A stretch of 64,000 bases of DNA from Nitrosopumilus cobalaminigenes (GTDB lineage Archaea; Thermoproteota; Nitrososphaeria; Nitrososphaerales; Nitrosopumilaceae): assembly GCF_013407145.1 (NCBI RefSeq), contig NZ_CP026993.1:1-64000 (forward strand), given 5' to 3'. Shown one piece after another: positions 1-64,000 of the stretch. The notes beneath the pieces were generated by a model, which saw only the letters and a program-made list of their open reading frames with translations, did no database searches and had not been told where the DNA came from. Positions within the stretch are counted from its first letter, which is position 1. Every line of letters begins with the position of its first letter. The position numbers and the translations under genes are program-made.

Positions 1-141
1 CTTTTTCTTTAATTTTTTTTAATAGAAAATCTAAAACTAACTAAAAATAATTAATTACAAACTAAACTACTATTACTATTCTATTCTATACTCTCTTAAT
101 TCAGATATGATTGTGTTAGTGTTGACAGGAAACAAAGGTGT
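1..141. other. Probable edge of replication origin (AT-rich tract upstream of cdc6)
   Basis: About 110 bases of almost pure A/T (1-110), followed by an origin-recognition-box-like element next to the cdc6 start. In archaea the origin usually lies beside the orc1/cdc6 gene, and AT-rich tracts there serve as unwinding elements. The assembly seems to have been opened here, so the rest of the origin would lie at the other end of the chromosome. This is inference from position and composition; only one clear box is visible. Confidence 0.5.
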
Positions 142-144
142 GTG
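126..144 (+). other. Origin recognition box-like element
   Basis: The sequence CAGGAAACAAAGGTGTGTG matches the core of archaeal ORB elements (a GGAAACAAAGG core followed by a G-rich tail) bound by Orc1/Cdc6. It overlaps the first codons of cdc6, as expected for an origin-proximal, possibly autoregulatory site. I saw no second exact copy in this window. The assignment is by eye against the remembered consensus. Confidence 0.5.
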
Positions 145-1350
145 AGTATGTCTGATCCGATAGATGATTTACTAGATGCTGCAGAATCAGGAAAATCGAT
201 TATAAAAAATCGTGATATTCTTCATTTTACATACATTCCAGATATTATTCTTCATAGAAAAACTGAACAAGAACAAGTCACCCAATCTCTACTACCAATT
301 CTAAAAAAATCAAGACCGTCAAATCTTCTAGTATATGGTAAACCAGGAACCGGGAAAACCTTGGTAGTTAAAAAAGTACTTTCAAAAATCCAAGAAAGGG
401 TAGAAAAATCAAATTTTCCAATTAAACTTGTATATTCAAATTCCAAAGAAGAGACCACATTATACGGATTATTGGTCAGTTTAGGCAGGCAATTAGACCT
501 AAAAGAGAAGGAATTACCCACAACCGGACTCGCAATCAGCGAAGTCTTCAAAAGACTACTAAACAAAATTGATGAGGGAAAACTTAATGCAATTTTTGTA
601 ATTGATGAAATTGATTATCTGGCTCAACTAGTAGCAAAAACAGGAAAGGATATTCTATACCAATTAACCCGAGCAAATGAACGTCTTACCCAAGGCTCTC
701 TTACTTTGGTAGGAATATCAAACGACCTAACATTCAAAGAAAAATTGGATCCTCGTGTAATTAGCAGTTTAGGGGAAGAAGAGATTGTCTTTACCAATTA
801 TGATGTTGAACAAATTAAAAAAATTCTTGAAGAAAGAATCAATGAATCATTTATTGAAAATTCAGTACAAGAACCAGCCCTAAATCTCATTGCCGCACTT
901 GCTGGCGGAGAACATGGGGATGCCCGTAGAGCTATCGATTTACTTCGGGTAGCAGGGGAACTTGCAGAACGGCAACAATCCGACAAAGTTACAATTGACC
1001 ATGTCCGAGAAGCCTCTCAAAAAATGGAAGAAAATAAAGAGGAAAAATCCCTCAAATCATTCCCACTTCATGAGAAATTGGTACTTATCGCAATAATGAA
1101 GGCAAATGGGTCCTCCACAGGCGAAATTTATTCTTTATACAAAAATCTCTGTAAGACAGTTGGAAAAGATGAGCTTACCCAAAGAAGAATCACTCAAATG
1201 CTTAGTGAAATAGAATTATCTGGATTAATCTCTGGAAGACTAATCCATCAAGGAATTCATGGAAGGACAAAAAAATTCAAACTAACAATATCATCTGAAA
1301 TGATAAAAAAAACATTCAAAGAAGATCTAACTTTGCAAGACATTGTCTAA
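142..1350 (+). CDS. cdc6: Orc1/Cdc6 replication initiator ATPase
   Basis: Binds origin recognition boxes and loads the MCM helicase. It is an AAA+ protein of typical family length (402 aa): Walker A GKPGTGKT at about residues 66-73, Walker B IFVIDEID at about 151-158, a sensor-1-like stretch (VGISND), a sensor-2 region with GDARRAIDLL near 263-272, and a C-terminal winged helix (about 315-395). Start is GTG at 142, with ATG two codons later (148) as an equally good choice. It converges on the DP1 gene, overlapping by 24 bp at the 3' ends. An ORB-like element sits on its start, pointing to an adjacent origin. Confidence 0.96.
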   Translation: MSMSDPIDDLLDAAESGKSIIKNRDILHFTYIPDIILHRKTEQEQVTQSLLPILKKSRPSNLLVYGKPGTGKTLVVKKVLSKIQERVEKSNFPIKLVYSNSKEETTLYGLLVSLGRQLDLKEKELPTTGLAISEVFKRLLNKIDEGKLNAIFVIDEIDYLAQLVAKTGKDILYQLTRANERLTQGSLTLVGISNDLTFKEKLDPRVISSLGEEEIVFTNYDVEQIKKILEERINESFIENSVQEPALNLIAALAGGEHGDARRAIDLLRVAGELAERQQSDKVTIDHVREASQKMEENKEEKSLKSFPLHEKLVLIAIMKANGSSTGEIYSLYKNLCKTVGKDELTQRRITQMLSEIELSGLISGRLIHQGIHGRTKKFKLTISSEMIKKTFKEDLTLQDIV

Positions 1351-2787
1351 ATTAGAACTATAATTTTGATGGAAAACTTGGAAAGTTTTCAAATTTACCA
1401 TAATAGCAATACCTGGATTTGGAGTCATTCCAACACTTGCCTGAAATGGTGTTTGTTTTTGCCAAGAGCCAGAGTTTACCAATAAAATTCCCTTGTACAT
1501 ATCCAATTGTGCTCTATGAACATGACCTACATGGAAGATGTCTGGAATGTCTTGAATTACCAAAAGATCCTCCATTTCAGGCGCGATTGGGGTTTGACTG
1601 CCATAAATTGGACTAAGATGTCGTGCTCTAAGTAGGTGTTTCATTACATTTGTTGGATGATCATAACTCAGACCTGGTGTGGTCTTTACAATATCATCTA
1701 TACTTTGACCGTGAAACATTGAAACAATCACACCATTTAATGAAACCACAGAAGGATTACCTACCATTATCACATTTTCCCTTTCCCATAAACCAGAATT
1801 GTATTTTTTAGGAATTGCTGGTTGTGGTAGGGCTCTTCTTCCAGGATCGTGGTTTCCAGGCATTATGATGATTTTGACATTCTTTGGAATTTTATCAATC
1901 AAATCTTCTGCTTTTTTTAATTGCTCCTGAATTGTCTGACAAACCAATTCTTTATTCTGGTTGGGGTAAATTCCTACTCCATCTACCACATCTCCACCAA
2001 TTAGGACAAATCGTATTCTTCTAGCAACTGGGTCCGGACTAGATATCCATGATACAAAATCTGAGAATTCTTCCTCCATGAAATACTTGCTTCCAATATG
2101 AAGATCAGAAAGAAACACGGCATATGCCTCACTCTCTGATTTGTTCTTTGCCTGTTCTGGAAGATCTGGCAAAACTAAATCTTTAATGATATATCCTGAA
2201 TTTTTTGCTGAACCTATTCTTGCCATTACAAACTGGTCTAGCAGAAGAGTTCCTGCGGTTTTCTGCAATTCCTCATCAAAAATTATGCCCTCAAAGGAGC
2301 CTGAAGGGTCCTCAAGAACAATCTTTGTTATATTTCTCTCAGAATTCCTTGTGGTAACTAATCCACATACATACAAGTCATCTTCAATTTTTGCATTTTT
2401 CAATGATGCTGCAGATTTGAGCATCTTTGATTCGGGCCTATCTGAGATAATTCGTTTAAGTTTGTTAAATCGACTTGAAAATAATGCATTGTATCCTTTG
2501 ACTCCCTCTCCTGATGTGATCTTGTTAGTTGGATCAGACAATACCTTAACTTCACTTTGTAAAGATGAATCCTCCTTAATTCCAAGATATGTCTCTAAAT
2601 CATCTTGATTAATTTGAAATAATTTTTGTTTTGTTTTTTCTCTAACAATTTCCTTGATGATTTTTTCAAGTTTTCTTACATCTACATTTTCTAAGATTTT
2701 AAAAGCATCTGGATGGATCTGAAACCCCTTGTTTAATGCATAGTTTAATGCAAAGGTGAGTTCCTTTTTCATATCCAAAAATATCAT
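1327..2787 (-). CDS. dp1: DNA polymerase D (Pol II) small subunit DP1, 3'-5' exonuclease
   Basis: Proofreading subunit of archaeal replicative polymerase PolD. N-terminal helical region, OB-fold-like region at about 135-205, then a calcineurin-type phosphoesterase domain with SDLHIGS (about 227-233), GGDVVDG (264-270), GNHD (311-314), FHGQ (358-361) and GHVH (421-424), the metal ligands expected for an active Mre11-like nuclease. Length 486 aa is normal. Start may be 2787, or the ATG at 2772 that gives an MKKEL N-terminus. Its position beside cdc6 places two replication genes at the putative origin. Confidence 0.95.
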   Translation of the reverse strand: MIFLDMKKELTFALNYALNKGFQIHPDAFKILENVDVRKLEKIIKEIVREKTKQKLFQINQDDLETYLGIKEDSSLQSEVKVLSDPTNKITSGEGVKGYNALFSSRFNKLKRIISDRPESKMLKSAASLKNAKIEDDLYVCGLVTTRNSERNITKIVLEDPSGSFEGIIFDEELQKTAGTLLLDQFVMARIGSAKNSGYIIKDLVLPDLPEQAKNKSESEAYAVFLSDLHIGSKYFMEEEFSDFVSWISSPDPVARRIRFVLIGGDVVDGVGIYPNQNKELVCQTIQEQLKKAEDLIDKIPKNVKIIIMPGNHDPGRRALPQPAIPKKYNSGLWERENVIMVGNPSVVSLNGVIVSMFHGQSIDDIVKTTPGLSYDHPTNVMKHLLRARHLSPIYGSQTPIAPEMEDLLVIQDIPDIFHVGHVHRAQLDMYKGILLVNSGSWQKQTPFQASVGMTPNPGIAIMVNLKTFQVFHQNYSSNLDNVLQS

Positions 2788-2827
2788 CTGGTTTAATTAA
2801 ATCTGCGCCTACACCAACCCTCAAATA

Positions 2828-3391
2828 TTGTTCATGAGGTATCGCAATGTGAATAAAATTAGAATAATCACATTTTTTGTATTTCTAGGACTTTTTGCAG
2901 CAGCATATCAAATTGGCTCAATGTCAAATGTCACTGAGGAAGAAGCAAATGCCTTCATGGCAGAATTTGAAGAACTAGTTTTAGATATTGATGCATTTGG
3001 AATATTCACTCATAATTTGACTTTAGCATTACCAATGTTTATTCCAGGATTTGGTGTTGCATGGGGACTATTCTCTGCATGGTCTACGGGCTTTGCATTT
3101 GCATCTATTGCACTAACTGCACCACAAATTGCTGAAATACATCCCCTTTCGATTCTTTTCTTATCTCCATTTGGATTAATGGAGCTTGTTGCATACTCTT
3201 TAGGAATTTCTAGGAGTTTTATTTTGATTAGAGCAGTAGTTAAAAAAATAGATTTGATGCCATTACTCAAACCAACTCTTATAGAAATTGGAATTGTAAC
3301 TGGACTTTTGTTAGCTGGAGGATATCTGGAATTTTACATGATCGAATTAGCTCAAGAACAAGGGTTGATGAACATGCCTGGATTCGAATAG
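2828..3391 (+). CDS. SpoIIM/DUF95-like membrane protein
   Basis: A 187-aa polytopic membrane protein with about four or five hydrophobic segments (near residues 11-30, 60-80, 85-100, 108-130, 150-170). The pattern, with a helix-breaking PMFIPGFG followed by W/G-rich helices and a late SPFGLMELVAYSLG motif, fits the stage II sporulation protein M (DUF95) family, whose archaeal members have no defined function. The TTG start at 2828 precedes an ATG at 2834; the ATG is probably the real start. It is divergent from DP1 with a 40-bp gap holding both promoters. Confidence 0.75.
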   Translation: MFMRYRNVNKIRIITFFVFLGLFAAAYQIGSMSNVTEEEANAFMAEFEELVLDIDAFGIFTHNLTLALPMFIPGFGVAWGLFSAWSTGFAFASIALTAPQIAEIHPLSILFLSPFGLMELVAYSLGISRSFILIRAVVKKIDLMPLLKPTLIEIGIVTGLLLAGGYLEFYMIELAQEQGLMNMPGFE

Positions 3392-3472
3392 TTGTTTTAC
3401 CTATGGATTTGCCTAATCAGTCTAAAATAATTTAGTAGCAAATTATAAACCAAATTAGACGAGAAATTAACC

Positions 3473-4372
3473 ATGAGGGCAGCCATTACATTACTAGCTT
3501 TACTTGTAGTTTCATCAGGATATTTTGTAAATGAGGCATTTGCAGAAATTTCTGAAAATCAAGCATTCCTTTTAGAGGGTTCGGGCTTTGCAGTAACTGA
3601 AGAAATTATCAGAATATCTGAAATTGATTTAGGTTTATCTTCACAAGATCAACGTGGAAGTACGATTAACTTTCAAACAGAAGATGGATTTATCACATTA
3701 GATAATGAAGAATTCCTAATTTCTAATTTAGAAGGGAAATTTTTACGTGAAGGAAAATATATTAGAATTAATGGTGAAATCGAAAGTTCAAGTGGATTTG
3801 ATACATCAATTAGCTTTTTTGGAAGACTAGTTAGTGAAAGTAAAGATGCAGCAGTTTACGGATTTACAGGTAGAATAACAACCTCAGATGATACTTACAA
3901 AGTAATTTACACTACAAAACTATCCAGTTTAACTAAAATAGATTCTGTTTCATCAGAATCTGTAACATCTGATGAAACCATAATTCACATTCTCAAATAT
4001 TCCTCAACTCAAGGAATTTCTAATAATGCAGCTCCTGGACAGCAATCAAGTTCTACAAGATTAGGATTTTTCTCTCATGATAGAATTTCAGTAGAACCTG
4101 GCTCTTCAATTATAATAGTAAATAATGATTTAGTTTCTCATAGTATTATTAGTGGAAAAGAAAACTATGGGGATCGGCATAATCCATTTACTCCAGATGA
4201 TAGAATAGTTACAGGTGCAGTTGAGCCAGGAGATTCTGTTGTAATTACATTTGATGATGCAGGATTCTACAGATTGTATGATCCTGATTACCCATGGATG
4301 AAGATTGTAGCCTATGTATTTCCAGCCTCAGACAGTCTAGTATTAGGTAAAGGACAAAACCTCGGAAACTAG
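3473..4372 (+). CDS. Exported protein with C-terminal cupredoxin-like domain
   Basis: Has a signal peptide (residues 1-24, ending NEAFA). Residues about 30-150 form an uncharacterised beta-rich region. Residues about 195-285 look like a cupredoxin fold (ISVEPGSSIIIVNND, then DAGFYRLYDPDYPWMKIVAYV). A histidine (LVSHSI) and a late methionine are present but the usual Cys-x4-His-x4-Met copper loop is not, so copper binding is uncertain. Blue-copper-like exported proteins are abundant in ammonia-oxidising archaea. The gene converges on cbiE with a 4-bp overlap. A TGCCTAA motif lies 57-63 bp upstream. Confidence 0.7.
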   Translation: MRAAITLLALLVVSSGYFVNEAFAEISENQAFLLEGSGFAVTEEIIRISEIDLGLSSQDQRGSTINFQTEDGFITLDNEEFLISNLEGKFLREGKYIRINGEIESSSGFDTSISFFGRLVSESKDAAVYGFTGRITTSDDTYKVIYTTKLSSLTKIDSVSSESVTSDETIIHILKYSSTQGISNNAAPGQQSSSTRLGFFSHDRISVEPGSSIIIVNNDLVSHSIISGKENYGDRHNPFTPDDRIVTGAVEPGDSVVITFDDAGFYRLYDPDYPWMKIVAYVFPASDSLVLGKGQNLGN

Positions 4373-5082
4373 TTTTCCCATTGCCATCTATAATTCATGT
4401 ATGAATCAAGACTGACCTGATTAAACACCATTACAGACAAGTCAGAAAATTCTTTTCCTTCCAATTCTTTCACTGTTCCCTCAAAACTAGTTTCATTCTC
4501 AGTAGTAATTGCCTCAAAAACATGAACTTTCATTTTTTCTGTTTTAAAATTATGCTCTCGAAGATAAACTGCAATCTCTGAAGGCATGAAGTGTTTGTCT
4601 GGTTGTTTAGGCCAAGGTCTTGGAACCAAAACCACACTAAAACCATCAATGAGTGCCTTTTGCAATTCCAATTTTTTATCTTCAATTGGTGTTGTAACGT
4701 GCATTGTAATCACCTTAGATTTATCCAGAGGAACTTTAGCTCTTGATGCTGCAACTTGAATTGAACTAATTCCTGGTACAATTTCCACTTCACCAAAAAT
4801 TTCTATTAATCTATCTACTACTTCCGATTCTGAAAAATTTACATCTCCGGTAAATGGTATTACTAAAGTTCTATCGCCAAGCTCGGGAAGAATTTTTTGG
4901 TAAGAGTCTTCTTGATCATTCATAGTAATTTCATAGATTTCTTTTCCTACAATCAATTCTTCAATTGTTTTTAGAGTATACTTGTAACCTATAACAACAT
5001 CACAATTCTGAACTATTTCTTTAACAATTTCTGTCACATATTTTGGAGAACCAGGCCCAACACCTACAGCATATACTTTCAA
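4369..5082 (-). CDS. cbiE: Cobalt-precorrin-7 C5-methyltransferase CbiE
   Basis: SAM-dependent methyltransferase of corrin-ring (cobalamin) synthesis. The tetrapyrrole methylase fold shows in AVGVGPGSPKYVT at the N-terminus, FTGDVNFSES near residue 80, and VEIVPGISSIQVAASR near 98-113. At 237 aa it matches stand-alone CbiE. Its usual partner CbiT (decarboxylating C15 methylation) is encoded about 42 kb away at 47014-47604, so the two subunits are separate proteins and separate loci here. It lies 2 bp downstream of the hypothetical gene at 5085-5576 and is probably co-transcribed with it. Confidence 0.92.
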   Translation of the reverse strand: MKVYAVGVGPGSPKYVTEIVKEIVQNCDVVIGYKYTLKTIEELIVGKEIYEITMNDQEDSYQKILPELGDRTLVIPFTGDVNFSESEVVDRLIEIFGEVEIVPGISSIQVAASRAKVPLDKSKVITMHVTTPIEDKKLELQKALIDGFSVVLVPRPWPKQPDKHFMPSEIAVYLREHNFKTEKMKVHVFEAITTENETSFEGTVKELEGKEFSDLSVMVFNQVSLDSYMNYRWQWEN

Positions 5083-5084
5083 GT

Positions 5085-5576
5085 TTACTTCGTAAATTTT
5101 TGCCTGTCTTTAATATATTGCACAAAAGGCTCCCAATCCACTTTCATGTATTTTGTAGGCTCTTTTGCAGGATATTTTACCCAATCTTGGGCTATTGAAT
5201 ATTGAAATTTCTCATCTTTTCCATCTTTTTGATACTCTAATTGTAATGAACTTCCCCAATCTTTTTCTGTAAAACTTATACTTGAAATATCATCAAAACC
5301 CAACTCAACATTTCTCTCATCTTCACAATCATTCATCAAATCTTCTTCATTATACCCATCATGACGAATCATTGTATTTTTTGATTTGATAAAATTAATC
5401 ACTTGTCTTTGAGTAATTGCTTTCCACCAATTCATCTTGGATTCAGTTTTATGAACAAACATCAAATGCTTGTCTGTTAATACTAACATGCCTTCTTTTC
5501 CACCAATTGAAAAGAACTTTTTAGATTCTCTCCACACTGAAACTAAATGTGCCTGAATCTTTTCTTCAGGTTCCAT
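5085..5576 (-). CDS. Conserved hypothetical protein, possibly PH-like
   Basis: A soluble 163-aa acidic protein with no signal peptide or membrane segment. Alternating beta strands in the N-terminal half (GMLVLTDKHLMFVHKTE, about residues 28-45) and a later IS-x-I-x-F-T strand resemble the bacterial PH-like fold, but I cannot name a family. It sits 2 bp upstream of cbiE on the same strand. Start ATG at 5576. Confidence 0.6.
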   Translation of the reverse strand: MEPEEKIQAHLVSVWRESKKFFSIGGKEGMLVLTDKHLMFVHKTESKMNWWKAITQRQVINFIKSKNTMIRHDGYNEEDLMNDCEDERNVELGFDDISSISFTEKDWGSSLQLEYQKDGKDEKFQYSIAQDWVKYPAKEPTKYMKVDWEPFVQYIKDRQKFTK

Positions 5577-5649
5577 ATTCGTAGAATTATTAGACTTTGT
5601 TAAAAACTAATACAATTAGCTTTTAAGTGAGCACCCATGGAAAAAATTA

Positions 5650-7179
5650 TTGAATAAAATATTTTTGATATTATCAGCTTCATTACTTTTAATTGGTTTA
5701 GGAAATACTGCATTTGCTCAATTTGATGACAAATTAGTAGTGTTAGAAACAGAACAGGGAACTATTGTAATTGAATTCTTTTTTGAGGATGCACCAAACC
5801 ATGTTGAGAATTTCATTAGCTTAACTGAATCTGGATTTTATGACGGAGTTTTATTTCATAGAATTATTCCTGGATTTATGATTCAGGGTGGAGATCCTAA
5901 CACAATTGATGGTGATCCTAGTACATGGGGAACAGGTGGACCAACCACAAGCGTAGATGCTGAATTTAACACAATAAAACACAATCGTGGAATAGTCTCA
6001 ATGGCAAGATCTGCTGATCCAAACAGTGGAGGTTCACAATTTTTCATTGTTCATGCTGATTCAAATTTTCTAGATGAACAATATACTGTATTTGGTAGAA
6101 TTGTAACCCAAGAAAGTTTTGAGACACTTGATAAAATTGCATCAGTAGATACTGCATCTCAAGACAGGCCACAAGATCCTGAACAAGTAAAAATCACAAA
6201 AGCTACAACAATTAATCGCTCTGAAATTTCTAATCTACTTGAATTAGATGCACCAATTCGTACTGAATCTATTATAACACCAACATCTTCAACTGTTAAT
6301 CAACAATTTGAAAGCACTGAACATGAAATAGGATTTAGTGTTCCTGAAGGATGGTTATTACAAACTCCAGATAAAACACAAGCAAATGCACCTGATGTTG
6401 TAGCAGTTGGACCTAAAACAGGATCAATGAATCCTGTAATCTCTTTAACAGTACAAGAAACTGGTGATAGGACATTAGATGATCTAATTGCTGAAAAACT
6501 TGAAACAATCAAACCTGTAATTGAAGCAGGAAATCTCAAAGTAAGTTCACAGAAAAAAACTATCATTAATGGATATGAGGCATATGTTACTGAAGCTCAA
6601 GGATATTTTTCATCTAATGGAGAAAATTTCAATGTACGATTCAAAGAAGTAATGATTTATGATACTGAAAAATTCTATACTCTAGCTTACAGTAATGGAT
6701 TAGGCGATTTCAAATCCCAACTTTCAAGTTTTGAAGAGACACTTGATTCTTTTGAGATATTAACTGAGGGTTCATCTAATGGTGATTCTACAGATGAGTC
6801 ATCAACTGAAGAAGGCGGTGGATGTCTAATTGCAACTGCAACATTTGGTTCAGAGCTTGCACCACAAGTTCAACAACTCAGAGAGCTTAGAGATAATACA
6901 ATTTTATCAACAGCATCTGGAACTGCCTTTATGAGTGGATTTAACCAATTCTATTACTCATTTTCTCCTGTAATTGCTGATATGGAACGTGAACATCCTC
7001 TCTTCAAAGAATTTGTAAAACTTTCACTTACTCCAATGTTATCTTCATTATCAATTCTAAATCATGCTGAAATTGATTCTGAGGAAGAAATGTTATCTTA
7101 TGGTATTGGAATCATTTTGATGAATGTTGGAATGTATTTTGTAGCACCTGTAATAATTATCTATAAAATTAGAAAATAA
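5650..7179 (+). CDS. Exported cyclophilin-type peptidyl-prolyl isomerase with CFI-box C-terminus
   Basis: Signal peptide at residues 1-23 (NTAFAQ). Cyclophilin domain about 27-185 with FHRIIPGFMIQGGD and SQFFIVH, retaining the catalytic arginine and Q/F positions. Then a beta-rich domain (about 215-370, beginning EIGFSVPEGWLL), a low-complexity S/T/D/E linker, and a GGGCLIATATFGSELAPQV motif at about 388-406, the CFI-box C-terminal module of archaeal surface proteins, followed by a terminal membrane helix (about 480-505). Start must be TTG at 5650, because the upstream ATG at 5638 runs into a stop. It probably folds or anchors surface proteins outside the cell. Confidence 0.88.
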   Translation: MNKIFLILSASLLLIGLGNTAFAQFDDKLVVLETEQGTIVIEFFFEDAPNHVENFISLTESGFYDGVLFHRIIPGFMIQGGDPNTIDGDPSTWGTGGPTTSVDAEFNTIKHNRGIVSMARSADPNSGGSQFFIVHADSNFLDEQYTVFGRIVTQESFETLDKIASVDTASQDRPQDPEQVKITKATTINRSEISNLLELDAPIRTESIITPTSSTVNQQFESTEHEIGFSVPEGWLLQTPDKTQANAPDVVAVGPKTGSMNPVISLTVQETGDRTLDDLIAEKLETIKPVIEAGNLKVSSQKKTIINGYEAYVTEAQGYFSSNGENFNVRFKEVMIYDTEKFYTLAYSNGLGDFKSQLSSFEETLDSFEILTEGSSNGDSTDESSTEEGGGCLIATATFGSELAPQVQQLRELRDNTILSTASGTAFMSGFNQFYYSFSPVIADMEREHPLFKEFVKLSLTPMLSSLSILNHAEIDSEEEMLSYGIGIILMNVGMYFVAPVIIIYKIRK

Positions 7180-7185
7180 TTTTTT

Positions 7186-8559
7186 TTACCAAACATCATC
7201 TACTTCATCAAGAAGCTTGTATTCTTTTTCTGTTTCACGTTTCATTAGTTTTAGTCTAGAGATATCTCTATCAAAGAACAAATCTATTACCCAATCAAGG
7301 AATACACGTGTTTTTTTATCAAACGTTGTAATTTTTGATAGGTATACATTCCTCCAAATTAACCAAGCCCAAAATCCAGAAATATTCATACCCAAAAAGG
7401 TGGCAATTCCTGATCTTTTTCCAATGATTGCCATTTGGCCTTTAGAATGATAAACAAATTTTTCTTTTGTAGAATTTTTAATTAATGAAATTAAATTTTT
7501 AGCTGCAGTTTTTGCTTGAGCCTCTGCAATTTGAGCAGTAGGTGGCAATGGTCTTTGTGTTTCAGGATCTATATGTAATGCACAATCACCAATAGCAAAT
7601 ACTCCAGGGAAATCTGTAACCTCTAAGTAATCATTTACAATGAGTTTTCCTTTCTCCGTTTTGAACATTGATCTTTTAATGGTATTAACTGGAGTAACTC
7701 CTGCAGTCCAGATCAATGTTTTTGTCATTACAGAATCAATTTCAGATGTATCGATTGAATCTTTTAGATGTTCATCTAATGATTTTGTAGTAACTTCATT
7801 TCCATCAAAACTAGTTACAGCAGTTTTTAGTCTAATGTCAATTCCTCTTTCTACCATCTTTTCTTTAGCAAAGTCTGCTAGTTTTGCATTAAATCCTGGT
7901 AAAATCATACCTAATGCCTCTAGAACAATTACTTTGAGATCTTCTTTGAGAATTGTAGGATAATGTTTTCTTGCATCCAATAAAAGATCCATTAATTCAC
8001 CAGCAGTTTCAATTCCTGCAAATCCTCCTCCAACAACTACAAAATTTAAAAAACTTTTTCGAAGTATTGGATTTGTTTCATTTTCTGCTTGTTCTAGCAT
8101 ATCGATAACTCTATTCCTTAACACAACAGCATCATTGAGTGTCTTCATTGTGTATGCATTTTTTTCAACATCTGCCATTCCAAAAAAGTTAGTTTCACTA
8201 CCTAATGCAACAACTAGAAAATCATAATGAATTGAGATGCTTCTTTTATCTCCTGTTCCCCATAGCGTAACTAGTTTTCCATAAGGATCAATGTTTTTGA
8301 TTCTGCCCTCATAAAATTTTGTTTTTTTACAAATAGTTCTAATTGGTAAAACAATATGTCTTGTTTCAATCATTCCAGAAGCTACCTGTGGCAACATTGG
8401 TGTAAATAATAGAAAATTATCCTCACTTACCATTACTAGTTCAATTTCAGGATTATTGCCAAATTCTTTTTCTAATTGCCTGGCACATTCTACTCCAGCA
8501 AATCCTCCTCCCAAAATCACTATTTTTTTCTTATTTCTGGCCAATCGTGTCCTTTCCAC
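7186..8559 (-). CDS. Type II NADH dehydrogenase-like FAD/NAD(P) oxidoreductase
   Basis: Non-proton-pumping NADH:quinone oxidoreductase family (457 aa). Two Rossmann folds: FAD-binding VILGGGFAGVECARQL near residues 13-28 and NAD-binding FVVVGGGFAGIETAGEL near 170-187, plus TLIWTAGVTP and the second FAD motif FAIGDCALH near 320. The C-terminal region (AWLIWRNVYLS, then charged helices) fits the amphipathic membrane-anchoring end of NDH-2 enzymes. Converges with the cyclophilin gene, separated by a T-rich gap of 6 bp. NADH as the physiological donor is inferred. Confidence 0.88.
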   Translation of the reverse strand: MERTRLARNKKKIVILGGGFAGVECARQLEKEFGNNPEIELVMVSEDNFLLFTPMLPQVASGMIETRHIVLPIRTICKKTKFYEGRIKNIDPYGKLVTLWGTGDKRSISIHYDFLVVALGSETNFFGMADVEKNAYTMKTLNDAVVLRNRVIDMLEQAENETNPILRKSFLNFVVVGGGFAGIETAGELMDLLLDARKHYPTILKEDLKVIVLEALGMILPGFNAKLADFAKEKMVERGIDIRLKTAVTSFDGNEVTTKSLDEHLKDSIDTSEIDSVMTKTLIWTAGVTPVNTIKRSMFKTEKGKLIVNDYLEVTDFPGVFAIGDCALHIDPETQRPLPPTAQIAEAQAKTAAKNLISLIKNSTKEKFVYHSKGQMAIIGKRSGIATFLGMNISGFWAWLIWRNVYLSKITTFDKKTRVFLDWVIDLFFDRDISRLKLMKRETEKEYKLLDEVDDVW

Positions 8560-8613
8560 AAATGGGGTGAATATATGCTATAAGAATAATTTTCAGTAAA
8601 TTCACTACTATGC

Positions 8614-9279
8614 TTAAGTTCTCATAATATCTGAATGTAAAATATCATAAGCCCTAGAAGAATCCCTTTCATTTAGAATAATTGTGATATTATCCTGACT
8701 GAAAAATGCGTTTACCAATTCTACTCCATTTGCGTGTAATACTTCGGCTACATAGGATACTACATCTGATTGATTTTGTGCATTGGGGATTGAAATTCTG
8801 ATTTTTGCAAGACCAGTACTAAACATATCATCATTTTCTGGAACATTACTGAAAATCTGTCTAATATCATCCATATCTTCAGCTAGAAATCTAAACGAAT
8901 CAGATAGTCTGAAAAAATCATAATTGTTAGTTACCTTAGAGAATTTATCTAAAATTACCATTGGATCCATTTCATTTGAATCCTTAATTGAAAACTTTAC
9001 ATCCATTATTCCATCAGTCAAAGCCAATCTTGCATTTTTCAAAACTGATTCATCTTTGACTTCATCCTTGATTTCAAATGAATCTGCATATCTTTTGATT
9101 GCAACAACTACGGTATTGAGATTAACTGAATTTCCTAGAATTTTTTCAATCTCGGGTTGAATCTTTACTGCCAGCGCTGTATAGTTGATCAAATCCATCT
9201 TCATGCAATCATAAATTGAACGATTCCTCGTGATGATTTCTCGTACAACTTCTGGTATGGACATGTTTGTAGTCCTCAT
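8614..9279 (-). CDS. ACT-domain-like regulatory protein
   Basis: A 221-aa soluble protein. The N-terminal part is helical (residues 1-75, SIPEVVREIITRN). The C-terminal 65 residues (LAKIRISIPNAQNQSDVVSYVAEVLHANGVELVNAFFSQDNITIILNE, read in parts) have the beta-alpha-beta-beta-alpha-beta layout of the second ACT domain of aspartate kinases. No catalytic domain is seen, so it is probably a stand-alone ligand-binding regulator. It is divergent from hsp20 and shares its spacer. Start could be the MRT or the MSIPEV methionine. Confidence 0.65.
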   Translation of the reverse strand: MRTTNMSIPEVVREIITRNRSIYDCMKMDLINYTALAVKIQPEIEKILGNSVNLNTVVVAIKRYADSFEIKDEVKDESVLKNARLALTDGIMDVKFSIKDSNEMDPMVILDKFSKVTNNYDFFRLSDSFRFLAEDMDDIRQIFSNVPENDDMFSTGLAKIRISIPNAQNQSDVVSYVAEVLHANGVELVNAFFSQDNITIILNERDSSRAYDILHSDIMRT

Positions 9280-9291
9280 TAAGATTATTAT

Positions 9292-9367
9292 ATTATGTCA
9301 GTTATAATAGGATTATGTAAGAAATCAAAGAAATACACATAATCTTTATATAATGTCATATACATTA
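9292..9367 (+). promoter_or_regulatory. hsp20-cdc48 promoter with TATA box and operator-like repeats
   Basis: A clear TATA box CTTTATATA lies at 9344-9352, placing the transcript start about 9375, just before the hsp20 start, so the message is nearly leaderless. A perfect inverted repeat TAATGT-5nt-ACATTA (9351-9367) overlaps the TATA 3' edge. ATTATGT occurs at 9292-9298 and 9312-9318 and inverted (ACATAAT) at 9337-9343. This layout fits repressor control of a heat-shock unit; the regulator is unknown. Confidence 0.6.
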
Positions 9368-9377
9368 CATACTATAG

Positions 9378-9884
9378 GTGAATATGACAATGTTCTTTGA
9401 TAGTGAATTTGATAGAATCTTCAAACGAATGTCAAACTCTTTTTTCAATATAGATGACATTTTTGAGGAATTCAAGGGAAATGGTTCTGAATCTGGCCCA
9501 TTTTATTACGGTTATACAATGACCGTTGGTCCTGATGGAAAACCTGTTGTAAAGGAGTATGGAAATGTTAAACCAGGCCTTTTGCCAACTTCTGATAAAC
9601 GAGAACCACTAGTTGACACAATTGTCGACGATAAAGAAAAGGTAGTAAAGCTCATAGCTGAAATGCCAGGAGTTGAAAAATCTGATGTCAAAATTGTTGT
9701 TGAAAACAAGATAGTAGATCTTTCAGCAGAACATGATGATAAAAAATATCATGTCAAAGTTCCTGTACAACATAACGTTGACGAAAACTCTGTAAAAGCT
9801 TCATACAAAAATGGAGTTTTAGAAATCGTCTTCAAATTAGTTGAAGAGGAAAAACCAAAAGGCAAAACGGTGGAGGTTGAATAA
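9378..9884 (+). CDS. hsp20: Hsp20/alpha-crystallin small heat-shock protein
   Basis: ATP-independent holdase chaperone. N-terminal arm (DSEFDRIFKRMSNSFFNIDD) followed by the alpha-crystallin domain at about residues 75-160, with EMPGVEKSDVKIVVEN and the late A-x-x-x-n-GVL motif (SYKNGVLEIVFK). The conserved C-terminal I-x-I is not obvious. GTG at 9378 is in frame, but ATG at 9384 (or 9390) is the likelier start given the TATA position. The cdc48 gene follows after 29 bp, suggesting one proteostasis operon, though a T-rich run at 9890-9901 could partly terminate transcription. Confidence 0.93.
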   Translation: MNMTMFFDSEFDRIFKRMSNSFFNIDDIFEEFKGNGSESGPFYYGYTMTVGPDGKPVVKEYGNVKPGLLPTSDKREPLVDTIVDDKEKVVKLIAEMPGVEKSDVKIVVENKIVDLSAEHDDKKYHVKVPVQHNVDENSVKASYKNGVLEIVFKLVEEEKPKGKTVEVE

Positions 9885-9913
9885 ACCCCTCTCTTTATTT
9901 TTGAGGAAATGAT

Positions 9914-12055
9914 ATGAGTGAAATAACTTTAAAAGTTGAAGAGAGTCCGCAACAACATGTTGGAAGAGGTAGAGCTATAGTTGATCCTAAAATTATTGAA
10001 GATCAAAAATGGAATACAGGACAAATATTAGAACTAACATTCAATAAAAAAACACATGTAAAACTTTGGCCCGGTGCAACTGAAGAATATGGTTCAGGTA
10101 TTATCAAAATAGATGGAATGACAAGACAAAATATTGGAGCTGGAATTGGTGATAAAATTTCACTAAAAACAGTTGAAGCTGTAAATGCTGAACAAATTAT
10201 TTTGTCACCAACTGAAAAGATTGCTGCAGAAGGATTGCAAGAATACATGATTTACAATTACCTTAATCATGTGTTTACAACAGGGGATTCAATATCTCTT
10301 AACACCCAGATGGGCGGAAGAGTTCAATTTGTTGTTACAAGCACAAAACCATCTAAACCAGTTTTGGTTACAGAAAACACTGTATTCAAGCTTGGTGCAA
10401 TGACTAAAGCAGTTGATTCATCATATCCAAGAATCACATATGATGAACTTGGAGGCCTAAAAAACGAGGTTCAGAAAATTCGTGAAATGGTAGAATTACC
10501 CATGAGACATCCTGAATTATTTGATAAAATAGGCGTGGAAGCACCAAAAGGAGTACTTTTGTATGGTCCTCCAGGTACTGGTAAAACCCTACTGGCAAAA
10601 GCAGTAGCTGGCGAAACAAATGCTCACTTTATCTCCCTAAGTGGTCCTGAAATCATGGGCAAACATTATGGAGAAAGTGAAGAGAGAATCAGAGAAATCT
10701 TTACCCAAGCTGAAGAAAATTCTCCTAGCATAATTTTCATTGATGAGATTGATTCAATCGCTCCAAAAAGAGATGAAGTTTCAGGTGAGCTAGAGAAAAG
10801 AATTGTTTCACAATTACTTACTCTAATGGATGGAATGAAGTCTAGAGGTAAAGTTGTTGTAATTGCAGCTACTAACAGACCAGACTCAATTGATCCAGCA
10901 CTTCGAAGACCAGGCAGATTTGATAGAGAAATTGAAATTGGAATTCCTGATGATGAAGGAAGATTAGACATTCTTTCAATTCATACACGTGGTATGCCAA
11001 TTGATAAGAAAGTAGATCTAAAACAAATCTCAAAAACTACCCATGGATTTGTAGGAGCTGATTTGGAAATCTTATCTAAAGAGGCTGCAATGAAATCACT
11101 TCGTAGAATTCTTCCTGAGATTGACTATGATGAAGAAAAAATTTCATCAGAGATACTTGAAAAAATCCAAATCACAAGTGAAGACTTTAGAGATGCACTA
11201 AAAGAAGTCAGCCCTAGTGCACTAAGAGAAGTACAAGTCCAAGTTCCAAACGTAAGTTGGGATGACGTTGGTGGTTTAGATGAATTAAAGGAAGAACTCA
11301 AAGAAGCTGTTGAATGGCCAATTAAATACAAGGACGCATATGATTATGTTGATGTAGAATCTCCAAAGGGAATTTTACTTCATGGTCCTCCAGGAACTGG
11401 TAAAACACTGATAGCAAAGGCTCTAGCAAAAATGACAGAGTCTAATTTTATCAGTATCAAAGGTCCTGAACTACTTTCAAAATGGGTAGGTGAATCTGAA
11501 AAAGGTGTCAGAGAAATATTCAGAAAAGCACGACAAGCAGCTCCATGTATCATATTCTTAGATGAAGTTGATGCACTCGTTCCAAGAAGAGGAAGTGGAG
11601 GCTCTGATTCACATGTTACAGAAAATGTAGTGTCTCAAATCCTTACAGAAATTGATGGATTAGAAGAACTAAACAACGTCTTGATAATTGGTGCAACAAA
11701 CCGATTAGATATTGTAGATGAGGCTCTTCTCAGACCAGGAAGATTTGATAGAATCATCAAAGTTCCAAATCCTGATGAAAAAGGAAGACAGCACATCTTT
11801 GAGATTCATACAAAGAGTAAACCTCTTGGAAGTGATGTTAAAATCTCAGAAATTGTAAAGTTAACTGATGACTTTAGTGGTGCTGAGATTGCAGCAGTCG
11901 CAAACAGAGCAGCAATTACTGCTTTGAAGAGATATGTTTCTGGCAAATCAGAAAACGTCAAAGAGATCAAAATTACTCAGAAAGATCTAGTTGACGCTGT
12001 GGAAAAGGTAAAGCCTCGAAAGAAAGAGGCACCTATACCTCAATCCATAAAATAG
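9914..12055 (+). CDS. cdc48: Cdc48/p97/VAT-type AAA ATPase
   Basis: Hexameric unfoldase that extracts and unfolds proteins for the proteasome. N-domain with double-psi barrel (about 1-180), then two AAA modules: D1 Walker A GPPGTGKT near residue 218 with Walker [10 protein letters not shown], and D2 Walker A GPPGTGKT near 491 with Walker [11 protein letters not shown]. Both have arginine-finger regions ([17 protein letters not shown]). The 713-aa length is usual for archaeal VAT. Downstream of hsp20 by 29 bp and followed after 30 bp by a small CxxC protein gene, so all three may be co-expressed. Confidence 0.97.
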
Positions 12056-12085
12056 TCTAAATACTAAGAAAAATGAGAAATAACC

Positions 12086-12304
12086 ATGAAACTCTATCTT
12101 GACTTTGAACCCTGCAAAGAGTGCAACGAAATGATGACAGGGTTAAGTAGTCCTGAAATGTTATTTGCTGATGACAAAACTAGAGCAGACGAGTCTGCAA
12201 AGTTTCTCAGACATTTAACATACAATCACAACGAAGTGGTTCAAGCTGTAATGGAGGATCTTCCAAAACAAAAAAGAGATCAAGAGCCTGATTTCTATAA
12301 GTAA
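12086..12304 (+). CDS. Small conserved hypothetical protein with CxxC
   Basis: A 72-aa acidic, soluble protein. One CxxC pair (residues 10-13, EPCKECNE) and a histidine pair around LRHLTYNHNE suggest a possible single metal site, but this is not a recognised zinc-finger family. It follows cdc48 at 30 bp on the same strand. Function unknown. Confidence 0.6.
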   Translation: MKLYLDFEPCKECNEMMTGLSSPEMLFADDKTRADESAKFLRHLTYNHNEVVQAVMEDLPKQKRDQEPDFYK

Positions 12305-12378
12305 CCCTTTTTCATTCTTAGAAATTAATAATCATATTCATATACAAAAATGTCATAAACTCTTTGTGAAATTATAAC

Positions 12379-12816
12379 ATGAAATCTAGTCTCATTTTTG
12401 GCATGATTGCTATACTCGTATCTGTTAGTCTTGTACAAATTTCATTAGCATTTGAAACTGAACAAGAACCAGAACCTCCACAAATTCCACAACCTAGTCC
12501 AGCTCCAGAACCAATTAGAATGCCAGATCCTGCACCCGCACCAGATCCTTTTCCAGAAGAAACTGATTCAGAAAAAGTGAAACGACTAACTGAAGAAAAT
12601 AATAATCTAAAAGATCAAAACTCTAATCTACAAAGTCAAATATCTTCATTAAAAAATGAGAAGCTAAGATTACAAGCAGAAATTTCTGAACTAAATGATT
12701 CTATACAAAGTCTTAAAGAAATCACATTGGAACAAATTCATGTAATTATGGAGTTGGCAAATCAGCTTAAAGAAATAATTTATGAAAAAATATTTGCTCC
12801 TACAATAAAATTGTAG
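12379..12816 (+). CDS. Exported proline-rich coiled-coil protein
   Basis: Signal peptide at residues 1-25 (ISLAF). Residues about 28-58 are a P/E/D-rich spacer of PEPxP and PDPAP repeats, and residues about 62-125 form a coiled coil with heptad leucine/isoleucine spacing (LTEENNNLKDQNSNLQSQIS). No C-terminal membrane anchor. The layout suggests an extracellular stalk or oligomerising surface protein. No family recognised. Confidence 0.65.
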   Translation: MKSSLIFGMIAILVSVSLVQISLAFETEQEPEPPQIPQPSPAPEPIRMPDPAPAPDPFPEETDSEKVKRLTEENNNLKDQNSNLQSQISSLKNEKLRLQAEISELNDSIQSLKEITLEQIHVIMELANQLKEIIYEKIFAPTIKL

Positions 12817-12822
12817 GATTAT

Positions 12823-13749
12823 CTACTCAATTAGCTTTAGTGTCTTCTTAATCAAGACTGCTCTGTTTCTAATAGTAACATCACTTACTCCAGATTCTAC
12901 TGCAAACTTTTTTTGGCTAATTTTCTCGCCATTCATAATACATGAAATGTATAATGATGCAGCAGCTTGTGCTACTGGGTGTTTTCCTGCAGTAATCTGT
13001 TCTTTTTCAGAGCGTGCTAGTATCTCAAATGCATCTCGCTTTGTCTTTTCTTTTAGATTCATGTTGTTTGAGATCTTTGAGATAAACGAAGCAGTATCGT
13101 ACTGATTAAGATTCAATTCAAGCTTTTTGATTATGGTTCTCAAATCTCTAGAGAGTATTCTTCTTTCAACATTTCCAGCCTTTGCAATATCATCCAATGT
13201 TCTTGGAATGTTGTTTTCCCTACAGGCTGCATATAACGAGGCTGAAATCAAGGAATTCATTGTTCTTCCTCTAGTTAGCTTTGCGCTAACTGCCTTTCTG
13301 TAAATGTAGGCTGCATTTTCTACAACATTATTTGGGATTCCTAGTTTTGTTTTCATTCCATGAAGCATTGTGAAAGCCTTGCTTAAACTTGCAGTTTTTC
13401 TTGATTTGCTTCGTTGATCCCAAGTTCGTAGTCTATTGAATTCATATTTTGTTTTACTAGATAATGAATTTCCAGAAGAATCTTTATTCGTACCAATCAC
13501 AGTTGAAAGTCCTTTGTCATGCATTGTTAGTGATGTAGCAGGACCTGTTCTTGCTAGTTTCATAAAGTCTTCAGAGTTGTAACCGTTGTTTTCATATGAT
13601 GCGTCAGCCATATTTTGCAATAGGATAAGACCGCAACCCCCACAAACAATTTCTCCTCTTTCAGAATCTGTTATTGCAGGGTAGGTTTTGCAAGTATCTA
13701 GTTGACACTTGACATCATAATCGTTTGAATAATTTTCTACCACTATCAA
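12823..13749 (-). CDS. tfb: Transcription initiation factor TFB (paralogue 1)
   Basis: Recruits RNA polymerase to TBP-bound promoters. N-terminal zinc ribbon: C14, C19, and the CGGCG pair near 37-40, with an unusual spacing of the first cysteines. B-finger region (LTMHDKGLSTVIG near 75), then two cyclin folds (about 105-200 and 210-305). Compared with the TFB at 15907-16812 the ribbon and linker differ clearly, suggesting a specialised factor. Start is TTG at 13749 or GTG at 13743. A 14-bp palindrome lies 45-58 bp upstream. Confidence 0.93.
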   Translation of the reverse strand: MIVVENYSNDYDVKCQLDTCKTYPAITDSERGEIVCGGCGLILLQNMADASYENNGYNSEDFMKLARTGPATSLTMHDKGLSTVIGTNKDSSGNSLSSKTKYEFNRLRTWDQRSKSRKTASLSKAFTMLHGMKTKLGIPNNVVENAAYIYRKAVSAKLTRGRTMNSLISASLYAACRENNIPRTLDDIAKAGNVERRILSRDLRTIIKKLELNLNQYDTASFISKISNNMNLKEKTKRDAFEILARSEKEQITAGKHPVAQAAASLYISCIMNGEKISQKKFAVESGVSDVTIRNRAVLIKKTLKLIE

Positions 13750-13793
13750 CTACTGTAGGCGATTATAAAATAAAAATAATATGATTCAGGTAA

Positions 13794-13807
13794 TTTTGTA
13801 TACAAAA
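13794..13807. promoter_or_regulatory. Perfect palindrome upstream of tfb
   Basis: TTTTGTATACAAAA is a perfect 14-bp palindrome lying 45-58 bp upstream of the tfb start, just upstream of a TATA-like tract (ATTTTATAA on the minus strand near 13762-13770). This is the size and position of a dimeric regulator site. Given the AT content, chance occurrence cannot be excluded. Confidence 0.35.
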
Positions 13808-13923
13808 CTAAACTTTACAAACGAAAAATTCCTATTTTTTTGATAAAATAAAATTCTTGTTTCCAATACAACACACATTGTAATAAATGTTAAAAATGAA
13901 AATAATTTTTTGTAAGAAAATAT

Positions 13924-14115
13924 CTATTTCTTAATTGATTCTAAAGAATGTCCACGATTTGTAATCATTTGAGTAACTGCTTCAACAGTATAATCAATTC
14001 CATGTTCTTCTTCAAAATGATTTCTTAATTTTTCAATGAGACCTATAGTTTTTTCTTCATCTAGAATGTAATCACATTCAAAACCATAATCTTCACATCT
14101 TAATTTTAATGTCAT
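13924..14115 (-). CDS. DUF1059 family small protein
   Basis: A 63-aa protein matching the DUF1059 pattern: an N-terminal LRCEDYGFECDYIL with two cysteines, a central HFEEEHG and a C-terminal helical stretch. Function unknown. The two cysteines and the histidines could bind metal. It is divergent from crcB, sharing a spacer with an inverted repeat. Confidence 0.8.
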   Translation of the reverse strand: MTLKLRCEDYGFECDYILDEEKTIGLIEKLRNHFEEEHGIDYTVEAVTQMITNRGHSLESIKK

Positions 14116-14178
14116 TCAGTGTGGCAAAAATATTGAACCTATAAAAACTATAGACACATCTTTCTTCATCTATACAAA

Positions 14179-14201
14179 ATTAGGCACAAATTAAGCCTAA
14201 T
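14179..14201. promoter_or_regulatory. Inverted repeat ATTAGGC / GCCTAAT in crcB-DUF1059 spacer
   Basis: Perfect 7-bp arms (14179-14185 and 14195-14201) separated by 9 bp, 48-70 bp upstream of crcB and 64-86 bp upstream of the divergent DUF1059 gene. The same half-site (TGCCTAA or its complement TTAGGCA) occurs upstream of several other genes in the window, so this may be the full dimeric form of a shared regulator site. Confidence 0.45.
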
Positions 14202-14248
14202 TACACTCCAAATAGCACTAATACTCTCAAATTGTCTCTATTGAGTAG

Positions 14249-14629
14249 ATGAAAGGGCTAGAGTTTGTTTTTCTTGCAGCAGGTTCAGTACTAGGTGCAT
14301 TTCTAAGATACAAAGTAACTGAATCACCTTTGCTTTTCAATACATTACCACTTAATGTTTTGATAGTTAACATACTAGGAGCATTTATTCTCGGAGCATT
14401 CATTGTTTTGTCTCAACATTGGCAAATCGATGGAAGATATTCTCTATTTGCAGCTGTAGGATTTTGTGGTTCACTTACTACAATGTCGTCATTTGCACTT
14501 GATTCTACTAATCTTTTAGAGAACCATCATTATGGCACACTAGCTATTAACCTTCTTGCAAATGTTGGATTATCCATTGCTGCACTAATTGGTGGAAAGT
14601 CATTAATGAGTGCAGTTGTTAATAATTAA
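14249..14629 (+). CDS. crcB: CrcB/Fluc fluoride channel
   Basis: Dual-topology fluoride exporter protecting against cytoplasmic fluoride. At 126 aa with four hydrophobic helices, it has the family signatures GAFLRY (about residues 15-20), NILGAFILG (about 41-49) and GFCGSLTTMSSF (about 72-83), including the fluoride-path phenylalanines and the central sodium-site region. I did not see a fluoride riboswitch upstream. Confidence 0.93.
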   Translation: MKGLEFVFLAAGSVLGAFLRYKVTESPLLFNTLPLNVLIVNILGAFILGAFIVLSQHWQIDGRYSLFAAVGFCGSLTTMSSFALDSTNLLENHHYGTLAINLLANVGLSIAALIGGKSLMSAVVNN

Positions 14630-14634
14630 TAGAA

Positions 14635-14865
14635 ATGGTCTATTCATATCAAGTTGTAAAGTTTCAAACAATTTCTTTTGTACAAGGAAATCACTGGTCT
14701 CAATCAGTTGGAGATAAAGGAATTCTTTACAAATCACTTAAAGATCCCTATTCAAAACTAATTGTTCAATCATCAAATGGTTCAAAAAAATTATACCATG
14801 TTCCAAAAGACAGAACTGTCGTAGTAACAAATGATACAATTCATTTTCTAGGAGAATTGGCTTAA
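14635..14865 (+). CDS. Small hypothetical protein downstream of crcB
   Basis: A 76-aa soluble protein, beta-rich (YQVVKFQTISFVQG, then KLYHVPKDRTVVVTNDTIHFLG), beginning 5 bp after the crcB stop and so probably co-transcribed with it. It abuts the convergent gene at 14866. No family recognised. Confidence 0.55.
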   Translation: MVYSYQVVKFQTISFVQGNHWSQSVGDKGILYKSLKDPYSKLIVQSSNGSKKLYHVPKDRTVVVTNDTIHFLGELA

Positions 14866-15138
14866 TTATTTAAAAAACTGATCAACTTGATCTCTATACT
14901 TTAGAGCAATTTTTCCAAAATCAGTAAAGTCATCTGCAGTTGGATATTTCATTTTCATTGCAAATTGATTTACAAATACAGACAACGCACTTCCAATAAT
15001 TAGGTTGTAAACTCCATCTGCAATATTATTAGAGTACGGAAATGCTACTCTGATAAATGGCAAGTATGTCTCAGTCTGTGAAATCATTAATTTGATATGC
15101 TTTTCAACAAATTCTTCCACGTCTGCAGGAATTGCCAT
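14866..15138 (-). CDS. Small hypothetical protein
   Basis: A 90-aa, mostly helical protein (EEFVEKHIKLMISQTETYLPF) with no clear membrane anchor. One moderately hydrophobic helix around NLIIGSALSVFVNQF. Its stop abuts the convergent upstream gene. No family recognised. Confidence 0.55.
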   Translation of the reverse strand: MAIPADVEEFVEKHIKLMISQTETYLPFIRVAFPYSNNIADGVYNLIIGSALSVFVNQFAMKMKYPTADDFTDFGKIALKYRDQVDQFFK

Positions 15139-15194
15139 AACTATACTTGTATTGATTTCATATAAGTAGAACTTTAATTCTTAGGCATGATTTT

Positions 15195-15404
15195 TTATCT
15201 TACAATTTGGGCCATGTACTTTTCTTTACCTTTTCTACTTCTTGGAAGACATCTTAATTGTCTATTACAACATGGGCAGATTATCCCTTCGTACTCTACA
15301 AATACTTCACAATAATTACATCTTTTTTGCCCTGCAGCATACCTACCAATTTCTGTTGGTTTTATTGCCTTGTATTTTTTGCATTCACCTATACAATAAG
15401 TCAT
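15195..15404 (-). CDS. Small zinc-ribbon protein
   Basis: Start placed at ATG 15404 (MTYCIGECKKYKAIKP) rather than the longer frame beginning at 15452, whose first 16 residues lack family character. About 69 aa with CxxxC at the N-terminus, CNYC, then CPCC and a final C before a basic tail (SRKGKEK). This suggests two small zinc knuckles. Cysteine-rich basic proteins of this kind are common in Nitrososphaerota; function unknown, nucleic-acid binding plausible. Confidence 0.65.
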   Translation of the reverse strand: MTYCIGECKKYKAIKPTEIGRYAAGQKRCNYCEVFVEYEGIICPCCNRQLRCLPRSRKGKEKYMAQIVR

Positions 15405-15475
15405 GAAATAGTGTAAAATTATCCAAAGATAAAACCTATGATTGCACTGCACTCACTTTTTCAATTTTAAATAAA

Positions 15476-15814
15476 ATGAAATTGAATTTATATCAGTATT
15501 TTTACATTTCATTATTGCTTGAATTAGATAAAAAAGTATTTGGAAAAATTACAACAAAAGAAATTATTGGTGCTGATCCACCTGCAATTCCAGATAGTAA
15601 AAATAATTTTGAAAATGAACTTGTAACCTTGCTTGAGGAGTTAAAATCTACCCCAAAAATGAATCTTGAAAAACTCTTAGATGATCAAAAAGCTGCTGAA
15701 GCTCATGTGAATAGTAGACCTGGTGCTATGGCCTTGGCTCAAGACAAAATTCAACTCTTCAATGAGTACAATGAGAAATATATCCTCTCAATTAAAGAAA
15801 AATTAAATTCCTAA
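15476..15814 (+). CDS. Hypothetical protein
   Basis: A 112-aa soluble, helical, charged protein (LVTLLEELKSTPKMNLEKLLDDQKAAEAH read in parts). Not recognised. It lies divergent from the zinc-ribbon gene and upstream of a tfb gene, but a 92-bp gap with its own TATA-like run separates it from that tfb. Confidence 0.55.
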   Translation: MKLNLYQYFYISLLLELDKKVFGKITTKEIIGADPPAIPDSKNNFENELVTLLEELKSTPKMNLEKLLDDQKAAEAHVNSRPGAMALAQDKIQLFNEYNEKYILSIKEKLNS

Positions 15815-15838
15815 TTTTGACAATTTTTCCTGTTTTCA

Positions 15839-15855
15839 TGCCTAATTTTTATAAA
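15839..15855 (+). promoter_or_regulatory. tfb promoter region with TGCCTAA motif and TATA-like tract
   Basis: TGCCTAA (15839-15845) runs directly into TTTTTATAAAAA (15846-15857), a good archaeal TATA box, about 50-68 bp upstream of the tfb start at 15907. The motif occupies the BRE or upstream regulator position. It recurs upstream of other genes in this window. Confidence 0.5.
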
Positions 15856-15906
15856 AAAAGTTGATGATTCATAAATACCAAACAGCATAAAATTCCAGAA
15901 TCATCC

Positions 15907-16812
15907 ATGGTTAGCAAAACAAAAGAAATGTGTCCACGATGTGCTCAAGGAAAGTTAGTTACTGACAATGAGTCTGGAGAAATGTTCTGCTCTAAATGTG
16001 GATTTGTTATTACTGAAAAACTCCAAGAAGCAGGTCCTGAATGGCGTTCCTTTACACAAGATGAAGGTGGCAACAAAGCAAGAGCCGGTGCACCAACATC
16101 ACTAACAATGCATGACATGGGTCTTGCAACCATTATCAATCCTATAAACAAAGATGCATCAGGAAGACCACTTTCAGCATCTATGAAAAGTACAATTGAG
16201 AGATTAAGAACTTGGGATAGCAGAAGTCAGGTTCATGAACCTGTTGATAGAAATTTCAGACAAGCATTTAGTGAATTAAACAGATTAAAAGACAAACTAG
16301 CAATTTCTGATTCTGTAATTGAAAAAGCAGCTTACATTTACAGAAAAGCTCTTGAAAAAGGACTGGTTAGAGGTCGCTCCATTTCAGCATTAATGGCATC
16401 AGCACTTTATGCAGCTTGTAGAGATACTTCAACTCCAAGAAATCTAAAGGATGTAGAACAAGCAGCAAACATCAAAAGAAAAGACATTGCAAGATGTTAT
16501 CGATTATTAGTTAAAGAATTGGATTTGAAAATGCCTGTAACTGATTCTGTGCAATGTGTTGCAAGAATTGCAAGTAGAATTGGGATTGCTGAGAAAACAA
16601 AACGATATGCAACCAAAGTTTTGAAAATGGCACAAGAAAACGAGGTATCTGCAGGAAAAGATCCAATGGGTCTAGCAGCTGCAGCATTGTACTTGTCATG
16701 TGTAAAAAATGGTGAGGATAAAACTCAGCGTGATATCGCAGAGGCTGCAAATGTTACTGAAGTAACCATTAGAAATAGGTACAAAGGTCTCAAAGAATCA
16801 CTAGAGTTGTAA
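15907..16812 (+). CDS. tfb: Transcription initiation factor TFB (paralogue 2)
   Basis: Canonical archaeal TFB of 301 aa: zinc ribbon CPRC...CSKCG (residues about 9-32), B-reader/linker EWRSF...RAGAPTSLTMHDMGLATII (about 48-78), and two cyclin repeats (about 105-200, 205-300) with AALYAACRD and AAALYLSCVKNG signatures. It is closer to the general archaeal consensus than the TFB at 12823-13749 and is likely the housekeeping factor. Confidence 0.96.
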   Translation: MVSKTKEMCPRCAQGKLVTDNESGEMFCSKCGFVITEKLQEAGPEWRSFTQDEGGNKARAGAPTSLTMHDMGLATIINPINKDASGRPLSASMKSTIERLRTWDSRSQVHEPVDRNFRQAFSELNRLKDKLAISDSVIEKAAYIYRKALEKGLVRGRSISALMASALYAACRDTSTPRNLKDVEQAANIKRKDIARCYRLLVKELDLKMPVTDSVQCVARIASRIGIAEKTKRYATKVLKMAQENEVSAGKDPMGLAAAALYLSCVKNGEDKTQRDIAEAANVTEVTIRNRYKGLKESLEL

Positions 16813-16901
16813 ATCAATCACTCATTATTTGAAAAAGAATCTTCAAAACAAATTCTACAACAGGCACAAGATTTTTTAAAATTGCCTAGTTCTGCCTAGT
16901 T

Positions 16902-18389
16902 TTATTTTTTAAATTCTTCATCTTTTGAATCATCTTCAGGTTTCACAAATCCACCTTCGATATTATCATCTATAGGAACATCAGATAGTTTTTCAACTAC
17001 TATCGAGCCCTCATCTTTTGAATCATCTTCAGGTTTCACAAATCCACCTTCAACAGATTCTGGTGGAGGAATTTTCTTGGATTTTCCTAATCCGATTGTT
17101 GTAATTATCACTGATGACAAAATAATAAAGAAAATTAGCTGAGGATATGCTTCAGCATTAGGCAATCCCATAGTAATTGGGTATGTTGCAAGTACTGCAG
17201 CTGCTAATCCTCTGGGAATCATAGAATTTGTTACAGCTCTATCCAAAAGTGAAAATCTTTTTGTTAATGTGATCTTTCCAACTAATATTCTTCCATAGTA
17301 AACAACAATTGTAATCAAAACTCCAAATATTAGATACTCTATTTGTCCAAAACTTGCCATCAATCCTACAAATACAAAGAAGAATGATCTTACCAAAAAT
17401 GTCAGTTGATTGTGTGTCGGATCATCAAGCTCAATTTTAGGTAGTTTGAATCTGAGAACTTTTGCTAGGTGACTCTTGTTCCCAATCATTAAACCAAATA
17501 CTAGTGCAGTTAATGCTCCTGATTCTCCAAATGAATTGGCCAAGAAGAATAAAACAAACAAAACTCCTAATGTAAGCATATAGGCGTGTTGAGCATTTCC
17601 AAGTTTTGTAGAAACATACATCCAAGGAATTCCAACTCCAAATCCTAGTACAAGACCAACTACAACTGCTCGTCCTATGGTTTCTTGTAAAGTTTGAATA
17701 TCAAAATGTCCTGCTAATACTGCTTCAAATAAAATGAATGCAACTATAGTTGCTAGAATGTCAGTAAGTGCAGATTCAAAACTCAGCATTGATTTTGTTT
17801 CTTCTGAAATTTTGACATTTCTAACTAAACCAAATACAATTGCTGAACTGCTTCCACCAACTATAGATCCTAAAAGAATACTTTCCAACCATAACCATCC
17901 TAATGCAAAATGTGCAGCAAGAGTAATCATTACAACTGATAAAATAAAACCTAGAACTGCAAGTGTCACTGAAAAATGTGCAGTTTTGATTACATGTTTA
18001 ATGTCGAGATTTAATCCACCATCAAACATTATAATAATTAGTGCAAGAGCTGCAAAATATGGAACAACTTGAATTACAGCTTCTGGCTGGATTAAACCAA
18101 AAACCGGTCCAATAACTACACCTAAAATCATTAAAAATGCTACATCTGGAATACCTGTTTTTTTAAAGAATGCCTCACCTGCTACCCCCAGAAAAATAAC
18201 TACACCTGCTGCAAGTAAAATCACATGAGCTTCAGCAATTGGTCCGTTATGATTTGATAATGTCCCAATAGAATTTTGTAACTCTGCAAATTTATCAAAA
18301 ATTATACTTGGATCAAAATTTGATATTGGAACTATATCTCCTATTTGTCCAGTAAATAAATTCAAAATTGATAATATTATGAGATCCAT
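16902..18389 (-). CDS. Cation/proton antiporter (CPA family) with duplicated acidic tail
   Basis: Probable Na+ or K+/H+ exchanger, 495 aa with about 12 membrane helices. Signatures include GVVIGPVFGLI (about residue 95), FDGGLNLDIKH (about 123) and LSFESALTDILATIVAF (about 203-219) with the acidic pair expected of the ion site. After the last helix (about 430) comes a soluble acidic tail in which a 31-residue unit containing EGGFVKPEDDSKDE occurs twice (DNA offset 93 bp, copies near 16919 and 17011). Confidence 0.88.
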   Translation of the reverse strand: MDLIILSILNLFTGQIGDIVPISNFDPSIIFDKFAELQNSIGTLSNHNGPIAEAHVILLAAGVVIFLGVAGEAFFKKTGIPDVAFLMILGVVIGPVFGLIQPEAVIQVVPYFAALALIIIMFDGGLNLDIKHVIKTAHFSVTLAVLGFILSVVMITLAAHFALGWLWLESILLGSIVGGSSSAIVFGLVRNVKISEETKSMLSFESALTDILATIVAFILFEAVLAGHFDIQTLQETIGRAVVVGLVLGFGVGIPWMYVSTKLGNAQHAYMLTLGVLFVLFFLANSFGESGALTALVFGLMIGNKSHLAKVLRFKLPKIELDDPTHNQLTFLVRSFFFVFVGLMASFGQIEYLIFGVLITIVVYYGRILVGKITLTKRFSLLDRAVTNSMIPRGLAAAVLATYPITMGLPNAEAYPQLIFFIILSSVIITTIGLGKSKKIPPPESVEGGFVKPEDDSKDEGSIVVEKLSDVPIDDNIEGGFVKPEDDSKDEEFKK

Positions 18390-18493
18390 TTATGACTGAA
18401 TGTAAATTCATCTGGATAAAAGTTAAACTCGATTATTTTAATAATTCTAGGCTCTTTACTGATTTTTAAATAACATAATTGAGACTAGAAATC

Positions 18494-19036
18494 ATGAGTG
18501 CTACAAATCAATTACGTGCAGATCATGATCAAGTTAGACGTTTAGAAAAAATAGTCTCAAAATGTGCTGCTGAACTATACAAGGGTACTAAAATTCCATT
18601 CTCAGATCTAACAAAAATTACCATAGTGATTTCAGAATTTGTTGATACAATTCATCATTCACGAGAAGAAGATTCGTATTTTCCATGTGTTGCAAGCTAT
18701 GATTCACTCAAAGAAGAAATTCGAAAATTTATGATTGAACATGAGTTTGGACGAAACATTGCAAGACAAATTTCACATCATCTAAAAAGATGGAAGGATG
18801 GTGAGGATGCACAAGAACCAGTTTCAAGATATTTGAGAACTTATGCTATTTTTCTAAATGATCATCTCAATAAAGAAAACAAATTCTTTGATGATGCAGA
18901 GGCAAATATATTATCAAAAGAAGAAGAAATTGAAATGTATGAACAATACAAATCAGTTTTTGCGATAGTAAAAAAAGTAGAAGAATTAATTGCAGAGATC
19001 GATTATTTAGAAAAGCAACCTTGGGCAAAAAACTAA
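18494..19036 (+). CDS. Hemerythrin HHE-domain-like protein
   Basis: Start set at ATG 18494 (MSATNQLRADHDQVRRLEK) rather than TTG 18479. Four-helix bundle with DHDQVRRLE at the N-terminus, HHSREEDSYFP (about residue 57), EHEFGRNIARQISHH (about 82-96) and NDHLNKENKFF (about 124). These are the H-x-x-x-E/D ligands of the cation-binding hemerythrin family. It may bind a di-iron centre for oxygen or NO sensing; the substrate is unknown. Confidence 0.85.
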   Translation: MSATNQLRADHDQVRRLEKIVSKCAAELYKGTKIPFSDLTKITIVISEFVDTIHHSREEDSYFPCVASYDSLKEEIRKFMIEHEFGRNIARQISHHLKRWKDGEDAQEPVSRYLRTYAIFLNDHLNKENKFFDDAEANILSKEEEIEMYEQYKSVFAIVKKVEELIAEIDYLEKQPWAKN

Positions 19037-19048
19037 CGTAAGCTCTTT

Positions 19049-19588
19049 ATGGGTAATTCAGATATTTTATTCATGAAACCTTTCATTCTTTGGATGACTG
19101 GTCTTCCTTGTTCAGGAAAGACCACAATCGTAAAAGATTTGCAAAAAGATATTCCAAATTTGGCAATGCTTGATGGTGATGAACTAAGAGAATGGTTCTC
19201 TCCAAAAGATTTCTCAAAAGCTGGACGTGATGAACACAACAAAAAAGTTGCTCATCTAGCAAAGCTTTTGTTAAAACATGGTGTTCCAAGTGCAGTATCT
19301 CTTGTTTCTCCATATCTTGAGAATAGAGAAAATGCAAGAAAAATTATCGATGCAGGTGATCAGTTTGCTGAATGTTATGTAAAGTGTTCACTTGAAAAAT
19401 GTGAAGAAAGAGATGTCAAGGGTATGTATGCCAAAGCAAGAAAAGGGGAAATCAAAGGATTTACAGGAATTGATGATCCATATGAAGCTCCTGAGAAAGC
19501 AGATTTGGTAGTAGATACCGAACATGACTCACTTTCAGACAGTGCAAACAAAGTCAAGGACTTCCTCAAAGGAAGAAACCTACTCTAA
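19049..19588 (+). CDS. cysC: Adenylylsulfate (APS) kinase
   Basis: Phosphorylates APS to PAPS. P-loop GLPCSGKTT (about residues 18-26), LDGDELREWF (about 47-56), and AKARKGEIKGFTGIDDPYEAPEKADLVVDT near the C-terminus (read in parts), matching APS kinases at 179 aa. The ATG at 19073 (MKPFILWMTG) is an alternative and perhaps better start. It converges on cysQ with a 9-bp overlap, an arrangement that puts PAPS production and PAP disposal side by side. Confidence 0.93.
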   Translation: MGNSDILFMKPFILWMTGLPCSGKTTIVKDLQKDIPNLAMLDGDELREWFSPKDFSKAGRDEHNKKVAHLAKLLLKHGVPSAVSLVSPYLENRENARKIIDAGDQFAECYVKCSLEKCEERDVKGMYAKARKGEIKGFTGIDDPYEAPEKADLVVDTEHDSLSDSANKVKDFLKGRNLL

Positions 19589-20395
19589 TTTTTTAAATTC
19601 TTCAATTATTTTATCATGGATTAATCCATTTGTTACCAAAATTCCATTTTGATGAAATACATCTTTGTTATTGTATGTGATATCATTTCCTAACATGTCA
19701 GTCATTTTTCCACCAGCTTCAGAAATTATACAATATGAAGCTGCTGAATCCCACTCTTTCATTTTATTTGTAGTTGTAATGTATGCTTCAGCTTCACCCG
19801 AACTTATCTTTCCAACTTTTAATGAACTTCCTATACTTGTAAAATCTTCAACACCTAATTTTTTAATGAATGATTTTTCTTTCTCTGATAAATGATGTCT
19901 TGAACCTACAGTTCTGCATTTAGGAATCTCTGAAATTTGTGTTACAGATATTTTCTCCCAGTTATCATTTGAAAATCTAAATGCACCACTTCCTTTTTGG
20001 GCAACAAACAATGTTTTTTCAGTTGGCCATCCTATTACTCCAAGAATTGGTTTTTTATTTTTGATTAATGATATCATTACTGTAAATTCTCCAGTTTTGT
20101 CAATAAAATCCGAAGTTCCATCTAATGGATCTACAATCCAAATCATCTCCTGAGTCAATCTATTCAGATCATCTTTGTCTTCTTCAGATAGAATTTGATG
20201 TGCAGTTTGTGAGAGGATTTTTTTAATAACTTCATTACTTTTTAGATCAGCATCTGTAATCGGCGAATCATCATTTTTAGTAGATGTTTCATAGTCACCA
20301 TGATAAATCTCTAGAATTGCATCACCTGCTTCTTTTGCAGCCTTGATAGCAATTTCTAACTCTGGAATTTTTCCAGATATAGGGATGTCTTTCAA
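19580..20395 (-). CDS. cysQ: CysQ-like 3'(2'),5'-bisphosphate nucleotidase / inositol monophosphatase family
   Basis: Mg2+/Li+-sensitive phosphatase family, 271 aa. Motifs: SPITDADLKSN (about residues 45-55), LSEEDKDD (about 70), WIVDPLDGTSDFI (about 87-99) and KEWDSAASYCIISEAGG (about 213-229) carry the metal ligands. Its position beside cysC favours PAP hydrolysis, although inositol or fructose bisphosphate activity is possible in the family. Last gene of a minus-strand unit with the 2-TM protein and the SDR. Confidence 0.88.
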   Translation of the reverse strand: MKDIPISGKIPELEIAIKAAKEAGDAILEIYHGDYETSTKNDDSPITDADLKSNEVIKKILSQTAHQILSEEDKDDLNRLTQEMIWIVDPLDGTSDFIDKTGEFTVMISLIKNKKPILGVIGWPTEKTLFVAQKGSGAFRFSNDNWEKISVTQISEIPKCRTVGSRHHLSEKEKSFIKKLGVEDFTSIGSSLKVGKISSGEAEAYITTTNKMKEWDSAASYCIISEAGGKMTDMLGNDITYNNKDVFHQNGILVTNGLIHDKIIEEFKKLE

Positions 20396-20404
20396 TTGAA
20401 ATAC

Positions 20405-20614
20405 CTAAGTCGTTAGTTCTGGTTTTAGTGTCCAGGCAACTCCGAGAACAATAAATGGAATTGACATTACTCCTATGATAGCTAATATTGTATTGAATTG
20501 TGTTTCTGACACTTCTGGGTTGTTTACTACCCATGGGAGTGGTAATGTGATGACTATCCAAATAATTCCTAAAAGTATGATTAATTTTGCTTTAGATTTT
20601 TTATCATTCATCAT
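20405..20614 (-). CDS. Small two-helix membrane protein
   Basis: Start at ATG 20614 (MMNDKKSKAK), because a strong Shine-Dalgarno CCGGAGGAGA lies 7 bases upstream; the longer frame from 20647 would read through it. About 69 aa with two membrane helices (LIILLGIIWIVITLPLPW and FNTILAIIGVMSIPFIVLG). It lies between the SDR gene and cysQ and is likely co-transcribed with both. Unknown function. Confidence 0.65.
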   Translation of the reverse strand: MMNDKKSKAKLIILLGIIWIVITLPLPWVVNNPEVSETQFNTILAIIGVMSIPFIVLGVAWTLKPELTT

Positions 20615-20620
20615 ATTTTC

Positions 20621-20630
20621 TCTCCTCCGG
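20621..20630 (-). promoter_or_regulatory. Strong Shine-Dalgarno deciding the start of the 2-TM protein
   Basis: On the minus strand CCGGAGGAGA, including GGAGGA, ends 7 bases before ATG 20614. Most genes here lack such a strong site, which fits translation of an internal operon gene rather than a leaderless transcript. Confidence 0.6.
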
Positions 20631-20653
20631 AGTTGTATTAAATTCATGTGAAT

Positions 20654-21397
20654 TCATTTAATTGATTCTCCTCCATCTACTGTAAGAATTGCACCTGTAG
20701 TCCAGGATGCATCATCAGAGGCAAAATACAATACTGCCTTTCCTATCTCTTCAGGTTGTCCGATCCTTCCTAGTGGATGTTCATTATTCATGAATTCTTT
20801 ATCTTTTTGAGTTTTCAAAAATGGTTTTGTCATATCTGTATCAACTACTCCAGGACAAATGCAATTTACTCTAATCTTATCTTTAGAATATTCTAATGCC
20901 CAACATTTTGTTAAGAGGATTAAAGCAGCTTTTGATGCAGAATATGCATCTGCGTTAAATCCTTCATAGGCCTTTAGTCCTGCATCTGATGAAATGTTAA
21001 TAATTGAACCAAATGTTTTTTGTAAATGAGGAATTGCCTCCTTAGTAAATCTAAACTGTCCTGTAAGATTTACGTCTAGTACTTCATTCCATTCAGCTTC
21101 ATCAATTTCATGTAATTTTTTAATTTGTGGAAAAACCCCTGCATTATTTACAAGAATATCTAATTTACCAAATTTTTCAATAATTTCTTTTATGACATTT
21201 TTTACATCGTTTGAATTCCTAATATCAGCTGGAATTCCAATAGCATTTGGAATTTCTAATACTGCCTTATCTAATCTTTCATTATTTTTTGCAGTGATTA
21301 CAACTGTAGCTCCATTTTCTGATAAAATTTTTGCAGTTGCAAATCCTATACCTCTACTTCCACCTGAAACTAGTGCAATTTTTCCTGATAATTTCAA
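20654..21397 (-). CDS. Short-chain dehydrogenase/reductase (SDR)
   Basis: Classical SDR of 247 aa: cofactor motif SGGSRGIGFAT (about residues 11-21), NNAGVFPQ (about 85-92), catalytic Ser in INISSDAG (about 135) and YSASKAALIL (Tyr-x3-Lys, about 153-162). The C-terminus FASDDASWTTGAILTVDGG is typical of 3-oxoacyl-ACP-reductase-like members. Substrate not determinable. A TTAGGCA motif (21444-21450) lies about 47 bp upstream. Confidence 0.92.
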   Translation of the reverse strand: MKLSGKIALVSGGSRGIGFATAKILSENGATVVITAKNNERLDKAVLEIPNAIGIPADIRNSNDVKNVIKEIIEKFGKLDILVNNAGVFPQIKKLHEIDEAEWNEVLDVNLTGQFRFTKEAIPHLQKTFGSIINISSDAGLKAYEGFNADAYSASKAALILLTKCWALEYSKDKIRVNCICPGVVDTDMTKPFLKTQKDKEFMNNEHPLGRIGQPEEIGKAVLYFASDDASWTTGAILTVDGGESIK

Positions 21398-21520
21398 TAA
21401 TGTTTAGAGTAAATTTCGTAATTTATAGATCCATTAATCAAAATTAGGCATAAAATATTTCAAGAAATATATTAATTTCTTATAAAATTTAATATTAAAT
21501 TTTAAATAGTTAAAGTTACT

Positions 21521-21553
21521 ATAGTAATTAATGTCGAAAGATATAATTACTAT
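21521..21553. promoter_or_regulatory. Promoter with 10-bp inverted repeat for the structured RNA
   Basis: Perfect 10-bp arms ATAGTAATTA (21521-21530) and TAATTACTAT (21544-21553), with a 13-nt spacer. The TATA-like GATATAATT (21540-21548) overlaps the right arm and predicts a transcript start at about 21565-21570, exactly where the folded RNA begins. Binding of a protein here would block the TATA box. Confidence 0.5.
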
Positions 21554-21564
21554 CGACTAAATAT

Positions 21565-21663
21565 GCGTAACCCCGCAGAACGAAAAAGGTGATCAGACGT
21601 TAAACGACTGACAAAGAGAGGAAATCTCTCAGTGTTCTGTAGCAAAGGGGTCTACGCCTTTTT
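21565..21663 (+). ncRNA. Candidate structured non-coding RNA
   Basis: A GC-enriched island in an AT-rich spacer that folds into a closed three-way shape. P1: 21565-21574 (GCGTAACCCC) pairs with 21647-21657 (GGGGT, bulged C, TACGC). P2: 21575-21581 (GCAGAAC) pairs with 21634-21640 (GTTCTGT, one wobble). Two inner hairpins: 21593-21611 (TCAG/CTGA outer, CGT/ACG inner) and 21616-21630 (GAGAG/CTCTC). A T-run (21658-21663) follows as terminator. No reading frame explains it. Family not recognised. A GTGATCA then CTGA with 11-12 nt between loosely recalls C/D boxes, but the overall shape does not fit a standard C/D guide. Confidence 0.7.
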
Positions 21664-21670
21664 AATTTTC
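21658..21670 (+). terminator. T-run terminator of the structured RNA
   Basis: The closing stem ends at 21657 and is followed by CCTTTTTAATTTT, a U-rich archaeal termination signal. It overlaps the 3' end of the convergent gene at 21662-22105. Confidence 0.55.
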
Positions 21671-22105
21671 TAAAATATCTACAGATACAGATCCTAATGT
21701 TTCTCCATTTGGATTAATGATAATCGAAATTTCTTGTGTTTCAGAGATCATAATATTTTTCTCACCATCATAATCCCATGTATAATATTCTGAAATTCCC
21801 GTTTGATGTGGTGTACCTATGCGCTTAAAATCTTCAGAAAAATTAAATGAATTTCCATTTAATGTAATTGATAAAATTTTTGGGCTACTTCCATTTGGAA
21901 CAAATCTAAAAAAATATTCTCCTTTTTCTATAGTAAATGTCTCAGTATATTCTCCGTTAATGTAAAGTTCAGGATCTGCCAATGTCACATGAAATTGTAT
22001 GTTCTTTTTTTCAGCAGATTCTTCAAATGAAAAACTTGTGAATACAATCGCTAAAATAACTACTATTGGAACAATTATGATTTTTTTATTCACTGAAATA
22101 AGCAT
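21662..22105 (-). CDS. Membrane-anchored extracytoplasmic hypothetical protein
   Basis: A 147-aa protein with an N-terminal hydrophobic helix (IIIVPIVVILAIVFTSFSF, about residues 9-27) acting as signal or anchor, followed by a beta-rich domain (FHVTLADPELYINGEYTETF; TLNGNSFNFSEDF). No family recognised. It converges on the structured RNA. Confidence 0.6.
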   Translation of the reverse strand: MLISVNKKIIIVPIVVILAIVFTSFSFEESAEKKNIQFHVTLADPELYINGEYTETFTIEKGEYFFRFVPNGSSPKILSITLNGNSFNFSEDFKRIGTPHQTGISEYYTWDYDGEKNIMISETQEISIIINPNGETLGSVSVDILEN

Positions 22106-22176
22106 AAAATTCCATTATAAAAGTAAATTCCATAATATCAATACGCTTATGTCCATAATCTTAGAAAAATTTGTAA

Positions 22177-22461
22177 ATGAGTTTTAATTGTAAACGATGC
22201 AATTCAGTTATTCAAACAGGGAGTGAATCAACATGTGAAAATTGTAAAGTTCAATTAGATTTACTAGAGCAAGAGCTAGTTGTAAATGAGCAAAGAATCA
22301 AAAAATTAGAAGAACATAAAAATTCTGAATTGAAAAACCCCAAATCTACAAATCCTGAAACAAGCTTGGAAACAATGAAACGAATAGAACATAACTTACA
22401 ACTTGAATACAAAAAACGTGATGGAATAATCAAAATGATAAATTCTAATGACTCGTTCTAA
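22177..22461 (+). CDS. Zinc-ribbon plus coiled-coil small protein
   Basis: A 94-aa protein: CKRC near residue 5 and CENC near 20 form a zinc ribbon, followed by a long charged coiled coil (LLEQELVVNEQRIKKLEEH and IEHNLQLEYKKRD). Not a named family. It is upstream of the ESCRT-III paralogue on the same strand but about 176 bp away, with a hairpin-forming repeat between. Confidence 0.6.
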   Translation: MSFNCKRCNSVIQTGSESTCENCKVQLDLLEQELVVNEQRIKKLEEHKNSELKNPKSTNPETSLETMKRIEHNLQLEYKKRDGIIKMINSNDSF

Positions 22462-22533
22462 ATAATTCTAATTCAGTTGGTAATTCTTTTTCTAATTGTA
22501 TTTTCTTTCTATTGGATTTAATATCCTAATTTT

Positions 22534-22551
22534 TCAGGAAGGGATTCCTGA
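22534..22551. repeat. Short perfect hairpin upstream of ESCRT-III paralogue 1
   Basis: TCAGGAA (22534-22540), GGGA loop, TTCCTGA (22545-22551). It lies about 87-104 bp upstream of the ESCRT-III start and could be an operator, or a terminator-like hairpin for the preceding zinc-ribbon gene. The half-site TCAGGAA also occurs just upstream of ESCRT-III paralogue 2 (44653-44659). Confidence 0.4.
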
Positions 22552-22637
22552 TATAGTCAATTTTAGTTAGTAATTTTTTATGTCCTGTGAACCATTCTTT
22601 ACACCGGAAATTAAGTACATATTCTAGAATCAAACTC

Positions 22638-23279
22638 ATGCCTAGTTTATCCAATAAATGGTCACAGCAACCAAAGCCTGGTATTACTGAAAAAATTAAT
22701 GATACAATCAAGCCTAAAGGTGCTTTAAAACCACGAGTACAGGAAGGCATTAAAAAATTACAATTACAAATCAAAAAATTAGATACAATGTTAACAAACT
22801 TGCAAGAACGTGATGGAAAATTATTCCAAAGAATAGTAGAAGCAACACAAAAACATGATAATCAAACAGCCAAAGTTCTTGGCAATGAACTAGCCGAAGT
22901 AAGAAAAGTTACAAAAATTTTGAGTAGTGCTAGAATAGCATTAGAACAAATCGAATTAAGATTAACCACATGTAGTGATCTTGGAGATACTGTAGTAGCA
23001 ATTATGCCAACAATGGGATTAATGAAGAATCTCAAATCATCTCTTGGAAAAATTATGCCAGGAGCAGAACAAGAAATTGGTCAAATGGCAGAAATGCTTG
23101 GAGGCTTTATGACAGAAAGTTTCTCAGGAGATGCAGCATTTGGTATGGATGAAACCACAAATGCAGAATCTGAAAGTATCTTAAAAGAAGCTGCTGCTGT
23201 TGCTGAAACTTCTGCTGGTCAAATGTTCCCTTCAGTTCCTACTGATAGTCAAGAAGCTGCCACAAACAAATTTCTTTAA
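22638..23279 (+). CDS. cdvB: ESCRT-III (CdvB/Snf7) family protein, paralogue 1
   Basis: Start set at ATG 22638 (MPSLSNKWSQ), which aligns with the N-terminus of the paralogue at 43992-44642; the longer frame from 22587 is not needed. Basic amphipathic N-terminus, then GALKPRVQEGIKKLQLQI, NLQERDGKLFQRIV, GNELAEVRKVTKIL and LKSSLGKIMP: the long helices of the Snf7 fold. Ends in a short acidic tail without a winged-helix domain. Role in membrane remodelling or archaeal Cdv division is inferred. Both copies keep GALKPR and ELAE-RKVTK-L, so they are recent paralogues. Confidence 0.9.
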   Translation: MPSLSNKWSQQPKPGITEKINDTIKPKGALKPRVQEGIKKLQLQIKKLDTMLTNLQERDGKLFQRIVEATQKHDNQTAKVLGNELAEVRKVTKILSSARIALEQIELRLTTCSDLGDTVVAIMPTMGLMKNLKSSLGKIMPGAEQEIGQMAEMLGGFMTESFSGDAAFGMDETTNAESESILKEAAAVAETSAGQMFPSVPTDSQEAATNKFL

Positions 23280-23288
23280 TTAAAAATT

Positions 23289-23747
23289 TTATTCATTTAA
23301 GGAATCTCTAGATTCTTTAATTTTTCTAACCCTGCTACCTTCGTCGTCAATAACTCTATCAACACCAGAAAGTTTGTCTCTTAAAGAATTGATAATTGTG
23401 CCTACTTCATCTGCTTCATTCTCTACTCGTTTTCTCTTATTGGCAAGTTCTTCAATTCCTCTATTCTCTTCTTCAATATACTCACTAACTTTCTGAAGCT
23501 TTTCTTTGAGATTTTTAATATCTACAGATTCTTCTTCAATATCTTTTTCAAGTAATGTTCTCTTTTCTTTGAGATTCTTAATCATTAAACCGACATAATC
23601 TATTGCTTCTTCCAACTTTGCTCGTTTTCCCATTAATTCTCCAATACCAATTTGACTGGTTGATTCTGTTACAGAGCTAGTTTCTTCAACATTCTCGTTT
23701 CTTCCTTCTACCATTTCTCCACCTTCATCTTTGAATTTATCAAACAT
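23289..23747 (-). CDS. Coiled-coil hypothetical protein
   Basis: A 152-aa acidic protein, almost entirely coiled coil from residue 30 on (KRAKLEEAIDYVGLMIKNLKEKRTLLEKD in parts). Three similar heptad blocks (about 35-65, 70-100, 105-135) suggest internal duplication. No signal or membrane helix. Convergent with the ESCRT-III gene, 9 bp apart. Function unknown. Confidence 0.6.
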   Translation of the reverse strand: MFDKFKDEGGEMVEGRNENVEETSSVTESTSQIGIGELMGKRAKLEEAIDYVGLMIKNLKEKRTLLEKDIEEESVDIKNLKEKLQKVSEYIEEENRGIEELANKRKRVENEADEVGTIINSLRDKLSGVDRVIDDEGSRVRKIKESRDSLNE

Positions 23748-23848
23748 TTTATGATTTACTTTTCAAAATGGGAATAAAAAGTTACATTGCATCTCAAAGC
23801 TGACCTTGTGAATGATTTTTAGTCAATTAAAGAAAAAATGGTGATTTC

Positions 23849-24409
23849 TCACCGAATTGAATTTTTGAATTCTTGGTTAGAACCAATAGATTTTTCTGGA
23901 TTTATGACCGATTCTCCAATTTGGAGTAATCTGATGTTTTGAGCCGTCTCAGGATTTTTTATTATCGAATTCATAAATGAAATTGCAAATACGTTTTGTT
24001 CATCAGTTTCTGCAATTTTTCCAGAAAATACGATTTTGAAGCTTAGATCCTCATTGGAGACATCTTGTATGGAAATTTCCCATAGATTTTCACCAATTTT
24101 TGATGCTTTTCCATCAAATAGAATAATCCCTGATTGATACGTCTTGAAATTTACGTATGCCCATGACATTTGACCTTCAAATGATAGAATTCTCTTCAAA
24201 TCTGCCTCCGTGGTCTCTTCAGGAAGGGCATATTGACGGACTTCTAGCTTTCCATCAACCACTTTTTCTGTAAGAATTCCTCTAAGTTCTCCATTTTCTT
24301 CTTGATTACTCTCATTATCAGCAAATGAGTAGTTTACAGATAGTGGTGAAGCACCTAGCATCAAGAGGATGACTATTGCTCCAATAATTCTGATCTGGGA
24401 TTTTACCAT
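23849..24409 (-). CDS. Exported hypothetical protein
   Basis: A 186-aa protein with signal peptide (IIGAIVILLMLGASPLSVNYSFA, about residues 8-30). The remaining domain is beta-rich with several F-x-G and W residues (GQMSWAYVNFKTYQSGIILFDG in parts). No family recognised. A TATA-like TATATAAAG (minus strand, near 24462-24470) lies about 55 bp upstream. Confidence 0.6.
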   Translation of the reverse strand: MVKSQIRIIGAIVILLMLGASPLSVNYSFADNESNQEENGELRGILTEKVVDGKLEVRQYALPEETTEADLKRILSFEGQMSWAYVNFKTYQSGIILFDGKASKIGENLWEISIQDVSNEDLSFKIVFSGKIAETDEQNVFAISFMNSIIKNPETAQNIRLLQIGESVINPEKSIGSNQEFKNSIR

Positions 24410-24715
24410 GACAAGATAATGTTGAATTGATAGATTAGGAACGGCTAGAAATCGTCCTGTTCTTTATATACCAAATTTCAGCAAAAACAGCAATAATTGA
24501 GAAAAATTGCTCCATTTTCTACAAAATGTCTCAAAAGAAGATTTTTTTGGAAAAATGACGTTTTTTGAAATTTATTTTCACGCATGATTTTCTTCCAAAA
24601 TTTTGAAAATGATCAAAAATTAGGTATTTTTTTTGGTGAAACTGGCGTTCCGCTTTGCGTTCCGCTTTGAAGTTTCAAAATGTTCCTCATAAACTACATT
24701 GTTGTATACTAGAGC
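24410..24715. other. 306-bp intergenic region with divergent promoters
   Basis: Separates a minus-strand exported-protein gene from the plus-strand winged-helix operon. It holds a TATA-like element for the minus gene (24462-24470), several long A/T runs, and near the right end a nested direct and inverted repeat (24637-24677). I see no reading frame longer than about 20 codons and no tRNA. Confidence 0.6.
24637..24677. promoter_or_regulatory. 12-bp direct repeat nested in an inverted repeat
   Basis: TGAAACT (24637-24643) and AGTTTCA (24671-24677) are perfect 7-bp inverted arms. Between them GCGTTCCGCTTT occurs twice back-to-back (24645-24656, 24657-24668). The GC-rich repeat stands out from the AT-rich spacer, 39-79 bp upstream of the winged-helix gene. 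It could be that regulator's own operator, or an RNA hairpin. Confidence 0.5.
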
Positions 24716-25003
24716 ATGTCAAAACAACAATACAGGTCCGAAATGGGCATTATGGGTGATATCTTAGACGTAACCGCTGATGGCGGCCGTGGTGGAGTCA
24801 TTGTATCTGCAATCTCTCGCAAAGCCAACCTATCTCACTATGCAGTACTAGACAAATGTGAGAAACTGGTAGAAGCAGGCTTAGTCGAATCCGTCAAAAA
24901 CGACAGAAATAGAGTCTTTTTGATAACTGAAAAAGGACTTCAGTTTTTCCAGGAATTCAAGAGATTTCAGGGACTAGTCGAAAGCATGAATCTAAGGTAT
25001 TGA
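24716..25003 (+). CDS. Winged helix-turn-helix DNA-binding protein
   Basis: A 95-aa single-domain regulator: helix 1 (MGIMGDILDVT), recognition region IVSAISRKANLSHYAVLDKCEKLVEAGLVES (in parts, about 32-62), wing NDRNRVFLITEKGLQFF. This matches the archaeal HTH_45-type winged helix. Its codons are more GC-rich than neighbours. It starts a unit with the membrane winged-helix gene (4-bp gap) and the exported coiled-coil gene. Confidence 0.8.
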   Translation: MSKQQYRSEMGIMGDILDVTADGGRGGVIVSAISRKANLSHYAVLDKCEKLVEAGLVESVKNDRNRVFLITEKGLQFFQEFKRFQGLVESMNLRY

Positions 25004-25007
25004 GCCA

Positions 25008-26075
25008 ATGTATCCAGAAATCGTACCAATTCATAGGAAAGAGTCTCTTCGAGAAGATGGAATGCTTTTTGTAAGGACTGAGGGTATCCTCGAAACAATG
25101 GTTAAGGCACCTTTGATAATTGCTGGCTTAATGGTTGTTGCATTAACGATGCCTCTTCAGACCTCATTCAGTTCTACTCGTATGCTTGATCTAACCCTCT
25201 ATTCAGATGGTTCAGCACATATTTCTGCTCAACTAGATGCGGATCCTTTAGACCCTGATTTTGAAGTAAGTCTATTTGGTCCGTCTATTGATAATTTTGT
25301 TGCAGTTGGGGAAAATGGCTTTTTACTATCTAGTGAAATAATTGATGGTACAGCAACAATTGATACTTTTGGTTCTTCATCTATTACAATTGATTACGAT
25401 ATTCATGATTTAATTTCTAAAGAAGGAAGAGTTTGGACTTTTACCCTAGACTCTCCAACTGATTATTCATTATTGATGCCTCCTAATTCTATTATTGTTG
25501 GAATGGATGCTCTTCCATCAAATATGGATTTGGTTAATGATCAGACACAACTCGATTTGAGTTCTGGTTTATCAGAAATTAATTATATTTTTAGTACAAC
25601 AACTACACCACCAACAACTACACCACCAACAACTACACCACCAACAACTACACCACCAACAACTACACCAGTACAACCAACAAATGACGTCGTAACATAT
25701 GCTCTAATTGGTGCACCTGTTGCAGCAGCAATTGCTGGAGCAGTAATTATGATTAAACGAAAACAAACAAAATCTTCACCAGTTATTCAAACTGAAGTTA
25801 CTACAGAGTCTCAAACTAAAACTGATTCTAGTGACACTGAAACTATTTTTAATTTAAGACCAGAAATGCGTGAAGATGATAAAGAAATTATTAAATTTAT
25901 TTCTGCAAATGGTGGAGAAGCTTTAGAAAGTGATTTAAGAAAAAAATTCTTACAACCTAGAACTACTATGTGGAGAGCAGTAAAACGCCTTGAAAGACAA
26001 GGAGTAATTGAAATCTCTAAAAAGGACTTGCAAAATTTAGTCAAACTAAAAAAAGATTTGGAGGAAGAGGAATGA
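25008..26075 (+). CDS. Membrane-anchored winged-helix protein with extracellular domain
   Basis: 355 aa. An N-terminal hydrophobic segment (APLIIAGLMVVALTM, about residues 34-48) acts as signal or anchor, then an extracytoplasmic beta-rich domain (about 58-195), a PPTTT stalk (about 197-222), a second membrane helix (YALIGAPVAAAIAGAVIMI, about 231-249) and a cytoplasmic tail ending in a winged helix (ADDKEIIKFI-like start, ESDLRKKFLQPRTTMWRAVKRLERQG, about 295-345, in parts). The layout predicts a one-component sensor acting on DNA from the membrane. ATG at 25099 (MVKAPL) is an alternative start. Confidence 0.75.
   Translation: MYPEIVPIHRKESLREDGMLFVRTEGILETMVKAPLIIAGLMVVALTMPLQTSFSSTRMLDLTLYSDGSAHISAQLDADPLDPDFEVSLFGPSIDNFVAVGENGFLLSSEIIDGTATIDTFGSSSITIDYDIHDLISKEGRVWTFTLDSPTDYSLLMPPNSIIVGMDALPSNMDLVNDQTQLDLSSGLSEINYIFSTTTTPPTTTPPTTTPPTTTPPTTTPVQPTNDVVTYALIGAPVAAAIAGAVIMIKRKQTKSSPVIQTEVTTESQTKTDSSDTETIFNLRPEMREDDKEIIKFISANGGEALESDLRKKFLQPRTTMWRAVKRLERQGVIEISKKDLQNLVKLKKDLEEEE
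25599..25670 (+). repeat. 15-bp tandem repeat encoding the PPTTT stalk
   Basis: ACAACTACACCACCA occurs four times head-to-tail, plus a partial fifth, in frame and encoding TTTPP units between the extracellular domain and the membrane helix. Identical units make the copy number liable to change by slippage. Confidence 0.85.
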
Positions 26076-27091
26076 AATCCATTACAACTTTTGCTTTATT
26101 GATTTTAGTTGCTAGTATGGCCCTTGGAGGTATGACTAGTAATGTATCTGCTGCAGAAGATCCTGCAATCCTTCTCAAAATTGCTAAACGTGCACAAGAA
26201 CAAATCAATAATCAAATCTCTGTTGATTCATCAGATAAAGTAAAGAGATTGTTTGAAGAAGGAACTCAACAAGTAGATGCATTAGAAAAATCACTTAGAA
26301 GTGATGATGTTAGTTCAGCAAAGGAGCATTTCCTTTCTGCAATGAAAATTTTCAAAGAAATTTCTAGACACCTGACATCTTCAAATAGTGTTTCAGATGC
26401 AGCACCTCAAGCAGAATCAGCTTCAGTTAGAGATACTGTAAGAGATCCATCAAATGATCTTCAAAGATTACAAGTTTATGTAGAGAGCCTCAAAACAATT
26501 GCAAAAAAACATGATGCATCAATTAACTTTTCTGAATTAGATGAATCATTCAAACAAGCAAGACAACAAATCAGTGAACATCAATTTGCTCAGGCAATAG
26601 ATACTATTCATGAAATTAAAGAAACCATAGTAGAAATCAACAAAGAACTTCGTGAAAAAGCATCCAAACAAGAATCTCAAAGAGCTAAAGAATATGCTCA
26701 AAAATATTTGGAACAACTAGATAGATTAATTGAAAATGCCAAAAAACAAGGAGTTTCAGATGAAATTATTGAAAGACTAGAGTCTGCCAGAGAAAATCTG
26801 TCATCAACTGATAATCCACGACAAATTATTGAAGAAATTAGAAAAATAATGTCCCTAAAGGATCAATTTGATCTTACCAAACATGATAGACTAGAGTCTA
26901 GAATCTTACAAGTTGAAAAAACACTGTCTAGAATATCTCAAGTAGATGGAGTGGATCCTGAGGATATATCTGATGCAAGAGATACCCTTCAAAACATCAA
27001 ACAAAATTTGAGTGATGGAGAATTTGAAACTGCAAATGAACTTTTAAGAGATCTAGCAAAGCAATTGGCAGAAATTAAAAATTCTCTCTAA
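26072..27091 (+). CDS. Exported coiled-coil protein
   Basis: Signal peptide at residues 1-28 (SNVSAAED). The rest (to 339) is nearly all alpha-helical and strongly charged, with repeated long helices (VDALEKSLRSDDVSSAKEHF, FDLTKHDRLESRILQVEKTL) and no C-terminal anchor. Its ATG overlaps the stop of the preceding gene by 4 bp after a GGAGGAAGAGG ribosome site, so translation is coupled to the membrane sensor; it may be its extracellular partner. No family recognised. Confidence 0.7.
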   Translation: MKSITTFALLILVASMALGGMTSNVSAAEDPAILLKIAKRAQEQINNQISVDSSDKVKRLFEEGTQQVDALEKSLRSDDVSSAKEHFLSAMKIFKEISRHLTSSNSVSDAAPQAESASVRDTVRDPSNDLQRLQVYVESLKTIAKKHDASINFSELDESFKQARQQISEHQFAQAIDTIHEIKETIVEINKELREKASKQESQRAKEYAQKYLEQLDRLIENAKKQGVSDEIIERLESARENLSSTDNPRQIIEEIRKIMSLKDQFDLTKHDRLESRILQVEKTLSRISQVDGVDPEDISDARDTLQNIKQNLSDGEFETANELLRDLAKQLAEIKNSL

Positions 27092-27130
27092 TTGATTATC
27101 ATAAAATTCATATACATTTTCTAATCAGCA

Positions 27131-27331
27131 ATGAGCATGGCCTCTAAAGCAATTACAGTCGGTGTAGGAATTCCTATGATAATTGTTGGCGCTTTAATGG
27201 CATGGTTATGGGCTCCAATTGAAGGAGATCTACAAAATCAAATCGAACTTGTAGGAAGTACTATTGGAATCTTAGGTATAATATTTTTCATTTCTGGTTT
27301 GTTCTATACAAAAGAACCGGTAATGCATTAG
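27131..27331 (+). CDS. Small two-helix membrane protein
   Basis: A 66-aa protein with two membrane helices (AITVGVGIPMIIVGALMAWLW and IELVGSTIGILGIIFFISGLF, read in parts). Similar small two-helix proteins occur at 20405 and 28752. Function unknown. Confidence 0.6.
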   Translation: MSMASKAITVGVGIPMIIVGALMAWLWAPIEGDLQNQIELVGSTIGILGIIFFISGLFYTKEPVMH

Positions 27332-27372
27332 AAACTCATTGAATAAATAATGAAAAAAATTACGATTATTAC

Positions 27373-28086
27373 TTGAAAGTCAGATTATTTGAAATATTTA
27401 CGTCAGTTGAAGGTGAAGGGATTCTTTATGGAACAAAGACTCTTTTTGTGAGACTAGCAGGATGTCCGTTTACTTGTTTTTATTGTGATACAAAAGAATC
27501 TCTCCCTCTTGATTCAGGAACAGAATATTCTATTGATGATGCTAACCAGCTTATTGATTCTAATTTAAAAAATCAAACTTACAAAGTCAATTTTACAGGT
27601 GGTGATCCATTAATTCAACACGAAGCAGTTGCATTACTTGCAAAACATATTCAAGATAAAAAAATTCCAACATATCTTGAATCATCATGTTTTGATATTG
27701 ATAGATTTAACCACGTTTTACCTTTTATCGATATTGTTAAAATTGAATTCAAAACAAAGGATTCAGATTTTGTTGATTCAAAACACTATGAAAAATTAAT
27801 CGGTCACACAATGAAATGTCTAGAATCATCTGTAAAATCAAAGAAAACAACATACATCAAGGTAGTAGTAAGTTCAAAAACTCAACCTAATGAATTTGCA
27901 AATTTAGTAAAAGAAATTTTCAATATTGTATCCAAAGATGATATTGATGGATTTATCATTCAGCCTACATATGGAATTTCAGAACCATCATTAGATCTGT
28001 TATTGGAATTATACGATTTAGTATATCCTCACTACATTGATGTTAAGGTAGTACCACAATTACACAAATTCATTGGGGCTCCATAA
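27373..28086 (+). CDS. queE: 7-carboxy-7-deazaguanine synthase QueE
   Basis: Radical-SAM enzyme making the 7-deazaguanine core for archaeosine. Family-specific signature: N-terminal FTSVEGEG (substrate/Mg contact), then the 4Fe-4S ligands in CPFTCFYCD (about residues 31-39), and NFTGGDPL (about 73-80). 237 aa is within the family range. TTG start at 27373 (MKVRLFEIF). folE follows in the same direction after 64 bp, and queC lies opposite downstream, making a 7-deazaguanine cluster. Confidence 0.93.
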   Translation: MKVRLFEIFTSVEGEGILYGTKTLFVRLAGCPFTCFYCDTKESLPLDSGTEYSIDDANQLIDSNLKNQTYKVNFTGGDPLIQHEAVALLAKHIQDKKIPTYLESSCFDIDRFNHVLPFIDIVKIEFKTKDSDFVDSKHYEKLIGHTMKCLESSVKSKKTTYIKVVVSSKTQPNEFANLVKEIFNIVSKDDIDGFIIQPTYGISEPSLDLLLELYDLVYPHYIDVKVVPQLHKFIGAP

Positions 28087-28096
28087 AATTAGCACC

Positions 28097-28116
28097 TGCC
28101 TAATAATCTGCTTAGG
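28097..28116 (+). promoter_or_regulatory. TGCCTAA motif and imperfect repeat upstream of folE
   Basis: TGCCTAA (28097-28103) is followed by GCTTAGG (28110-28116), an imperfect inverted partner, 35-54 bp upstream of the folE start. It is one of the recurring TGCCTAA sites. Confidence 0.4.
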
Positions 28117-28150
28117 TTCAAATACTAGAAAAATTCTGTGAGATCATAAA

Positions 28151-28708
28151 ATGGATGAAGAACGTGTAAAAAAACTTGTTAGAGAATTAATCATAGAAGT
28201 TGGAGAAGATCCTACACGTGAAGGTTTACGCGAAACTCCAGAAAGAATTGCAAATATGTACAAAGAAATCTTTGGTGGGTATGATTCTGATTCAGAATTA
28301 TCTGTACAATTCTCAGAAGATTCTGACGTAGTTATTGCACGTGATATTCAATTTTATTCAATGTGTGAACACCATATGTTACCATTTTTTGGAAAAATCC
28401 ACATTGCTTATTCACCAAATGGTAGAGTATTTGGTATTTCAAAACTTGTTAGATTAGTTGAAAAATATTCAAAAAGACTTCAAATCCAAGAACGATTAAC
28501 CAAAAATATTGCTGATGAACTACATTCTCAAGGAGTAAAGGGTGTTGTAGTTTTGGCTGATGCTGAACATCTTTGTATGAAAATGCGTGGTGTCAAAAAC
28601 GATGCAAAACTTTCTTCATCTGCATTTCGAGGAATCTATGAAAATAAAGAGGAAAAAGCAGGAATAATGTCACTAATTAGACAACGTGGCTCAGATTTGT
28701 CCTTTTAG
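28151..28708 (+). CDS. folE: GTP cyclohydrolase I, FolE type
   Basis: Converts GTP to dihydroneopterin triphosphate, the first step toward 7-deazaguanines and pterins. Zinc ligands in MCEHHMLPF (about residues 74-82) and EHLCMKMRGV (about 141-150); catalytic-site residues in GKIHIAYSPNGRVFG. At 185 aa it is a canonical bacterial/eukaryotic-type FolE rather than the archaeal MptA type. Its position beside queE supports supply of archaeosine precursor. Confidence 0.95.
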   Translation: MDEERVKKLVRELIIEVGEDPTREGLRETPERIANMYKEIFGGYDSDSELSVQFSEDSDVVIARDIQFYSMCEHHMLPFFGKIHIAYSPNGRVFGISKLVRLVEKYSKRLQIQERLTKNIADELHSQGVKGVVVLADAEHLCMKMRGVKNDAKLSSSAFRGIYENKEEKAGIMSLIRQRGSDLSF

Positions 28709-28751
28709 ACAATACTGAAAAATTAAATAATCAATATTTTTCATCACAATC

Positions 28752-29003
28752 ATGGGAGCAAATCCGTACATACACATTCCAAAGGAATCATTTCCGAACT
28801 GGATATGGTATACAATTGAATGTGTTATAGTGATTGCATTAGGCATGCTAATTTCTAGAGAAATTACTGATTCTATTGAAGGACTTGCACCAGATACACA
28901 AAATTATATCTTTATGGGAATTGTTGGTCTCATCTTTTTAATTTGGTACATTGGTATTAGAGGAATAATTCTAAAAAAGAAAATTCTAAAGAACAGCTAC
29001 TAG
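28752..29003 (+). CDS. Small two-helix membrane protein
   Basis: An 83-aa protein with helices at about 19-38 (IWYTIECVIVIALGMLI) and 54-73 (YIFMGIVGLIFLIWYIGI), ending in a lysine-rich tail. It sits between folE and the convergent queC. Unknown function. Confidence 0.6.
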   Translation: MGANPYIHIPKESFPNWIWYTIECVIVIALGMLISREITDSIEGLAPDTQNYIFMGIVGLIFLIWYIGIRGIILKKKILKNSY

Positions 29004-29005
29004 AA

Positions 29006-29680
29006 TTATTTTAGATATTTTGTTTTATCTGTAATTCCAGCTTTTTCAAATGCAATTTTTCTATTATTGCAAGATTCACAAACTCCACAATGATATTTTT
29101 TGTTTGAATAACAACTCCATGTCTTGAATATGGAATCTCCCAAAACTTTGATTCCTGCTTTCAACAAATCACTTTTTGATAAACCCTTACGATATGGAGA
29201 CCAAATTTCTATATTTTTTCTCAACTTTGATTTAATTCCATCAATTTCTCCTTGATTAAATGCAGTTTCTAGTTTTTTCGCAAAAGCTGGTCTGCAATCA
29301 GGATAATGTCTGTCTCCCGTATGAGCGCCATACACTACTAGTGATGCATTTAATGTAAAAGCCCAAGCTGATGCAATTGATAGAAAAACTGCATTTCTAA
29401 TTGGTACTACAATAGAATATTCAAACTTGCTTGGAATTTTTCTCTTAGAACTTGTTAAAACGTTAGAATTTCCGTACAATTCTTTCATAAACCCAATATC
29501 AACAATTCTATGTTGTTTTAATCCTAATTTCTTTGCAAAGGATTTAGCAGCTGCAATCTCGCTATTTGCCTTTTGTCCGTATGAAAATGTAATTCCATAC
29601 AACTCATATTTTGATTTCAAATAAGATACAGCGCAAACAGAATCAATCCCTCCACTAAAAACAATGACTGCTTTCTTCAT
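29006..29680 (-). CDS. queC: 7-cyano-7-deazaguanine synthase QueC
   Basis: ATP-dependent conversion of CDG to preQ0, the base inserted into tRNA for archaeosine. PP-loop FSGGIDSVC (residues 8-16), the conserved GAHTGDRHYPDCR (about 118-130) and the C-terminal zinc site CYSNKKYHCGVCESC (about 190-204). 224 aa as expected. It is the last gene of a minus-strand unit: GPN-loop GTPase, thrB (abutting), queC (3-bp gap). Confidence 0.95.
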   Translation of the reverse strand: MKKAVIVFSGGIDSVCAVSYLKSKYELYGITFSYGQKANSEIAAAKSFAKKLGLKQHRIVDIGFMKELYGNSNVLTSSKRKIPSKFEYSIVVPIRNAVFLSIASAWAFTLNASLVVYGAHTGDRHYPDCRPAFAKKLETAFNQGEIDGIKSKLRKNIEIWSPYRKGLSKSDLLKAGIKVLGDSIFKTWSCYSNKKYHCGVCESCNNRKIAFEKAGITDKTKYLK

Positions 29681-29683
29681 TTT

Positions 29684-30607
29684 CTATTTTCTCTTATCTG
29701 CTGCACCCTTGCTAGGTTTACAAATTACTGTTTGACATTTTGTATTTTTAGATGCGAAACCTCTTGACATGGCCAAACTAATTTTTTTCAAATCAGATGT
29801 ACTTTTTGAAAATGCTATGACTGATGGACCTGCACCACTAATGGTAACTCCTAATGCACCAGCTTTAATGGCATTTTCTTTAACTTTAGAAAATCCTGGT
29901 ATCATATGCTTTCTAGCTGGTTCAACAATTACATCTCTAATTGAATTTCCTATCAATTCAGGATCTTTCTTCATAAATCCTGCTACTATTGCTGAAGCAT
30001 TTGATAAATTCAAAATACTGTCAGTTAATTTGATGTTTTTTGGAATAACTCCTCTTGATACTTTGGTTTTTTTCTTTGGAACATCAATAGTTGGTACTGC
30101 AACACACATCCTGAGATTTGCTGGTGGTTCAATTCTAATTACATCCAAGGGGTTGGTTCTCACTATAACAAAACCACCTAAAACAGAAGCTGCAACATTA
30201 TCATAATGAACTGTTCCTGCACTAGCTTTTTCCCCAGAACCTGCAAATTCTACCAAAGAATTTCCATCCAGTTTTAATCCAAATAATTTATCAAATGCAA
30301 CTGCAGTTGCAGCAGCTGATGCTGCACTACTTCCCATTCCAAATCCTGCAGGAATTCCTTTTTTGATTTTAATTTCCACTCCTTGTTTTATTTTGAATTC
30401 CTTTTTCATATTCTTTACAACTAATCCTGCTGTATTTTTTTCAGGATCTGTAGGTATGTTGTCTTCAGTAACTATTTTGATTCCATTTTTTATTTTAGTT
30501 AGTGTAACTGTATCATAAAATGCATCTACTGCCAACCCAAACACATCAAAGCCTGGACCTAGATTTGCGGTTGATGAAGGTGCCTTTGCAGTAACTTTTG
30601 ATACCAT
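29684..30607 (-). CDS. thrB: Homoserine kinase
   Basis: GHMP-family kinase phosphorylating homoserine in threonine synthesis. N-terminal APSSTANLGPGFDVFGLA motif (about residues 9-26), the phosphate-binding GIPAGFGMGSSAASAAA (about 86-102, P-x3-G-x-GSSAA pattern) and the C-terminal GVTISGAGPSVIAF (about 252-265). 307 aa is typical. It starts at the base after the stop of the GPN-loop gene, implying coupled expression. Confidence 0.93.
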   Translation of the reverse strand: MVSKVTAKAPSSTANLGPGFDVFGLAVDAFYDTVTLTKIKNGIKIVTEDNIPTDPEKNTAGLVVKNMKKEFKIKQGVEIKIKKGIPAGFGMGSSAASAAATAVAFDKLFGLKLDGNSLVEFAGSGEKASAGTVHYDNVAASVLGGFVIVRTNPLDVIRIEPPANLRMCVAVPTIDVPKKKTKVSRGVIPKNIKLTDSILNLSNASAIVAGFMKKDPELIGNSIRDVIVEPARKHMIPGFSKVKENAIKAGALGVTISGAGPSVIAFSKSTSDLKKISLAMSRGFASKNTKCQTVICKPSKGAADKRK

Positions 30608-31366
30608 CTAATCTTCTACCTCCTCACCCAAATTAAGAATTCTGCTCATTGCACCTTCTAGATTCACAAAACCATCCCCTGTCACATTTGATATTGGAAT
30701 TAGCCCTTGTGCAAATCCCCCTAAATTTAGCCCTCGTAAAATATTTGTAGTTAGTGCGTAAGTATCACCATCTGTTTCTTTAGCAATTGCATTCTCCAAA
30801 GTTTTCAAATTTGTAGACCACTGTAAAATATCTTTTAATTTGTCACCAATTAGATCTGATTTTGTCAGAACATTGATTGTTGGTAAATTCAATCGTAATC
30901 TTATTGATGTTGCAAGTAATGCAATTGAAACAAAATTTACTGGTGTATTAATTAAAACACCATCAAAAAGAAATATGCTTGTCTTTTCTTCTGATGTCAG
31001 ATTTTCTATAATGAATCGTCCACTAGAACGATATGCAAATAATTCAATTTGTCCAGGTGTATCTACAATAAGATAATCAGGATTTACTTTGTTTACATCA
31101 TTTTGAATCTCATCTATTTTTGATGCAATCAAATCATTTGCCATCACCATAGCACCATTTGGACCTAAATCATATTGTTGCATTATTGATACATAATCTA
31201 CGTAATCTCTAACATCAACATCACAAGTATATGCTAAATTTTCTACACCTGGATCTAAATTCAAAACTGCAGCAAATGCCCCGTTTTTTGTATAATATTC
31301 ATGAAGCTTTGATGAAAGCAATGATTTTCCTGAACCTGCAGTACCTGAAACAAAAATTGTTTTCAA
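30608..31366 (-). CDS. GPN-loop GTPase
   Basis: P-loop SGTAGSGKSLL (about residues 7-17) and the diagnostic GPN triad in LGPNGAMVMA (about 68-77), Walker B YLIVDTPGQIELF (about 99-111) and the specificity motif LTKSD (about 168). Archaeal/eukaryotic GPN GTPases form dimers and in eukaryotes help assemble RNA polymerase; the archaeal role is unsettled. Length 252 aa is normal. First gene of the unit with thrB and queC. Confidence 0.92.
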   Translation of the reverse strand: MKTIFVSGTAGSGKSLLSSKLHEYYTKNGAFAAVLNLDPGVENLAYTCDVDVRDYVDYVSIMQQYDLGPNGAMVMANDLIASKIDEIQNDVNKVNPDYLIVDTPGQIELFAYRSSGRFIIENLTSEEKTSIFLFDGVLINTPVNFVSIALLATSIRLRLNLPTINVLTKSDLIGDKLKDILQWSTNLKTLENAIAKETDGDTYALTTNILRGLNLGGFAQGLIPISNVTGDGFVNLEGAMSRILNLGEEVED

Positions 31367-31504
31367 TCCGTCTAATTTTCTTTATTTGCTTATATTTCAA
31401 ACTAGCTTGGTTTTGAGATTATAATCTCTGAAATTTCCATAATGGTATTGTAAATGATAGAAAAATTCCACCTGGTCTTTAACTAATTGATTTGTATACC
31501 ATTT

Positions 31505-31663
31505 GTGAGCCAAACTACATTTGAAAAAGAAGATCATTTGAAAGACTTGGTAGTTAAATTACTCAAAGATAGAAATCTTTCAGATTATGATATGCTGGAT
31601 AATCTTTTTGAAGAAATTAAACTAGAACTCCAAAATCACGACAAACCCCAAGATTCTCTATGA
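31505..31663 (+). CDS. Small acidic helical protein (52 aa)
   Basis: GTG start at 31505, TGA at 31661-31663. It encodes a 52-aa protein starting MSQTTFEKEDHLKDLVVKLL and ending HDKPQDSL. The composition (helical, charged, leucine-spaced: DMLDNLFEEIKLEL) is protein-like, and the frame fills an otherwise empty gap between divergent genes. A TATA-like TTGTATACC lies just upstream. Family unknown. Confidence 0.5.
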   Translation: MSQTTFEKEDHLKDLVVKLLKDRNLSDYDMLDNLFEEIKLELQNHDKPQDSL

Positions 31664-31669
31664 TTTCTA

Positions 31670-31685
31670 TGCCTATTTTTAGGCA
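31670..31685. promoter_or_regulatory. TGCCTA / TAGGCA inverted repeat
   Basis: TGCCTA (31670-31675), TTTT, TAGGCA (31680-31685): a perfect short inverted repeat 64-79 bp upstream of the flippase-like gene's ATG, of the same half-site found in front of crcB, folE and others. Confidence 0.4.
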
Positions 31686-31748
31686 CAAATTTTTCCTGAC
31701 TGAAAATTTACTCAACTTTCATATTTGATTCCTCAAAAAAATCATCAA

Positions 31749-32765
31749 ATGAACTGGAGAATAGTTGCCATTCCTATTACATTAATTCCAATTTTCATAA
31801 TTGCGATTCAATTTGATATTCAAGTTGAAGATATACTTGCAATTGGATTATTTCCATTTGTTGGCGCAATAGTTGCCATGATGATTAAACTGGTTCTTCA
31901 GGGTGTCAAATTTGCATACATTACAAGAAAATATCTTGGAAATTTTGATTCATTCTTCAAACTAGTAGGAGTTCGAGTTGGTAGTGAATTTATCAAATTT
32001 ACAACTCCTATGTTTATTGGTGCAGAATTTGTTGTAATTTACTATCTTCATAAAAAAGGTGCAAAACCTGCAAAATCTGCATGGATTGCAATAATGGATA
32101 TTGTAACTGAAGTATTTGCAGCAGGTTTGCTTTCTATTATGGCAGGAATTATTGCATTACTCAGTGGTGCATATGTTGTAGCAACAGTAATTTTAGCTAC
32201 CAGTATTGTAATTACTTCATTATGGATGGTCATGTTCTTCCTTTCCTCAAAACATACATTCCAAGTCCCTAAAGTTTTAGGAAATCTTGCAACACGATTT
32301 GGAAAAGAAAAAGGCACAAAAGCTATTGAGAAAACAAACACATGGATGGAAGAAGTATGTACTATGAGTAGAGAAAACCTAAAAACTTCTGAATCTAAAA
32401 AAATCTTTGTCGTTTCATTTTTGTTTTCGTTAGCATCTTGGGCGTTTTATGGAATATCATTTATGATTATTGCAATGGGAACTGACTTTGCAATTTCTGC
32501 ATTTGATTCTATTATGGCAGTTATGGGTGCAAATGCAATTGGGAATTTACCAATTACTATAGGAGGATCTGGTCTTGCAGAATTTGGAATCATTGCATAT
32601 TTGAATAATTTAGATCCATTTGCATTTGAAATTACTGAAGGAGTTGTAGGCTGGGATGCAGTAATTGGTTGGAGAATTGCAACATACTATGTTCCAATTG
32701 TGATTACGTGGCTACTTTTGGTAAAATTAGCCTTGAGCAGGATTCCAAAATCACAATCTTCATAG
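31749..32765 (+). CDS. UPF0104/lysylphosphatidylglycerol-synthase-like flippase domain membrane protein
   Basis: Start set at ATG 31749 (MNWRIVAIPITLIP) rather than TTG 31725. About 338 aa with roughly 8 membrane helices. The FVGVRVGSEF-like stretch, FTTPMFIGAEFVVIYYLHKKG and the C-terminal NLPITIGGSGLAEFGIIAYL (about 275-294) are marks of the UPF0104/LPG_synthase_TM family, members of which move lipids or glycolipids. No synthase domain is fused. Substrate unknown. Confidence 0.82.
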   Translation: MNWRIVAIPITLIPIFIIAIQFDIQVEDILAIGLFPFVGAIVAMMIKLVLQGVKFAYITRKYLGNFDSFFKLVGVRVGSEFIKFTTPMFIGAEFVVIYYLHKKGAKPAKSAWIAIMDIVTEVFAAGLLSIMAGIIALLSGAYVVATVILATSIVITSLWMVMFFLSSKHTFQVPKVLGNLATRFGKEKGTKAIEKTNTWMEEVCTMSRENLKTSESKKIFVVSFLFSLASWAFYGISFMIIAMGTDFAISAFDSIMAVMGANAIGNLPITIGGSGLAEFGIIAYLNNLDPFAFEITEGVVGWDAVIGWRIATYYVPIVITWLLLVKLALSRIPKSQSS

Positions 32766-32799
32766 AAACCACTTTATCTTAATCTGATTTTTTTTAATT

Positions 32800-33600
32800 G
32801 TGGATTTTAAAAATAAAGTTGTTCTCATAACAGGCGCATCATCAGGAATTGGCAAAGAATCTGCAATAGAGTTTGCAAAAAAAGGAGCAAACATTGTCCT
32901 AGTTTCAAGAACTAAAGAAAAGCTTGAACAAGTTGCAAACGAATTAAAAAAATTCAATGTTACTACACTCACTTGTCAATGTGATGTATCAAAAAAAGAT
33001 CAAGTAAAAGAAATGTCAAAAACAGTTTTAGAGAAATTTAATTCAGTTGATATTTTAGTAAATAATGCCGGTTTTGCAATCTATGGCTCTGTATCTGATT
33101 TGAGCATTGATGATATAGAATCACAAATGGAGACAAATTATTTTGGAATGATTTACTGTGTCAAAAATTTTCTTCCTACAATGATTGAAAAAAGATCAGG
33201 TCACATTGTCAATGTAGCATCAGTGGCTGCAAGTTTTGGTTTACCTGGAATTGCTTCATACTGCGCATCAAAATTTGCAATGTTGGGATTCTCAGAAGGA
33301 CTAAAACATGAATTAAAAAATACAGGAGTTGGAATCACAGTTGTTAGTCCTATTATGGTTAGGACAAATTTCTTTGAGCATCCATCATTTGAAAAAATGC
33401 CAAAATTTTCTCCAACCTCACTTAGTTCTAAAACTGTTGCAAAAGCAATTCTAAAAGCAGCAAATTCTCCTAGATTGGAAATCATAGTTCCATCTGTAGT
33501 TAGAGGTGCAGTTTGGTTCAAAAACACATTTCCATTTTTAATCAATCCAATTATGGGTAAAGCTTTCAAAAAACAATTAGATTCTATGAAAAAAGATTAA
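32800..33600 (+). CDS. Short-chain dehydrogenase/reductase
   Basis: Classical SDR of 266 aa: TGASSGIGKES (about residues 11-21), NNAGFAIYG (about 88-96), catalytic Ser region VNVASVAASFG (about 138) and YCASKFAMLGFSE (Tyr-x3-Lys, about 153). The C-terminal half resembles DltE/YqjQ-like SDRs with a late hydrophobic tail. GTG start at 32800. Overlaps the convergent gene at 33597 by 4 bp. Substrate unknown. Confidence 0.9.
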   Translation: MDFKNKVVLITGASSGIGKESAIEFAKKGANIVLVSRTKEKLEQVANELKKFNVTTLTCQCDVSKKDQVKEMSKTVLEKFNSVDILVNNAGFAIYGSVSDLSIDDIESQMETNYFGMIYCVKNFLPTMIEKRSGHIVNVASVAASFGLPGIASYCASKFAMLGFSEGLKHELKNTGVGITVVSPIMVRTNFFEHPSFEKMPKFSPTSLSSKTVAKAILKAANSPRLEIIVPSVVRGAVWFKNTFPFLINPIMGKAFKKQLDSMKKD

Positions 33601-34004
33601 TCTTCTTCTGAATCATCAGCTGCAGATTCACCACTTGAGCCTACATCTAACAATTCTAAAGATTTTAAATTAAATTGATAAATTGCTTTCATATCAATTT
33701 CTTTTTCTTTTTCAAGAAACTCTGATACTTTTTTACTCAATGGAGCTTTATGTTGATCGAACACAAATTCGTAAACTTCACCTTTTAGTAAATCATCCAT
33801 TTTGATATCTTTTGCAACATCCATAGTTACTATATGTCGTCCATCCTCTACTGCATCATACAACTGGGCATCAAGCTTGTTATCTTCATAATAGAATTCT
33901 AAAATGTATCCTTGTTTCTTTAGCTCTTCAGGTTTCTTAAATTTAGCATTTTGAATTTCGTCCGTAACCCATTCAGGAATTTCATCTTCTTTCTTTTTTA
34001 CCAT
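33597..34004 (-). CDS. Conserved hypothetical acidic protein
   Basis: Start at ATG 34004 (MVKKKEDEIPEWVTDEIQ), 7 bp after the upstream zinc-finger gene; the longer frame from 34085 overlaps that gene. About 135 aa, highly charged, central beta-rich part (GYILEFYYEDNKLDAQLYD) and an acidic S/D/E C-terminus. Not recognised. Part of a minus-strand cluster of three short genes. Confidence 0.6.
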   Translation of the reverse strand: MVKKKEDEIPEWVTDEIQNAKFKKPEELKKQGYILEFYYEDNKLDAQLYDAVEDGRHIVTMDVAKDIKMDDLLKGEVYEFVFDQHKAPLSKKVSEFLEKEKEIDMKAIYQFNLKSLELLDVGSSGESAADDSEED

Positions 34005-34011
34005 GGTAAAT

Positions 34012-34332
34012 CTACTCTGCAGTTTCTGCTTTTTCTTTTTTACTTTTTGACCACCATTCAAGATAGTCATCGTGTTTATCATCACGTGTTCTTTCTTTTT
34101 GATTTAACTTGAATCTGATATCTGATACTTCTTCTCTTGTAGCATACAAGCCACATCGTTTACAAATGAAATGTCTTCTATTCTTCTCATCCATTTTCAT
34201 TGGAATGTCAATTTCATCAAATAATTTGAATAAAGCGTCTCTACTTCTGTCCTCTTCTTCAGGAAAATCTTCTATGTATTTTGCTTCTATCTTCTTTTTT
34301 GCTCGTGATGTACATTCAGGACAGTTAGGCAC
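34012..34332 (-). CDS. Zinc-finger protein with two CxxC pairs
   Basis: 106 aa: N-terminal CPEC (residues 4-7), long charged helix, then CKRCGLYATREE (about 57-68). The two CxxC knuckles are about 50 residues apart and probably build one zinc site. The C-terminal third is charged helix (KSKKEKAETAE). It begins with GTG at 34332, 12 bp after the preceding small frame, and is followed after 7 bp by the acidic protein gene. Confidence 0.65.
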   Translation of the reverse strand: MPNCPECTSRAKKKIEAKYIEDFPEEEDRSRDALFKLFDEIDIPMKMDEKNRRHFICKRCGLYATREEVSDIRFKLNQKERTRDDKHDDYLEWWSKSKKEKAETAE

Positions 34333-34344
34333 TGATGATTTGGC

Positions 34345-34440
34345 TTAATTTTTTCCATAAAAGCGTTCCCACAATCTGAACTGATCGATGTTGCCCGACA
34401 CGCGGATTTTTTCATCATCCCTTTCGGTCCGTTCGCCCAT
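34345..34440 (-). CDS. GC-rich small reading frame (31 aa)
   Basis: ATG at 34440, stop at 34345-34347. The product starts MGERTERDDEKIRVSGNIDQ and ends FRLWERFYGKN. The same frame stays open upstream without ATG (EIIHYFDDFVRLARGIS), so an unusual start could extend it. Codons CGC, CGG, GGG and CTG are rare in the neighbours, and the DNA is about half G+C in an AT-rich genome. It lies 12 bp upstream of the zinc-finger gene. It could instead be a structured RNA (see next entry). Confidence 0.4.
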   Translation of the reverse strand: MGERTERDDEKIRVSGNIDQFRLWERFYGKN

Positions 34441-34455
34441 CGAAATCCCGCGTGC
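34397..34455. repeat. Imperfect inverted repeat in GC-rich island
   Basis: CACGCGG (34399-34405) plus ATTT (34406-34409) pairs with AAATCCCGCGTG (34443-34454) with one bulged base, enclosing a CGGTCCG near-palindrome (34425-34431). High G+C plus pairing is a typical archaeal ncRNA signature, but no known RNA family fits and a reading frame overlaps it. Confidence 0.45.
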
Positions 34456-34484
34456 CAGACGAACAAAATCATCAAAATAATGTA

Positions 34485-35720
34485 TTATCTCTTTTCTTCT
34501 ATAGTTTGAGCAGCAATTTTTGCTGAATTTTCTGCTCCATTAGGAACAAAGTTCTTTGAGAATTCTTTCAAACTATCCTGAAATTCTTCATAATTTTCCT
34601 TAATTTTGGATATACCTTGAGTCACTTGATTAGTTTTAATCGCTAATACTCCCAGGCTCTTTTCTTCTGCCCATCTGATGTTGTTTGTATGCTCATCATA
34701 AATTGGAATTCCGATTATTGGCTTTGATTTTCCACCCATAATTTCTCCCATGACTGTATGAGATCCATTTACAACTGCATATTTGCATAAATTCAAAATT
34801 GTATCTTTTTCTTGTTCAGAGAGAAAACCAATATCAATTTGAATCCAATCAATATTTTTCTCAAAAGCATCTTTAATTGAATAATTTTTTCCATCTTTTC
34901 CAATTACTGAATCTATTTCAGGATTATTTCTTGCATGGGAAATGATTCTTTTTTCATTTTTCATTTCATCTTGATGAAATACTTCTTCGTATCTTTGACC
35001 TGTACCATCGTTGGTTGATTTGTTTCCTGTTCGCATCCAATATCCAAATTCATTACCTTTTACTAATTTTTCAAGGACTGATTCATTTTCTCTTTTGATT
35101 TCTTTACTATTTGTAAAATGCCCAACATAAGTTATTTTTTCTTGTACTTCTTTAATGAAATTCAAATTATATTCACACATTGTATATGGTGGTGGAGAAT
35201 CTGCAACAAGGATTTTTGATGCTTTTGCAATTTGTTTTGCAACAAAGATTAGTGATGGATAAAGATACGATCTTGAATTATACAACTTAGGTCTAAATTG
35301 ATTTGTTACAAACAAACTAGGAATGTTTCTATTCTTTGCTAGAATGTTTGAACCCATATCACCATCATTAATTACCAAATCAAATTTTTCTTTATTGTAG
35401 AGTTTTCTTTCTTCTCTAAGATAATTTGCAATCTGTCTAACTAGTGGGGGATTTTTTGATATTGGTAGTAACAAATTCATCAAAGACATTGATACACTAG
35501 GACCGAATTTCCCATCAATTGGAGTTGGCATCAAAATTTCATGAATTTTCTCTTTTTGATCAGGGAATTTTTTTAATAATTTTTCATAAACATGATCTTT
35601 ACTTGAAAAATGAACTTCAAAGTCTTCTTTGATATGATCCCCCAAAATCTCATTTAGCCTCATCATTCGTGAATAATGTCCACTTCCCCATGGGTAGATG
35701 AATTCTCCTATTTTGAGCAC
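34485..35720 (-). CDS. Glycosyltransferase, MurG/UGT-like (GT-B fold)
   Basis: 411 aa. N-terminal GSGHYSRMMRLNEIL (about residues 12-26) resembles the G-rich loop of GT28/GT1 enzymes. NDGDMGSNILA (about 118) and the C-terminal YAVVNGSHTVMGEIMGGKSKPIIGIP (about 318-343, in parts) resemble the donor-binding segment of family 28. A possible role is sugar transfer to lipids or surface proteins; donor and acceptor unknown. Same strand as the ThiI-like gene, 30 bp downstream of it. Confidence 0.7.
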   Translation of the reverse strand: MLKIGEFIYPWGSGHYSRMMRLNEILGDHIKEDFEVHFSSKDHVYEKLLKKFPDQKEKIHEILMPTPIDGKFGPSVSMSLMNLLLPISKNPPLVRQIANYLREERKLYNKEKFDLVINDGDMGSNILAKNRNIPSLFVTNQFRPKLYNSRSYLYPSLIFVAKQIAKASKILVADSPPPYTMCEYNLNFIKEVQEKITYVGHFTNSKEIKRENESVLEKLVKGNEFGYWMRTGNKSTNDGTGQRYEEVFHQDEMKNEKRIISHARNNPEIDSVIGKDGKNYSIKDAFEKNIDWIQIDIGFLSEQEKDTILNLCKYAVVNGSHTVMGEIMGGKSKPIIGIPIYDEHTNNIRWAEEKSLGVLAIKTNQVTQGISKIKENYEEFQDSLKEFSKNFVPNGAENSAKIAAQTIEEKR

Positions 35721-35750
35721 AATATGAAACCAAATATGCTGTTTAAATTC

Positions 35751-36863
35751 TCAGTGATTCTCTAAAGAATCTAAAATATCATGTACATTGTTCGGACCAA
35801 TCTGAATTGTGATCTTTTTCTTAGTTTTAAGGGCAGATTCTACTTCTTTTTTTGCGTATGAAGGAATTTCATTTGATGTGACAGTAACCATTTTTTCCAA
35901 TTTTTTCATATTTCTTTCCAATCCGATCTCTTTAGCTTCATCAAATAAAGCAGAATCTACGCCAGCTAATGGAAGAATAGGTATTTTCTTTTTTCCAAAT
36001 ACTTGTTTTACAGAATTATCGATAAATTCAGATGAAAAAACAAGTGGCGATAGCGCTAATGATACACGTTTTGTAGGATATTGTAATAAAATCTCTAAAA
36101 TAGAATTTACATAAATTAAATAATTTTTAATTCCATTTGGATTAATTTTCAGATGTAAAAATTCAATTTCAACTTTATCTTGTACCAATCTTGGAATTAT
36201 TTGATTAATTATTTTTGCAAGATTCATTAATTCTGATTTTTGTCTATAGCATACAATTATTTTTGTTTCATTACCTTGTTTGATGGTCTCAAAACAAGAT
36301 ACTGCAGAGATTTCATCATATACAGCACAAATAGTTTTTTCATTTTGTACTTGATATGGTATTCCACCTTTACCTTCATCTGAAAAAATACAGATGTATG
36401 CATTATTTTTTGTAAGATATGTGTAAAGTAATTTGTCAAAATCTTCATCTGTACCAGGATGAGCACCCAAACTTGATTTCTTTTCTATAATATTTGATGT
36501 TGCAGCAATTTCTACATCTTTTGTAACAAATCCTTTTGAAGTACCTTCTACCCTAACCAAAAATTTTTCTCCCTTTAAGAGTAAATTACCACCTATGGAT
36601 GTTATCTCAGAGATAATATTTTGGAAATCATTTTTTATCAATCTTGCAATAGCGACTTTTTCAATTCCAAAAAGTAAATTGATTGCAGATGATGCAAAGA
36701 CAGGATCATTTGCATGTACTAAAATTATATCACCATCACGTTTGACTGATTCGAATTCTTGATTCTTTGTCTTGAGAATTTTTTTGATATTTGTAATTAA
36801 TTGTGGGATTTTATTTTTTGAAAATATTGTTGGGAAAACTACAACATATGATATTTCATCCAT
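35751..36863 (-). CDS. THUMP-domain, ThiI-like protein lacking the PP-loop
   Basis: 370 aa. An N-terminal ferredoxin-like part and THUMP domain (about 55-165; FLVRVEGTSKGFVTKDVEIAA, LGAHPGTDED in parts) indicate tRNA binding. The following domain occupies the place of the ThiI adenylation module, but no SGG-[IF]-D-S PP-loop is present where expected (I read IIVCYRQKSELMNLAKIIN). So it is probably not a 4-thiouridine synthase by itself. It could be a divergent tRNA-binding partner. CysH and sat are divergent next door. Confidence 0.65.
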   Translation of the reverse strand: MDEISYVVVFPTIFSKNKIPQLITNIKKILKTKNQEFESVKRDGDIILVHANDPVFASSAINLLFGIEKVAIARLIKNDFQNIISEITSIGGNLLLKGEKFLVRVEGTSKGFVTKDVEIAATSNIIEKKSSLGAHPGTDEDFDKLLYTYLTKNNAYICIFSDEGKGGIPYQVQNEKTICAVYDEISAVSCFETIKQGNETKIIVCYRQKSELMNLAKIINQIIPRLVQDKVEIEFLHLKINPNGIKNYLIYVNSILEILLQYPTKRVSLALSPLVFSSEFIDNSVKQVFGKKKIPILPLAGVDSALFDEAKEIGLERNMKKLEKMVTVTSNEIPSYAKKEVESALKTKKKITIQIGPNNVHDILDSLENH

Positions 36864-36947
36864 ATTTTCTATTTTGAATTATACTTGTTTATAATTTAGG
36901 ATAAAACTTCGGGTAATCAATATAAAACAAATAATCTAACTCTATTT

Positions 36948-37661
36948 GTGACAAAATTCACCCAAGAACAAGTAGATGAACTAAACTCAAAAATTAAAAC
37001 CACTGAGGAAGCATTACAATGGGTTTCAGAAAATCTTCACCCAAAAGTTGCAAAAGCATCTAGCTTTGGTGCTGAAGATGCAGTTGTAATGGATATTATG
37101 TTAAAAATTAATCCTGAATTTCGATTTTTTACTCTAGATACAGGACGATTGCCACAAGAGACCTATGACATTATAGATATTGTCAGCAAAAAATACAATA
37201 TTTCAATCGAAGTCTTATTTCCTGATACTAAAGAAGTTGAGGAAATGGTTCGGGATAAAGGAATGAATCTATTCTATGATAGTATTGAAAATAGAAAACT
37301 ATGTTGTGATATTCGTAAAGTTCACCCAATGAACAAAATGTTGAGTACCTTAGATGGTTGGATTACTGGTTTAAGACGTGATCAGACCAAAAATCGAGAA
37401 AATGTTACTATCTTTCAACTTGATCATGGTCATGGGGGAATTCTAAAAATTAATCCAATTGTTGATTGGACTTGGGATCAAATTCAAGAATATATTAAAA
37501 AAAATAATTTGCCGTACAATAGCCTACTTGACAAAGGTTTTCCAAGTATTGGATGTGAACCATGTACTAGAGCAATAAAACCTGGTGAAGACATTCGTGC
37601 AGGAAGATGGTGGTGGGAACAAGAAGGCAACAAAGAGTGTGGCCTTCATATAGACCCTTGA
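36948..37661 (+). CDS. cysH: APS/PAPS reductase, Fe-S type
   Basis: Reduces adenylylsulfate to sulfite in sulfate assimilation. PP-loop-like [15 protein letters not shown] (about residues 36-50), [12 protein letters not shown] (about 65-76), and the 4Fe-4S ligands CCDIRK (about 114) and GCEPCTRAI (about 199-207), which mark the APS-reducing type; the catalytic cysteine is in ECGLH at the C-terminus. GTG start at 36948. The sat gene follows after 13 bp. Confidence 0.93.
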
Positions 37662-37674
37662 TAGAGGATTTAAC

Positions 37675-38817
37675 ATGTCAGAAAACAGTTCAATCAAACC
37701 ACATGGTGGAGTACTCGTAAACAGAATTATCAAAACAGATCCTTCAGGATTATTCTCAATTACAATTAGTGAAGATGTTGCAAATGATGTCGAAAACATA
37801 GCAGATGGAATTTTTAGTCCTTTGGAGGGATTCCTAGGTAAAGCAGACTTTGAAAGTGTTGTTTCCCGTGGAAGATTATCAAATGATTTAGCTTGGACTA
37901 TTCCAATTGTACTTGACGTTGATGAAGAAACTGCAACTAAAATGAAAGAAGCTAAAGATGTTTTATTAAAAAATCCAGATGACGTAGGTGTTGCAGTATT
38001 ACATGTTGATGAAACATTTACTTTTGATAAAGAAAAAGCAGCTCAAGGAGTCTATGGAACTACTGATTCATCACATCCAGGTGTTGCATATACAATGTCA
38101 ATGAAAGATTTCTTAGTTAGCGGAAAAATTGATTACATTCAAAGACCAAATGATACTGAAATTAGAAAAAATAGATTAACTCCACTTCAAACACGTGAAG
38201 CTTTTGCAAAAGCCGGATGGAATACAATTTGTGCCTTCCAAACCAGAAATCCACCACATGTAGCACATGAAATGTTACAAAAAACATCAATTACAACCCG
38301 TGATGGCGTATTTGTAAATCCAGTAATTGGCAAGAAAAAATCTGGTGACTTTGTAGATGAAGTGATTGTGAAATGCTATGAAACAATGATAAAATTATAC
38401 TATCCTGAAAATAGATGTCAACTTGGAACATTACATACTCAAATGAAGTATGCTGGTCCAAAAGAAGCAATACATCATGCAATTATGAGACAAAACTATG
38501 GTTGTACACATATCATCATTGGACGTGATCATGCAGGTGTTGGAAAGTTTTATGATCCAATGGCTGCACAAAAAATCTTTGATGACTATCCAGAGTTAGA
38601 TATTTCTCCAGTATTCTTCCCACCTTTCTTCTATTGTAGGAAATGCCTTACATACACTACTCCAAAAGCTTGTCCGCATGATAATGATGTAAAAGAGCAA
38701 ATTAGTGGAACTGCACTACGAGAAATGATTCAAAATGGTCAGGCACCATCAGAATTCATTCTAAGACCAGAAGTTGCACAAGTAATTTTGGATCATCCAA
38801 AACCATTTGTTGATTAG
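37675..38817 (+). CDS. sat: Sulfate adenylyltransferase (ATP sulfurylase)
   Basis: Activates sulfate to APS. 380 aa, single-chain archaeal Sat type: [11 protein letters not shown] (HxxH-like substrate motif, about residues 188-198), [13 protein letters not shown] (about 282-294), and a C-terminal zinc-binding [15 protein letters not shown] (about 322-336). Direct neighbour of the APS reductase gene, making a two-gene sulfate-reduction unit; APS kinase is at 19049. Confidence 0.96.
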
Positions 38818-38847
38818 ATTTTTATTCAATCAAATTTGCTCTAGCTT

Positions 38848-39516
38848 GTGAAGTATCTCTTTGCAATAATTTTACTTTTAGGAGTCTTTGTATCTCCAGC
38901 GTTTGCTCAAGAAGAAAAGAACCCATCATTAATCATTGATACATTAGAAATTCCTTCAAATGAATTCAATACAGTATTGCGTGAATCACCAATTAGAATT
39001 TTAGATGATGTTCATGCAGTGAGCTGGCAAGTAACTATTGATAATAATTTACTATATGCAAATCCAAGTGGTAATGCTGTATTGAGATTATACGATCAGG
39101 CTACACAAGATGAATTCATTGAAGTTGGAATGGGACCAAAACCTGACAACAAGTTTTGGGTTGCAGTTCAAACTCCAAAAGAAGGCTACATTGTTGTTCA
39201 TAAAGACTTGGACAGAGGCTGGTATCCTGAAGCCAAATCTATCATATCATATACTGATAGAGCAGGACTAACCGTAAACAATGGGGCTAGAATTGTAGTT
39301 ACCAATTTGGATATAGGCGAATTTGCTGTTCATTCGTATTCAGTTCACGGCATGGAAGGTTCTACTGATCCACCTGCAATAAGTTCTGGAACTATGATTA
39401 TAGAATTCCTTTCAGGAGATCCTGCAAAGAACATCTTTGCATTGTATCCATTTTACATGGCAGCAGCTGTTGGAGTTTTAGTTGGAGTATTGTTTCTAAC
39501 TAAGAAGCGTTCTTAG
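38848..39516 (+). CDS. Exported protein with C-terminal membrane anchor
   Basis: 222 aa: signal peptide 1-20 (VSPAFAQ), extracytoplasmic beta-rich domain (YADRAGLTVNNGARIVVTNLDIGEFAVHSYSVHG in parts), and a C-terminal anchor helix FYMAAAVGVLVGVLFL followed by TKKRS. Family not recognised. GTG start at 38848. Overlaps the convergent nth gene by 17 bp. Confidence 0.65.
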   Translation: MKYLFAIILLLGVFVSPAFAQEEKNPSLIIDTLEIPSNEFNTVLRESPIRILDDVHAVSWQVTIDNNLLYANPSGNAVLRLYDQATQDEFIEVGMGPKPDNKFWVAVQTPKEGYIVVHKDLDRGWYPEAKSIISYTDRAGLTVNNGARIVVTNLDIGEFAVHSYSVHGMEGSTDPPAISSGTMIIEFLSGDPAKNIFALYPFYMAAAVGVLVGVLFLTKKRS

Positions 39517-40174
39517 TTTTATAAAATTTACAACTTTTTTTGATTTGACAAACATTACACATTGGTGAGATTGGTTTACAAATATTCTGACCATACATTA
39601 CAAAAGTATCATTAATGTCAATCCAAAATTCCTTTTTGATTTTTTTCATTAACTCTTGTTCTGTTTCTTCAGGATTTTTTGTTTCAACTAATCCTAATCT
39701 ATTTGAAATTCTGTGAACATGAATATCAACTGGAATTGCTGGTTGCTCAAATGCATATACTAGAACACAATTTGCAGTTTTTCTTCCAACTCCAGGTAAT
39801 TGTACCAAAGTATCCAAGTCTTCTGGAACTTTACCTTTGTATTTTTTATCAATAATTTTTGCAACTTCAATTATTCTTTTAGATTTAACATGAAAGAATC
39901 CAATTGATTTTATTATTTTTTCAACATCTTTAACTTTTGCAGCAGCTAATTGTTTTGGATTTTTGTATTTGGAAAATAATTCTTTGACTGCTTTTGCAGT
40001 AGCTTCGTCTTTTGTTCTTGCAGAAAGTATAGTTCCAATTAAGATACTAAATGGTCCAGTTTCAGCCTTATGTAACTCTCTTAATGCAGTCATTCTTGGT
40101 GGTTTGACTGCATCCATTGTTTTTGTCATTCCAGAAAGAATTTTTTGCATTTCTAATTGAAAAACTGCGTACAA
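39500..40174 (-). CDS. nth: Endonuclease III (HhH-GPD DNA glycosylase/AP lyase)
   Basis: Base-excision repair of oxidised pyrimidines. Helix-hairpin-helix LPGVGRKTANCVL (about residues 122-134) with the catalytic lysine, the downstream catalytic aspartate in VDIHVHRISNRL (about 142-153), and the 4Fe-4S loop C-x6-C-x2-C-x5-C ending in CNVCQIKKSC near the C-terminus. 224 aa is typical. The methionine starting MQKILSGM is an alternative start. Divergent from aconitase X. Confidence 0.94.
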   Translation of the reverse strand: MYAVFQLEMQKILSGMTKTMDAVKPPRMTALRELHKAETGPFSILIGTILSARTKDEATAKAVKELFSKYKNPKQLAAAKVKDVEKIIKSIGFFHVKSKRIIEVAKIIDKKYKGKVPEDLDTLVQLPGVGRKTANCVLVYAFEQPAIPVDIHVHRISNRLGLVETKNPEETEQELMKKIKKEFWIDINDTFVMYGQNICKPISPMCNVCQIKKSCKFYKTKNAS

Positions 40175-40205
40175 GTATTATAACTGTAATAACAAACGCA
40201 TTCTA

Positions 40206-41360
40206 TTGGAATTAACTAAAGATGAAGAATCTGCACTAAAAGGTGAACAAGGTGAAATTATGCAAATGGCATATAGAATTCTTGTTGCAACTGGTGAGGC
40301 AACTGATGCTGAAAAACTAGTTCCAATCGAATGGGCTCATCTTTCAGGTGTAAATTATAACACCATTGGTGATGCTGGAGAAGAATTTCTATCTAGTATT
40401 AGTAAAGATGCACGTGTCAAAGTAAAAACAACTCTGAATCCAATGGGATTCGATATTGACAATGTAAAAAATTATGGACTAGATGAGAATTTTATTTCAA
40501 AACAACTATCCATTAGAAATTCATATGAAACAATGGGGGTAATTCCTTCATTTTCATGTATTCCTTATGAAATATTTGATATTCCAAAAGATGGAACACA
40601 AGTTGCTTTTGCAGAAAGTAATGCAGCAATTCATGCAAATTCTTATGATAATCTAAAAACAAACAAAGAAAGTGCATTTAGTGCACTTGCAAGTGCAATT
40701 GTTGGTAAAAGTCCATACTCTTCATTGAGAAAAGAAGACAATCCAAATATCACAATTAGAATGAAAGTAAAAAATCCAAATGAATTGACATATGGAATGT
40801 TAGGATTTTTTGCAGGGAAAATTGGTGATACATCTGTAAATATTTCTGGTCTCAACGAGATGGATAAACGTCAAACCAAAGCAATGTGTGGGGGAATGGG
40901 CACTTCTGGAACTTGTGCAAAATTTATCTTTGGAGAAGGGGATTCTGATTGTGAAAAAATTGATTTTGATGAAAAAGAGATACAAAATGTTCACGATGAG
41001 TTGAATACAGCAGAAAAAGGTGACATTATCACGCTTGGTAGTCCTCAACTAGGCTTGGATGAAATATCTGATCTTGCAGGGAAACTAAAGGGTAGATCAT
41101 TTCAGAAAAGATGTATGGTGTTTATGCCAAGAACTGTAAAGGATCAATCAACAAAAATCGGATACACTACAGAACTTGAACGTGCAGGATGTGAAATTCT
41201 TTCTGACTGTTGTACATGCTTGTCTCCATTAATTAGTAAAGACAATGTTGATGCTGTTACAACAAATAGTATCAAAGGTGCATTTTATCTGAAAAATTCT
41301 AATGGTGTAGATGTTAATTTAAAATCATTATCACAAATAGTTGAAGATGAGACACGATGA
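40206..41360 (+). CDS. Aconitase X large subunit (phosphomevalonate dehydratase type)
   Basis: 384 aa, DUF521 family. Contains CGGMGTSGTCAKFIFG (about residues 222-237) and the Fe-S cysteines in DCCTCLSPLI (about 335-344). In archaea the two-chain aconitase X dehydrates mevalonate 5-phosphate in the modified mevalonate route to isoprenoid lipids, and I infer that role here. TTG start at 40206. The small subunit starts within the stop of this gene (4-bp overlap), as expected for a complex. Confidence 0.88.
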   Translation: MELTKDEESALKGEQGEIMQMAYRILVATGEATDAEKLVPIEWAHLSGVNYNTIGDAGEEFLSSISKDARVKVKTTLNPMGFDIDNVKNYGLDENFISKQLSIRNSYETMGVIPSFSCIPYEIFDIPKDGTQVAFAESNAAIHANSYDNLKTNKESAFSALASAIVGKSPYSSLRKEDNPNITIRMKVKNPNELTYGMLGFFAGKIGDTSVNISGLNEMDKRQTKAMCGGMGTSGTCAKFIFGEGDSDCEKIDFDEKEIQNVHDELNTAEKGDIITLGSPQLGLDEISDLAGKLKGRSFQKRCMVFMPRTVKDQSTKIGYTTELERAGCEILSDCCTCLSPLISKDNVDAVTTNSIKGAFYLKNSNGVDVNLKSLSQIVEDETR

Positions 41361-41743
41361 AAAAAATTCTAGTATCAGGTAAAGTAGAAGGAATTGTTTT
41401 AAAATCTGAAAATCCTATCAACTTTCTAGGTACAGTCGATAAAAAGACTGGAATTATCAGTGATCAAAATCATGACTTGTACCAAAAATCACTCAAAGAT
41501 ACTGTTCTTGTTTTTCCATCAGGTGTAGGAAGTAGTGTGGGCGCATACACAATTTATTCAATAAAATCAAATGAATCCGCTCCTCTTGCAATGATTTGTA
41601 AAAAAGCAGATCTTACAGTAGCTACAGGATGTGCTTTAGCAAATATTCCATTAATAACAATTAGTGATGAAGAATTCGCTTTAATTAAAAATGAAATGAA
41701 GATTTCATTTGATACTGATTCTAATCTACTTGATTATTCTTAG
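41357..41743 (+). CDS. Aconitase X small (swivel) subunit, DUF126
   Basis: 128 aa, matching the DUF126 swivel domain that pairs with the DUF521 chain. Signature: FPSGVGSSVGAYTIYSI (about residues 53-69) and NPINFLGTVDKKTGII (about 19-34). Overlaps the large-subunit stop by 4 bp (ATGA), so the two chains are translationally coupled. Overlaps the convergent membrane-protein gene by 23 bp. Confidence 0.9.
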   Translation: MKKILVSGKVEGIVLKSENPINFLGTVDKKTGIISDQNHDLYQKSLKDTVLVFPSGVGSSVGAYTIYSIKSNESAPLAMICKKADLTVATGCALANIPLITISDEEFALIKNEMKISFDTDSNLLDYS

Positions 41744-42947
41744 AGTTTGTAAAAATCATTCCAACCCCTATTGCCATAAACACAACTAATGGAATGTATC
41801 TGTATGGCATTACTGTTATTCCAGTTACATAATACAAAATTGGTTGACTAATTAACATGACAATAATGCCAACAAAAAGAATTTCGATATTTTTTGTTAT
41901 TATCCCTTTTTTAGTTGCCAAAATAATCAATGTAGGGAAAAATAATAACAAAATTAATCCATCAAACCTTAATGCTCCATTTAGTTCATTGAATCCCAAA
42001 ACAAATTTTTGTTCATCAAAAACTAAATTTTGAGCTGATGGGATTAAATTTAACAAAAATGCAATTAAAATTAAAATTATCAGTGCTGAATATGATATGA
42101 TTAGAATTTTTTTATCAAACTTGGAAGAATCTCTTTTGTATATTGCAAATAAATTGATTGGTAAAAATACAATTGCTAATGGTTTTGAAAGCATAGAAAG
42201 AATAAATGATAAATGGGATCCAATTGTTTTTTTAAATACTAAATAAAATGATAGGAAATAAAACACTGTCCAGAAATTTTCATACGTAGCTGTGGTATCA
42301 AAAATCAAAAATAAGTTACTTTGTAACAATATGCCTACAGCAATAATGGCTGAAATTCGTTTCTTTGTTAATTCCAGCGTAATAGCATAAGTAACTAAAA
42401 GTAATCCTATACTTGCTATGAAAGGAAGAACTCGTACATTATCAAAGATACTAATTGATAATTCCAGAAGAGTAAATCTAATTGTTGTAGATATTGAAAG
42501 ACCTTCTGAATTAAACAAATAATCTGTTAATTCATTTTGATCCAAACCTAATTTTACTGCACTATAATCCCCCAGTTCAAATTCTTCTCTTGATAGTTCA
42601 TCTATTGAAAAAATAACATAAAAGAAAATTAATGATGTTATTATTAAAAGTGATATTTTTTGAGAAACATCTTTCCTAATAATTAAATCAATTATTTTGT
42701 AAATTGATATTGGTAATTTTTTTAATTTGTATAAAATTAAAAATGAAATAAATACTATGTTTGAAATAATTAACATTAAACCAGAATTCCCTAATTCAAA
42801 TAATTCAATATCATCATGAGGAATATCTATAGTACTTTCTATAATTAAAAATGGAAAAATCATTGGAACAAAACTAACTAAAGAGACTGTAATACATGTA
42901 ATAAAAATAAATTTAGAAATAATTTGATGACTTTGCAACTTTTTCAT
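41721..42947 (-). CDS. Polytopic membrane protein, possibly glycosyltransferase-C-like
   Basis: 408 aa with about 10-11 membrane helices. After the third helix comes an acidic extracellular loop (FSIDELSREEFELGDYSAV), and the layout of loops and helices recalls GT-C membrane glycosyltransferases of the ArnT/PMT type, but I cannot point to a certain catalytic motif. Function unassigned. Confidence 0.5.
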   Translation of the reverse strand: MKKLQSHQIISKFIFITCITVSLVSFVPMIFPFLIIESTIDIPHDDIELFELGNSGLMLIISNIVFISFLILYKLKKLPISIYKIIDLIIRKDVSQKISLLIITSLIFFYVIFSIDELSREEFELGDYSAVKLGLDQNELTDYLFNSEGLSISTTIRFTLLELSISIFDNVRVLPFIASIGLLLVTYAITLELTKKRISAIIAVGILLQSNLFLIFDTTATYENFWTVFYFLSFYLVFKKTIGSHLSFILSMLSKPLAIVFLPINLFAIYKRDSSKFDKKILIISYSALIILILIAFLLNLIPSAQNLVFDEQKFVLGFNELNGALRFDGLILLLFFPTLIILATKKGIITKNIEILFVGIIVMLISQPILYYVTGITVMPYRYIPLVVFMAIGVGMIFTNSKNNQVD

Positions 42948-43010
42948 TTTATAATATACTCATTAAATATCCTGTAGAATAAAAATAAAAATAAAGAAGG
43001 ATGTAGTTCC

Positions 43011-43607
43011 TTAACTTCCGTCAATTGTAACAGTCCACTCGATAGTCAAATCATCGTTTTCACCGAGTGAGATTGCAGCAAATTCTTGAATTGCTAATGC
43101 ATCTTGGTTTGCTGCACCGTTCATTAAAGCGGCTTCATCAATAGATGCACTGACGTTTAGAAAGTCTGCAGTAACTGTAACTGAAGCACCTTGATCAGTA
43201 GCTGCAGCAACAAAAGATCCTACAGTACCACCTGTTGATGTTACTATGTTACCTAGAGCAGTTGTGGTTTCAGTTGGACTTCCTGATTGAGAATCACCAA
43301 TATGTACAGTGGTGAATGCGCCATCAGGATTTGTACATCCACTAAAGGTTACTCCAAAGGTATCATCAATCAAACAATCGTCTCCTGCATTAATAACTAC
43401 ATTATCTGTTTGTCTGTATGCTATAATTTCACCATCTTCGTTTGTAGCAGTTAGAGTCAAGTGACCCATAATTCCTGCTGTACTTTTCATGGAATTAGCT
43501 GTATCTGAACTATCCATAAAAGCTAAGTTGGCTGTAAGAGCGCCACCAACGATGATGGCTCCTATTACTATAGCGAGTTGAAGTTGCATTGTTAATGATT
43601 TATACAA
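43011..43607 (-). CDS. Exported/surface protein, beta-rich
   Basis: 198 aa. N-terminal hydrophobic helix (LQLAIVIGAIIVGGALTANLAF, about residues 8-29) followed by a Thr/Gly/Ala/Asp-rich domain (HLTLTATNEDGEIIAYRQTDNVV and STGGTVGSFVAAATDQGASVTV in parts) typical of secreted or filament-like surface proteins. Two cysteines (CLIDDTFGVTFSGC) could form a disulfide. It is slightly GC-richer than its neighbours. Methionine 7 (MQLQLAI) is an alternative start. Confidence 0.6.
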   Translation of the reverse strand: MYKSLTMQLQLAIVIGAIIVGGALTANLAFMDSSDTANSMKSTAGIMGHLTLTATNEDGEIIAYRQTDNVVINAGDDCLIDDTFGVTFSGCTNPDGAFTTVHIGDSQSGSPTETTTALGNIVTSTGGTVGSFVAAATDQGASVTVTADFLNVSASIDEAALMNGAANQDALAIQEFAAISLGENDDLTIEWTVTIDGS

Positions 43608-43672
43608 AAATTATATGAATATAGTGGATCATTTTCTTTGATAAAAGCTCCAAAATGGCATAAATTATAGAA

Positions 43673-43900
43673 TTATGGGGATTTTGCATTAACAGAATCT
43701 GATAGTTCTAAAGTGAAACTTTGTCCCTCATCAGATACCTCATCAACAACATCTTCTTCTACTATTTCAACATCTTCTAAAATCTCTGATGTTTCACTAT
43801 CATTTGTTAATGCAACATCATTATTTGAATAAGTAGCACCGACTCCAATTATTATAGCAATAATTATGATAATTGGAATTACAATTATTTTCGATGCCAT
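43673..43900 (-). CDS. Small membrane-anchored acidic protein
   Basis: 75 aa: N-terminal anchor helix (KIIVIPIIIIIAIIIGVGATY) then an acidic E/D/V-rich tail (ILEDVEIVEEDVVDEVSDEG). Unknown. Lies between the exported protein and the ESCRT-III gene on the same strand. Confidence 0.55.
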   Translation of the reverse strand: MASKIIVIPIIIIIAIIIGVGATYSNNDVALTNDSETSEILEDVEIVEEDVVDEVSDEGQSFTLELSDSVNAKSP

Positions 43901-43991
43901 TTCATTATTTAGATTAATTTATAGAATTTAAGCATATTGTAAATAGAAAAAATAATTAAACAAAAAGAATGAACTGTTCGTCCTAACCAGT

Positions 43992-44642
43992 CTACTCAAA
44001 AGTAGAAGTAGAGGATTGTGACGAAAGTCCAGTTGAAGATGGTACAGATGGGAATTTATCTCCTATCTGTTGCTCAGCTACTGCGGATGCTTCTTGAAGA
44101 ATCTTTTCGGTTTCTTCACTTGAAACATCAGACTCCATACTAAATGAGTCTCCTGCAAGTGAATCCATCATCAGTCCATTAAGTGTCTGGGTCATACTAT
44201 TCAATTCTGAATCAGCTTCTGGCATGAATCTTCCTAGCGATGACTTCAATCCCTTCATTGTAGACATTGCTGGTCCAATTGCTACCATAGCATCACCAAG
44301 ATCATGAATAGTTGTCAGTCTTAGTTGGACTTGTTCTAATGACATTCTTGCGTTGCCGAGCATCTTTGTAACTTTACGAATTTCAGCTAATTCGTTGGAC
44401 AAAACTCTACTTGTGCTAGTATCATGTTGTTGCATTGCAGTCACGACTCTCTGAAAGAGTTGCGCATCTCTTTCGTGCAGTTTACCTAACATAGAGTCCA
44501 TTTTTGATATTTGGACTTGTAGTTTGTTTACTGCTTGTTGAATTCGTGGTTTTAATGCACCTTGAGGTTTTACTGCATCACGTAGTTTGCCAGTTACGCT
44601 TTGGGTCTCCTGTCGAGCCCAAGTACTATCGAAGTTTGGCAT
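43992..44642 (-). CDS. cdvB: ESCRT-III (CdvB/Snf7) family protein, paralogue 2
   Basis: 216 aa, clearly homologous along its length to the protein at 22638-23279: GALKPRIQQAVNKLQVQI, KLHERDAQLFQRVV, SNELAEIRKVTKML, LKSSLGRFMP. Lacks a winged-helix tail and ends in a Ser-rich stretch. Archaeal CdvB-family polymers act in cell division or membrane remodelling. ATG at 44642; a TCAGGAA half-site is 11-17 bp upstream, and the spacer is shared with the divergent racemase-like gene. Confidence 0.9.
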   Translation of the reverse strand: MPNFDSTWARQETQSVTGKLRDAVKPQGALKPRIQQAVNKLQVQISKMDSMLGKLHERDAQLFQRVVTAMQQHDTSTSRVLSNELAEIRKVTKMLGNARMSLEQVQLRLTTIHDLGDAMVAIGPAMSTMKGLKSSLGRFMPEADSELNSMTQTLNGLMMDSLAGDSFSMESDVSSEETEKILQEASAVAEQQIGDKFPSVPSSTGLSSQSSTSTFE

Positions 44643-44746
44643 GATGAAGAATTCAGGAATTTAGTCTTAATCAACGGTGTAAATTTAGATAAGTTTTAGA
44701 TAAAATTTAGCTAACAAACAATACCTGTGTTTTTATCATATTCCTT

Positions 44747-45511
44747 GTGACTAAAATTGTAGTTTTTGATTCTGGTCTAGGCTCACTATCAATAATCAAA
44801 GCAATCCAAAAAATATCAAAGTCAGAAATAATCTATTTTGCAGATCAGGAAAATTATCCATATGGAAAAAAATCTCAGGCTCAATTATCTAAAATAATCC
44901 AAAACTCAATTATGTTGATAGAAGAAAAATTCTTTCCAGATTTCATAGTTGTAGCCTCAAATACGCCTAGTCTAATGTTAAATGTAACAACAAAGAAAAT
45001 TTTTGATGTAAAACCACCATTGCAAGATGCTAAAAAAAAATCTAAAACAAAACAAATTGGAATTTTAGCAACAAAGAGTGCAATTAACAGTAAAGGTTTA
45101 ACTCAATATATAAAAGAAAATAACTTCTCAAAAAAATTTAATATTTTGAAAATTAATGGATCAGAACTTGTTGATCTAGTAGAATCTGGAAAATTTATTT
45201 CAAACAAAAAATATTGTAATAAAATAATTAAAAAAGTTCTTGAACACCGATTATCTCAAAATAATATAGATGTGGTAACTCTTTCAAGTACACATTTACC
45301 ATTTTTAAAATCATTACTAAAAAAACAATATCCAAAAATTAATTTCATTGATCCAGCTGATATAATTGCTACAAAGATTTATCTAAAAATAAAAAATAAA
45401 CAATCTAAAAAAAATTCATTGAAAATTTTTGTTACGGGAGATATAAAGAAATTTCAAACAAAATTAAATAAAATTGGTATTAAAAAGAAAGTTAATTCTT
45501 TGTCTTCTTAG
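44747..45511 (+). CDS. Glutamate-racemase-like protein with both catalytic cysteines replaced
   Basis: 254 aa. Matches the Asp/Glu racemase fold at VVFDSGLGSLSIIKAI (about residues 4-19), FADQENYPYGKKS (about 31-43), VVASNTPSLM (about 67-76) and VTLSSTHLPFLKSL (about 179-192). In active glutamate racemases the last two contain the catalytic cysteines (ACNT and GCTH); here both are serine. A normal racemase is therefore unlikely; a changed activity or regulatory role is more probable. Archaea of this group lack peptidoglycan. GTG start. Confidence 0.8.
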   Translation: MTKIVVFDSGLGSLSIIKAIQKISKSEIIYFADQENYPYGKKSQAQLSKIIQNSIMLIEEKFFPDFIVVASNTPSLMLNVTTKKIFDVKPPLQDAKKKSKTKQIGILATKSAINSKGLTQYIKENNFSKKFNILKINGSELVDLVESGKFISNKKYCNKIIKKVLEHRLSQNNIDVVTLSSTHLPFLKSLLKKQYPKINFIDPADIIATKIYLKIKNKQSKKNSLKIFVTGDIKKFQTKLNKIGIKKKVNSLSS

Positions 45512-46262
45512 CTTTTCTATAACCATGACTAAATTTTTTGTCATATAGTTTAGAGTATTCATATGTTTCAGGATCAATTACATCACTAATTATTACAATT
45601 GCAGTTCTTGTAATTTTTTCTTCTTTAATTTTTTTTGCAATATCACCTAATGTCCCTTTAATTATTTTTTGATCTTTCCAACTAGCTCTATACACAACTG
45701 CAACTGGTGTAGATTTTTTGTAACCCCCTGCAATTGCTTCTGTAACTAAATTAGAAATCAACTGAATACTAAGATAAAAAATTAATGTTGCTTTATGTTT
45801 TGCAAGCTCTGAAATTTTTTCACGTTTAGGAACTTTGGTTCTTGATTCTGCCCTGGTAACAATAATTGTTTGTGTAACTCCAGGAAGTGTTAATTGCATT
45901 CCAAGTGCTGCAGCTGAGGCTAAAAATGCAGTAACTCCAGGGACAACTGTAGATTTGATTCCTTTTTTTTCAAGATTATCAATCTGTTCTTTAATTGCAC
46001 CATAAATTGAAGGATCACCGTCATGTAATCTCACAACAAGTTTGTCTTTTTTTGCATTTTTGTAAAGTAGATCAAAAATTTCTTCTCTAACTAATTTAGC
46101 TGCATCATGTAACTTTCCTTTTTTACAAAGCTTCAAAATTGGTTCAGGAATTAAAGAACCTGAATATACTACAACATCTGCTTTCTGAATTAATTTTTTA
46201 GCTTTAACAGTAATTAGTTCTGGATCACCTGGACCGCATCCAACAAAAAAAACGTTAGACAC
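45492..46262 (-). CDS. cbiF: Cobalt-precorrin-4 C11-methyltransferase CbiF
   Basis: SAM-dependent corrin methyltransferase, 256 aa: VGCGPGDPELITVKA (about residues 6-20), RLHDGDPSIYGAIKEQ (about 78-93), VVPGVTAFLASAAALG (about 105-120) and VTRAESRTKVP (about 135-145), the last being characteristic of CbiF/CobM. Overlaps the preceding cbiL by 8 bp; a lysine-rich tail follows. Part of the cbiT-cbiL-cbiF unit. Confidence 0.93.
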   Translation of the reverse strand: MSNVFFVGCGPGDPELITVKAKKLIQKADVVVYSGSLIPEPILKLCKKGKLHDAAKLVREEIFDLLYKNAKKDKLVVRLHDGDPSIYGAIKEQIDNLEKKGIKSTVVPGVTAFLASAAALGMQLTLPGVTQTIIVTRAESRTKVPKREKISELAKHKATLIFYLSIQLISNLVTEAIAGGYKKSTPVAVVYRASWKDQKIIKGTLGDIAKKIKEEKITRTAIVIISDVIDPETYEYSKLYDKKFSHGYRKAKKTKN

Positions 46263-46977
46263 GTTTAACCACCAAGATTGAGAAGTATTTTGTAGTTAAC
46301 GATTCATCATTTACTTCACCCAAAGTCATTTTACGAATAATTTCATTTTCTGTTCCTAGATCTTGTCCAATAGCAAAAATTGAATCATCGGGAAATCCAG
46401 ATTCTTTTAAAACTTCAATTACCTTGTCAAAATATCTTCCATCTTTAAGAAATATCATAGATTCTGAATTTTTTGCAATTTCTTTTACACTTGATAAATC
46501 ATAACAAGATGGAATGATAGCAACTTTTTCTGCACCTTCAGCAATACTTACTCCGACTTTGGATGCAAATGTAAACATGGATACAATTCCAGGAATTACA
46601 CTAATGTTCATGTCAGGGTAATTTTCTGTTAGATCTTTGTGCATGTATATCCAAGTACTATACAAGAAAGGATCACCTACTGTAAGGTAAACAACATTTT
46701 TTCCAGTCAATACTGTTTCAGCCATTATTTTGGCATTTTTTTTCCATGTATCTTCAAGAACATCTTTATCTTTAGTCATTGGAAAAATTAGTTTTACAAT
46801 CTCTTGATTCTTTGATTTATCAATAATTGGTGAAACAACAGCAAATGCAATGCTAGGTCTATCCTCTTTGGATGCTGGACACATTATGATATCTGCATTC
46901 TGAATTGCCTTTACAGCCTTGACAGTTAATAGATCAACATCTCCTGGACCTACTCCTATTCCAATTAATCCAGGCAT
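46255..46977 (-). CDS. cbiL: Cobalt-precorrin-2 C20-methyltransferase CbiL
   Basis: SAM-dependent corrin methyltransferase, 240 aa: GIGVGPGDVDLLTVKAVKAI (about 6-25), VYLTVGDPFLYSTWIYMH (about 95-112) and SVIPGIVSMFTFASKVG (about 124-140). The YSTWIY segment is typical of CbiL/CobI. Middle gene of the cbiT-cbiL-cbiF unit. Confidence 0.92.
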   Translation of the reverse strand: MPGLIGIGVGPGDVDLLTVKAVKAIQNADIIMCPASKEDRPSIAFAVVSPIIDKSKNQEIVKLIFPMTKDKDVLEDTWKKNAKIMAETVLTGKNVVYLTVGDPFLYSTWIYMHKDLTENYPDMNISVIPGIVSMFTFASKVGVSIAEGAEKVAIIPSCYDLSSVKEIAKNSESMIFLKDGRYFDKVIEVLKESGFPDDSIFAIGQDLGTENEIIRKMTLGEVNDESLTTKYFSILVVKRV

Positions 46978-47013
46978 GAAAAGTATGGTTTTCTCCCTAA
47001 TTAAAAATCTAGA

Positions 47014-47604
47014 TTAGACTTTAGTTGCAGATATGATGGTTACAGGGTTTCTTGCAAGCATCATGGTACCTGTACTAGTCTTTCTACTCTTAGAAATGGT
47101 TACTTGGGTGATATCGACAGATTCAAACTGTAATTTGTCTAATACTTGTAAGACAGAATAAAGTGTCTCAATCAATATTATTCCAATAACAATTCTTCCA
47201 CCGGATTTTAGTTTATTCTCAGCTAGTTCTACTATATCTCTAGTATCTCCACCAGTTCCACCAATAAAAATAGTATCTGCTTCCTCAAGCTCTAAAATTT
47301 TTTCTTTGGCATTTCCATGAATAAGTGAAATATTAGACACACCAAATTTTTGCATATTCTTTTTTGTTAGTTCAATAGCATTGATATCATAATCAACTGC
47401 CAAAACTTTACCAGATGATTCTATTTGTAATGCAGCTTCAATAGAAATAGAACCACTACCACATCCGATATCATAAACAGTTTGGCCTGGTTTTAATCTA
47501 GCCTTGCTAATTTGAACAACTCTTACTTCTTCTTTAGTAATAGGAACTTTTTCTGCTCTTTCAAATTCTTCATCAGGTATCCCAAGTGTTTTAAAATTCC
47601 ACAT
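47014..47604 (-). CDS. cbiT: Cobalt-precorrin-6B C15-methyltransferase (decarboxylating) CbiT
   Basis: 196 aa class I methyltransferase: GIPDEEFERAEKVPITKEEVR (in parts, about 8-28) is the CbiT-specific lead, followed by the SAM motif VYDIGCGSGSISIEAA (about 43-58) and IFIGGTGGDT (about 112-121). Partner of CbiE, which is encoded separately at 4369-5082. cbiL begins 36 bp downstream. Confidence 0.93.
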   Translation of the reverse strand: MWNFKTLGIPDEEFERAEKVPITKEEVRVVQISKARLKPGQTVYDIGCGSGSISIEAALQIESSGKVLAVDYDINAIELTKKNMQKFGVSNISLIHGNAKEKILELEEADTIFIGGTGGDTRDIVELAENKLKSGGRIVIGIILIETLYSVLQVLDKLQFESVDITQVTISKSRKTSTGTMMLARNPVTIISATKV

Positions 47605-47632
47605 TTAGTAAAACCACTTTATTATTTTTAAA

Positions 47633-48112
47633 TCAGATATTAATTCCACTAGAAACACTTCCTAAATGGGTTAATGTATAACTCACAATCCACGAAAACA
47701 AGTAGAGGAAAACATAGCTACCAATAGCTTGTGTAACAACTTTTTTTCTATCAGATGAAGGTAATTGCATTTTCATTCCTTTTGCAACTATTACAGTTGC
47801 AAAGAAAATTCCAATCATAAATCCAATTGATGCCCACCTTCTATCTTCACCTTCAATATCTTCAAAGATGAAAGTAGCTGAAGTTCCTGCAATTACAGCT
47901 AAAGCTACACGCATCCAAAATAATTTATTTAATTTTCTATCTTTTTCACTTTTCTCAGCAACACTTACTGGCGGATCACCTGAAGGCGTTTCTGGTACAG
48001 GTTCAGTATTTTCAGTTTCTGGAGCCTCAACTGGAATATCCTCTACAGATTCTTTTTTTGAAGCATTTGGATCAATTGTAGGTTCAGATTTTTTCTTTTT
48101 GAATTTTGCCAA
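47633..48112 (-). CDS. Membrane protein with acidic N-terminal tail
   Basis: 159 aa: residues 1-60 are soluble, K/E/P-rich (EDIPVEAPETENTEPVPETP), followed by three membrane helices (WMRVALAVIAGTSATFIF, WASIGFMIGIFFATVIVA, AIGSYVFLYLFSWIVSYTL). Unknown function. Divergent from rqcH. Confidence 0.6.
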   Translation of the reverse strand: MAKFKKKKSEPTIDPNASKKESVEDIPVEAPETENTEPVPETPSGDPPVSVAEKSEKDRKLNKLFWMRVALAVIAGTSATFIFEDIEGEDRRWASIGFMIGIFFATVIVAKGMKMQLPSSDRKKVVTQAIGSYVFLYLFSWIVSYTLTHLGSVSSGINI

Positions 48113-48206
48113 GTAAATTTCTAGCGTGACTCAAGCAGACCAAGTTTAATATCTTTGGCCAATGTTTGTGCATATCAAAGCAAGAGTATAATTTTAGACA
48201 AAATTC

Positions 48207-50162
48207 ATGATGATTATGGCTTTAGCAGGGATTGAATTGCGATATTTAGTAGACAATATTTCAAAACAAGTTGAAGGATACTACGTCAGTAACATTTACG
48301 GAATTTCAAAAGACAGCATTTTGTTCAAACTCCATCATACAGAAAAAAGTGATCTCTTCATGATGATATCAACTTCTGGTGTTTGGTTAACTACAGTAAA
48401 AATAGATCAAATGGAACCAAACAGATTACTCAAAAGATTACGAAGTGATCTTCTTCGTTTAAAATTAAAGAAAATTGAACAAATCGGGGCAGAAAGAATT
48501 GCATATTTTACATTTGAGGGATTTGGAAAAGAGTTTGTTTTAGTTGGGGAATTTTTTGGAGATGGTAACATTTTACTCTGCAATAATGAAATGAAAATTT
48601 TAGCGTTACAGCATTCAATAGATGTCAGACATAGAAAACTAAGTGTTGGATTAGAATATGTTCAACCACCAAGTGGAGGTCTTGACATTTTTAATATTAA
48701 AGAATCTGATTTTGATGAATTAAAAATTACAGATTTAGTTGCTGCAAAATGGTTTGGTAGAACATTAGGTTTGCCAAAAAAATATGTTGAAGCAGTTTTT
48801 GAAATTGCAGAAGTTGATGGTAAAAAAATTGGAAATTTACTAAATGAAGATGAAAGAAGGAAAATTTTTGAGACGGTAAAGAAAATAGTTTCAGATGTTG
48901 TATCAGGAAATCATGATGCTGTTATTGTTAGAAATGAAAAAATAGAAGTTCTACCTGTTAAATTAGGAAAGTTAGAAGGAGAAGTAACACCTGCAAATAG
49001 TTTCATTGAGGGATTAGATACAGTATTTACTGAAAATATTATCAAAAAAGGAAAATTAGTACAATCAACTGGTTCTGATAAAAAAATTAAGGAACTACAA
49101 ACACAAATTTCAGAACAAGAAAAAGCTATTGAAACTGTAAAAGAGAGATCAAAAAATATCACAACCGTTGCAAATTCACTTTTTGAAATGGTATCAAAGG
49201 GGATTTTTTCAATTGAGGATACTTCTGCTCAAGAAATATTGGCATCTAATAATGCAAAATTAATCAGTGAAAAAGGAATTCCATTAATTGTTGTTCAAGA
49301 TGAAAAAATTAAGATTAACACTCAATCTCCCTTACAATCAATTGCATCCGTATTATTCAATGAAGCAAAAAAACAATCAGGTGCAATAACTTCAATTCAA
49401 GCAATTAAAGAGAAGACAGAGAAAAAGTTAGAAAAATTCCAGAGTAAAACAGATGCTGAAAAAGATTTGATAGTAGTTTCAGAAATTAGAAAAAAGAATT
49501 GGTATGAAAGGTACAGATGGTTCTTTACAACTGATGGATATCTTACCATAGGTGGAAGGGATGCTGCATCAAATTCTGCAGTAATTAGAAAACATTTAGA
49601 TAAAAATGACAAAGTTTTTCATGGTGATATTTTTGGTTCTCCATTTTTTATTTTAAAAGATGCTGAAACAGCACCTGATTCTAGTATGAGTGAAATTGCA
49701 CATGCAACTGTTTGTTTTAGTAGAGCATGGAGAGAAGGATTGTATGGTGTAAGTGCATATTGGGTTCATCCAGATCAAGTGAAAAAATCAGCACCAAGTG
49801 GAGAATTCCTTCCAAAAGGTTCCTTTACTATTGAAGGACAAAGAAATTTTATCAAATCAGAAACACTCCGATTAGCTGTAGGAATTATGCCTATAGATGA
49901 TGATTATGTATTAACTTGCGGTCCTCCTGAACCAATCAAAAAAAATTCTCTTTGTTATGCAATTATTGAACCACATGGGTTAGAGATGGCAGAAGCTGCT
50001 AAAAAAATTAGATTAGAATTTTTAAAAATGTTTGAAGACATTACAAGAAAAATAAACATTGATGAATTTGTGCGTGCATTACCTGCTGGAAAAAGTCAAA
50101 TCATTAAAATAGAAATTGGTAATTCACAAAAAGGAAATCTTATTGACCTGGAAGAAGAATAG
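48207..50162 (+). CDS. rqcH: RqcH/NEMF/Rqc2-family ribosome quality-control protein
   Basis: 651 aa NFACT protein: NFACT-N (about 1-130, GIELRYLVDNISKQVEGYYVSNIY), helix-hairpin and coiled-coil middle (about 300-430, LQTQISEQEKAIETVKERSK) and NFACT-R/DUF814 (about 440-560, RYRWFFTTDGYLTIGGRDAASN). These bind stalled large ribosomal subunits, and in bacteria and eukaryotes add C-terminal alanine-type tails. The GGRDAASN site needed for tRNA action is intact. Several methionines at the start (M1, M2, M4) make the exact start uncertain. Confidence 0.93.
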   Translation: MMIMALAGIELRYLVDNISKQVEGYYVSNIYGISKDSILFKLHHTEKSDLFMMISTSGVWLTTVKIDQMEPNRLLKRLRSDLLRLKLKKIEQIGAERIAYFTFEGFGKEFVLVGEFFGDGNILLCNNEMKILALQHSIDVRHRKLSVGLEYVQPPSGGLDIFNIKESDFDELKITDLVAAKWFGRTLGLPKKYVEAVFEIAEVDGKKIGNLLNEDERRKIFETVKKIVSDVVSGNHDAVIVRNEKIEVLPVKLGKLEGEVTPANSFIEGLDTVFTENIIKKGKLVQSTGSDKKIKELQTQISEQEKAIETVKERSKNITTVANSLFEMVSKGIFSIEDTSAQEILASNNAKLISEKGIPLIVVQDEKIKINTQSPLQSIASVLFNEAKKQSGAITSIQAIKEKTEKKLEKFQSKTDAEKDLIVVSEIRKKNWYERYRWFFTTDGYLTIGGRDAASNSAVIRKHLDKNDKVFHGDIFGSPFFILKDAETAPDSSMSEIAHATVCFSRAWREGLYGVSAYWVHPDQVKKSAPSGEFLPKGSFTIEGQRNFIKSETLRLAVGIMPIDDDYVLTCGPPEPIKKNSLCYAIIEPHGLEMAEAAKKIRLEFLKMFEDITRKINIDEFVRALPAGKSQIIKIEIGNSQKGNLIDLEEE

Positions 50163-50928
50163 CTATCTCATAAGTTACATTATCACCATTTTTAGCAATC
50201 CAACCGTTTAATTCAACTTCTATAACTGGTAATACATTATCACCAAACTGCATTTCTGCATAGAAGACACCATTGAATTGATTTCGTTTCATAACAACAC
50301 TGTCACCATATTTACCTACAATACGTTTTTCACCATCATAATCAATAACATCTAATTCACCAAAATCTCTTAGCAAAGTGTATCCTAACGGTAAATGCAC
50401 CTTAATTGTGTCTCCTTTTTTATAATCAACCAAGTTTCCATTACTATCTCTGATGATAATAATGGCATAACCGTTTTCTGATTCATCAATCCAACTCATA
50501 TTTCTTACAATTTTTTTGGTATTTTGAAATGCAATATCATTTGTTGGATCTATTGTAAGTGATTTGTAAAATGCTTCAAATGACTCTACAATTTTTTGTT
50601 GTTTAATTAGAGCTATCCCTTTATTGTTTAATGCTTTAGTATTATTTTCATCAAGCAATAATACACTGTCAAAATTATTGAGCGCATTTTCATATAATTC
50701 TAATTCAATAAAAATACCTCCTTTGTTATTGAGCGCATTAACATTTTCTGGATCTATTTCTAAAATTTGATTAACATAAATTAATGCCTCATCAAATTTT
50801 TCTTCATTTATTTTTTCAAGTATCTTTTGTTCAAGAGATATAATATCATCTTCATTACTTGCTGATATTTCTAAATATGAAATTGGAAGAATCATTATAG
50901 ATGCAAGTAAAATTATCAAATACTTCAA
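50140..50928 (-). CDS. Exported TPR-repeat protein
   Basis: 262 aa: signal peptide 1-22 (ISYLEISAS), then three to four TPR units (about 35-140; ALIYVNQILEIDPENVNALNNKGGIF, ENALNNFDSVLLLDENNTKALNNKGIALI in parts) for protein binding, and a beta-rich C-terminal domain (about 150-262). Overlaps the rqcH 3' end by 23 bp. Role unknown. Confidence 0.75.
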   Translation of the reverse strand: MKYLIILLASIMILPISYLEISASNEDDIISLEQKILEKINEEKFDEALIYVNQILEIDPENVNALNNKGGIFIELELYENALNNFDSVLLLDENNTKALNNKGIALIKQQKIVESFEAFYKSLTIDPTNDIAFQNTKKIVRNMSWIDESENGYAIIIIRDSNGNLVDYKKGDTIKVHLPLGYTLLRDFGELDVIDYDGEKRIVGKYGDSVVMKRNQFNGVFYAEMQFGDNVLPVIEVELNGWIAKNGDNVTYEIAILLPGQ

Positions 50929-50984
50929 GATGTTCTATTTACAACAATGCATTAATTAAATAATTGTATGAATTTCTAATTCGT

Positions 50985-51764
50985 ATGAATAAATTAGTAT
51001 TTTTTATTTCACTATTGGTCCTATTGAATTTTCCAACTTCCTTTGCTGAACCAAATGAAATTCTAATTACCTTTTCAGATACAATGGAGCAAGTAGAATT
51101 TGATGGTAAATGGACATTTGGTTCTGAATGGAAGGCGTCTAGTTTAGAAACATTTGGAGTAAATAAAATTCGAATGGCACATCAAGGTGACTTCATTTAT
51201 GTTATGATTAATCAGTTATCAGATACAACGTATAACAAAGGATCTGACAAGGCGATGATTTGTTTTGATACTATAAATGATAAATCTGTAGTTCCTAATG
51301 AAGACGATTATTGTTTTATTGCAATTCTAGAGGGAAAATCTGTTTTTACTTTACAGGGAGGATCTCCATTCCCATTTACAAGCTACTATAACAAAATTAT
51401 TAATCATGATGATTTACTTGCGATAGGTACAATGTCTGATGGAAATGATCGATATTCAAAAATTCCGCACACAACTTACGAATTCAAAATTCCAATCGAA
51501 ATTTTTGGACGAAATAATGTTTATGGATTTTATTTAGAGACTTTTGATGCAAGTAACGGTCAATCATATAGTTGGCCTGAAGTAATTAACAAAACAAACT
51601 CAATTAAAATTCCTCCACCTAATTTATGGGGAGAAATTATTTCTATAGATAAATCTCTTCCAGAATTCCCTTTGCCCTTTGTAGTTTTTACAATAATGTT
51701 TCTATCTGTGATTATTCTGTCAAAAAAACTGAATTATGGACGCTTAAGAATTAATATTCATTGA
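50985..51764 (+). CDS. Exported protein with C-terminal anchor
   Basis: Start at ATG 50985 (MNKLVFFISLLVLLNF) rather than TTG 50964. About 259 aa: signal peptide to about residue 22 (TSFAEP), beta-sandwich-like domain (MEQVEFDGKWTFGSEWKAS, resembling carbohydrate-binding or DOMON-type sugar/haem modules), and a C-terminal helix (LPFVVFTIMFLSVIILS) plus short basic tail. Family not certain. Followed after 16 bp by the glycosyltransferase gene. Confidence 0.65.
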   Translation: MNKLVFFISLLVLLNFPTSFAEPNEILITFSDTMEQVEFDGKWTFGSEWKASSLETFGVNKIRMAHQGDFIYVMINQLSDTTYNKGSDKAMICFDTINDKSVVPNEDDYCFIAILEGKSVFTLQGGSPFPFTSYYNKIINHDDLLAIGTMSDGNDRYSKIPHTTYEFKIPIEIFGRNNVYGFYLETFDASNGQSYSWPEVINKTNSIKIPPPNLWGEIISIDKSLPEFPLPFVVFTIMFLSVIILSKKLNYGRLRINIH

Positions 51765-51780
51765 ATTTTTGTGAGATAAA

Positions 51781-52950
51781 ATGTATTCTGAAACTAATTT
51801 AATTGAAAATAAGAAAAAAGTTTCAATCATTCTGCCAACTTATAATGAATCACAAAATATTATCCAAATTTTAAAATCAATTGAAGAGCACTTACCAAAA
51901 AATTTCAAGGCAGAAACAATTGTAGTAGATGATAATTCCCCAGACGGAACTGGAAAAATTGTAGACGACTATCTAAATTTTAAAAAAATTGCTAATAACA
52001 CTATTGATATCATTCATAGAACAACAAAAAGTGGATTAGCATCTGCAATTCTAAAAGGAATTCAACATGCAACTGGTGAAATAATTGTTGTAATGGATAG
52101 TGATTTCTCTCATCCACCACAAATTATTCCAAAAATGTTAGAATCTTTAAAAAAATATCATAGTGATATTGTAATTGCATCAAGATATGCAAAAGGAGGT
52201 TCCATAGAACAATGGACTCTAAAAAGAAAACTAATGAGTAAACTTGCAACAAAAATTGCTAAATCTAGTTTGAATGTATCTGCCAAAGATCCAATGTCTG
52301 GATTTTTCTTGTTTAAAAAAAATCTATTACATGATTTAAAATTCGATGGCATTGGTTACAAACTTTTGTTAGAGATATTAGTAAAAACTAAAGGAGCTAA
52401 AATAACTGAAGTTCCATATACATTCACTAACAGAAAATTTGGTTCAAGTAAATTAGGACTTGATGTAATTTTTAATTATGGTAAATCTGTCTTTAAATTA
52501 TATCGTTATGGAAAAACAATTGAAAGTCAAGAACCAAGAAAATCAATTCGTTTTATTTCCAAGGCTGCTCGTTTTTACACCGTTGGATTATCTGGATTTG
52601 TTGTAAATTATTTAGTATCACTATTACTTGCAGGAAATATTCCCGAACTTTGGTTTGTTCATGCAAATATTTATGGTATTGCAGCTTCTATGACAACAAA
52701 TTTTTTCCTAAACAAGTTTTGGACTTTTGAAGATAGAAGCTTAAAACCTAAAAAAATTATTGTGCAATTCTTAAAGTTTATTGGATTTAGTTCACTTGGT
52801 GCATTGTTACAATTAGGAATAGTCTTTTCATTAATTGATCAATACGAAATTAGTTTTCCAGTTGCATTGTTTATTGGAGTTTTATCTGCAGCTTTTGGAA
52901 ATTTTATTTTAAACAAAAAATTAACTTTCAAAGAAAAAACCTGGGATTAA
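51781..52950 (+). CDS. Dolichol-phosphate mannose synthase-like GT2 fused to GtrA domain
   Basis: 389 aa: GT-A glycosyltransferase (about 12-240) with SIILPTYNESQNI, VVDDNSPDGTG (about 44-54), VMDSDFSHPP (DxD, about 104-113) and DPMSGFFLFKK (about 171-181), followed by a GtrA-like domain of four membrane helices (about 258-385; FYTVGLSGFVVNYLVSLLL, MTTNFFLNKFWTFEDRSLK). It likely transfers mannose or glucose to polyprenyl phosphate for surface glycosylation. Confidence 0.9.
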   Translation: MYSETNLIENKKKVSIILPTYNESQNIIQILKSIEEHLPKNFKAETIVVDDNSPDGTGKIVDDYLNFKKIANNTIDIIHRTTKSGLASAILKGIQHATGEIIVVMDSDFSHPPQIIPKMLESLKKYHSDIVIASRYAKGGSIEQWTLKRKLMSKLATKIAKSSLNVSAKDPMSGFFLFKKNLLHDLKFDGIGYKLLLEILVKTKGAKITEVPYTFTNRKFGSSKLGLDVIFNYGKSVFKLYRYGKTIESQEPRKSIRFISKAARFYTVGLSGFVVNYLVSLLLAGNIPELWFVHANIYGIAASMTTNFFLNKFWTFEDRSLKPKKIIVQFLKFIGFSSLGALLQLGIVFSLIDQYEISFPVALFIGVLSAAFGNFILNKKLTFKEKTWD

Positions 52951-53010
52951 TTTTTTAATAATTTTTTAGAAAATTTTCTTCAAAATTACAGTTTTTTCTA
53001 ATTGCCACTT

Positions 53011-53025
53011 TGGATCTATGATCCA
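53011..53025. promoter_or_regulatory. Inverted repeat upstream of giant surface protein
   Basis: TGGATC-TAT-GATCCA: perfect 6-bp arms with a 3-nt spacer, 78-92 bp upstream of the 53103 start, in a 150-bp gap that also holds CCATGG and poly-T runs. Possible operator, or end-of-operon hairpin for the glycosyltransferase gene. Confidence 0.35.
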
Positions 53026-53102
53026 TGGTAATTTCCATCGTGGAATCTTGATCTTAGTCGTATTTCCTTTCCCCTCTTATCGTTTCAACCCTCATTTTTT
53101 AC

Positions 53103-55259
53103 ATGACAGAAAAAAATCGATATTGCAAATTTTTGTTGTTTTTTGTAATTATTGGTATCACATTTTCTTTTCCTTCATCTTTTGCAATAGAAACTAACCA
53201 AGAGTTTTCATTAGAAAACCAAAACAATGTTTTAGAAAATTTTGAAAATAACGAAATTCAAATTCAACATGTTTTAAAATTACAAGAATCAATTAGTGTT
53301 GCACAAAACAAACAAAATTATGATAAATTAAATTCCCCAGCTGAAAAAATTGGAGTCATAAAACTTTCTGAAAATATTTCAGTTGATTCAAATGATTATG
53401 ATTATCCAACAATCATTAATGTTAAACATCAATCAGATAAACAAACAACAAAAGAAAGAATTTACAATTCAGAGAAATTTAAATTTGATTCAAAGTTAAT
53501 TGATTTTCTTGATAATTCTATTTTAATCCCACATGACAATATTTCATCAAATATAATTGAAATTTTTTCAAATGATAAATTAAATCTTGAAATACAAAAA
53601 GCTCATAATATTTTCTTTGATGATGTCGATCTATCTAATATTTATAATAATTTACAAGATCCGACTTTATCAATTTCTGAATTCACTGGAAATATTCAAT
53701 CCCAAACTTTAGAAATTATCTCCGATGTTTCTGATCCTAACAATCCTACAACATTTTTGTTGTTGGCTCCTCTTGCTGGAGTAGTATTAATTTTCAATGA
53801 AAAAAATAATTTTAAATTAAAAATTTCTAGACAAACACAATCATCTGCATTAGCTTTCTTAATTTTATTTTCAGCTGTCAGTATACCACTTTCTATTTCA
53901 GATAATTATTGGGGATCACAACTTGCTTTTGCTGAAACAAATTCTACAAATAATGAATTATTGTCAATGCAAAATGTTACAGAATCTGTTGATGATATAA
54001 TTTCTGAAACAATTCAAGATAGTTTTATTGAATCAACAAACACTACATCATTCCAATTCATTAACATGACAGCTCCATCTACAACTGAATCTACAACTGA
54101 ATCAACTGAGCCTGTTAGTTCAATTAACATAGAATCTATTCCAACTGATTCCTTTTTCATTGGTGATTACATTGTAATTCGAACCAACATTGCAGAAAAT
54201 TATGAGCCTGTACATACTGATTCAGCCTCTATCAGTGATTCTATTCTATTTTTCACAAATGGAACAAAATCCGCATTTGATTTCACAAAAGATTCTCTTT
54301 CAACATTTTCTATCAGTGATTCAATTGTATTTTTCACAAATGGAACTCTAGTTGAGCCTGAAAGTGTTCCTGCTGAAATAATTTCCATCATTAATGAGCC
54401 TGTACATACTGATTCAGCCTCATTATCTGATTCTATCAGCCTATTTGTCACAAATAATCTTCCTGAGGCCGATATTACACTACTAACTGATGAAACAAAT
54501 TCTAATCAAACATCTGTTAGCCTCAATGGCAATGATGATTATATCCAGTTCTCAAACTCAACCGTAACTGATGTTGTATCAGAACTAACTATTTCAGGCT
54601 GGGTAAATCCTGATTATTCACAGGGATCACAAGAATTCACAGTAATCAGTAAAGAAAATCAATTTGCACTATCAATTAACAACATCATCACGCCTGAACA
54701 AATTGCCAAATTCTCTATCTTTGATGGAATTTCTTGGAGTTCTGTTGAATCATCAGAGCAAATAGGCGAAAACTGGACTCACCTTGCTGCCACATTCAAT
54801 GGAACCCAAATTCAGATATACGTTAATGGTAAATTATCCGCATCTCAAACTCTACCTGGGCAGGTTACTCTTGTAAATGGTTCACTAACTACTGCCTCTA
54901 TTGAGACCATTTCTTCTGATTCTGATATCTTAATTGGTGGATATTTGTATTCAAGCAAAGGCAATGGTACAGTCTCAAACGAGTTTGCAGGCCAAATTGA
55001 CAACATTTCGTTATATGATGAGCAACTAAATGAAGAACAAATCTCATCAATCTACGCAGAAAATCATGATTATTACAACTCCATGCCTGGAGATGAATTA
55101 GATTTAGATGCTATTCTCAAGGAAATCATTGCAATCCAGACTAATTCTACTCAGTATAAGCAAATTTTATCCGACTCAGCCTCAATCTCTGATAAAATAG
55201 TCGTAATCTCAAATGGTACCTACTATTCCAGTGAGCCTAAAAATATCTCAAATGGTTGA
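53103..55259 (+). CDS. Giant surface protein, N-terminal segment (frame 1 of 4)
   Basis: 718 aa. Signal peptide (about 1-29, PSSFAIE), then two further hydrophobic segments (about 216-232 and 249-265), the second ending in a signal-like SQLAFAETN. From about residue 300 come DSASISDSI-type repeats, and at about 473-655 a LamG/concanavalin-like module (DYIQFSNSTV, LTISGWVNPD, WTHLAATFNGTQIQIYVNG). It stops prematurely inside a duplicated 66-bp unit, where a run of A's (55239-55243) shifts the frame by one. Reading on in the next frame continues the repeats without loss. Confidence 0.85.
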   Translation: MTEKNRYCKFLLFFVIIGITFSFPSSFAIETNQEFSLENQNNVLENFENNEIQIQHVLKLQESISVAQNKQNYDKLNSPAEKIGVIKLSENISVDSNDYDYPTIINVKHQSDKQTTKERIYNSEKFKFDSKLIDFLDNSILIPHDNISSNIIEIFSNDKLNLEIQKAHNIFFDDVDLSNIYNNLQDPTLSISEFTGNIQSQTLEIISDVSDPNNPTTFLLLAPLAGVVLIFNEKNNFKLKISRQTQSSALAFLILFSAVSIPLSISDNYWGSQLAFAETNSTNNELLSMQNVTESVDDIISETIQDSFIESTNTTSFQFINMTAPSTTESTTESTEPVSSINIESIPTDSFFIGDYIVIRTNIAENYEPVHTDSASISDSILFFTNGTKSAFDFTKDSLSTFSISDSIVFFTNGTLVEPESVPAEIISIINEPVHTDSASLSDSISLFVTNNLPEADITLLTDETNSNQTSVSLNGNDDYIQFSNSTVTDVVSELTISGWVNPDYSQGSQEFTVISKENQFALSINNIITPEQIAKFSIFDGISWSSVESSEQIGENWTHLAATFNGTQIQIYVNGKLSASQTLPGQVTLVNGSLTTASIETISSDSDILIGGYLYSSKGNGTVSNEFAGQIDNISLYDEQLNEEQISSIYAENHDYYNSMPGDELDLDAILKEIIAIQTNSTQYKQILSDSASISDKIVVISNGTYYSSEPKNISNG

Positions 55260-55323
55260 CTCAGCCTCAATCTCTGATAAAATAGTCGTAATCTCAAATG
55301 GTACCTACTATTCCAGTGAGCCT
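55173..55323 (+). repeat. 66-bp duplication (offset 85 bp) at frameshift 1
   Basis: The unit beginning GACTCAGCCTCAATCTCTGA lies at 55173-55238 and again at 55258-55323, identical. Offset 85 is not a multiple of three, so the second copy is read one frame later. Removing one A from the AAAAA at 55239-55243 restores the frame and gives SEPKISQMVDSASISD. Confidence 0.85.
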
Positions 55324-55956
55324 GGAGTCACAACTATTCTAGGAAATACTGCATATATGGCAGATTCAGCCTCAATCTCTGATAAAATTCTATTAATTAC
55401 TCAGCAAGAAGCAATTATGCCTAGCATTCTAGGTGAGGATTTGCTAGTTTCCCCAGTAATTTCAGGCTCAGGCACAAATTTCATGATTAACCAGGATGCC
55501 ATCTTTGAGTTTGAATTCTACGATGAAAATGATGCATTACTAGTGGAATTAGCAGAATTAGAATACACAGCCTCAGTTTTGACTGGTGAGACTCTAATTT
55601 CATCAGTCGAGATCGCTCCAGTCGATACCAACTCTACTACAGTCGAGATCGCTCCAGTCGACACCAACTCTACTACAGTCGAGATCGCTCCAGTCGACAC
55701 CAACTCTACTACAGTCGAGATCGCTCCAGTCGACACCAACTCTACTACAGTCGAGATCGCTCCAGTCGACACCAACTCTACTAATCCAATTTCTAATTTT
55801 GTTGGAATGTTGTTTGGTTTGAAATTGGTACAATTTGCAGATGCCAAAAAGATGAGTTCTGATGAAAAAATAGATTATGATCTTGCCACTGCAAAATCAA
55901 AAATTTCTGATATCAAATCAAAGATTGCAGATCAAAAAGAATTCAAAATTAGATAA
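55213..55956 (+). CDS. Giant surface protein, second segment
   Basis: Open frame continuing the DSASISDKI repeats (from about 55256) after frameshift 1. True content runs from about 55243 to 55948: MVDSASISDKIVVI, then a beta-rich region, five EIAPVDTNSTTV repeats and a helical KSKISDIKSKIADQ. The frame ends at 55956 because of one extra A in a run (55945-55948); dropping one A gives EFKLDNEDNKENKKE in the next frame. Confidence 0.75.
   Translation: MVPTIPVSLKISQMVDSASISDKIVVISNGTYYSSEPGVTTILGNTAYMADSASISDKILLITQQEAIMPSILGEDLLVSPVISGSGTNFMINQDAIFEFEFYDENDALLVELAELEYTASVLTGETLISSVEIAPVDTNSTTVEIAPVDTNSTTVEIAPVDTNSTTVEIAPVDTNSTTVEIAPVDTNSTNPISNFVGMLFGLKLVQFADAKKMSSDEKIDYDLATAKSKISDIKSKIADQKEFKIR
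55606..55782 (+). repeat. 36-bp tandem repeat (five copies)
   Basis: GTCGAGATCGCTCCAGTCGA begins each 36-bp unit; five nearly identical copies encode EIAPVDTNSTTV. Copies 2 to 5 are almost exact (copy 1 has GATACC for GACACC). GC content is higher than the surroundings. Confidence 0.9.
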
Positions 55957-56140
55957 TGAAGATAATAAAGAAAACAAAAAGGAACTCAAAGAGAACAAAC
56001 AACTAAAGAAAGAGCTAAAGAAAGAACTTAAAGAAATAAAGAAAGATCTAAAGAAAGAACTCAAAGAAATCAAAAAGATTGCAAAACAAATGCAAAAATC
56101 TGAGAAAAAATCTCAATCTGACAAACTAGAAATTCCTTAG
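55877..56140 (+). CDS. Giant surface protein, third segment (charged helix)
   Basis: Real content begins at about 55949. It encodes a lysine/glutamate helix (ELKENKQLKKELKKELKEIK and a second similar run) ending KSQSDKLEIP. At 56130-56132 an AAA run, if AAAA, would restore the first frame and give KLENSLAIVNQFSDIAVNA. So the premature stop at 56138-56140 again lies beside an A-run. Confidence 0.7.
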   Translation: MILPLQNQKFLISNQRLQIKKNSKLDNEDNKENKKELKENKQLKKELKKELKEIKKDLKKELKEIKKIAKQMQKSEKKSQSDKLEIP

Positions 56141-56142
56141 CA

Positions 56143-59100
56143 ATTGTAAATCAATTTAGTGACATTGCAGTTAATGCAACACAAAAACAAACATGGAAAG
56201 GATTACAAATTGAAATTAAAACAGAGTTTTACAATGCAAATGGAAATCTTACATCAATAGACTCTGAAATTACAAAATCAAGAGCAGGTCTCTATGATAT
56301 AAAATTATTAGCTACTGATATGATGAAACCAGGTTCATATACAATGAAGACAACATTGATTGTTGATGGACAAGAATTTGTATCTGAAAATGAATTTTCA
56401 TGGGGATTAGTATCTGTAAATACTGAACGTTCTATTTATCCAATTTATGAAGAAGATGTAGTAGTTGAAATTGTAGTTCTTAATGGAACCGGTGTACCTG
56501 TTTGTGATGCACCAATTACAATGAAAATTACTGATCCAAATGAATCAATTACTACACTAACTTCTGATGATGGAATTAGTCCAGGTAAATGTGGTTTATA
56601 CTATTCAAATTATGAAACTGCAACAACTGTTGGTAATTATACAATTGATATTGAAGCTGAAACAGAAAATGGATTAGTTGATTTTTCTACATACTTTTTA
56701 GTTCAAAACAACTTTGATTATGACATTTTACGTTCAACTGATAGTGTAATTGATCCTTTCTTTAAATCAAATGAAATTGAAGTTGATTTAGAAATTATTT
56801 CTTATGTAGGAAATAACCCTCTTACAATTAGAGAATATGTTCCATCATTTTTCGAAATTGAAACTGAAGGTACTGTTGAAATTATAGGTGATAAAAAAGT
56901 AATTTCATGGGTGATTATTCCTAATAATGAAGGTGAAACAGGAAACTTTGGTTATGAGTATTCAGTTCCATTGATATCACCACAACTCTATGCACTTGGA
57001 AAAATTGAGATTGAACAAGATGGAGTTCCACTATTTATCGAAGGAAGAAACTGGTATGTCGCAATAGATCCATTTACTATTGAAACTAACATTGCTGCTG
57101 AAGAAGATAGACATTCTAATACTGGTATGGGTAATGTTGTAATCAATTCTACACATGTTTATTCATTTTATGCTGATGACAGTGACGATGCATTTTATAG
57201 AATCTCTGAGGATAGAGGACAAACATGGGAATCTGAAGTCAGACTTGATGTAGGTGGTGGTACACATAATAAAATTGAAGTTTGGTATGAACCATGGACT
57301 CCTGGTCGTACAAATGAAATCATTCACATTGTACTTTTAGAAATGGGCTCTGCTGAGACTCTAGAATACATAGAGTTTGATCCACATGCTCCTGATGCTG
57401 ATTATACTCCAACAAATACTGCCGGAGCTTCCGGCATTGATTGTACCTCTGCATGTTTTGGAGGTTTAGGAAATGCTAATGATGCATCTATCACTGTTTC
57501 ATCAAATGGAATAATCTATGTAGCAACTGTTGATGCTACAGTTCCTGCAACAGGTGTAACTAATGTAATGCAATGTGATTCTGTAAATGATGATTGTATG
57601 AATGAAGATAATTGGGCTACTGCTGGAACTAGTACAGAACCATGGAATGATAGTGAAAACGGAAATGATTCTGTAACATTACTTCCACTAACTGGAGGAG
57701 ATGGTGAAGAAATAATGATTATTCGTCATGATCATGGAAATGCAAATAATGTTGAAGAACAAATTTGGGATGATGGTGCTTGGTCTGGAACTTGGACACA
57801 GCTTCCTGGTGGTAATAGTGGTGGCGCTGATTGTGATGATACTGGTACTTACAGACATCATAATGGTGGAATTGTTAATCCAAACACCAACGAAATTTGG
57901 TTTTATTGTATTGATAATCCTCTAAATTCAGGAAGTGACATGAGATTTTGGAGTCATGATGGTACAATTACTACTGGCGAAGCTGCCTCTGATAATATTG
58001 GAGGTTGGACACAATTAACAGACATTCAAGAAGGTTCATCAGGTGATAAAACTGATTTGTCTTTGGGTATTGATCTTGATACAGATACGATTTATGCTGC
58101 CTGGCTTCAAGGATCTTCTGACACTTCAACTCATCTATGGAAGGCCGAATATGATCAAGCTGGTGACACATGGAGTACTCCTGAACAATTAACTACTGTA
58201 GCAGCACAATATTCTGGCATTAGACTAACTATGGCATCCAATCACTTTTTGTATGCTAGCTATATTCAAGTTGCATCTCCTGAGGATATGTTCGGACATT
58301 GGATCTTCCAGAGAATCTACTTGACTGATTCAATTGAAGTCACAACTGTTCAAAATAGAAGAGTAATAATTCAAAAGAGTGATTCTATAGATCTTTCTGA
58401 CTTTATTCCACAAAAGATAGTCAATTTAGAAAAATTAGATATTACTAATTTGTCTGATTCTATAGTAAAAATCGTTACTTTAGAAAAATCTGATTCACTT
58501 CAAGTTACTGATTCTATTGATAAAATAGTTACAAAAGAAGTGTCAGAGACAATTGATGTATTTGATTCAATAATAAAATCTGTCAATATTGAAAAATCAG
58601 ACTCTATCAATGTTTTGGATACTATTGCTAAAGTTCTAACTATTGAAAAATCTGATTCACTTGCAATTTCTGATTCTATCAGAAAGATACTCATCAAACA
58701 AGTGTCAGAGACAATTGATGTATTTGATTCAATAATAAAATCTGTCAATATTGAAAAATCAGACTCTATCAACATTACAGATGATATTGCTAAAGTATTT
58801 TCTACCTCTTTTACTGATGCAATTTCTATCTCTGACTCTATCAGAAAAATACTTGTAAAATCACTTGATGATTCAATTATTCTTGTTGAAAATATTGCTA
58901 CTGAAGCATTATTCAATTTATCCTTAAATGACTCTATACAAGTTGTCGATGACACTAGTACTGAAGCATCCATCACACAATCTCTATCTGATTCTATCTC
59001 AGTAACTGACAACCTAGTTACTTCCAAAGTAATTGTTCAAACCCTTTCTGATTCTATCTCAGTAACTGACGCAATCAACACTGAAGCATCCATCACACAA

Positions 59101-62100
59101 TCTCTATCTGATACTATCTCAGTAACTGACGCAATCAACACTGAAGCATCCATCACACAATCTCTATCTGATACTATCTCAGTAACTGACAACTTGATCT
59201 CATCTGCAGTCATCACTCAAACCCTCAATGATAACATCTCAGTAACTGACAACCTAGTTAGCACCAAAGTCATCACACAATCTCTATCTGATAACATCTC
59301 AGTAACTGACAACCTAGTTAGCACCAAAGTCATCACACAATCTCTTTCTGATGCTATCTCAGTAACTGACGCAATCAACACTGAAGCATCCATCACACAA
59401 TCTCTATCTGATAACATCTCAGTAACTGACAACTTGATCTCATCTGCAGTCATCACTCAAACCCTCAACGATAACATCTCAGTAACTGACAACCTAGTTA
59501 GCACCAAAGTCATCACACAATCTCTATCTGATAACATCTCAGTAACTGACAACCTAGTTAGCACCAAAGTCATCACACAATCTCTTTCTGATGCTATCTC
59601 AGTAACTGACGCAATCAACACTGAAGCATCCATCACACAATCTCTATCTGATAACATCTCAGTAACTGACAACTTGATCTCATCTGCAGTCATCACTCAA
59701 ACCCTCAACGATAACATCTCAGTAACTGACAACCTAGTTAGCACCAAAGTCATCACACAATCTCTATCTGATAACATCTCAGTAACTGACAACCTAGTTA
59801 GCACCAAAGTCATCACACAATCTCTTTCTGATGCTATCTCAGTAACTGACGCAATCAACACTGAAGCATCCATCACACAATCTCTATCTGATAACATCTC
59901 AGTAACTGACAACTTGATCTCATCTGCAGTCATCACTCAAACCCTCAACGATAACATCTCAGTAACTGACAACCTAGTTAGCACCAAAGTCATCACACAA
60001 TCTCTATCTGATACTATCTCAGTAACTGACAACCTAGTTAGCACCAAAGTCATCACACAATCTCTATCTGATACTATCTCAGTAACTGACGCAATCAACA
60101 CTGAAGCATCCATCACACAATCTCTATCTGATAACATCTCAGTAACTGACAACTTGATCTCATCTGCAGTCATCACTCAAACCCTCAACGATAACATCTC
60201 AGTAACTGACGCAATCAACACTGAAGCATCCATCACACAATCTCTATCTGATAACATCTCAGTAACTGACAACTTGATCTCATCTGCAGTCATCACTCAA
60301 ACCCTCAACGATAACATCTCAGTAACTGACGCAATCAACACTGAAGCATCCATCACACAATCTCTATCTGATACTATCTCAGTAACTGACAACTTGATCT
60401 CATCTGCAGTCATCACTCAAACCCTCAATGATAACATCTCAGTAACTGACGCAATCAACACTGAAGCATCCATCACACAATCTCTATCTGATAACATCTC
60501 AGTAACTGACGCAATCAACACTGAAGCATCCATCACTCAAACCCTCAACGATAACATCTCAGTAACTGACGCAATCAACACTGAAGCATCCATCACACAA
60601 TCTCTATCTGATAACATCTCAGTAACTGACAACTTGATCTCATCTGCAGTCATCACTCAAACCCTCAACGATAACATCTCAGTAACTGACAACCTAGTTA
60701 GCACCAAAGTCATCACACAATCTCTATCTGATTCTATCTCAGTAACTGACAACCTAGTTACCACCAAATCTATCACTCAAACCCTCAACGATACTATCTC
60801 AGTAACTGACAACCTAGTTACCACCAAATCTATCACACAATCTCTATCTGATAACATCTCAGTAACTGACAACTTGATCTCATCTGCAGTCATCACTCAA
60901 ACCCTCAACGATAACATCTCAGTAACTGACGCAATCAACACTGAAGCATCCATCACACAATCTCTATCTGATAACATCTCAGTAACTGACAACCTAGTTA
61001 CCACCAAATCTCTCACTCAAACCCTCAACGATAACATCTCAGTAACTGACGCAATCAACACTGAAGCATCCATCACACAATCTCTATCTGATAACATCTC
61101 AGTAACTGACAACTTGATCTCATCTGCAGTCATCACTCAAACCCTCAACGATAACATCTCAGTAACTGACGCAATCAACACTGAAGCATCCATCACACAA
61201 TCTCTATCTGATAACATCTCAGTAACTGACGCAATCAACACTGAAGCATCCATCACTCAAACCCTCAACGATAACATCTCAGTAACTGACGCAATCAACA
61301 CTGAAGCATCCATCACACAATCTCTATCTGATAACATCTCAGTAACTGACAACTTGATCTCATCTGCAGTCATCACTCAAACCCTCAACGATAACATCTC
61401 AGTAACTGACAACCTAGTTAGCACCAAAGTCATCACACAATCTCTATCTGATTCTATCTCAGTAACTGACAACCTAGTTACCACCAAATCTATCACTCAA
61501 ACCCTCAACGATACTATCTCAGTAACTGACAACCTAGTTACCACCAAATCTATCACACAATCTCTATCTGATAACATCTCAGTAACTGACAACTTGATCT
61601 CATCTGCAGTCATCACTCAAACCCTCAACGATAACATCTCAGTAACTGACGCAATCAACACTGAAGCATCCATCACACAATCTCTATCTGATAACATCTC
61701 AGTAACTGACAACCTAGTTACCACCAAATCTCTCACTCAAACCCTCAACGATAACATCTCAGTAACTGACGCAATCAACACTGAAGCATCCATCACACAA
61801 TCTCTATCTGATACTATCTCAGTAACTGACAACTTGATCTCATCTGCAGTCATCACTCAAACCCTCAATGATAACATCTCAGTAACTGACGCAATCAACA
61901 CTGAAGCATCCATCACACAATCTCTATCTGATACTATCTCAGTAACTGACGCTATTGTAAACAGTAAATTCTTCATCAAGACCTTATCTGATAACATCTC
62001 AGTAACTGACGCAATCAACACTGAAGCATCAAAGACTCAATCTCTATCTGATAACATCTCAGTAACTGACGCTATTGATACAACTTCACAACAAACTATC

Positions 62101-64000
62101 ATTCTATCTGATAACATCTCAGTAACTGACGCAATCAACACTGAAGCATCCATCACACAATCTCTATCTGATACTATCTCAGTAACTGACGCTATTGTAA
62201 ACAGTAAATTCTTCATCAAGACCTTATCTGATAACATCTCAGTAACTGACGCAATCAACACTGAAGCATCAAAGACTCAATCTCTATCTGATAACATCTC
62301 AGTAACTGACGCTATTGATACAACTTCACAACAAACTATCATTCTATCTGATAACATCTCAGTAACTGACGCAATCAACACTGAAGCATCCATCACACAA
62401 TCTCTATCTGATACTATCTCAGTAACTGACGCTATTGTAAACAGTAAATTCTTCATCAAGACCTTATCTGATAACATCTCAGTAACTGACGCAATCAACA
62501 CTGAAGCATCAAAGACTCAATCTCTATCTGATAACATCTCAGTAACTGACGCTATTGATACAACTTCACAACAAACTATCATTCTATCTGATAACATCTC
62601 AGTAACTGACTCTATTGCTTTTAGAGGTGAATTTAGTATTGAAGCAAGATCTGATGCAACTACATTACAAAGTGGTGCAGTATACCTTATTTCACCAAGT
62701 CCATTTACTGGTACAGGAACATTATCTATTACAGATGGTGATGGCAATGACTCTGATGCAACTGCAGGAATTATAGCAGTTAGCAACGCTAGATTTGGCG
62801 ATTATGATGTTGAAATGACTACTGTTCCTGCAACTTTCAATGTTACAGTTAATGCTACATCTGTTTCTATCTGGAATGCAGATGCAACACCATTAGTCAC
62901 ATTCACCTTAATTTCACAAGCAGCAGTTGTGATCAATTTGGATCCATTAATTGTCACAACTGCTCCAATACTCAATGCAACACATTCAACAACACTATCC
63001 AATGCCAATGCTAAACTTGTCAACCAAACAGAATCTTCAATTACTACAACAGATGGTTTACCTGAAATAGTTGGTGTTGGAAAGAACAACACTTCAGGAA
63101 TTACTTCTGCAACAACTAAACAGTCTAACATCAAGTTTGTAAAGGATACAACTACGGGTTCTACCGGTAAATCCCTTCAACAATCATTTGGAATGCCAAA
63201 ATATAACATGGCAAAAGATAAGGATCTTACCGTTATGTTGCCAGCAATGGTCACAAAGGAATCTACAACAAGACAGGTGATTGCCACTCCGCTATATGAT
63301 AAAGTAACCCCTGGACAGAGAATGATTGTTCCTATCGAGTCTTCTCTTATTCCATCATTTGGAGGTGTATCAAAACTTGATATCACATCAAAATCAACTG
63401 CATCATCCACTGGAACATTTAGCAATGACTGGATTGTAATTGAAGTCGATGATGATTTAATCAACACTCCTACACTTGCAAGCAGTGGAATCACAAATGA
63501 ATTGGAATTATTCATCGATGTAAAATATCGCCATGAAGAGGACACGCTTGGTTTCAACTGGGGTGATGCAAACAACTATGAATCAGATCCAAAACTTACA
63601 GTACTTGTTCCAATCCCCACTGATTCTAATATTATCACACTTGAGAACGGCTGTGCAGATGTTCAAGTACACACACTAGTTGGTGAAACATGGTCTGCAG
63701 GAATTGATAGAGTACTATCCAATGTTCCATCTACTGACAATTCAGGATTCTGTGAGGTTGAAATAGAGTCAGATCATTATTCCAAGAAATCAGTTTCATC
63801 CAGAAGATCTGCATCATCTAGTTCTGGCTCCTCTGATGGTGGAAGTGGAAATAATGGTGGTGGCAGAACCGGTGTCAGTACTGGATATAGTGGTGGCTTT
63901 GGTGGCTTCCTTTCAACCCCACTTGCAATCAACGAGATTTACTATGACAAATGTGTCGACAACATGGCAAAGATAATAGTATCAAGTGATGCAGATGCCC
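56143..64000 (+). CDS. Giant surface protein, main segment (partial, continues beyond window)
   Basis: An open frame of at least 2,619 codons without stop; no conventional start near its 5' end, as expected for a continuation. Content in order: beta-rich domain with IVNQFSDIAVNATQ (56143-57060); a sialidase-like propeller region with an Asp-box ISEDRGQTWE (near 57205); about 10 loose 17-20-residue repeats (58321-58920); 62 exact 20-residue repeats, consensus SLSDNISVTDAINTEASITQ (58921-62640); then a C-terminal region with G/S/N-rich stretches from about 63800. Probably a cell-surface adhesin or S-layer-associated protein; function inferred. Confidence 0.85.
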   Translation, partial: MVNQFSDIAVNATQKQTWKGLQIEIKTEFYNANGNLTSIDSEITKSRAGLYDIKLLATDMMKPGSYTMKTTLIVDGQEFVSENEFSWGLVSVNTERSIYPIYEEDVVVEIVVLNGTGVPVCDAPITMKITDPNESITTLTSDDGISPGKCGLYYSNYETATTVGNYTIDIEAETENGLVDFSTYFLVQNNFDYDILRSTDSVIDPFFKSNEIEVDLEIISYVGNNPLTIREYVPSFFEIETEGTVEIIGDKKVISWVIIPNNEGETGNFGYEYSVPLISPQLYALGKIEIEQDGVPLFIEGRNWYVAIDPFTIETNIAAEEDRHSNTGMGNVVINSTHVYSFYADDSDDAFYRISEDRGQTWESEVRLDVGGGTHNKIEVWYEPWTPGRTNEIIHIVLLEMGSAETLEYIEFDPHAPDADYTPTNTAGASGIDCTSACFGGLGNANDASITVSSNGIIYVATVDATVPATGVTNVMQCDSVNDDCMNEDNWATAGTSTEPWNDSENGNDSVTLLPLTGGDGEEIMIIRHDHGNANNVEEQIWDDGAWSGTWTQLPGGNSGGADCDDTGTYRHHNGGIVNPNTNEIWFYCIDNPLNSGSDMRFWSHDGTITTGEAASDNIGGWTQLTDIQEGSSGDKTDLSLGIDLDTDTIYAAWLQGSSDTSTHLWKAEYDQAGDTWSTPEQLTTVAAQYSGIRLTMASNHFLYASYIQVASPEDMFGHWIFQRIYLTDSIEVTTVQNRRVIIQKSDSIDLSDFIPQKIVNLEKLDITNLSDSIVKIVTLEKSDSLQVTDSIDKIVTKEVSETIDVFDSIIKSVNIEKSDSINVLDTIAKVLTIEKSDSLAISDSIRKILIKQVSETIDVFDSIIKSVNIEKSDSINITDDIAKVFSTSFTDAISISDSIRKILVKSLDDSIILVENIATEALFNLSLNDSIQVVDDTSTEASITQSLSDSISVTDNLVTSKVIVQTLSDSISVTDAINTEASITQSLSDTISVTDAINTEASITQSLSDTISVTDNLISSAVITQTLNDNISVTDNLVSTKVITQSLSDNISVTDNLVSTKVITQSLSDAISVTDAINTEASITQSLSDNISVTDNLISSAVITQTLNDNISVTDNLVSTKVITQSLSDNISVTDNLVSTKVITQSLSDAISVTDAINTEASITQSLSDNISVTDNLISSAVITQTLNDNISVTDNLVSTKVITQSLSDNISVTDNLVSTKVITQSLSDAISVTDAINTEASITQSLSDNISVTDNLISSAVITQTLNDNISVTDNLVSTKVITQSLSDTISVTDNLVSTKVITQSLSDTISVTDAINTEASITQSLSDNISVTDNLISSAVITQTLNDNISVTDAINTEASITQSLSDNISVTDNLISSAVITQTLNDNISVTDAINTEASITQSLSDTISVTDNLISSAVITQTLNDNISVTDAINTEASITQSLSDNISVTDAINTEASITQTLNDNISVTDAINTEASITQSLSDNISVTDNLISSAVITQTLNDNISVTDNLVSTKVITQSLSDSISVTDNLVTTKSITQTLNDTISVTDNLVTTKSITQSLSDNISVTDNLISSAVITQTLNDNISVTDAINTEASITQSLSDNISVTDNLVTTKSLTQTLNDNISVTDAINTEASITQSLSDNISVTDNLISSAVITQTLNDNISVTDAINTEASITQSLSDNISVTDAINTEASITQTLNDNISVTDAINTEASITQSLSDNISVTDNLISSAVITQTLNDNISVTDNLVSTKVITQSLSDSISVTDNLVTTKSITQTLNDTISVTDNLVTTKSITQSLSDNISVTDNLISSAVITQTLNDNISVTDAINTEASITQSLSDNISVTDNLVTTKSLTQTLNDNISVTDAINTEASITQSLSDTISVTDNLISSAVITQTLNDNISVTDAINTEASITQSLSDTISVTDAIVNSKFFIKTLSDNISVTDAINTEASKTQSLSDNISVTDAIDTTSQQTIILSDNISVTDAINTEASITQSLSDTISVTDAIVNSKFFIKTLSDNISVTDAINTEASKTQSLSDNISVTDAIDTTSQQTIILSDNISVTDAINTEASITQSLSDTISVTDAIVNSKFFIKTLSDNISVTDAINTEASKTQSLSDNISVTDAIDTTSQQTIILSDNISVTDSIAFRGEFSIEARSDATTLQSGAVYLISPSPFTGTGTLSITDGDGNDSDATAGIIAVSNARFGDYDVEMTTVPATFNVTVNATSVSIWNADATPLVTFTLISQAAVVINLDPLIVTTAPILNATHSTTLSNANAKLVNQTESSITTTDGLPEIVGVGKNNTSGITSATTKQSNIKFVKDTTTGSTGKSLQQSFGMPKYNMAKDKDLTVMLPAMVTKESTTRQVIATPLYDKVTPGQRMIVPIESSLIPSFGGVSKLDITSKSTASSTGTFSNDWIVIEVDDDLINTPTLASSGITNELELFIDVKYRHEEDTLGFNWGDANNYESDPKLTVLVPIPTDSNIITLENGCADVQVHTLVGETWSAGIDRVLSNVPSTDNSGFCEVEIESDHYSKKSVSSRRSASSSSGSSDGGSGNNGGGRTGVSTGYSGGFGGFLSTPLAINEIYYDKCVDNMAKIIVSSDADA
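59221..60180 (+). repeat. 240-bp higher-order repeat, four copies
   Basis: Blocks starting 59221, 59461, 59701 and 59941 are each four 60-bp units with the same unit order and few differences (the last block has several). This is duplication of whole blocks rather than of single units. Confidence 0.85.
60481..61920 (+). repeat. 720-bp higher-order repeat, two copies
   Basis: Lines of sequence 720 bp apart match from about 60481 through 61800: 60661 with 61381, 60721 with 61441, 60961 with 61681, and so on, with single-base differences near 61810-61870 and divergence after 61920. Twelve 60-bp units were duplicated as one block. Confidence 0.8.
61921..62640 (+). repeat. 240-bp higher-order repeat, three copies (second type)
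   Basis: Blocks at 61921, 62161 and 62401 share the order: IVNSKFFIK unit, INTEASKTQ unit, IDTTSQQTI unit and a standard unit. The unit types differ from the earlier array, so this is an independent expansion at the array's right end; the final unit diverges at about 62611. Confidence 0.85.

Follow-up and report, generated by a model that had tools for sequence, protein, structure and literature searches.

The window analyzed here, a 64,000-nt stretch of Nitrosopumilus cobalaminigenes DNA (contig NZ_CP026993.1, positions 1 to 64,000), contains a 264-bp spacer between an SDR gene (20654-21397, minus strand) and a gene encoding a 147-aa protein (21662-22105, minus strand). This spacer holds a putative RNA gene, referred to as copy A, which runs from an archaeal TATA box through a leaderless mini-ORF and a domain of helices P1 to P4 to a terminal U-run (Table 1). 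The RNA gene is inferred to be standalone and approximately 133 nt long; its transcription has not been demonstrated. The 147-aa protein has a hydrophobic N-terminal segment and no Pfam match, and its gene adjoins copy A in several genera.

Table 1. Features of copy A and positions of its two paralogues in the same genome.
Feature	Position	Strand	Evidence or remark
Conserved archaeal TATA box, TTAAATA	21502-21508	+	Start of the block common to the paralogues
Leaderless mini-ORF, ATG TCG AAA GAT ATA ATT ACT ATC GAC TAA (MSKDIITID*)	21531-21560	+	Nine codons plus stop
P0, small hairpin in the ORF body (GTCGAAAG / CTATCGAC)	21533-21557	+	Mean z -2.7 versus codon-shuffled controls, classes A and B
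Spacer, stop codon to P1	21561-21564	+	3-5 nt in 118/124 copies
P1 closing helix, 5' strand GCGTAACCCC	21565-21574	+	94% of cells paired family-wide; both-side changes in 6/10 pairs
P2, 5' strand GCAGAAC	21575-21581	+	96% paired; both-side changes in 7/7 pairs
J2/3, A-rich junction GAAAAAGGTGA	21582-21592	+	Near-invariant within the genus, variable outside
P3 hairpin, variable in sequence and length	21593-21611	+	Covariation in 7/7 pairs
P4 hairpin GAGAG-GAAAT-CTCTC	21616-21630	+	97-100% paired; loop GNNNT in nearly all members
P2, 3' strand GTTCTGT	21634-21640	+	Fold and covariation; P2 has 7 bp
One-sided bulge at the P2/P1 boundary	21641-21646	+	Variable across members, mostly 3-7 nt
P1 closing helix, 3' strand GGGGTCTACGC	21647-21657	+	Fold and family-wide covariation
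C plus T5 run (T5 = 21659-21663), presumed terminator and 3' end	21658-21663	+	T-rich in most members; paralogue homology stops there
Copy B	853557-853699	-	DNA search of own genome
Copy C	483389-483554 (L118 2970-3135)	+	Third, strongly diverged paralogue; weak model match

A sequence-only reading had proposed a structured RNA of no recognised family, equipped with a promoter and a terminator of its own and folding at 21565-21657 into a 10-bp closing stem with one bulge, a 7-bp second stem and two hairpins, followed by a T-run. The fold held, with all stems located as described; P1 comprises 10 bp, with C21652 bulged. Folding of positions 21545-21670 gave a minimum free energy of -34 kcal/mol versus -23.2 ± 3.0 kcal/mol for dinucleotide shuffles (z -3.6), none of 200 of which folded as well. 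The promoter assignment needed correction: the TATA-like element reported 25 bp ahead of this edge corresponds to TATAAT at 21541-21546, a sequence internal to the ORF and unconserved in the paralogues. The conserved promoter sits farther upstream, and in 109 of the 124 distinct copies its TATA box ends 22 nt ahead of the start codon; the transcript start is therefore expected near 21530 and not at the edge of the fold. The 5' half, with promoter and mini-ORF, had been overlooked. Homology between paralogues A and B extends from the TATA box through the U-run and not past it (DNA search; query positions 3-177 of 191), which defines the gene unit. The comparative data support the proposed structured RNA and its possession of a promoter and a terminator, transcription itself being undemonstrated.

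DNA searches of the own genome and 60 relatives showed that 35 of the 37 genomes in the genus have homologues, in many cases two. Two covariance models were used, R1 from 48 sequences and R2 from diverse family members. Among 300 genomes of the class, R1 matched 159 and R2 160; the latter belonged to 17 genera, all Nitrosopumilaceae (assigned from the organism names of matching public contigs), and R2 gave zero matches in genomes of other families. Misses inside the Nitrosopumilaceae were few, and several of them were incomplete or very small genomes. The only R1 match outside this family (genome G131; weak, E 0.007) was discarded since it had neither ORF nor fold, and the weak model matches L106, L114 and L115 were dropped as false on the same grounds. 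With regard to a viral origin, R2 gave no match in 80 rescanned loci, a subset of the places where a 15-nt core pattern occurs in viral contigs. The RNA is present in nearly all Nitrosopumilaceae in up to three versions per genome. Two side observations concern single contigs: L099 (G185:C184), from a high-GC genome of this family, carries tandem members at 1195-1324 and 1501-1632, 306 nt apart, and a contig labelled "Hyphomicrobiales bacterium" (JABSRY010000148.1, L201 5924-6069) has a copy whose score is exactly that of the Nitrosarchaeum BD3 copies; this contig is probably archaeal and mis-binned.

In the genus alignment, 91.8% of the cells paired, versus 87.7% in shuffles and 35-43% in slid controls, and 14 pairs were changed on both sides. 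Family-wide, both-side changes were found in 31 of 37 pairs, with a covariation of 0.386 versus 0.176 (shuffled) and 0.06-0.08 (slid); this alignment was fitted to the model and hence leans towards it. Helices P1, P2 and P4 were paired to 94-97% family-wide. Individual folds, which are independent of the model, showed P1, P2, P3 and P4 in nearly all of 27 members. The check that the stems be kept in homologous spacers was passed (89-92% of cells paired, 14 to 31 pairs changed on both sides), and there is little doubt that the structured RNA family is real. G-U pairs outnumbered A-C mismatches (125:32 and 87:48), indicating that the plus strand is the RNA. The minus strand folds equally well, but it is the plus strand that carries the TATA box, the ORF and the U-run; together with the G-U excess, this led us to reject both a minus-strand RNA and a minus-strand riboswitch upstream of the SDR gene.

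The mini-ORF was found in all 124 distinct copies, with nine codons in 115 and eight in 9 of them; starts were ATG, GTG or TTG, and stops TAA (72), TAG (39) or TGA (13). Internal stops were absent from frame 0 of 70 distinct 30-nt ORFs, versus 55 and 22 of the 70 in the other two frames, and indels within the ORF were multiples of three. Shuffling of the stretch from TATA box to stop yielded such an ORF in 2.5% of cases versus 122 of the 124 real copies. In two members with unalignable 5' sequence (L111 and L113), nine codons are nevertheless present at TATA+21/22. Some class B copies lost the ATG, and the next codon turned into TTG or GTG, giving eight codons; this ATG-less group comprises L048, L049, L055, L133, L163 and L197. 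A sequence-blind pattern (TATA, 20-25 nt, ATG, eight codons, stop, short gap, RCG) matched exactly three sites in the 1.56-Mb genome (G000), namely paralogues A, B and C (reversed-pattern control: 2). Elsewhere in the family it recovered the three known copies each in G035, G012, G117 and G063, two in G100 and none in G106, and in 20 genomes from other families its hits did not rise above background. With the leaderless mini-ORF as its 5' end, the RNA does not count as purely non-coding. That the mini-ORF is translated is very likely from this comparison; no Ribo-seq data are available.

A sequence search with copy A missed class C, which is present in 33 of 60 genus genomes and has its own P1, P3, long apical P4 hairpin and conserved unpaired ACATGTTATC. 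A nine-codon ORF is present in 26 of 26 aligned class C copies, 21 nt after the TATA box and ending in TAA, TGA or TAG. Class C has no P0 (z -0.2) and retains the ORF, which is thus not a by-product of P0. Promoter, mini-ORF of nine or rarely eight codons, three-way-junction domain and U-run form a conserved gene unit that occurs in up to three classes. Copies cannot be counted as independent events; the weightiest independent evidence comes from the three paralogue classes and from those 5' ends that cannot be aligned yet retain the same ORF.

The nucleotides of the ORF are class-specific, with values of 0.88 (A-A) and 0.89 (B-B) versus 0.64 (A-B). Within single genomes, the structured domain showed concerted evolution between copies A and B (permutation p 0.001), whereas the ORF showed none (p 0.92); partial homogenisation of the domain but not of the ORF suggests a shared partner. 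The synonymous share of the differences between close ORF pairs, which are not independent, amounted to 24/138 (0.17; expected 0.22), 1/32 (0.03; expected 0.26) and 8/93 (0.09; expected 0.19). There was no excess in any class, close pairs differing mostly non-synonymously, and the peptides vary between classes and between genera. Frame, length and placement of the ORF are kept and the peptide is not, so that the identity of the peptide is probably irrelevant; it is translating the ORF, rather than what the ORF encodes, that seems to matter.

Of 122 copies, 106 are followed by a convergent first gene and 16 by one on the same strand. The neighbours of copy A are constant across several genera and those of the other copies shift; over all copies, the neighbours include a Pfam-less 140-160-aa protein, a DUF1246/DUF1297 protein, and TFB-like and CorA-like proteins, the latter two named by eye from their sequences. 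Since downstream genes are mostly convergent and neighbours shift, the RNA is inferred to be standalone and trans-acting. In several complete chromosomes, copy A sits at about 20 kb, counted from the first base (G000, 21.5 kb; G035, 20.4 kb; G012, 22.5 kb; G006, 25.2 kb; G063, 23.7 kb; G106, 18.5 kb), its position relative to the numbering origin being conserved.

Comparison with Rfam 15 gave no hit in the 64-kb window, and the best matches had E 5.9-8.3, far below gathering, in agreement with the sequence-only reading, which had recognised no family. The criterion for a C/D box sRNA was not met (best sR52 at 10.3 bits versus a gathering threshold of 50), and no tRNA or tmRNA was found at the locus (ARAGORN for tmRNA). 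Archaeal SRP RNA (RF01857) and RNase P RNA (RF00373), likewise standalone archaeal structured RNAs, were ruled out by single matches elsewhere in the genome, at 114399-114710 (minus strand) and 988888-989166 (plus strand), respectively. A riboswitch or attenuator would call for a conserved co-oriented downstream gene, which is lacking with 16/122 on the same strand and unconserved neighbours. Purifying selection on the peptide, one mark of a dual-function sRNA, is not seen either, the synonymous fraction being at or below expectation in all classes. By contrast, one trait expected of a translated small RNA, an in-frame ORF conserved across homologues, is present (124/124 plus 26/26).

Several known systems share single traits with this RNA. 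Bacterial tmRNA (ssrA) is also a stable structured RNA with a ribosome-read short frame and a loosely constrained peptide; in contrast, the RNA described here has no tRNA-like end or internal resume codon, and its ORF is 5'-terminal with the start codon at the expected transcription start. Leader-peptide attenuators of the trpL type and trans-acting leader RNAs such as rnTrpL have a very short ORF just upstream of helices altered by the ribosome. The present RNA resembles them in placing its very short ORF just upstream of helices, but mostly lacks a downstream structural gene, has no run of control codons, and does not conserve the peptide. The dual-function small RNAs SgrS/SgrT, Spot 42 and RNAIII combine a standalone sRNA with a small ORF, as is the case here; in the present RNA, however, frame and length (nine, rarely eight codons, in three classes) are conserved and not the peptide. 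Tan1 of the Thalassoarchaea, a euryarchaeal ncRNA of 229 nt (PMC5069720), offers an analogy as another structured marine archaeal RNA whose function is not known; the relevant passage says nothing of an ORF. The RNA was not described in the open-access literature searched. It fits none of the known RNA classes tested here and is considered a new, previously unlisted RNA family, with the reservation that absence from Rfam and from this literature is no proof of novelty.

Overall, we favor a standalone trans-acting RNA whose fold is gated by translation, at a probability of roughly 0.45; transcription, translation and the partner are inferred. The fixed-length ORF at the foot of the fold suggests that a translating ribosome switches or times the RNA. 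A ribosome would initiate directly on the 5'-terminal AUG, read nine codons and terminate. The 30-nt ORF corresponds to about one ribosome footprint, suggesting that one ribosome is loaded at a time. Going by bacterial and archaeal toeprints in general, a ribosome that has the stop codon in its A site is predicted to reach about 21570-21572 with its leading edge and would thereby cover 6-8 nt at the start of the P1 5' strand. Occupancy would open P1 and ribosome release would allow it to close, and the closed P1-P4 domain may then bind a common partner, be it a protein, the ribosome or a ligand. The state of the RNA would in this way reflect or react to initiation and ribosome recycling on leaderless mRNAs. 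Ribosome gating of P1 as the working principle is inferred without structure probing and remains tentative, the odds being slightly against it. In classes A and B, P0 would be expected to impede leaderless initiation unless it is regulated, and the high within-class conservation of the ORF nucleotides could possibly reflect a base-pairing seed rather than a ribosome timer.

Among the alternatives, a ribosome-directed RNA, in which the ORF loads one ribosome that the domain then retains or acts upon, whether for hibernation, sequestration or a rescue-like function, would account for an ORF of about one footprint, a stop codon 3-5 nt from a stable helix and the presence of three paralogues; Haloferax sRNAs with ribosome occupancy but no translation have been reported (PMC12482152). 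It is unlikely in that there is no tRNA-like domain and no tmRNA call, the variable stop codons argue for normal termination, and titration of ribosomes from three low-copy genes would need very high expression. Similarly unlikely is a base-pairing regulatory RNA, whose 5' 30 nt would serve as a seed specific to each class, or as a dual-function ORF, and whose domain would be a stability or protein-binding module. The class-specific ORF nucleotides next to a domain common to the classes, and the lack of variation at synonymous sites of class B codons 2-4, are in favor; however, a seed needs no exact frame, stop codon or fixed length, and class C codons vary freely.

The remaining explanations are weaker still. 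In a cis-acting attenuator or riboswitch, P1 and the U-run would form a conditional terminator under leader-ORF control. In its favor, a ribosome at the stop codon would cover most of the P1 5' strand in an attenuator-like manner, and 16 copies have a same-strand gene downstream; the convergent gene in the other 106 of 122 copies and the differing neighbours render this very unlikely. The same holds for an mRNA whose 9-aa peptide is functional and whose fold is a structured 3' UTR: K3-D4 is found repeatedly among class A-like members from several genera and MSLV is kept in B peptides, but no class shows a synonymous excess, peptides differ between classes and genera, and the fixed spacing from stop to P1 would be unnecessary. 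A plain non-coding RNA, its ORF a by-product of promoter and hairpin constraints, can draw on the P0 hairpin constraint in classes A and B, and on the small weight of the missing UGG: this codon never occurs at the stop position, but chance alone would give only about 3 (own estimate from base frequencies). It is the least likely of all, given the ORF in 26/26 class C copies despite the lack of P0, the ORF indels in multiples of three, and the absence of frame-0 stops (0/70).

A bolder formulation of the translation-gated reading is that the RNA represents a new regulatory class, whose built-in ribosome gate on the closing helix is a leaderless mini-ORF of fixed length that works whatever peptide it encodes; we regard this as plausible without giving it the better odds. 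The combination of a conserved folded domain and an ORF of conserved frame with a free peptide can be tested directly in existing cultures. Few archaea on Earth are as abundant as the Nitrosopumilaceae, which include the dominant marine ammonia oxidisers and whose RNA regulation is little known. If the ribosome gate is true, it would have been kept as three paralogues in this family, and the RNA would provide a concrete handle on how archaea might sense leaderless translation and ribosome recycling.
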